A stretch of 21,142 nucleotides of DNA from a virus. Of this stretch, positions 1 through 21,142 are shown one piece after another. Both the position numbers and the translations under genes were made by a program. Below the pieces are notes generated by a model that saw nothing but the letters and a program-made list of their open reading frames with translations, had not been told where the DNA came from and made no database searches. The stretch lies in the IMG/VR virus record IMGVR_UViG_3300042907_000588, positions 1 to 21,142 of that record. The stretch is one strand, 5' to 3'. How positions within the stretch are numbered: position 1 is the stretch's first letter; each line of letters begins with the position of its first letter.

Positions 1-18
1 CTCCCGTGCTGCGGTTAG
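1..18. repeat. 18-bp direct repeat shared by two paralogous genes (copy 1; copy 2 at 1207-1224)
   Basis: The plus-strand word CTCCCGTGCTGCGGTTAG occurs at 1-18 and again at 1207-1224. In both places the minus strand encodes LTAARE in frame. A second shared word, CCTCCGCCAGCCTGTCC, is at 84-100 and 1086-1102, and with one mismatch at 1457-1473. These are coding repeats inside related coiled-coil genes and probably reflect duplication and recombination among them. Confidence 0.8.
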
Positions 19-420
19 TTCGGCATCAACTTTACGAAACGCTAAAACGACAACATCGTGAGCTTGCTGTGTTGTGGTTAGCTCCTCCGCCAGCCTGTCC
101 GCCAGAGCGCGTTTGTCGAAAAGGGAATCGTTTGTTAGCTCCCATCGCAGAGTCATTTCGTCCCGCTGCTCGGTGACTATTTCTAGCTTAGTTGCAATTT
201 CGTGATTGTGATTATCCGCTGACTGCAAAGCAGCTTTGTATTCATCCCGCTGCTCGGTGGCTTTATCTTGTAGCTCCAATGGTGGTATGTAAAGTTGCCA
301 TGTATCTCCTTGGCAATGATATGTTGCTCCGTCATCTCCAAGACCAAGCAGAACTCCTTGCCATACGGAGTCATTAGGTGACATTAGTAATTGTATTATT
401 TTCGGTGTTGGTGTGTTCAT
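1..420 (-). CDS. Coiled-coil accessory protein, paralogue of the gene at 913-1359 (3' end beyond window)
   Basis: The minus frame from the ATG at 418-420 is open for 140 codons to the window edge, so the C-terminus is missing. The product begins MNTPTPK, nearly the same as the MNNTPTPK start of the gene at 913-1359. It then has a short globular stretch (to about residue 62) and Glu/Arg/Leu-rich helices carrying TEQRDE twice, ADRLAEEL and ELTAARE. These phrases recur in the genes at 913 and 1356, often with identical DNA. The leader is A/C-rich with no Shine-Dalgarno. I see no catalytic motif. The helices suggest a coiled-coil or oligomerising accessory protein made with the recombination operon; its function is unknown. 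Confidence 0.75.
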   Translation of the reverse strand, partial: MNTPTPKIIQLLMSPNDSVWQGVLLGLGDDGATYHCQGDTWQLYIPPLELQDKATEQRDEYKAALQSADNHNHEIATKLEIVTEQRDEMTLRWELTNDSLFDKRALADRLAEELTTTQQAHDVVVLAFRKVDAELTAARE

Positions 421-457
421 TGTTCGGTTGGTTGGTTAAATTAAATCGAACAGGTCG

Positions 458-802
458 CTAGACCAAACCTTGCGGTCGGTCAGCTTGGCTGTTAGCCTCA
501 GATTCCGCTTCGGCCTGCTCATTCTCAAGAATGGCTTGCTCGTAGCGTTCGTCTTCCTCGCGCTGCATTTCGCGGCGGCGTTCTTCGGCCAGATATTCCG
601 CTCGTCTCTCAGCGGCCTCTTCTGCTTCGCGTTCTTCCCGCCTGCGCTCATCGGCGCGACGAGCCTCATCGAATCCGTCTTGGTAGTCGCGGGATTCGCG
701 GTCATAACCAAGGTATCGGCTTTCGTCGTAGCCATAGCGTCCATTGCGCTCGAAGTCGCGTTCGCCTTGGCGGTGGTCTGAATTGTATCCGTATCTGCTC
801 AT
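458..802 (-). CDS. Highly charged Glu/Arg-rich helical protein (114 aa)
   Basis: The ATG at 800-802 opens a 114-codon frame ending in TAG. The first 40 residues are rich in Tyr, Arg, Gly and Asp (MSRYGY, RYGYDES, LGYDRESRDYQDG). Residues about 45-105 are almost entirely Glu, Arg and Ala (RRREEREAEEAAERR) and predict one long charged helix. No enzyme domain is visible. The antisense frame looks like a membrane protein, and the frame at 436-744 looks basic; both are shadows of the repeated GAR/CGN codons. The product may be a structural or nucleic-acid-associated accessory protein, but I do not recognise it. Confidence 0.7.
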   Translation of the reverse strand: MSRYGYNSDHRQGERDFERNGRYGYDESRYLGYDRESRDYQDGFDEARRADERRREEREAEEAAERRAEYLAEERRREMQREEDERYEQAILENEQAEAESEANSQADRPQGLV

Positions 803-842
803 AAAATCAAGAAGGCTAACAAGGGAGTGATGGCAACGGGAA

Positions 843-947
843 CTAGCCGTTGATGTCGGTGGTGTTATCGGAGTCCTGCGCGGCTAGTTCCCGCGCCATA
901 CCCCCAGCGTTCTCAGAAGTCAAAAGGTCTGAATTGGTCAAAGTCAT
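843..947 (-). CDS. Small hydrophilic ORF (34 aa) overlapping the end of the 913-1359 gene
   Basis: The ATG at 945-947 starts a 34-codon frame ending in TAG at 843-845. The peptide begins MTLTNSDLL and ends NTTDING; it is polar with no membrane segment. It overlaps the last 35 bases of the upstream gene in another frame. Its main support is a strong Shine-Dalgarno, AAGGAGGG at 952-959, about 5 bases before the ATG, in a genome segment where most genes lack one. That sequence also encodes Lys-Gly-Gly of the upstream protein, so it could be coincidence. The function is unknown. Confidence 0.4.
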   Translation of the reverse strand: MTLTNSDLLTSENAGGMARELAAQDSDNTTDING

Positions 948-1359
948 CGCTCCCTCCTTTCACGTCTGCGATCATATCGTTGGCATCAACAGTATGATCT
1001 GGGTTTAGGGATTGGAGGGCTTCGTAAAGTTCTACGTCGCAAAAGTCTGGAGCAAATCGCAATGTGGTTTTGTGTTTTCGGATAGCCTCCGCCAGCCTGT
1101 CCAGCTGCTCCTTTAGCCTGACTAAATTCATCCTACACTCGGTTGCGTCATGCCCGTCTAAAAGTTCAGCTAAGCACATAAAATCCTTTCGTGTTTCAAC
1201 CAGTTCCTCCCGTGCTGCGGTTAGCTCAAGTTCCTGAGTGGTTAATTTACGAATGATGTCCTCCGCAAATAGTTCTCTGCGTCCATCTGGTTGTCTCTCC
1301 CATACTTCGCCGCCTCTGTTTTCATAGACGGTTAATTTCGGTGTCGGTGTGTTGTTCAT
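913..1359 (-). CDS. Coiled-coil accessory protein with MNNTPTPK start (148 aa)
   Basis: The start ATG overlaps the stop of the upstream gene as ATGA (1356-1359), so translation is probably coupled. Residues 1-30 form a short N-terminal part (VYENRGGEVWERQ), followed by a helical region about 38-100 with ELTAAREEL and LKEQLDRLAEAIRK. The phrase EALQSL (about residues 113-118) is shared with the upstream neighbour, and the start is shared with the gene at the window edge. The C-terminus is acidic. It looks like one member of a family built from exchangeable coiled-coil segments. No catalytic motif is visible; the function is unknown. Confidence 0.75.
   Translation of the reverse strand: MNNTPTPKLTVYENRGGEVWERQPDGRRELFAEDIIRKLTTQELELTAAREELVETRKDFMCLAELLDGHDATECRMNLVRLKEQLDRLAEAIRKHKTTLRFAPDFCDVELYEALQSLNPDHTVDANDMIADVKGGSDDFDQFRPFDF
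952..959 (-). promoter_or_regulatory. Shine-Dalgarno AAGGAGGG for the 34-aa ORF
   Basis: The minus strand reads AAGGAGGG followed by AGCG and then ATG. This is a near-perfect anti-16S match at usable spacing and is the reason for proposing the start at 947. It lies inside the upstream coding sequence. Confidence 0.45.
1005..1023. repeat. 19-bp direct repeat encoding the EALQSL module (copy 1; copy 2 at 1376-1394)
   Basis: TTAGGGATTGGAGGGCTTC on the plus strand occurs identically at 1005-1023 and 1376-1394. It encodes EALQSL(N/T)P at the corresponding place in two adjacent minus-strand genes. The identity at DNA level points to recent duplication or gene conversion. Confidence 0.8.
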
Positions 1360-1679
1360 GGTTTTGCGTTCGGGGTTAGGGATTGGAGGGCTTCTTTTGC
1401 GTCACTGTATTCTCCGCATCCTTCTCCTGAGATGAATGGCATACAATTTATTAAAGCCTCCGCCAGCATGTCCCGCTGCTCGGTGACTTCCTTAAGCGTC
1501 TTATGTGATGCGTTTAATTCGTCATTTTTAGCGACTAAATACATCGTCATAGCTGGGATAGATAGCTCGTGATTGTATATGCCTGATGTAGACAAGATAG
1601 ATTTAATCTTTGTTAGAATATGATTAGCCTCATGGTAATCATCCCATTCGGCTTTGGTTAGAACATATTGGATTTGCAT
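1356..1679 (-). CDS. Coiled-coil accessory protein ending in EALQSLTPN (107 aa)
   Basis: I place the start at the ATG at 1677-1679, giving MQIQYVLTKAEW, not at the in-frame ATG at 1694. The later ATG overlaps the stop of the small gene before it as TAATG and has a GGAGGG Shine-Dalgarno 7 bases upstream. The N-terminal half (residues 1-55) is a mixed helical region without known motifs. Residues 58-82 carry NASHKTLKEVTEQRDMLAEAL, and the C-terminus carries EALQSLTPN. The family phrases are shared with the genes at 913 and 1. The stop overlaps the next start as ATGA. The function is unknown. Confidence 0.72.
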   Translation of the reverse strand: MQIQYVLTKAEWDDYHEANHILTKIKSILSTSGIYNHELSIPAMTMYLVAKNDELNASHKTLKEVTEQRDMLAEALINCMPFISGEGCGEYSDAKEALQSLTPNAKP

Positions 1680-1825
1680 TAGTTTACCCTCCATTGATAG
1701 ATGGTTGAGTTAGTCTGAGCCGTTGCAGTATCAGCTAATACGGTCGCAATAGTCGCAAGGTGATTAGCTAGATACGGGTGCGCTTGTCTCATCGCGGATT
1801 CGTTTGGGTAACTATACATTGTCAT
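1679..1825 (-). CDS. Small protein (48 aa) between the nuclease and the coiled-coil genes
   Basis: The ATG at 1823-1825 lies 4 bases after the stop of the RecE-type nuclease and opens a 48-codon frame ending TAA at 1679-1681, where it shares one base with the next ATG. The product starts MTMYSYPNESAMRQ, has an Ala/Thr-rich helix (about residues 18-38) and ends YQWRVN. The exact fit between two genes, with no loss of frame, supports a real gene. The helix is only moderately hydrophobic, so I do not call a membrane segment. It may be an accessory factor of the nuclease, but this is inferred from position only. Confidence 0.65.
   Translation of the reverse strand: MTMYSYPNESAMRQAHPYLANHLATIATVLADTATAQTNSTIYQWRVN
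1687..1692 (-). promoter_or_regulatory. Shine-Dalgarno GGAGGG deciding the start at 1679
   Basis: GGAGGG on the minus strand, then TAAACTA, then ATG. This supports initiation at 1679 and not 1694, and agrees with the TAATG junction with the gene before. Confidence 0.6.
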
Positions 1826-1829
1826 AATT

Positions 1830-2672
1830 TTAGTCTTGGTAAGCATACTCTGGCACGTCTAGCTCGATCTCTCCGTCCCAGATCGATGGGAAATAGTTTT
1901 GCTCCAGGCAGTTTGCGAATTTATGCGCTCCCAGCCTGTAAATATCCGCCCCTAGCATAATAGCTCGGATTGGTAGTTCTACTACTGCGACCCGATACGG
2001 TGCGGTTGATGCTACGAAGATAAACTTAAACCTATTACGTTCTTCTCCGCTCGCGATTGAGTATCCGTCACAATAAGCACCAGCTTGGACGTGATACATC
2101 CAATCGTAAATGTGCTTGGCTAGTGATCGTTTGGACTCTAAAGCGGATGCGGTGCAGGTCTTTAGGTCTACGATGGTTTCGCCGTCATCGGGTAGGATAT
2201 CGATTAGTCCCTTAGACGCGAATGGATAGCTAGTCTTGTGTCTAAACGCAACTTGGAACTGTGCGCCCTTGAGTATCGCCGCTGCCTCTGGTTTAGCTTT
2301 AATAGCGTCCAACTGCGCTTGTGCGACGTTTAGATCACTTTCCTTTAATACAGTCACGCCGGCTGCTTCCATCTCGCTACGCCACGCTTTAGACTCATTG
2401 GAGCGAAACTCAGCATATTCGGACATAACGTATCGGTTCTCAAACTGATGCGGCTCGGTTAGTAAACAATCCAGTAGACTACCAGCCGACATAGCTGCGG
2501 TCTTTTCGCGTGGAGGTGCGTTTTTCCAGCTCCATGGATCTTCTATGAAGTTGCAAATGAGCGATTTGGAGATAGCCTTATCCGCTACGGTCTGAATCGT
2601 ATCTTTCGGCGTAATATCGTCTGATCGGTATAGATCGAACGGAATACCCGTCTTAATGCCGTAGAAGATCAT
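1830..2672 (-). CDS. PDDEXK exonuclease, RecE/RecB nuclease-like (280 aa)
   Basis: Probably a 5'-3' or RecB-type exonuclease that resects phage DNA for single-strand annealing recombination. The layout matches the PDDEXK nucleases of phage RecE/Cas4 type. An N-terminal helical region has SAGSLLDCLL at 62-71, where the family has its conserved G-x-x-h-H/D-x-L-L stretch. The metal site is Asp158 in GLID and Asp169-x-Lys171 in VDLKT. The RecB-family QxxxY motif is QAGAY at 196-200. The length is usual for phage members. The start overlaps the upstream stop as ATGA, coupling it to the probable partner at 2669. The assignment to the superfamily is strong; exact polarity is inferred. Confidence 0.82.
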   Translation of the reverse strand: MIFYGIKTGIPFDLYRSDDITPKDTIQTVADKAISKSLICNFIEDPWSWKNAPPREKTAAMSAGSLLDCLLTEPHQFENRYVMSEYAEFRSNESKAWRSEMEAAGVTVLKESDLNVAQAQLDAIKAKPEAAAILKGAQFQVAFRHKTSYPFASKGLIDILPDDGETIVDLKTCTASALESKRSLAKHIYDWMYHVQAGAYCDGYSIASGEERNRFKFIFVASTAPYRVAVVELPIRAIMLGADIYRLGAHKFANCLEQNYFPSIWDGEIELDVPEYAYQD

Positions 2673-3073
2673 TGGTCACCCCCTGTCATTGCAGCCCGAT
2701 TAGCTTTGAGTAGTTCCGCATCGGGTTTAGCCTTTAGACGTAGACCGCATACAGTCGCACCGCCAGCAGGATTTCTGACTCCGTCTTGGACGTATAGCGA
2801 TACCTTCTTGCCAATCCATTTAGTAGTATCCGCTCCGAAACAAGCTGCAAGGGTTTTGCGGTTAGTTGCATTTAGAACCATCCGTTTCGGCTTGTCGTTA
2901 AATCCGACTGAATAGAATGACTTCTTTTTACCGTCCTGCATAACCTCGTCAGCGTGTTCAAATACGCCGCTAATGGTTACTTCGATTTCTCCTAGCCCAA
3001 TAAAATCCTCGCTAGCTAGAAATTTGCTAGATGTTTTCATTTGGCTAACTTTGCCTGTGAATTGCTTTTCCAT
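2669..3073 (-). CDS. Phage recombination-operon protein, possible OB-fold ssDNA-binding partner (134 aa)
   Basis: The first three residues follow an A-rich leader (TTAACAAATAATAAC). Residues about 30-120 read like one small beta-rich domain, with short strands (EIEVTISGV, KSFYSVGFN, KKVSLYVQDG) and the phrase LNATNRKTLAACFGADTTKW followed by IGKK. I recognise this NxTNxKTxxxxxGxxTxxWIGK pattern from small phage proteins encoded next to RecE/Cas4-type nucleases. Its place directly upstream of the nuclease, with an ATGA overlap, suggests they work together. An OB-like or ssDNA-binding role is inferred from position and strand pattern, not from a diagnostic motif. Confidence 0.6.
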   Translation of the reverse strand: MEKQFTGKVSQMKTSSKFLASEDFIGLGEIEVTISGVFEHADEVMQDGKKKSFYSVGFNDKPKRMVLNATNRKTLAACFGADTTKWIGKKVSLYVQDGVRNPAGGATVCGLRLKAKPDAELLKANRAAMTGGDQ

Positions 3074-3077
3074 GTTA

Positions 3078-3200
3078 TTATTTGTTAATGATTAAGATTA
3101 CTGACCATGCGATAATTCCGATAGTTACACCCGCGACCAAGGCGGATACTACTAAGAAATATAACTCTTTTCGGTCTGGTTTATTCTTCAAATTCCGCAT
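3078..3200 (-). CDS. Small single-span membrane protein (40 aa)
   Basis: The ATG at 3198-3200 lies inside the end of the gene before it, in another frame, and runs 40 codons to TAA at 3078-3080, four bases before the next ATG. A basic N-terminus (RNLKNKPDRK) precedes a continuous hydrophobic stretch, residues about 13-38 (YFLVVSALVAGVTIGIIAW...), and the protein ends INK. The charge pattern predicts N-in topology. It fills the gap between two genes. It could be a superinfection-exclusion or membrane-anchoring peptide, but no family is recognised. Confidence 0.6.
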   Translation of the reverse strand: MRNLKNKPDRKELYFLVVSALVAGVTIGIIAWSVILIINK

Positions 3201-3441
3201 CGAGTTCTTTCTGCGTCTGATCTGTTTTAATTCCTGCTCTAATGTATTCTTCATGTTCGTTTAGTTCGTTGGTTATTAGGTTTTGTAGAAAATGGCATCG
3301 GCGTAGATGTTTGACGTAACGATCTAACAGAGATTGGTTGCCGTCTCGGATTGTTACATGATTAGTTGCCCAGAATATAGCCGTGTTGTCCTTGGTGGAT
3401 CTGAATCGGCGTTGGATAACTAGTAGGTTGTTTAAGGTCAT
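3181..3441 (-). CDS. Small helical protein, first gene of the left operon (86 aa)
   Basis: I choose the ATG at 3439-3441 over the longer TTG start at 3480. The product begins MTLNNLLVIQRRF and is mostly helical, with LLDRYVKHLRRCHFLQNLI (about 38-56) and an acidic Glu-rich end. It is the first gene after the gene-free control region, so its 5' end marks the start of the recombination operon. There is no recognised domain; an HTH is not evident. It is likely an early small regulatory or accessory protein, which is inference. Confidence 0.6.
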   Translation of the reverse strand: MTLNNLLVIQRRFRSTKDNTAIFWATNHVTIRDGNQSLLDRYVKHLRRCHFLQNLITNELNEHEEYIRAGIKTDQTQKELDAEFEE

Positions 3442-3464
3442 GTCGAACGGATAGATAAAGTATA

Positions 3465-3516
3465 GATTTGAAACCCGCAAGCTCTTTTTTCAAATTAGTT
3501 AAAATAATTTCAAATC
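3465..3516. repeat. 9-bp inverted repeat GATTTGAAA / TTTCAAATC with a third half-site
   Basis: GATTTGAAA at 3465-3473 is the exact reverse complement of TTTCAAATC at 3508-3516. A third near copy, TTTCAAATT, lies between them at 3488-3496. The spacing of 20 bases between the two same-direction copies puts them on one face of the helix. It sits just upstream of the first operon gene and looks like an operator. Confidence 0.5.
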
Positions 3517-3552
3517 TGACCAAATAGTCCAAGTCGACAATATGGTTAAAAC

Positions 3553-3565
3553 ATCCATAATGGAT
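3553..3565. repeat. 13-bp perfect palindrome ATCCAT-A-ATGGAT
   Basis: Two exact 6-base arms around a single central base, in the gene-free control region. The form is typical of a dimeric repressor half-site pair. Confidence 0.5.
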
Positions 3566-3699
3566 AGTTTATCGGACGAAAACCCGTGCTATTGTATTGT
3601 AAAACGGACTAAAAACGGGTTATTTTGAATATGATAAACCAAGCAATCCGTTAAGATTTGTCACGGATGTTCAGTAAATTAACGCATCTATTCAACGTG

Positions 3700-3798
3700 T
3701 GACGTTTTGTAACGGGTTGGTTGCGTTTTATGCAACTTTCTCGCGGTTTAATACGTCACTACTGACGACATATCCGCTTAATCCGTTATAAAACGTCA
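3700..3798. repeat. 16-bp inverted repeat (15/16), arms 3700-3715 and 3783-3798
   Basis: The left arm is TGACGTTTTGTAACGG. The reverse complement of the right arm is TGACGTTTTATAACGG, one difference in 16. The arms are 67 bases apart. Two further TGACG/CGTCA cores sit between them at 3754-3758 and 3763-3767. This is the most ordered part of the control region and would suit cooperative binding with looping, or an origin. Confidence 0.6.
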
Positions 3799-3809
3799 TA
3801 TTTGGCGAC

Positions 3810-4058
3810 CTAAACGAATCGGAATATCTTAGCCTGGCGACCATTAACCGCAGCCTTACGCACGGTAATAACGCCGTCCGTTAGTAGTTGGTTCATTTTG
3901 CGATTTAACGCACTCTCGCCTAGCTTTTGACCATTACTAGCCAGTTGTTCGCTAATCTGAGCCAATGTAAATTCATCGGGCTGGATTGGTTTAGATTCCT
4001 CGCCAATGATCGAGTTAATCTTTTCCCAAATATCTAGTGTTTTAGTTGTCTTTTTCAT
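3810..4058 (-). CDS. Small winged-helix DNA-binding protein (82 aa)
   Basis: Probably a transcription regulator. Residues about 27-82 match a winged-helix outline. FTLAQISEQLASNG begins the first helices, LGESALNRKMNQLLTDGVI is the recognition-helix region, and TVRKAAVNGRQAKIFRFV is the basic beta-wing. The same layout is common in small phage wHTH proteins. Its start overlaps the phosphoesterase stop as ATGA, so it is at the end of that operon. It ends directly at the repeat-rich control region, which makes that region its best candidate target (inference). Confidence 0.7.
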   Translation of the reverse strand: MKKTTKTLDIWEKINSIIGEESKPIQPDEFTLAQISEQLASNGQKLGESALNRKMNQLLTDGVITVRKAAVNGRQAKIFRFV

Positions 4059-4777
4059 AGTATTCCGTGAGGTGAAACGATTTGACCATCCTCTTCCGTA
4101 GCGTGGTAAATACGAAACGCACCAGTTTTAGTGTTGTGTAATCCGTATGCCCAGCCCTTACGCCAGCCTAGTTTAGCTCCGTGATGATCCGCATAAGTCA
4201 TTTTGTCGATATCCGCCATAGTCGCTACGGAATGAGACGAGCCGCCGTCTAAGTGGGCTGCAACGTAATCGGTCGGGGTGTGGCAATGCCCGTAAATTGA
4301 ACTACCATACATGGCAAAATGTGCTTTAGCGTGGTTTAGACCCGTCTTGAATCCGTGCATAATGCTTAGATTGCCTATTTTAAGTGTCTTACGGACGTTC
4401 CAAGGTGTCCATTGTATCTTTTGCTTACGAAAGAACTCCTCGGTCTCATCAACCTTACAAGCTGCCAAGTCCGCCAAGGTGCGGTTGCTATGCTCTGATG
4501 CAATACGCCACAATCTATCGCAATGGTTTCCAAGGGTGAGCATACTCGGCTTAAATTGTTTTAATAGCTCGATACCCGCTTGATAATCTACTTTGATGGA
4601 ATCCGCTCTATCCTCGTTAGATGCACCCATGCGTAATGCTCTAAAATCCCATACGTCTCCAAGATGCACCCGATGTTTTGGTTTCCATTCATCCATAAAC
4701 GAATAGAACTTTTTAAGTGTTTTCTGACATACCAAATCCCCGTGGGAATCCGCCATAAATATAGATTTTTCCCACAT
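4055..4777 (-). CDS. Calcineurin-like metallophosphoesterase (240 aa)
   Basis: A binuclear-metal phosphoesterase. All the signature motifs are in order: D-x-H as Asp10-Ser-His12 (MADSHGD), GDxxD as Gly40-Asp41 to Asp44 (GDVWD), GNH at 83-85 followed by Cys where Asp or Glu is usual, a His at 141 (MHG), and GHxH at 163-166 (GHCH). The length is standard for a single-domain phage member. The substrate cannot be read from sequence: phosphodiester, nucleotide or protein phosphate are all possible. It sits 3 bases after the HExxH gene and overlaps the winged-helix gene, so the three probably form a host-takeover or regulatory set. The GNHC variant may tune metal or substrate use. Confidence 0.85.
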   Translation of the reverse strand: MWEKSIFMADSHGDLVCQKTLKKFYSFMDEWKPKHRVHLGDVWDFRALRMGASNEDRADSIKVDYQAGIELLKQFKPSMLTLGNHCDRLWRIASEHSNRTLADLAACKVDETEEFFRKQKIQWTPWNVRKTLKIGNLSIMHGFKTGLNHAKAHFAMYGSSIYGHCHTPTDYVAAHLDGGSSHSVATMADIDKMTYADHHGAKLGWRKGWAYGLHNTKTGAFRIYHATEEDGQIVSPHGIL

Positions 4778-4780
4778 ATA

Positions 4781-5086
4781 TTATTTAATTAAGGTTGATC
4801 TAACTTTCTCCCAACTCGGATGAAACAAAGTATCTAAACATCTAACAATACTCTCCTCTTCCATGACTTTATTATAGCTAACTCCGCCTATATCCAATGC
4901 AGCGTGAACCATCTCGTGACGGATAGTTTCGACTAAGACTGCCCTCGATAACGTAGCTTTGTGACCTAGTAGGATCTTCCTATCGTCCGCATGATACTGA
5001 CCGAAATCATCTAGGTTATGATCTACTTTAATCGTTATAATCCTGCCCCCTATCTCTATTTGTTTAGGTATCTTTAGTGCGGTCAT
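4781..5086 (-). CDS. Small HExxH zinc metallopeptidase-like protein (101 aa)
   Basis: The HExxH zinc motif is HEMVH at 57-61, inside a helix (LVETIRHEMVHAALDI). A downstream Glu pair (EEES, about 76-79), followed by IVRCLDTLF, can supply the third ligand. Before it lies a beta hairpin region (IITIKVDH, RKILLG). The pattern resembles minimal zincin domains of the SprT/ImmA type found in phages; the 101-residue size is near the minimum for an active zincin. It could cleave a host or phage protein, or be a domain with only a structural zinc. The leader is ACTTAACAAATCGATCAT with no Shine-Dalgarno. Confidence 0.7.
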   Translation of the reverse strand: MTALKIPKQIEIGGRIITIKVDHNLDDFGQYHADDRKILLGHKATLSRAVLVETIRHEMVHAALDIGGVSYNKVMEEESIVRCLDTLFHPSWEKVRSTLIK

Positions 5087-5104
5087 ATGATCGATTTGTT
5101 AAGT

Positions 5105-5680
5105 CTATTTCGTTCTCTGGAAATGCATCGCGTCCCGTGACCAAAAAGCCCCAGCACTAAGCCATCCATGTTTGGCGAATACTTCTATAACGCTAAATGG
5201 CATATCCGCACTAGATGGGTAATGTTGCTTATTACGATTAGTCGCCGCCATAAGATCGATTGCAGCACCCCTAGCGTGTAAAGATGGTAACGATCCGCCA
5301 CGCATAGCCCGATTGTTATAACATCCAGCATACTGGCTTAAAGCTATTTTACCCTCTGGAGTAGTAGCTAGTTCACGTAAAATTTTATTAAGCGATTCCG
5401 AACAGGCTTTATTAACCCTAATCGTTTTAACAGGTTGCCCTTCATATCTTAGTCCTAGCCCAAATACATCAAGATTAACTAGCCTAGATTCATCCCCAGC
5501 AGCTCCATATGCTCCTGTTAAACTTAACTGATCTTGTTTAGGAATATACAAGCTATCGCGACTATTATCCATTAGTCTACGCAGGTAGTTTTTACAAGCC
5601 GATATAGACTTTTCGCCCCAGAATCCGTCTGGTTCAGTTCCAATCTTTGCTTGGATAGCTTTAATTTGTTCGTTGGTCAT
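5105..5680 (-). CDS. Endolysin: peptidoglycan-binding-like N-terminus plus M15-type peptidase (191 aa)
   Basis: Cleaves cell-wall peptide cross-links for lysis. The start is the ATG at 5678-5680, which overlaps the stop of the tiny membrane gene; a TTG codon just before it is an unlikely start. Residues 3-37 (EQIKAIQAKIGTEPDGFWG, then a helix) look like a peptidoglycan-binding repeat. The C-terminal half is an M15 D-Ala-D-Ala carboxypeptidase/endopeptidase fold. Its zinc ligands are His135 (SLHARGAAIDL), Asp142 in the same motif, and His186 (AMHF). There is no signal peptide, so a holin should release it. The position after the holin-like and small membrane genes supports a lysis cassette. 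Confidence 0.82.
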   Translation of the reverse strand: MTNEQIKAIQAKIGTEPDGFWGEKSISACKNYLRRLMDNSRDSLYIPKQDQLSLTGAYGAAGDESRLVNLDVFGLGLRYEGQPVKTIRVNKACSESLNKILRELATTPEGKIALSQYAGCYNNRAMRGGSLPSLHARGAAIDLMAATNRNKQHYPSSADMPFSVIEVFAKHGWLSAGAFWSRDAMHFQRTK

Positions 5681-5772
5681 CAACGCTTTTCTAACAGAAT
5701 AATTCCGATAATCAATAAAATAAGTATAATTAAGACGGTTACCTCAAATAAATTGTCTGGATCTGCGGTCAT
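5680..5772 (-). CDS. Tiny single-span membrane protein in the lysis cassette (30 aa)
   Basis: The ATG at 5770-5772 overlaps the stop of the DUF1353 gene as ATGA, and its own TGA at 5680-5682 shares one base with the endolysin ATG. Both junctions are of the type used throughout this genome. The 30-residue product has a short acidic N-terminus (TADPDNLFE), a hydrophobic run of Leu/Ile/Val at residues 11-27, and a basic end (LEKR), so N-out/C-in topology is predicted. It could be a pinholin, antiholin or small spanin-like peptide; no lipobox is present. Which of these it is cannot be told from sequence. Confidence 0.7.
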   Translation of the reverse strand: MTADPDNLFEVTVLIILILLIIGIILLEKR

Positions 5773-6161
5773 TTTCTTTTGTAACTAGCCCAGCCGCCTA
5801 GTCTAACAGCGGTGTAGATCGTGCCTCTCGTTAGCCAGCCGACCCCTAGGTTATACATAGCTTCTTTGAATATCTCATCAGCTTCTGGACGGGTTAGCAT
5901 AGGATGGTCAAAGTCGGATGCTTTGGAATACAGGTAATCATGGATTAAAGCAGCCTCGAAATAGTCGCCATTAAACGGGCTGAATATAGCCCAGAACGGA
6001 CGTGGCACAGATGCTCCGTCACTAAGGAATCCCTTTGGAACTTTGATAACTCCGTAGCTAGATAGATAACGAAAATTCTCCAATACCTTAATTAGCATAG
6101 ATCCGTTGTTAGATCCATACTTCTCGAATTTAGCTGGGATATCTGGAAACGACTCAATCAC
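5769..6161 (-). CDS. DUF1353 family phage protein (130 aa)
   Basis: The DUF1353 pattern is clear. GFLSDGASVPRPFW at about 43-56 is followed by AALIHDYLY at about 69-77, a conserved R-x-x-AD-x-IF-x-x-AM segment (RPEADEIFKEAM), and a final helix TRGTIYTAVRLGGW. The family is found in many phages and prophages, most often near lysis or tail-end genes; its biochemical role is not known. Conserved His and Asp in the IHDY motif suggest a metal or active site. It is coupled by ATGA overlaps to both the holin-like gene and the tiny membrane gene. Confidence 0.82.
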   Translation of the reverse strand: MIESFPDIPAKFEKYGSNNGSMLIKVLENFRYLSSYGVIKVPKGFLSDGASVPRPFWAIFSPFNGDYFEAALIHDYLYSKASDFDHPMLTRPEADEIFKEAMYNLGVGWLTRGTIYTAVRLGGWASYKRK

Positions 6162-6340
6162 TTCTTTTTACGGATGAAATTATAAAGCGTAATCAAACCG
6201 ACCAAGATACCGATCAACCCGCCTGTGATTCTAACGCTAAATTCAAGCTGCTCTTGGCAGGTGCTAAGAACGCCTAAAAATGACCCGACAGCCCCGATCG
6301 CTCCGTTGACTAGATTATAGAGGTGCGAATGTTCATTCAT
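6158..6340 (-). CDS. Holin-like membrane protein (60 aa)
   Basis: Two hydrophobic segments are visible, about residues 10-27 (LVNGAIGAVGSFLGVL) and 37-55 (RITGGLIGILVGLITLYNF). They are joined by a short polar loop (CQEQLEF), and the protein ends in RKKK. Small size, two spans and a basic C-terminus are holin hallmarks. The gene lies between the post-fibre gene and DUF1353, a few hundred bases before the endolysin. It would permeabilise the inner membrane to free the endolysin. Holins share little sequence, so the call rests on topology and context. Confidence 0.68.
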   Translation of the reverse strand: MNEHSHLYNLVNGAIGAVGSFLGVLSTCQEQLEFSVRITGGLIGILVGLITLYNFIRKKK

Positions 6341-6660
6341 GGCTCAGGAGCTTCTTCTGGAACTGCAACGAATAGAACTGTGCCGTCTGGTTGTGGCTGG
6401 AATACGGTCAGATCGGGAACTGGAACGGTCGTCGCTGGGTTCAATGCAGAGATTGCCGCGTGGAGCGTTCCGTATTTGGTCAGAGCGGCGGTTGCACCTG
6501 TTCCGAATACGTCGAGGATCGCTTGCTGCTCGCCGTCGGTATTCGCTGCGGCGTGGATTAGCGATAAGATGGATTCAACGTGGTTCTGCAACTCAGATTG
6601 CAACGCATCGATTTTCTCAGCTTTGATCTGCGCGGTTGTTTTATTGATTAGATTGGACAT
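6337..6660 (-). CDS. Small protein following the tail fibre (107 aa), possible fibre assembly factor
   Basis: The N-terminal half is helical (KTTAQIKAEKIDALQSELQNH and onward) and the C-terminal third is rich in Pro and Val (PVPDLTVFQPQPDGTVLFV), ending EEAPEP. It has no membrane span or catalytic motif. It lies directly after the fibre gene and overlaps the holin-like gene by ATGA. Many phages encode a fibre chaperone or tip protein at this place, but the sequence does not match one I recognise, so this is only inferred from position. The leader TTTTAATCAACCAATCCA resembles that of the gene at 1-420. Confidence 0.6.
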   Translation of the reverse strand: MSNLINKTTAQIKAEKIDALQSELQNHVESILSLIHAAANTDGEQQAILDVFGTGATAALTKYGTLHAAISALNPATTVPVPDLTVFQPQPDGTVLFVAVPEEAPEP

Positions 6661-6672
6661 TGGATTGGTTGA

Positions 6673-8862
6673 TTAAAAGGTCATCAAAATAGGCGATGGC
6701 GAAAGTCTACCTAGTCCTATTGTATAAGTGGCACTAGAGTTTACTGCACTCCAATAAATACCAGAACTGTTAGCGGATACTCCAGTAGGTCCATCAGTAA
6801 CGGACACTAGAGATGCTATATTCAGCATTGATGGAGAACCTGCATTATTTGATCCAGTTATTGTCATGTATAACGTGATAGTTCCAGATCCGTTATTATG
6901 TAGTCTGTATGCAAATTCTCTTTGAACTGGATCTCCAGTATAAACCGTAACCCAAGCCGATGTTTTATATGTAGAACCATCATGATAAATAATTCTAGCT
7001 TGGTTTATGTTTGTGCTAACTCTGCCAAATTCAAAACCGATTCCAATGCTAGAAAACGCATTGGCGTTTGCTAAATTTGTCGCATTACTTAAAACAGCAA
7101 CCCCCAATCTAAAAACTCCTTCGTGGTTATCAGATGCGCTATGTCTAAATGATCCTGTTAGCTCCCAATTCGCACCAAAATTTGTGCCTGCTCCAGATCC
7201 AAACCCATTATTAGTAGGTTCTAGTGCATAGTAACCAAAAGCATAAGAGCTTGTAGCAGTTCCAGCTATAAGTTGAGCAAATCCCAAACCGTAAGTGTTA
7301 GCCCCCGCTGATGATCCTCCTCCACTAGCTGTTACACTATAACAACCATAGATTTTTTCGTTTGTTCTAAGTTTTTTGGCAGACTCAACTAATCCCCTCG
7401 TCATTGCGCTAGTCGAGTTTGTGGCAGCTTGTCCTGTTAACTCGGTTTGACCGCTAAAAGTTTTATTCCCAGCGATGGTCTGGTTGCCTGTAAGTCCGAC
7501 ATAGAGAGCGTTAAAAGCCGTGGTAAGAGTTGATACAATCAAGCTCCAGAGCGTGTGCTTCGGTGCGTCTGATGCGGCTGAGTCGAGGATTGTGAACTTG
7601 TCGCCGTTTGCTATTGTTGCTTTGTTAGTCCCAAATTTGCTGGTCAGTCCCGCTGCGGTCGGAACTCGCTCATCGGTAAATCGACTGTCGCTAGTTAAAG
7701 CGATTGTGCCGCTTGCAATATCTGGTAACTCAATCGCGCTGTCTGCTGTGAGTGTTGCTGGGCTGCCTAACGTCTGCACGAATGATCCGCGATTCCACCC
7801 AAACAAGCCGAGGACACGGCGGATAAATGAGCGGTTATCGCCAGTTATTTCGCCAAATTGCGCGTGATCGGTTCCAGTTGATGAGTATCCTCTAAATGCC
7901 GTTCCTGAAGTTGCTGTGAAAAGACCTGCAGTTCCAGTGGTCACATCTGATGTGATACCTTGCGCTCCAGCCCCAATTACGCCAAGAGTCGCACCAGCCC
8001 CTGTAGTTTTTGAGAAAGACACATTTCCCAAATTGCTTCTTTTTACGACCGTATTGGCAATGGCTAAGTTTGTAGCATCTGAAATATCGGAGCTAACAAG
8101 ACTGCGATTTTCCCAAGTAGTAGCACCACGCATTAACGCTTGTCCTGCGGTTGCGCTTGTGATCGCCACATCGGCAAGCTCATCGAGTTCTGCGCCGTTC
8201 TGGATCTTGACGTAGATTTCGACGACTGTGTTGCCGCTCTTGCGTGTTACAACGCCGAGATAAACGATGTGATTTGGTGCGGATGGCTTGTTGGCAAGTC
8301 CGAATACCATACCTCCAGCGGTCGATGATGAAAGCCAGATCGGATCGCCTTCGATAGCAGATGGAGCGGAGATGCTTACAGTCATCAGTCCTTCTGTAAT
8401 TGCGTAGCCAGTAGCGTTGTGAGCAAGGGTTGACTCGCTGATGCCTATGGTTTTGCTGGATGTCGGCTCTGTGTTAGCTTGTGCAAGCCCGATGATGATA
8501 TTGTTGCCAGATGCCCCTGTGATATAGACGACCTGCCCAGCGTTGATAGCAAGTCCTGCCTTACATAAGACCTCGATCCCATCGCATCGACCTGTAATCC
8601 GTGGAGCTGTTACGATTCCAGTAAAGGTAGGATTAGCAATCGGTGCCTTGAGTGCTAGTCCATCGAATACGGCGTTTCCAGATACGGCGTTGCTGCTGCC
8701 ATCTATAATCGTTTGATCGACTGTGGCGGCTGCGCCTGGCTCACCTTGTGCGCCACGTGCTGCCTCGGAGAAACTGAAAACAATCTCTTCGTTTTGCTCG
8801 GTGTATGAAAACTTGATCTCTTCCTTCGGCTGGGTTAGATTTATCGTGATGTATTCGCTCAT
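6673..8862 (-). CDS. Tail fibre / receptor-binding protein (729 aa)
   Basis: The N-terminal region (1-35) is a short beta strand section, probably for attachment. A short collagen-like stretch GAQGEPGAA follows at about 36-45. The middle is made of Gly/Ala/Thr/Ser-rich beta repeats (TVDQTIIDGSSNAVSGNAVF, ATNLAIANTVVKRSNLGNV, GNQTIAGNKTFSGQTELTG) typical of trimeric phage fibres. The C-terminal 220 residues, starting near KIYGCYSVTASGGG, look like a compact beta domain and are the best candidate for host recognition. The length suits a short side or central fibre. The start overlaps the upstream stop as ATGA. The receptor is unknown, and no intramolecular chaperone or diversity-generating element is visible. 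Confidence 0.8.
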   Translation of the reverse strand: MSEYITINLTQPKEEIKFSYTEQNEEIVFSFSEAARGAQGEPGAAATVDQTIIDGSSNAVSGNAVFDGLALKAPIANPTFTGIVTAPRITGRCDGIEVLCKAGLAINAGQVVYITGASGNNIIIGLAQANTEPTSSKTIGISESTLAHNATGYAITEGLMTVSISAPSAIEGDPIWLSSSTAGGMVFGLANKPSAPNHIVYLGVVTRKSGNTVVEIYVKIQNGAELDELADVAITSATAGQALMRGATTWENRSLVSSDISDATNLAIANTVVKRSNLGNVSFSKTTGAGATLGVIGAGAQGITSDVTTGTAGLFTATSGTAFRGYSSTGTDHAQFGEITGDNRSFIRRVLGLFGWNRGSFVQTLGSPATLTADSAIELPDIASGTIALTSDSRFTDERVPTAAGLTSKFGTNKATIANGDKFTILDSAASDAPKHTLWSLIVSTLTTAFNALYVGLTGNQTIAGNKTFSGQTELTGQAATNSTSAMTRGLVESAKKLRTNEKIYGCYSVTASGGGSSAGANTYGLGFAQLIAGTATSSYAFGYYALEPTNNGFGSGAGTNFGANWELTGSFRHSASDNHEGVFRLGVAVLSNATNLANANAFSSIGIGFEFGRVSTNINQARIIYHDGSTYKTSAWVTVYTGDPVQREFAYRLHNNGSGTITLYMTITGSNNAGSPSMLNIASLVSVTDGPTGVSANSSGIYWSAVNSSATYTIGLGRLSPSPILMTF

Positions 8863-9209
8863 TGTGTTGCATCATCTAAAATTTCAAGTGATCCAAAAAT
8901 TCGTGTTTTAACGATGTTTTGAGCGTCTTTAGTCTCAATAGACCAATCCCAAACACCGATAGATAGAGTCATTGGAGATACAGCATTTACGGTAAATTCC
9001 CAGTTTGATGCGTCATCTATAACTATCTCAGAATCCGCACTACTAAGTTGTAGCCCAACATCTCCGTTTTCATCACGAAAGAACATTCTAACAACTGATA
9101 AGTTAGACGTAAAAGCATTCCCATCGGATGAAAATGAGCAATTAGATAGCCCATCCCATGTATCCCGATAAACTACTGGAGATAAGGTGATATTTGTATT
9201 ACAACTCAT
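8859..9209 (-). CDS. Distal tail / baseplate-like beta protein (116 aa)
   Basis: The sequence follows a beta-sandwich pattern. An early RDTWDGL motif is followed by strands SVVRMFFRDENGDVGLQL, SEIVIDDASNWEFTVN, and PMTLSIGVWDWSIETKD leading to FGSLEILDD at the end. This order (Trp-Gly-Leu start, a polymorphic middle, Y/W-D-hydrophobic strand, GxxxI/V-D end) is what I know from small N-terminal-type baseplate proteins of siphoviruses (BppU-like) that join fibre to tail. It lies directly before the fibre gene with ATGA overlaps at both ends. An attachment adaptor for the fibre is a reasonable inference. Confidence 0.6.
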   Translation of the reverse strand: MSCNTNITLSPVVYRDTWDGLSNCSFSSDGNAFTSNLSVVRMFFRDENGDVGLQLSSADSEIVIDDASNWEFTVNAVSPMTLSIGVWDWSIETKDAQNIVKTRIFGSLEILDDATQ

Positions 9210-10051
9210 ACTACGCCAAGGCAGGTAATGTAGACTTCTGTATCGTTTGCAGCGGCTAAGAACGTTAAAGTTGCTAGTAGCTCGGAAATGGCAGTTGGGC
9301 AGGAAATAAGTGCTTTAGATCCAGCCGTAACTGGAATGACTAGGCTGGTGCTGTTAGAAACTACAACCTTGCCGCTTACGCAATAGACCAGTAAGCCGTG
9401 AATAGATGTATTAGTTCCGTAGGCATCGCCTTGGTAGTTGCTGGCTGCACCTTCCCATACGTTAGCCTCAGCCCCGCCTGTAAGCGTTACAGCCCCAAAG
9501 CTACCGTTGGTTAGCGTTTCGGTGGTTGCGATGGCGTTTCCAGCCTCTCCAGCCGTATCAGCGGTTAAATCCATGGTATCACCAGCCCCAGCAGCCGCAC
9601 CGACCGTAGGATGACCCGTAGTGCCTGTTCCGTAAGTAGTTCCAGCCCCAGCAGATGCGTTGATTGCTGAAATAAGGTTATCCAAGCTATCCGATGCTGT
9701 TGCACCAATTAGAACGTCAAAAGCCGCTGGGACAGTAGTAGCCCTAAAGGTATATACTGTGCTGCCAATGGTTACGGTTTGAGCCGCTGTGGGTTGACCC
9801 GTTAAGGTTAGCGTTCCAGTAGCCGCGACCGCCGCATTGGAGTCAATAGCCGTAGCGAAGGTGTTAGTATTTAAAGTTGCGTCATTACCACTATCTTGCA
9901 AGTAAAGCCGAGCGTGGAAGGCAGAAGTGCTGGATGTTAAAGCCATCGAAGCCGATGACTGCCCAACAATAACGCTGCCAGATATATTCGGTCTAGTTAC
10001 TGTTCCAGTTGCCGATAGTCCAAAGTTAGCCGTGGCGTTTGCAATACTCAT
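9206..10051 (-). CDS. Virion protein with an inserted Ala/Thr/Gly-rich beta module (281 aa)
   Basis: Residues 1-76 and 194-281 form a small framework. Between them, about 77-193, is a distinct module beginning TGTLTLTGQPTAAQTVTIG, continuing STVYTFRATT, IGATASDSLDNLISAIN, GAAAGAGDTMDLTADTAG and ending FGAVTLTGG. I recognise this module from unrelated phage structural proteins, where it appears as a surface insertion domain. No enzymatic motif is present. The gene follows a 95-base gene-free gap, so it may start its own transcript together with the fibre genes. A tail-surface or decoration role is inferred. Confidence 0.6.
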   Translation of the reverse strand: MSIANATANFGLSATGTVTRPNISGSVIVGQSSASMALTSSTSAFHARLYLQDSGNDATLNTNTFATAIDSNAAVAATGTLTLTGQPTAAQTVTIGSTVYTFRATTVPAAFDVLIGATASDSLDNLISAINASAGAGTTYGTGTTGHPTVGAAAGAGDTMDLTADTAGEAGNAIATTETLTNGSFGAVTLTGGAEANVWEGAASNYQGDAYGTNTSIHGLLVYCVSGKVVVSNSTSLVIPVTAGSKALISCPTAISELLATLTFLAAANDTEVYITCLGVV

Positions 10052-10146
10052 AGCGGAATCATTGCTTTCTAACGGCTAAAAGTCAAATCGCAATTCTGTT
10101 AGAATTTAAAGAAAAATTACTTATGATGATTGAGTTATATGAAACA
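10052..10146 (-). promoter_or_regulatory. Gap with candidate promoter for the fibre-region genes
   Basis: On the minus strand TTGACT (10081-10086) is followed after exactly 17 bases by AATGAT (10058-10063), 6 bases before the ATG. That places the transcription start about at the start codon, so the message would be nearly leaderless. The -10 matches only 4 of 6 consensus positions. A palindrome lies just upstream at 10092-10106. No open frame of use is present. Confidence 0.3.
10092..10106. repeat. 15-bp palindrome AATTCT-GTT-AGAATT
   Basis: Two exact 6-base arms around a 3-base centre, immediately upstream of the candidate -35 in the 95-base gap. It shares the AGAATT/AATTCT arms with the longer palindrome at 18978-18998. 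There is no T-run after it on either strand, so it is not an obvious terminator. Confidence 0.5.
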
Positions 10147-10779
10147 TCAAGGATTTGGCTCGTAAGTGGCACTTCCGCCAACTGGCCATATATCATCAAC
10201 TACGTATTGTTTTAATACATTAGCAATGCTTTCTCCTGAGTTCCAACCAACGCTTGCCAATGGTATAGCAAAATTACGGGTATCTGTTTGGGGGGAATAA
10301 ACTGCTGGTGCATCAGTAGAAAAAATAACTTCTGGAGTTCCGCTAAAAACATCTCTTTCGCTCCAAAATGGAATACCAGATGGCCCTGTATCATGCAAAA
10401 CTAATATTGGTGCAATGTCGCAAAGAGCATACACGTAACCCGTAGCTGTAATTGTTAAATCATTAACCCCATCAAATTCTAATGGATAAGCAGTATAATC
10501 AATAGGATCACCAGCATAACCCGTACCATTATTACGATAAGTCCATAAGTTTCCACTTAATACCGTAATTGTATTGTTTCCGTTAGATATGCATTTCCAC
10601 GGGTGACTTGTGTAGTTTTTATTGATTCCGCCAAATGAATTATTTGTTTTTAAACCGATATAATCCTCTCTAGCCGCCGCTAATTGCCTAATTGCGTAGT
10701 TAACATCTTTAGCCCAGTTTAAAACATCCAAGCCCGATCTGGGTTGGCGTGGTATCGTGACTTGTGGTTTTCTTATCAT
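10147..10779 (-). CDS. Distal tail protein of unknown function (210 aa)
   Basis: I choose the ATG at 10777-10779, giving MIRKPQVTIPRQPRSG. It shares a base with the upstream TAA (TAATG junction), whereas the longer start at 10803 would lie inside the upstream gene. The first 45 residues contain a basic start and a helix (LDVLNWAKDVNYAIRQLAAAR), and the remainder is Asn/Gly/Thr-rich beta structure. The helix-then-beta outline would fit a trimeric tail-tip protein. No catalytic residues are seen. Its position between a 290-residue distal tail protein and the fibre cluster supports a virion role. Confidence 0.6.
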   Translation of the reverse strand: MIRKPQVTIPRQPRSGLDVLNWAKDVNYAIRQLAAAREDYIGLKTNNSFGGINKNYTSHPWKCISNGNNTITVLSGNLWTYRNNGTGYAGDPIDYTAYPLEFDGVNDLTITATGYVYALCDIAPILVLHDTGPSGIPFWSERDVFSGTPEVIFSTDAPAVYSPQTDTRNFAIPLASVGWNSGESIANVLKQYVVDDIWPVGGSATYEPNP

Positions 10780-11651
10780 TAGGTGTAAAGTGTAACATCC
10801 CATCCGTCTTTGTCGGATAACTGATAAACTAACTCAATCGTATAAGTTGGCTCATCCGTTCCCTCTTGTTCTTGATTAAGGGTGGCTAGTTTCCATTCTC
10901 TAGTTCCATTCGATGGCTTAACTGGATTACCTAGAGGTTCTGCGACCAAGCCCAATTTGTCAATATCGGTTGCCTGTAATGGCTCATCACTTGACCATCT
11001 CACTACATATTCATAAGTGCCGACTTCGTAATCACGAACACCCTTGGCTATTAGTGCAGCTAAATCCCTAGAGTCAGATGATACCAAGGTATATGGACTG
11101 CCTGGGTTATCTATATTCGCAAGGGTAACCAGTTTCATTATAGGCTCTTCTGTGGTAATGTCCGACTCGTAATGAATCCACCTACCTAGACTGTATCCAT
11201 CATCATTTAGTGTAAATTCACCAGACATTAAGAGACCCAACATATATTTTTCACTATCCGAGGTTGCTACGAATTTAGGATGTTCAGTTATTGGAACTGT
11301 TTTAAGTGAACCACGATAACTCGTAGTCATATATGATTTTTCGTTCTCTGGCGGATCTCCAATCGGGTAAGAATACCCTTGGAACTCAACTCTAATAACC
11401 GTATAGCCTCCAACCTCCGTTCCTACCGTTGTAGTCTTGAGTTTTAAGAAGTTAAAATAAGCGTCATTATTTGGGTCTAAATCGGTTGGCGTTTTGCCCC
11501 TAGAAAAGAATAGTCTAGTAGCTAGATTATCAAAATCACCCTTTTTAACCAAAAACGATTGATTGGCTTTCCATTGTCCGTTTTCCTCTTGAGTAGCCTC
11601 AAAATCTGCTTGCGGAATAATTGATTCACTTAGAAATAGTTTAGCACTCAT
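10779..11651 (-). CDS. Distal tail protein following the tape measure (290 aa)
   Basis: The start at 11649-11651 overlaps the tape-measure stop (TAATG). The protein is mixed beta with polar loops (GYTVIRVEFQGYSYPIGD, TYEYVVRWSSDEPLQ, TYTIELVYQLSDKDGWDVT) and no membrane span. Its place just after the tape-measure gene corresponds to distal tail, tail-tip or lambda M/L type proteins, but no cysteine motif or hydrolase motif is present. I do not recognise the family; a tail-tip structural role is inferred from order. Confidence 0.62.
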   Translation of the reverse strand: MSAKLFLSESIIPQADFEATQEENGQWKANQSFLVKKGDFDNLATRLFFSRGKTPTDLDPNNDAYFNFLKLKTTTVGTEVGGYTVIRVEFQGYSYPIGDPPENEKSYMTTSYRGSLKTVPITEHPKFVATSDSEKYMLGLLMSGEFTLNDDGYSLGRWIHYESDITTEEPIMKLVTLANIDNPGSPYTLVSSDSRDLAALIAKGVRDYEVGTYEYVVRWSSDEPLQATDIDKLGLVAEPLGNPVKPSNGTREWKLATLNQEQEGTDEPTYTIELVYQLSDKDGWDVTLYT

Positions 11652-12997
11652 TACATTTTAGCGGGTGGTGATGTTGTTAGTTTTTTATCAATACTCATTA
11701 AAATACCCAAAGCCTTAGTTAAGCTGACGGTTTGTTTTATACCACTACCAGGTGCAAACTCCTCAAACATTTGAGATTTTATTTGTTTAACTAATTCTGC
11801 TTGCTTAGATATTTCTTCCTTGCGAGCATTTTCGGCTTCTATTTTAGCCGCTTGACCGCCTAACTGGTTTAGTAGTGCTGGTAACCTAGACATTGCAAAT
11901 TCCTCTGATGCTATGGATGATGTGGATGTGTCGGCTTCAAATAGTTTATTTTGGATTTTAGATCCACTACCTGTTAATTTATCAGTAGCCGCAATAAGTG
12001 GATTTAGTTTAGCCACATCGGTTAAAGCACCGCTTAGAAATTTAAATATATCAGAACCACCTTTGCTTAATGCTGTCATCAAACCAACCTTTATTCCCTC
12101 GCCGATTATTTCCCCAAGCAAAATGAATTTACTAGCATCCCCCGCGACTGCCTCCGAAATAGCTATTCCGACATAACTACCAGCTATTTTCATGTTTTTC
12201 TCAAACTGTGGCAGGAAATTGTTACTGGCATCTAAGGCATCTTTTAGACCCTCGTTAAATCCAGTTCCAAAAGCTACTTTTAAACCAAATATTGTATCTT
12301 TAAGTTTAGCTATTTTACCCTCTGTGGTTTGTGATCCTTTTTCCAATGCTCCGTAAAATAAGCCGCCCTCTTTAGTTGCGTCCATAAAAGCCTCTGCAAC
12401 CATGTTGGCTGAAATAGCTCCATCCTCCATAGCCTTTTTAAGCTCAACCATAGACTGACCAGTTTTCTTTGAAATCTGTTGTAATGGGTTAAATCCAGCG
12501 TTAACGAACTGGAGAACCTCTTGACCCATTAAACGACCAGCTGATTGGGTCTGTGCAAAGGCTAACGCCAACGAATCAAAACGCTCGGAATTACCCATTG
12601 AAACATCGCCCAATGCTTTAAGAGTAGGCATTACCTTTTCCGATGACATACCGAAAGCTAATAGGGTTTTACCCGCTTTGGCATAATCTTCTACGGATAA
12701 TGGAGATTTGATGGCTTCTTTACGAAACTCTCCAATCATGTTTTTAGCTGCCTCCGTAGATTTAAGTAATACTCCGAATTGGATTTCCAATGTTTCCATG
12801 CTAGCGGCAGCCTCTGATGAACCTTTAGCAAACGCTACAATAGCTACGCCAGATGCGGTTAAACCAGCAGCCAAACTAGCTACACCCATTTTAGCAATAC
12901 TACCAGCAAATCCAGCTACACTAGATCCAAGCCCGTCTAAGCCACGTTTTACAGACGTTGCATCAAACCCAATTTTTAAAGTAGTTCCAATCGCCAT
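11651..12997 (-). CDS. Tail tape-measure protein (448 aa)
   Basis: Sets tail length and is ejected with the DNA. The N-terminus has the usual IGFDATSVKRGLDGLG-type start and a Gly/Ala-rich hydrophobic helix at about 28-57 (AGSIAKMGVASLAAGLTAS...). The conserved tape-measure domain follows at about 60-240, with METLEIQFGVLLKSTEAAK, SPLSVEDYAKAGKTLLAFGM, RLMGQEVLQFVNAGFNPLQQ and EGGLFYGALEKGSQTTEGK. The second half is helical (ALSKGGSDIFKFL). At roughly 1.5 angstrom per residue, 448 residues predict a tail of about 65-70 nm. The first 22 bases overlap the end of the frameshifted chaperone reading frame, as in lambda. Confidence 0.88.
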   Translation of the reverse strand: MAIGTTLKIGFDATSVKRGLDGLGSSVAGFAGSIAKMGVASLAAGLTASGVAIVAFAKGSSEAAASMETLEIQFGVLLKSTEAAKNMIGEFRKEAIKSPLSVEDYAKAGKTLLAFGMSSEKVMPTLKALGDVSMGNSERFDSLALAFAQTQSAGRLMGQEVLQFVNAGFNPLQQISKKTGQSMVELKKAMEDGAISANMVAEAFMDATKEGGLFYGALEKGSQTTEGKIAKLKDTIFGLKVAFGTGFNEGLKDALDASNNFLPQFEKNMKIAGSYVGIAISEAVAGDASKFILLGEIIGEGIKVGLMTALSKGGSDIFKFLSGALTDVAKLNPLIAATDKLTGSGSKIQNKLFEADTSTSSIASEEFAMSRLPALLNQLGGQAAKIEAENARKEEISKQAELVKQIKSQMFEEFAPGSGIKQTVSLTKALGILMSIDKKLTTSPPAKM

Positions 12998-13544
12998 TCT
13001 TTTTTACGTTTAGATGTTTGCTCGATGCTGTTTTGTCTTATTACTTTGTTTGTTAAGGCGTCAGTTGTATATTCAACTTCTAAACCTAAACTCATCCAAT
13101 GGCAACTCAACAACTGATTAGCTAGCTCGATATCTAGGTCATATTTAATCTCTCTGGCAGTTAGACCATAACGGGTTAAAATGTGAATAGCCGTAGCTAA
13201 TGGCGAAATCTCTACTTGGCTAGTTTCTTCTGCACCCGTTGAGGTGCTGATTGCTTTTTTGGGCGGGTATCGGTGCTAAAGAACTTCTTGATCTCTTTTT
13301 CAGCGTGATTCTGTAACGCTTGGAAATCATCTGCTGTTAGGTCACGCATAAACGAGTTAACTTCCAATTTAACCTTTTGCGGGGTCATCTTCTCGATATC
13401 CTCTAGTGGTAAAGTAAAAGCCCAGCATACCTCGGCTACATCCCTTAGATCGCTAGATCCGATTAGGATAGTAGGGTTCTTAGCCGTGCTTTTGAGCCAA
13501 TGGATTAGCCCTAGCGTTCCTTTTTTTAATTCTTGGTATTTCAT
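12976..13544 (-). CDS. Frameshifted tail assembly chaperone, GT-type product (about 189 aa)
   Basis: This is the -1 frameshift product of the 13212-13544 gene. After Pro-Lys-Lys (residue 97, slip at 13254-13260) the ribosome enters a frame that stays open for 92 codons and stops at TAA 12976-12978, inside the tape-measure start. The extension begins AISTSTGAEETSQVEI, has a helical centre (TAIHILTRYGLTAREIKYDL) and ends basic (SKRKKEWRLELL). No credible independent start lies at the head of the extension, so frameshifting is the simplest route to it. In lambda and other siphoviruses the G and GT proteins are made this way and coat the tape measure during tail assembly. Confidence 0.78.
13212..13544 (-). 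CDS. Tail assembly chaperone, G-type product (110 aa)
   Basis: The unshifted product is helical (LGLIHWLKSTAKN, SSDLRDVAEVCWAFTL, FQALQNHAEKEIKKFF) with a basic, proline-containing tail (RPKKQSAPQRVQKKLAK). It lies between the major tail protein region and the tape measure, the exact place of lambda G. Its last 14 codons hold the slippery site and hairpin. It probably binds the tape-measure protein and recruits tail-tube subunits, and it is absent from the finished tail. The call rests on position, frameshift signal and size, as sequence conservation in this family is weak. Confidence 0.78.
   Translation of the reverse strand: MKYQELKKGTLGLIHWLKSTAKNPTILIGSSDLRDVAEVCWAFTLPLEDIEKMTPQKVKLEVNSFMRDLTADDFQALQNHAEKEIKKFFSTDTRPKKQSAPQRVQKKLAK
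13232..13247 (-). promoter_or_regulatory. Frameshift-stimulating hairpin
   Basis: On the minus strand GCACC (13247-13243) pairs perfectly with GGTGC (13236-13232) around the 6-base loop TCAACG. The 6-base spacing from the slippery heptamer is ideal for stimulating -1 frameshifting. The hairpin has no T-run, so it is not a terminator. Confidence 0.7.
13254..13260 (-). promoter_or_regulatory. -1 ribosomal frameshift slippery site A AAA AAG
   Basis: In the chaperone frame the codons read CCA AAA AAG, so the heptamer A AAA AAG is in the correct X XXY YYZ phase. This heptamer is among the most efficient -1 sites in bacteria (as in dnaX of Escherichia coli). Six bases downstream is the hairpin at 13232-13247. 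Confidence 0.8.
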
Positions 13545-13545
13545 A

Positions 13546-14124
13546 TTATTTTAATTGTGAGAGCAGAAATTGACGCATATTAGCTGGTAGTCTTTCGGAT
13601 ATTAAAGCCGATGCCTTGCCATACTCGGCGTAAACATCAAAGTTACCATCTTTACGGAATCTGTTAGCCATATCCAATAAATAGAAACGATTGGCGATAA
13701 ATCCCAGAATATAGGCTGGTTCGGAATCGGGCGATGTCTCCCATACCTTGGGCGATTTAATCATCATTTGGCGGCATTGGTTCATACTTATTTCTAACCA
13801 TGAACACGCATATTCGCACCATTCTATGTAGCTTTTGCAATCACTAGGGCGAGCCAGGATAAACGACATAATCTTACCAAAACTGCAAGTAGGATAGGTT
13901 TTAATATGGTTAGCCGAATCTGACCACGAATCCATTAAAGCGGATGTTTTTAAAGTGCCGTCAATAGATACGTCCCTTAGTAGAAACCTAACATAATCCT
14001 TGCCGTCCGTGCTGGCAATTAACTTAACAACATCTCGTTCTGGCGGGACTCCCATAGTCATAACCGCCGCAGCTAGGTTTAAATCACCCGTGCCAAAAGA
14101 CTCTCCGATTGGAGTTTTTTTCAT
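13546..14124 (-). CDS. Tail-region protein of unknown function (192 aa)
   Basis: The leader AAATTTAACAAGAT has no Shine-Dalgarno. The product is helical, with an N-terminal part (GDLNLAAAVMTMGVPPERDVV), a cysteine-containing middle (PSDCKSYIEWCEYACSWLEI) and a helical end (PANMRQFLLSQLK). It ends one base before the chaperone gene, so the two are read together. Its position between the tail-tube gene and the chaperone suggests a tail assembly role, but I recognise no family. The four cysteines (about residues 82-118) are not spaced like a zinc site. Confidence 0.65.
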   Translation of the reverse strand: MKKTPIGESFGTGDLNLAAAVMTMGVPPERDVVKLIASTDGKDYVRFLLRDVSIDGTLKTSALMDSWSDSANHIKTYPTCSFGKIMSFILARPSDCKSYIEWCEYACSWLEISMNQCRQMMIKSPKVWETSPDSEPAYILGFIANRFYLLDMANRFRKDGNFDVYAEYGKASALISERLPANMRQFLLSQLK

Positions 14125-14152
14125 ATCTTGTTAAATTTCTTATTTTAAATTA

Positions 14153-14578
14153 TTACGTTAAAACCGCTGGGCTGGAAAGTGAGATTAGCGGTTTGTAGAT
14201 AGCTGAAACCTCGCCGTTTTCAAACTCACTATTTACGCGGTTTAAGGTTGCACCCGTTACGAGAACACCTGCACCAGCGGTAGGAGTTGTAAAGAGGTTT
14301 TTGCTGTCTGCTGCTAAAGTATCAGCGGAACTGTTAGCCAATGTCAAAACAGCCGCAATATCTGGAACTAATCCAGTTGCTTTTGTTTTAACTACGCCGC
14401 TAATGCTAATCTCGGTTGATTCGTTGTAAAGAGATGCACCGACATCTGATCCAAGGTGGTTCTTTGCAAATGCTTGCTCTGAGGAATAGGTATAGCTGAT
14501 ATTCCCAACTAATAGACCTGTTGCGGATGAATCATCTGTTGCTCCATATCGAGCGGCTGCAAATACTGTGGCTGACAT
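14153..14578 (-). CDS. Major tail (tube) protein, V-like (141 aa)
   Basis: Tail-tube subunits are small beta-rich proteins encoded between the tail terminator and the chaperone; this gene fits both. Strands include LLVGNISYTYSS, ESTEISISGVVKTKATG and GVLVTGATLNRVNSEFENGEVSAIY, with a Ser/Thr/Ala-rich C-terminus. The phrase around residues 106-125 (TGATLNRVNSEFENGE) resembles the family's typical late strand region. It is about half the length of lambda V, so it lacks the Ig-like C-terminal domain. The call rests on gene order and composition. Confidence 0.62.
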   Translation of the reverse strand: MSATVFAAARYGATDDSSATGLLVGNISYTYSSEQAFAKNHLGSDVGASLYNESTEISISGVVKTKATGLVPDIAAVLTLANSSADTLAADSKNLFTTPTAGAGVLVTGATLNRVNSEFENGEVSAIYKPLISLSSPAVLT

Positions 14579-14590
14579 ATAGTTAAATAG

Positions 14591-15028
14591 TTAGATTGGA
14601 CAAGCGGTAACTGTTAAGGGATAGGTCGTAACCCGTTTCCCATCGTTTGACTCAGTATTATACCCCTCGGGGCGAATGTCAAACACTCGCCAAGATTCGG
14701 ATTCTGATAGAATATCAATAGCCGCCATATCTGCTAGAATCTGGTAAAGGTCTAGCGCGGCTTGCCTATCATCGTCTGCTAGAGTCCCGCCGTCATCCTC
14801 TTCTACTGGGATAGTTGTTAGAATTACCTCTACAGCAAAATCACTAACGCCACGCATAACTACACCAGAATCCACCCGTTCGGAACTGCCTGTCGTAACA
14901 ATAGCAATATACGGCGACTCAAGAATATCGTCCTGTCCCATTGTTACTACCTCAAAATCCGTTAGAGAGTCATAGTTTTCCTTTTGACCCTCTACCCATA
15001 ACCTTAATGTCTCGTTTATATTGCTCAT
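14591..15028 (-). CDS. Tail terminator / completion protein, U-like (145 aa)
   Basis: The start overlaps the previous stop as ATGA. The sequence has an N-terminal helix (INETLRLWVEGQ), then strands (YIAIVTTGSS, DFAVEVILTTIPVEEDDGG), a conserved-looking helix (QAALDLYQILADMAAID) and final strands (KRVTTYPLTVTACPI). This alpha/beta order resembles lambda U and the minor tail proteins that cap the tube. It follows the Z-like gene, as in lambda Z-U-V. No single residue motif is diagnostic; moderate confidence rests on order plus fold outline. Confidence 0.58.
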   Translation of the reverse strand: MSNINETLRLWVEGQKENYDSLTDFEVVTMGQDDILESPYIAIVTTGSSERVDSGVVMRGVSDFAVEVILTTIPVEEDDGGTLADDDRQAALDLYQILADMAAIDILSESESWRVFDIRPEGYNTESNDGKRVTTYPLTVTACPI

Positions 15029-15726
15029 GGCTTTTTATTGTTTATTTTATTTAATACGTTCTCGTAAAACTTAAGCGTGTTTTTACGCCCGTCTGCGATA
15101 GCTCGTTTGATCTGACTCATCCTTAAAACGTAGTTGGTTGATGCGTGTCTAGCCTTGTTTGTAGTTGTCGCTACTGGCTTAAATCCGTTAGTTGGCGGCG
15201 TAGCTGTCCCTAGGTTGGCGAATTTATGGGCGTAGCTTATGAAGTTTGAGCTAATGTTAATCCTATTCGTCCCTGTCTGGTTTCTAGCTATTTGCTGCCC
15301 AGCTCCAATCCATCCGCCTTTAGCCATGCCTAACTGCTTGGATTTGATCTCTATTGCTCTTTTAAGGTTCTCCATAGAGCATTTTTTGCGTTGATTTACG
15401 GGTAATTTAGGAACGCGCCTACCTCGTCTAATCCTATTTACATCTATCCAATCTATAATCTCCTGTGGCGTTTTTAGCGCGAATAATCCTCTAGGTTGTC
15501 TACCTTTAAGTGGGATTACGCAGTTTAAAGCATCGTTCCAAATTGGGCTTCTTTGAGCCGTATTCTTTCCGAACGGTTGAGTATATTTAGCCAACTCCCG
15601 ACAAGTCTGGACTGACCATCTGGTTACTGCTTGAGCCGATGATTCACCAAACTCTTTAGCATATCTACGAATTGATTTCTCCAGTTTTCGCTGGTCAATA
15701 GTAGCATTTACCTTGGTTACACTCAT
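15025..15726 (-). CDS. Head-tail / tail completion protein, HK97 gp10 or lambda Z-like (233 aa)
   Basis: A basic protein with an N-terminal helix set (DQRKLEKSIRRYAKEFGESS, AVTRWSVQTCRELAKYTQPF) and a Gly/Asn/Thr-rich middle with many Arg and Lys (RIRRGRRVPKLPVNQRKK). The C-terminal helix is RMSQIKRAIADGRKNTLKF. Basic, helix-rich proteins of 120-230 residues at this place are the gp10/Z group that complete the tail's head-proximal end. The length is above HK97 gp10 and near lambda Z. It is coupled by ATGA overlaps to its neighbours on both sides. Confidence 0.6.
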   Translation of the reverse strand: MSVTKVNATIDQRKLEKSIRRYAKEFGESSAQAVTRWSVQTCRELAKYTQPFGKNTAQRSPIWNDALNCVIPLKGRQPRGLFALKTPQEIIDWIDVNRIRRGRRVPKLPVNQRKKCSMENLKRAIEIKSKQLGMAKGGWIGAGQQIARNQTGTNRINISSNFISYAHKFANLGTATPPTNGFKPVATTTNKARHASTNYVLRMSQIKRAIADGRKNTLKFYENVLNKINNKKP

Positions 15727-16034
15727 CCTTTCGTATCGGTTTCTAGCCTTAAAGTCGTAAATGTTCCGCCTTTCTCAATACCTTTAATGCGGTAGTTGAT
15801 ACCACGGGCAGTAACTTTTTTCTCTAGTAGCGTTCCAGCGGGTAGGCTAGTGGTTTTCAATACAGCGGTTAGAGTCTTGGTTTTCTCATATCCAGCCCCA
15901 TCAAACTCGTTACTGTCGTTAGCCTCGTTAAATATACAACTAACCGAATTAGCTCCAATGGTTAGCGTTTCAGCCCCGATAATAGCAAAAGCCGATGTAG
16001 CTGCATTGGTCGCGAAATCTGTTAGAATAGACAT
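15723..16034 (-). CDS. Head-tail joining protein, FII-like (103 aa)
   Basis: A small beta-rich protein: helix TDFATNAATSAFAIIGA, then strands ETLTIGANSVSCIFNE, KTKTLTAVLKTTSL, KKVTARGINYRIKGIEKG and TFTTLRLETD. The pattern of an initial helix, a small insert (EANDSNEFDGAGYE) and a final RGxxYRIxxIxxxG stretch matches what I know of lambda FII-like joiner or stopper proteins. It lies just before the gp10/Z-like gene. It would seal the filled head for tail docking. Confidence 0.62.
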   Translation of the reverse strand: MSILTDFATNAATSAFAIIGAETLTIGANSVSCIFNEANDSNEFDGAGYEKTKTLTAVLKTTSLPAGTLLEKKVTARGINYRIKGIEKGGTFTTLRLETDTKG

Positions 16035-16065
16035 AGATAAGCCATAGCTTTAAATCTAACGAAAA

Positions 16066-16641
16066 TCAAACCCCATTAGGCTCTGGTGCGGCTGTGGTCT
16101 CCGCATCGTGCCTATAGGTATGTAAGACCATCGGGATATGAAAGCTCGTCCTAGCCTGTTGCCGTGCCTGTAAAGACCATGCCTTGTCCTCGCCGTAATT
16201 GCAGTAGAGAAACTGGCAATCTTTAACCCTATCTAGCCGCCATGCACAAACGTGCCACGCATCCCTCAAGGTAATACCATTCGGAATAAAGGCATGATCG
16301 CCCTGTCCTAACTTAAAGACAACCTTGGATTCCAAGCCATTATAAATAGCCCGTTGTTCAAAGGTAATAACCTCCGCGCCCGTTTCAGTAGCTTTAAGTA
16401 ATTCCTCGATATAATTATTAGAAATATCATCGTCATCATCGACCATCGCCGCATATTCACCCTCGGCTATATCCCATAAGGCTTGACGTTTAGCCCCGAT
16501 TGAGCGTTTGCGGTTATCGCTTAAAATTAGATATTCAACTGGTAGATTTCCAATTTGATTAGCTAGTTTTTCGCTTAGTGCCTTTGATTGCTCTTCTCGT
16601 CCTGGTATTGTCGCTATTAGTATGCTTAGTTTTGGTTTCAT
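16066..16641 (-). CDS. Family 2 glycosyltransferase (191 aa)
   Basis: Transfers a sugar from a nucleotide donor to an acceptor. The ATG at 16639-16641 gives the typical GT-A start MKPKLSILIATIPGREEQ; an in-frame TTG at 16665 is unlikely. The donor region is SIGAKRQALWDIAEG (about 47-61), and the DxD metal site is a run of five Asp at 68-72 (MVDDDDDIS). A later NYGEDKAW phrase supplies the usual acidic catalytic residue of GT2. It is shorter than cellular GT2 enzymes, with no membrane anchor, so it acts in the cytoplasm. Lying beside the larger transferase and the capsid gene, it probably glycosylates a virion or host surface component. Confidence 0.82.
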   Translation of the reverse strand: MKPKLSILIATIPGREEQSKALSEKLANQIGNLPVEYLILSDNRKRSIGAKRQALWDIAEGEYAAMVDDDDDISNNYIEELLKATETGAEVITFEQRAIYNGLESKVVFKLGQGDHAFIPNGITLRDAWHVCAWRLDRVKDCQFLYCNYGEDKAWSLQARQQARTSFHIPMVLHTYRHDAETTAAPEPNGV

Positions 16642-16741
16642 CTTTTTTTCTAAATATATCGTCAAAATTGCTACCGTATGTAGCTGTATCTACTTTCCTT
16701 GGCATATCGCCTTTACTGCCGTGCGTTGTTCTATGATTCAT
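16559..16741 (-). CDS. Small ORF between the two glycosyltransferases (60 aa), overlapping the second
   Basis: The ATG at 16739-16741 overlaps the stop of the large transferase as ATGA, the junction used by most genes here. The first 33 residues (MNHRTTHGSKGDMPRKV, then SNFDDIFRKK) fill a gap of about 100 bases. The rest overlaps the GT2 start in another frame and is Thr/Lys/Arg-rich. At the seam the DNA has seven A's (AGAAAAAAAGATG). One base fewer would fuse this ORF in frame to the GT2 as ...FRKKMKPKLS. It may be a real short gene, an N-terminal extension by slippage, or a homopolymer error. Confidence 0.42.
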   Translation of the reverse strand: MNHRTTHGSKGDMPRKVDTATYGSNFDDIFRKKDETKTKHTNSDNTRTRRAIKGTKRKTS

Positions 16742-18969
16742 GGTTTTGCTTCTGGTTCTTTAATCCATACCCGACCAATTCCAGCTACTTTGTATTTATG
16801 CTTCTCGGAATGTTCGTGGATAGCTTGCTCTACTTCGTGCCAAGGGTAATCGTGACCCGCCCAAATTCCTTTAGGCTTAACTTTGCTATACCAAACGTTA
16901 ATATCCTTTTTAGCTGATTCGTAATCGTGAGCCGCATCGATATAGCAACCATCAATACTATTATCTTCAAATAAAGATGCAGCCTCGGCACTATCGGATT
17001 CAATAATCTGTATCATTTCCGATACACCCGCAGCTTCGATATTTTGCTTGAATTTCCAAAGTATTGAACCGCCGTGGTCATCTACTACCTGTAAATGCGT
17101 GGGTTGATTTTGCTCGCCCTTCCAAGTATCAACGCAATACAGTTGCACATTTTTACCTAGATTTTGCAGTTCTTGGGCTAGGCATATAATTGACTGACCC
17201 ATCCAGCTACCTACCTCTACGAACTTACCGCCGTCTGGTATTACTTTAGCGATAGATCGGTAGAAGTGCTTATAGTCACACCATCCGACAATATCTGAAC
17301 TGGTTTTAATCCCAGCCCGTAGACGTTCCAATGCCTTTGCCCCCCTCTCGTAATGCTCGTTTGCATTGCTTCTAGCGTAAGTATTATCCATCTCAGCCTT
17401 GCCGAATACTGGGTGTTCGTGTTCAAATTTAATTGAATTACGAGCATCAATAACTACGCCATCTCGGAAGGCACATTCTGAAAACCAATTATCCGAATAC
17501 ATCGAGAAGAACTCAGGATGGAACATATAGCCTTGGTCTTTATACCGTTGTCTGGTCATAATCGCCATACATAGCAAATCATCCGTTCTATGCCCATCAG
17601 AGATAGCTAATACCGATGGTTTAGATGTATCACCAATAGCATCAAGAATAGCGTCATCCCATCCTTTAAAGGGCTTCCAATCGTCACTAAGTTGCACTAA
17701 GACTTCTCCTTCTGTAAGTGATGCCCCATAGTTCCAAGCACCTACGCAACCATTGGATTCAGCCATGAAAGCCGATGGAAACCGCGATAAAATTACGGAT
17801 TCCTCATCATCCAAATCAGCTACAAATATATGCTCGATTCTCTCTGGATGGTTAGCCGTTCTAATCCAGTTCTGCCTAGCTTTAACCGCTTGAGCCGCTC
17901 TACCCCTAGTCGCATGGATTAATGATATTATAGGCTTTCCAGTTTTAATAGCCGCATTACGGCGTAAAATATCAGCCAAATAAACATCACCATATGCTCT
18001 TAGACATTGCCAGTAGAGATCATCACGCCAAAACTCGTAAAACATCTTACGATGATTCCAACACGGGTTATCTGGATACTTGCAAGCCATCATCTTTTCG
18101 GCGTAGGCTAGGGCGTTTTTAGTATTATCACAAGCCAAAGACAATGCGGCTAACTCGTAAAGCGGTTCTGCCCTACCTGGATCTTCAGTAAATGCCTGTA
18201 AATAGAAATTAGCCTTAGATCCGTAGTCATCCGATTTAGCCGCCAAGGTCATTAGCATTTCAAACCGTTCTGGAGTATTGCTTTCTTTGTCAGATAAAAA
18301 GGATTTAACCGCATCAATAGACCTAGGATCATCACGTCTAATTAACTCTTGAGCGTAGTAAAACTTATGCCCGACCGACCTTTCTTTCTCTGGAACTGTT
18401 TCCAGAATACGCAGGTTTCTATTTTGCGTGCATCCTTTGTGATCTTCTGGCTTGTGGATAACCTTAAACTGGGTCGTTGTCGCCGCTGGGTTAGGCATAC
18501 GATCAATACATACTAGGTTTTCGTGGATAGGGTTAATCCATTTAAACTTACCGCTATTCCGCCAGAACCGCTCCCTAAAGTTAGAAACCACGCCTTGTTC
18601 ACTAACCACATAGGGACATGATACCATCCAGATATCGTCTGGAACTTTAACCAGTAGCTCTTTAATCTTATCCGCCCCATCGCAGATATCATCCATATCA
18701 GCCCACATAGACCAATCGCCTGTTGCTAGGCTTAAAGCTACGTTCCGTGCTGCTGAGAAATCATCTACATGATTCCATTCTTTTTTAGCATTAAAATACT
18801 CAGACGTAATACAACCTCTGGATTTAGCTATTTCAATAGTCTTATCTGGTTCTTGATCGCCAATGGCACGAACCATAACAATCTCATCCACATACGGCTG
18901 GAAGGCATCTAGGAATCTAACGATATCCTTTTCGCAATTCCCTGTTATACAGGTTAAACTTAATTTCAT
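16738..18969 (-). CDS. Multidomain glycosyltransferase-TPR-glycosyltransferase-methyltransferase fusion (743 aa)
   Basis: Four parts are visible. Residues 1 to about 185 are a GT2 domain of the SunS/TPR-glycosyltransferase type, with ACTG-like start SLTCITGNCE, DDFSAARNVAL at 69-79 and the DxD-type site ADMDD at 90-94. Residues about 205-330 are TPR-like helices (ERFEMLMTLAAKSDDYG, NALAYAEKMMA). Residues about 341-540 are a second GT-A domain (ISLIHATRGRAAQA; QLSDDW at 426-431). Residues about 557-730 are a SAM-dependent methyltransferase of class I (FVEVGSWMGQS 583-593, CVDTW 612-616, DGCYIDAAHDYE 673-684). It lies alone behind its own terminator and palindrome. It probably builds and methylates a sugar on the capsid or host surface; substrate is unknown. 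Confidence 0.8.
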   Translation of the reverse strand: MKLSLTCITGNCEKDIVRFLDAFQPYVDEIVMVRAIGDQEPDKTIEIAKSRGCITSEYFNAKKEWNHVDDFSAARNVALSLATGDWSMWADMDDICDGADKIKELLVKVPDDIWMVSCPYVVSEQGVVSNFRERFWRNSGKFKWINPIHENLVCIDRMPNPAATTTQFKVIHKPEDHKGCTQNRNLRILETVPEKERSVGHKFYYAQELIRRDDPRSIDAVKSFLSDKESNTPERFEMLMTLAAKSDDYGSKANFYLQAFTEDPGRAEPLYELAALSLACDNTKNALAYAEKMMACKYPDNPCWNHRKMFYEFWRDDLYWQCLRAYGDVYLADILRRNAAIKTGKPIISLIHATRGRAAQAVKARQNWIRTANHPERIEHIFVADLDDEESVILSRFPSAFMAESNGCVGAWNYGASLTEGEVLVQLSDDWKPFKGWDDAILDAIGDTSKPSVLAISDGHRTDDLLCMAIMTRQRYKDQGYMFHPEFFSMYSDNWFSECAFRDGVVIDARNSIKFEHEHPVFGKAEMDNTYARSNANEHYERGAKALERLRAGIKTSSDIVGWCDYKHFYRSIAKVIPDGGKFVEVGSWMGQSIICLAQELQNLGKNVQLYCVDTWKGEQNQPTHLQVVDDHGGSILWKFKQNIEAAGVSEMIQIIESDSAEAASLFEDNSIDGCYIDAAHDYESAKKDINVWYSKVKPKGIWAGHDYPWHEVEQAIHEHSEKHKYKVAGIGRVWIKEPEAKP

Positions 18970-18977
18970 ATCTCGCT

Positions 18978-18998
18978 GTTAGAATTAGTAATTCTAAC
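18978..18998. promoter_or_regulatory. 21-bp perfect palindrome, candidate operator before the glycosylation cassette
   Basis: Arms GTTAGAATTA (18978-18987) and TAATTCTAAC (18989-18998) are exact reverse complements around a single G. It lies 9 bases upstream of the large transferase ATG and 6 bases downstream of a perfect TTGACA (19005-19010, minus strand). A dimeric repressor could bind here and control the cassette. No good -10 with a 17-base spacer is visible, since the palindrome itself occupies that position. Confidence 0.55.
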
Positions 18999-19004
18999 CG
19001 ATTT

Positions 19005-19010
19005 TGTCAA
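19005..19010 (-). promoter_or_regulatory. Candidate -35 element TTGACA
   Basis: A perfect TTGACA on the minus strand, between the capsid terminator and the transferase gene. TTGAC followed by GTTAGAA within 6-8 bases also occurs before the gene at 10051 (TTGACT). No consensus -10 lies at the ideal spacing, so the promoter call is tentative. Confidence 0.35.
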
Positions 19011-19011
19011 A

Positions 19012-19042
19012 TAAAAAAAACACCGCCCATTTCTGAGCGGTG
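19012..19042 (-). terminator. Rho-independent terminator after the major capsid gene
   Basis: On the minus strand CACCGCTCA pairs with TGGGCGGTG (8 of 9 pairs) around the loop GAAA, followed by eight T's. It lies 27 bases after the capsid stop codon. It should end most capsid transcripts and separate capsid expression from the transferase genes downstream. The reverse direction lacks a comparable T-run. Confidence 0.85.
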
Positions 19043-19069
19043 CTTTTATGAACTACGAACACTAGAGAA

Positions 19070-19978
19070 TTAGTCAGCTTTGCGGAGGATTCCGAGTCCG
19101 AGAGTAAGAGCTTGGGTAAATCCAAACAAGCACTCAAAGGATGCGTAATGGCGACCTTTACCTGGGTTGAAGTGGCGGCGATAGGTGAAACCAAGACCAG
19201 TTTCGTCATCAACCACGGTATCAACTGCAAGGTATTGCGAGTTGTCTTGTGGCAACAGCTGGCGAATGGCGACTGCGATTGCGTCAGGATGTGCAAGGAA
19301 ACCAATGAGGGAAAGAGTTCCGCCAAGTGCGAGAGCGTTTGTCTCATAGACATCCATACCAAGAAGGCGAGGAATGCGACCTTCACGGATGGCTTCATTG
19401 CCGCCGTATTGGAAGGCTTGTGAGATATTGCTGTCACCGAGAAGCGAAGCGAACAATTCGCTAGATGCGATAAGGCTAAGGTTTTCGCCATTTACTTTGC
19501 GATCAACCATAGTTTTACGAGCATTACGAAGTTGGGTAAGACCAGTGCTACCGATGGAAACCGCAGTTGCAGCGGCTGCACCAAAGTTAGCGATAGAAAC
19601 CAACGAGAAGATGTTTTCGATACACTTACGAGCCAAAGCACGTCCTTGTTGGCGAGCGAATACGGAGATTTCAGCAGAACCACTATTGGCGAACTGAATA
19701 TCAGTAATATCGACACCTACGATCTGGTGTTGGTCAAGGTTAAGGCTGATAGTGTTGAGCGTTCCGCCTTCGGTTTCGTATGGGAAGCCGCTGTTGTTGG
19801 CGTATGCGAATGTGGTCGTGCTAAGTGCATCGGCACGAGGGATAGCGATAACATCACCTTTACGGCGAGCTTCACTTGAATAAGAACGGGTAAATGCGTT
19901 CAGCGGTGCGAGACCAGCGGTAAAGGCATTGAGAGCCTCTTGAACGAAAATTTTGTCATTAGTTGCGATTGTGGACAT
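19070..19978 (-). CDS. Major capsid protein (302 aa)
   Basis: Located directly after the prohead protease and followed by a strong terminator, as expected for the most abundant virion protein. The N-terminus (MSTIATNDKIFVQEALNAF) is helical. The middle has HK97-fold-type elements: an N-arm/E-loop-like stretch with charged and Gly residues (EGGTLNTISLNLDQHQIV), a long helix (VFARQQGRALARKCIENIF), the A-domain region (LLGMDVYETNALALGG) and a terminal beta part (GLGFTYRRHFNPGKGRHY). The length suits a capsid without a cleaved N-terminal delta domain, consistent with a separate scaffold on the protease gene. The leader CTAACAAAATAATACC has no Shine-Dalgarno. Confidence 0.82.
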   Translation of the reverse strand: MSTIATNDKIFVQEALNAFTAGLAPLNAFTRSYSSEARRKGDVIAIPRADALSTTTFAYANNSGFPYETEGGTLNTISLNLDQHQIVGVDITDIQFANSGSAEISVFARQQGRALARKCIENIFSLVSIANFGAAAATAVSIGSTGLTQLRNARKTMVDRKVNGENLSLIASSELFASLLGDSNISQAFQYGGNEAIREGRIPRLLGMDVYETNALALGGTLSLIGFLAHPDAIAVAIRQLLPQDNSQYLAVDTVVDDETGLGFTYRRHFNPGKGRHYASFECLFGFTQALTLGLGILRKAD

Positions 19979-19998
19979 GGTATTATTTTGTTAGGAGA

Positions 19999-20448
19999 TT
20001 ATTTACGTTTTGATTGTTCGGAAAGGATAGCTTTTCTGTTAGCTTTATAAAATGCGGTTGCCTCAGAACCTTTGAGGGATTCAAATTGCTCCAAGATAGA
20101 TCTTTGCTCGCCGCCGTTTTCGATTGGAAGCGGGTCTGATTGACCGATACCAGCTAGCATTTCGATTGCTTTATCGCTGGCGGATTCTGCCTCAACAACT
20201 ACTGCTGCCTTGGTTTCTTCCAACTCAGCCTTAACTGTTTCCAGTTCGGATTGTGCGGTTGCTAGTTCAGCGGTCAAGTTTTCAATTTTGACGGTGTTCT
20301 CTATAAGAGTCTGATCTACTTTTTTTGCGGTTTCAAGTTTAGATTGAAGGTCTGCAATCTCAGCACGAAGAGAATCGTTTTCTTGAATTGCGTTTTCGAG
20401 ATTCGCTACTTGATCGTTATTAGGGAACAGCTTTGTTAAAATGCTCAT
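19999..20448 (-). CDS. Possible nested scaffold protein from an internal start (149 aa)
   Basis: An in-frame ATG at residue 218 of the protease (20446-20448) begins MSILTKLFPNNDQVANLENA, just where the protease domain ends and the coiled coil begins. This would make a separate scaffold, as Nu3 in lambda C. An AAGGGA lies about 13 bases upstream, farther than ideal. This is inference from domain layout. Confidence 0.35.
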   Translation of the reverse strand: MSILTKLFPNNDQVANLENAIQENDSLRAEIADLQSKLETAKKVDQTLIENTVKIENLTAELATAQSELETVKAELEETKAAVVVEAESASDKAIEMLAGIGQSDPLPIENGGEQRSILEQFESLKGSEATAFYKANRKAILSEQSKRK

Positions 20449-21099
20449 GGGTGATTTATTCCCTTTTTCGTCTACAATGTCAAGCACGGCTGTTAGGTTG
20501 TTAGATACGTTTAGTTTTTTCTCTGCTATTTCATCGGCAAATCCATTATCTACGGTTGTTTTAGCGTCCATCCAAGTTTCTTTTTTCATCATAGCTCGGA
20601 TATCCTCAACTGGCTTTTTAGTGCGTGAGGAATAGATATTAGCGATATCTGAACTGATCGAATCTAGAAGGTCAGCTTGTTTCCGCATCTGGTCGGCATT
20701 GCCAGAGAACCCGCTGGATGCGTCATGGATCATCATGCGACCATGTGGAACTATTGATACTTTGTTACACGCCATACAGATGACGCTAGCCATCGATGCA
20801 GCCATGCCAGTAATAGTTGCGTTGACGACAACACCACGATCTTGCAGGCTTTTGATTTCTTGATAAACTGTATAGCCATCAAAAACGCTACCGCCTGGGG
20901 AGTTGATTTCGATATCTAAAACATCAACGGCGTTTTCCGCTACGTTCATGATTTCGCCAAAATCCGCACCATCCGCGACTGCCTTAGCTCCGAATAGTTT
21001 GCTAATCTCATCAATCATTCGACCAATGGATTCACGGGTTACAACTTCATTTAGTTTAACCTTGCCTTGCTTATTTTCTACTTGAATCGTTTTCATCAT
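19999..21099 (-). CDS. Prohead protease (ClpP/S14-like) fused to a coiled-coil scaffold region (366 aa)
   Basis: A head-maturation serine protease. Residues about 55-195 are ClpP-like: EINSPGGSVFDGY at 64-76, nucleophile Ser102 in GMAASMAS, His125 in MMIHDAS, and an acidic residue near 174-178 (KETWMDA) where ClpP has Asp, followed by GFADEI. Residues about 228-310 are a long coiled coil (ENDSLRAEIADLQSKLETAKK, ELETVKAELEETKA). The C-terminus (SILEQFESLKGSEATAFYK) is helical. This protease plus coiled-coil layout is that of the lambda C/Nu3 and S14-type phage genes, where the tail part is scaffold. ATG occurs twice at 21099 and 21096; either could be used. Confidence 0.85.
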   Translation of the reverse strand: MMKTIQVENKQGKVKLNEVVTRESIGRMIDEISKLFGAKAVADGADFGEIMNVAENAVDVLDIEINSPGGSVFDGYTVYQEIKSLQDRGVVVNATITGMAASMASVICMACNKVSIVPHGRMMIHDASSGFSGNADQMRKQADLLDSISSDIANIYSSRTKKPVEDIRAMMKKETWMDAKTTVDNGFADEIAEKKLNVSNNLTAVLDIVDEKGNKSPMSILTKLFPNNDQVANLENAIQENDSLRAEIADLQSKLETAKKVDQTLIENTVKIENLTAELATAQSELETVKAELEETKAAVVVEAESASDKAIEMLAGIGQSDPLPIENGGEQRSILEQFESLKGSEATAFYKANRKAILSEQSKRK

Positions 21100-21142
21100 C
21101 TAATTCTTCTTTTGGGTTTTTGTTTGATTCTGATTGATCGCC
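21071..21142 (-). CDS. C-terminal fragment of an upstream gene, likely portal protein (partial)
   Basis: The minus frame from the window edge is open for 23 codons to TAA at 21071-21073 and reads as an acidic, Asn/Ser-rich tail (GDQSESNKNPKEELDDEND). This overlaps the protease start by 29 bases. Portal proteins often end in such disordered acidic tails, and the portal normally precedes the protease. The other two frames are also open to near the protease ATG (stops at 21100 and 21098), so the frame is not certain. Confidence 0.4.
   Translation of the reverse strand, partial: GDQSESNKNPKEELDDENDSSRK

Follow-up and report, generated by a model that had tools for sequence, protein, structure and literature searches.

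On an uncultured tailed-phage genome fragment (IMG/VR record IMGVR_UViG_3300042907_000588, positions 1–21,142, analysed at its full 21,142 nucleotides and termed here the window), the gene adjoining the capsid gene encodes one polypeptide that joins two glycosyltransferase (GT) domains, TPR-like helices and a methyltransferase, and possession of this fusion enzyme is characteristic of a single capsid clade. The fusion is probably a virion-glycan assembly enzyme that would draw on host sugar nucleotides and use the major capsid protein (MCP) as its acceptor. Beyond the window, there is perhaps an even chance that a large, uncultured group of tailed phages, probably infecting Verrucomicrobiota, makes glycosylated capsids by means of a self-contained enzyme that docks on the capsid protein through its TPR part, primes and extends the glycan with its two GTs and adds an exchangeable methyl cap, and that is inherited as a unit with the capsid gene. 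Few phages are documented to have glycosylated virions; in this case the trait would be fixed across a whole clade, together with a single capsid type.

Location and domain anatomy of the fusion gene

The 743-residue open reading frame (ORF) of the original prediction is present and lies on the minus strand, a detail absent from that prediction, and the motifs it quoted were all found (ADMDD, residues 90–94; SDDW, 428–431; FVEVGSWMG, 583–591; IDAAHDYE, 677–684). The head genes are transcribed in the order listed, with the protease gene immediately upstream of the MCP gene and the neck and tail genes following the attachment-like gene (tail names assigned by position):

19999–21099, minus strand: head maturation protease (ClpP-like) with a scaffold-like C-terminus (Pfam CLP_protease, 5e-31; phrog_94, 2e-59)
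19070–19978, minus strand: MCP, 302 aa, HK97-type (phrog_283, 7e-22; PDB capsid proteins by profile, 6.5e-10)
16738–18969, minus strand: GT-TPR-GT-methyltransferase fusion, ATG at 18969, 743 aa plus stop
18430–18969, minus strand: fusion domain 1 (residues 1–180), GT-A, SunS/GmaR-like (PF00535; DxDD at 91–94, HE at 149–150)
17935–18429, minus strand: fusion domain 2 (residues 181–345), TPR-like helical repeat (designed-TPR profile matches; helices in the model)
17305–17934, minus strand: fusion domain 3 (residues 346–555), second GT-A, with SDDW (phrog_14945, 6e-19; model topology)
16741–17292, minus strand: fusion domain 4 (residues 560–743), class I methyltransferase, Methyltransf_24 (Pfam, 4e-23; fold matches)
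16066–16641, minus strand: small stand-alone GT, about 191 aa, VDDDDD motif (phrog_8858, 1.4e-27)
15723–16034, minus strand: head-tail attachment-like neck gene (PF05354, 0.0017)

The placement of the fusion between capsid and neck genes holds to the extent that the MCP gene lies on one side and the attachment-like gene on the other, but the small GT gene, previously missed, intervenes. The small GT starts with an ATG at 16641, its longest ORF running from a TTG at 16665. A 60-aa ORF at 16559–16741 that overlaps it in another frame, without a family match, is probably not a gene. Elsewhere in the window, ORFs at 436–744 and 458–802 (minus strand), one of them Arg/Glu-rich, overlap in different frames, and probably just one of them is a real gene.

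The four-part architecture proposed from the sequence (GT-A, TPR helices, GT-A, class I methyltransferase) was upheld, with all four domains recovered both by AlphaFold2 and by Pfam, PHROGs, NCBIfam and PDB-sequence profile searches that concur in their order. The model, folded from a 33-member alignment (pLDDT 90, pTM 0.78), has alternating strands and helices at residues 3–172 and from 348 to about 550, helical repeats at 182–342 and a Rossmann-type domain at 567–737; PHROGs matched a GT at 1–329 (7e-26), a second GT at 348–545 (6e-19) and a methyltransferase at 566–717 (5e-27). Domain 1 matched Glycos_transf_2 (PF00535, 5e-8) above the family cut-off (33.5 versus 23.3 bits), and the profile search of PDB sequences returned GmaR (6e-22) and SunS (4e-16) for the first half and designed TPR proteins (3e-16) at about residues 250–314. 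Domain 3 had no Pfam match of its own in the fusion protein, and its assignment as GT-A is based on the alternating strand-helix topology of the model, phrog_14945 and the conserved DD429–430. The domain 1 DMDD is kept as DxDD in 32/32 relatives, and the HE motif and the acidic motifs of the two GTs are each present in at least 31 of the 32. Domain 4 scored far above the Methyltransf_24 cut-off (PF13578, 82.8 versus 26.3 bits), with an EVGxxxGxS SAM motif, and below that of the TylF macrocin O-methyltransferases (PF05711, 17.1 versus 23 bits); the SAM-type motifs are largely kept in the relatives bearing Methyltransf_24. Searched by fold, the N-terminal half ranked ThuS (1.7e-14) and SunS (3e-14) first and the C-terminal domain returned MeT1 (1.6e-9), MycF (4.5e-8) and SpnH (2e-7), while two-GT synthases (heparosan synthase 2 and chondroitin polymerase) gave long Foldseek matches of low TM.

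A chance or misassembled fusion was ruled out by full-length relatives (43–98% identity) in many independent contigs, and likewise by dN/dS values of 0.04–0.12 in every one of the four domains, calculated against the 98% identical relative (L001). Purifying selection is acting on all four parts.

Linkage to the capsid protein

A metagenome search for the same fusion, the check proposed originally, found it recurring in many independent contigs, among them IMG/VR contigs and phage-like contigs from Verrucomicrobiota and Armatimonadota MAG bins, and a split version occurs on a Betaproteobacteria MAG contig; matches in the genome scan came via the broader alignment (A2), with none from the narrow alignment (A1). 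Among loci found with capsid queries, a GT-TPR gene lay 3′ of the MCP gene, usually within 400 bp, in 52/52 distinct neighbourhoods that extended 600 bp or more past the MCP gene on its 3′ side; the broader MCP scan covered the best 80 of 396 MCP relatives, with more distant members outside the count. By contrast, such a gene was present in 0/33 loci of the sister MCP clade, which includes the Verrucomicrobia phage P8625, with a 24% identical MCP (31 of the loci reach the same 600-bp minimum; 22 distinct MCP sequences in the comparison). It is because of this difference that the enzyme is assigned to one capsid clade, and the enzyme query gave the same picture of its distribution as the capsid query. 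The enzyme is additionally found next to different capsid-like genes in L044 and L152, which were identified as such from their position and not from a profile match.

The unit of capsid, fusion and small GT recurs widely, the small GT following the fusion in most relatives. Downstream, the neck genes are of several dissimilar types, sometimes in loci with closely similar MCPs, while the unit stays intact, and in one locus (L007) the tail-tube and tape-measure genes differ as well. This behaviour bears on whether a different virion component (tail tube, neck or fibre) is the protein that the fusion glycosylates, adjacency to the MCP reflecting late-operon placement only. Many phage GTs are located near tail genes, TPR proteins can bind any partner, and in one group of loci (L056, L057, L061, L071, L088) the GT-GT gene is reversed among tail-type genes with no recognised MCP adjacent; yet a unit that remains with the MCP as its neighbours are exchanged, and whose presence or absence tracks the MCP clade, makes another virion protein an unlikely target.

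Extra genes occur between MCP and fusion in some relatives (L036, 2641–3414; L003, 4817–5909), one of them GIY-YIG endonuclease-like by eye, and therefore this site also takes insertions. Several relatives encode a small ATP-dependent DNA-ligase-like protein among the neck genes (L003, 9210–9761; L018, 9905–10408; L124, 10501–11022), a call made by eye from a KYDGIRA-type motif.

Pairwise MCP distances correlated strongly with those of the first GT (r = 0.94), TPR (r = 0.98) and second GT (r = 0.87) domains, to a lesser degree with the small GT (r = 0.65) and the methyltransferase (r = 0.44, 16 methyltransferase-bearing loci), and weakly with the adjacent-gene control, the immediately upstream protease (r = 0.28). 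Inside two MCP clades, the GT domains, TPR and small GT gave r values of 0.70–0.95 (0.73–0.95 without the small GT), compared to 0.20 and 0.57 for the protease. A stepwise fall in co-divergence from TPR to methyltransferase was considered and is weakened by these within-clade values, where the GT parts track the MCP similarly and the higher value of the TPR over the first GT is absent. The correlations as a whole are the pattern that co-evolution of acceptor and enzyme predicts. Adjacency and part of the co-divergence would follow from tight linkage as well, but the low value of the protease control speaks against linkage as the sole cause.

The original prediction had left the target as a virion protein or a host glycan, and the former accounts much better for the strict linkage to one capsid clade. 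Modification of a glycan on the host cell surface, such as to prevent superinfection or alter a receptor, draws on the fact that clusters for surface polysaccharides often contain GT2-type enzymes and methyltransferases of the FkbM and CmcI-like kinds, and on domain 3 having close stand-alone homologues (43–49% identical) on Verrucomicrobia contigs (L155–L162). It is nonetheless improbable, as co-divergence with an MCP is not what one would expect of receptor-modifying genes, nor is their absence from the entire sister clade, and the homologues of the first half act on proteins. Some of the stand-alone domain 3 homologues lie beside other glycan-type genes.

Proposed assembly of a capsid glycan

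With the MCP as the probable acceptor, the fusion would operate as a cytoplasmic, soluble capsid-glycan assembly enzyme. In the order of steps that we infer, the TPR helices would serve as the acceptor-recognition module and bind the MCP encoded next door, after which the first GT-A domain (SunS/GmaR-type) would transfer a sugar from a nucleotide-sugar of the host onto a side chain of the capsid protein, most probably by O-linkage to a Ser/Thr and possibly in the flexible E-loop. The second GT-A domain, the small GT or both would then extend the chain, and the C-terminal methyltransferase would O-methylate the outer sugar and block further extension. The benefit to the phage may lie in hiding or altering the virion surface. 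This logic of attachment, extension and capping, put forward in the original prediction, gains backing from protein-GT homologues of the first half and sugar O-methyltransferase homologues of the last domain.

In the MCP model (pLDDT 76, from an alignment without phage P8625), confidence was lowest at the flexible E-loop, residues 51–71. Ser/Thr occupies positions 55 and 56 in every GT-linked MCP and position 63 in 95%, while the GT-less clade has mostly V, D and G at these positions. Ser/Thr 55, 56 and 63 are offered as a guess at the acceptor sites, clade-specific residues being expected from ancestry alone as well. S-glycosylation of the MCP in the manner of SunS appears unlikely, because the MCP alignment has no nearly invariant Cys.

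The nearest cultured relative by MCP infects a Verrucomicrobia strain and the domain 3 homologues point to the same group, such that Verrucomicrobiota are the likely hosts. The sugar donors probably come from the host, an assumption made because two nucleotide-sugar synthesis families (PF00483, PF16363) were not found in ten contigs of 30–39 kb.

Two further explanations concern the chemistry and the role of the fusion. Modification of phage DNA (glucosylated bases together with methylation) would account for the DNA methyltransferase label of phrog_2675 and a weak match of the small GT to an HMC glucosyltransferase family (0.0099), but it is highly improbable and was set aside, given a Methyltransf_24/TylF-like methyltransferase whose top fold matches are sugar O-methyltransferases, the location in a head operon and no hydroxymethylase recognised on reading the listed proteins of the window. 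There is likewise only a very slim chance that the TPR part chiefly regulates transcription or assembly with glycosylation secondary, as might be drawn from GmaR, which joins GT and anti-repressor activity (PMC9638930), since a second GT and a methyltransferase here replace the linker and antirepressor domains of GmaR and the active-site motifs are conserved.

Known systems and the proposed methyl cap

The closest parallel for a capsid-glycan assembly enzyme of this kind is A064R of the chlorovirus PBCV-1 (638 aa), in which two rhamnosyltransferase domains and an O-methyltransferase finish the capsid glycan; antigenic mutants exist for each domain and the structure of domain 1 is solved (PMC9614988). 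Like the fusion, A064R is virus-encoded and places two GTs and a C-terminal methyltransferase in one polypeptide; its target, as is proposed for the fusion, is the MCP, whose glycan it extends and O-methylates (PMC9614988). It differs in belonging to a giant virus of algae whose capsid protein is a different one, in extending an N-glycan as opposed to the protein priming proposed here, and in having no TPR domain described. The likeness is best taken as analogy, because no homology was detected for the solved domain, which was absent from the PDB sequence matches at E ≤ 1 (domain 1 only). The combination had been presented as not known before, which stands for phages as far as was found, though the same GT-GT-methyltransferase logic exists in A064R; no description of a phage GT-GT-methyltransferase fusion was found in the papers examined, and one may exist elsewhere. 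If the proposed function is correct, bacterial viruses would possess in this fusion their own, independent equivalent of A064R, protein priming included.

SunS and ThuS act on Cys of glycocins. They are the best fold matches and share with the fusion a GT-A domain followed by a helical region and, as proposed for the fusion, act on a peptide or protein side chain, but are without a second GT or methyltransferase. The SunS NCBIfam model (TIGR04195) matched 25/33 relatives and the fusion itself (1.3e-9), far below the equivalog cut-off (37.4 versus 350 bits), and on this sequence evidence the fusion is placed as a relative of the SunS peptide S-glycosyltransferases and not as a member. GmaR of Listeria, also GT-A plus TPR, adds GlcNAc to flagellin, a self-assembling surface protein that its TPR is proposed to recognise (PMC9638930); unlike the fusion, it ends in an antirepressor domain and has no second GT or methyltransferase. 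Mycobacteriophages (Che8 and relatives) encode GTs and carry glycans covalently on the MCP (cited in PMC11256854), and one GT of Che8 resembles the fusion distantly in fold. The mycobacteriophage GTs are separate genes, placed near the 3′ genome end in Maravista, and no GT-GT-methyltransferase fusion was found in their descriptions. For a Rhodococcus phage, capsid glycosylation has been inferred from separate GT and methyltransferase genes (PMC13313380). MeT1, which blocks a mannoside 1-OH (PMC9883506), MycF and SpnH share the fold of the C-terminal domain, but are stand-alone enzymes that act on polysaccharide or antibiotic sugars.

One gene predicts acceptor, chain and cap, and an enzyme that primes a protein, extends and caps the glycan would be a useful glycoengineering tool. 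The natural, cassette-free sister clade, including the cultured phage P8625, is available for comparison. The original claim that all steps fall to a single enzyme was too strong, considering the second GT gene in most relatives, the absence of a methyltransferase from about half and its encoding as a separate gene in some. By locus, the C-terminus was Methyltransf_24 in 37, FkbM in two (L008 and L139, in different MCP clades) and neither in 45, with a separate methyltransferase gene in L082. The methyl cap is optional and exchangeable, because the methyltransferase may be fused Methyltransf_24, fused FkbM, separate or absent, which agrees with a step that comes late and acts at the outer end, and relatives that do without the methyltransferase indicate that capping can be dispensed with. 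Its exchange between types suggests that phages differ at the outer end of their putative capsid glycans, a pattern to be expected were some environmental factor to recognise the surface of the virion. Beside another capsid-like gene (L152), a separate Methyltransf_24 gene follows the GT-GT gene; this phage-like contig also encodes a 601-aa protein (2717–4519) that begins with a sulfotransferase-like SGIPRSGST motif, identified by eye.
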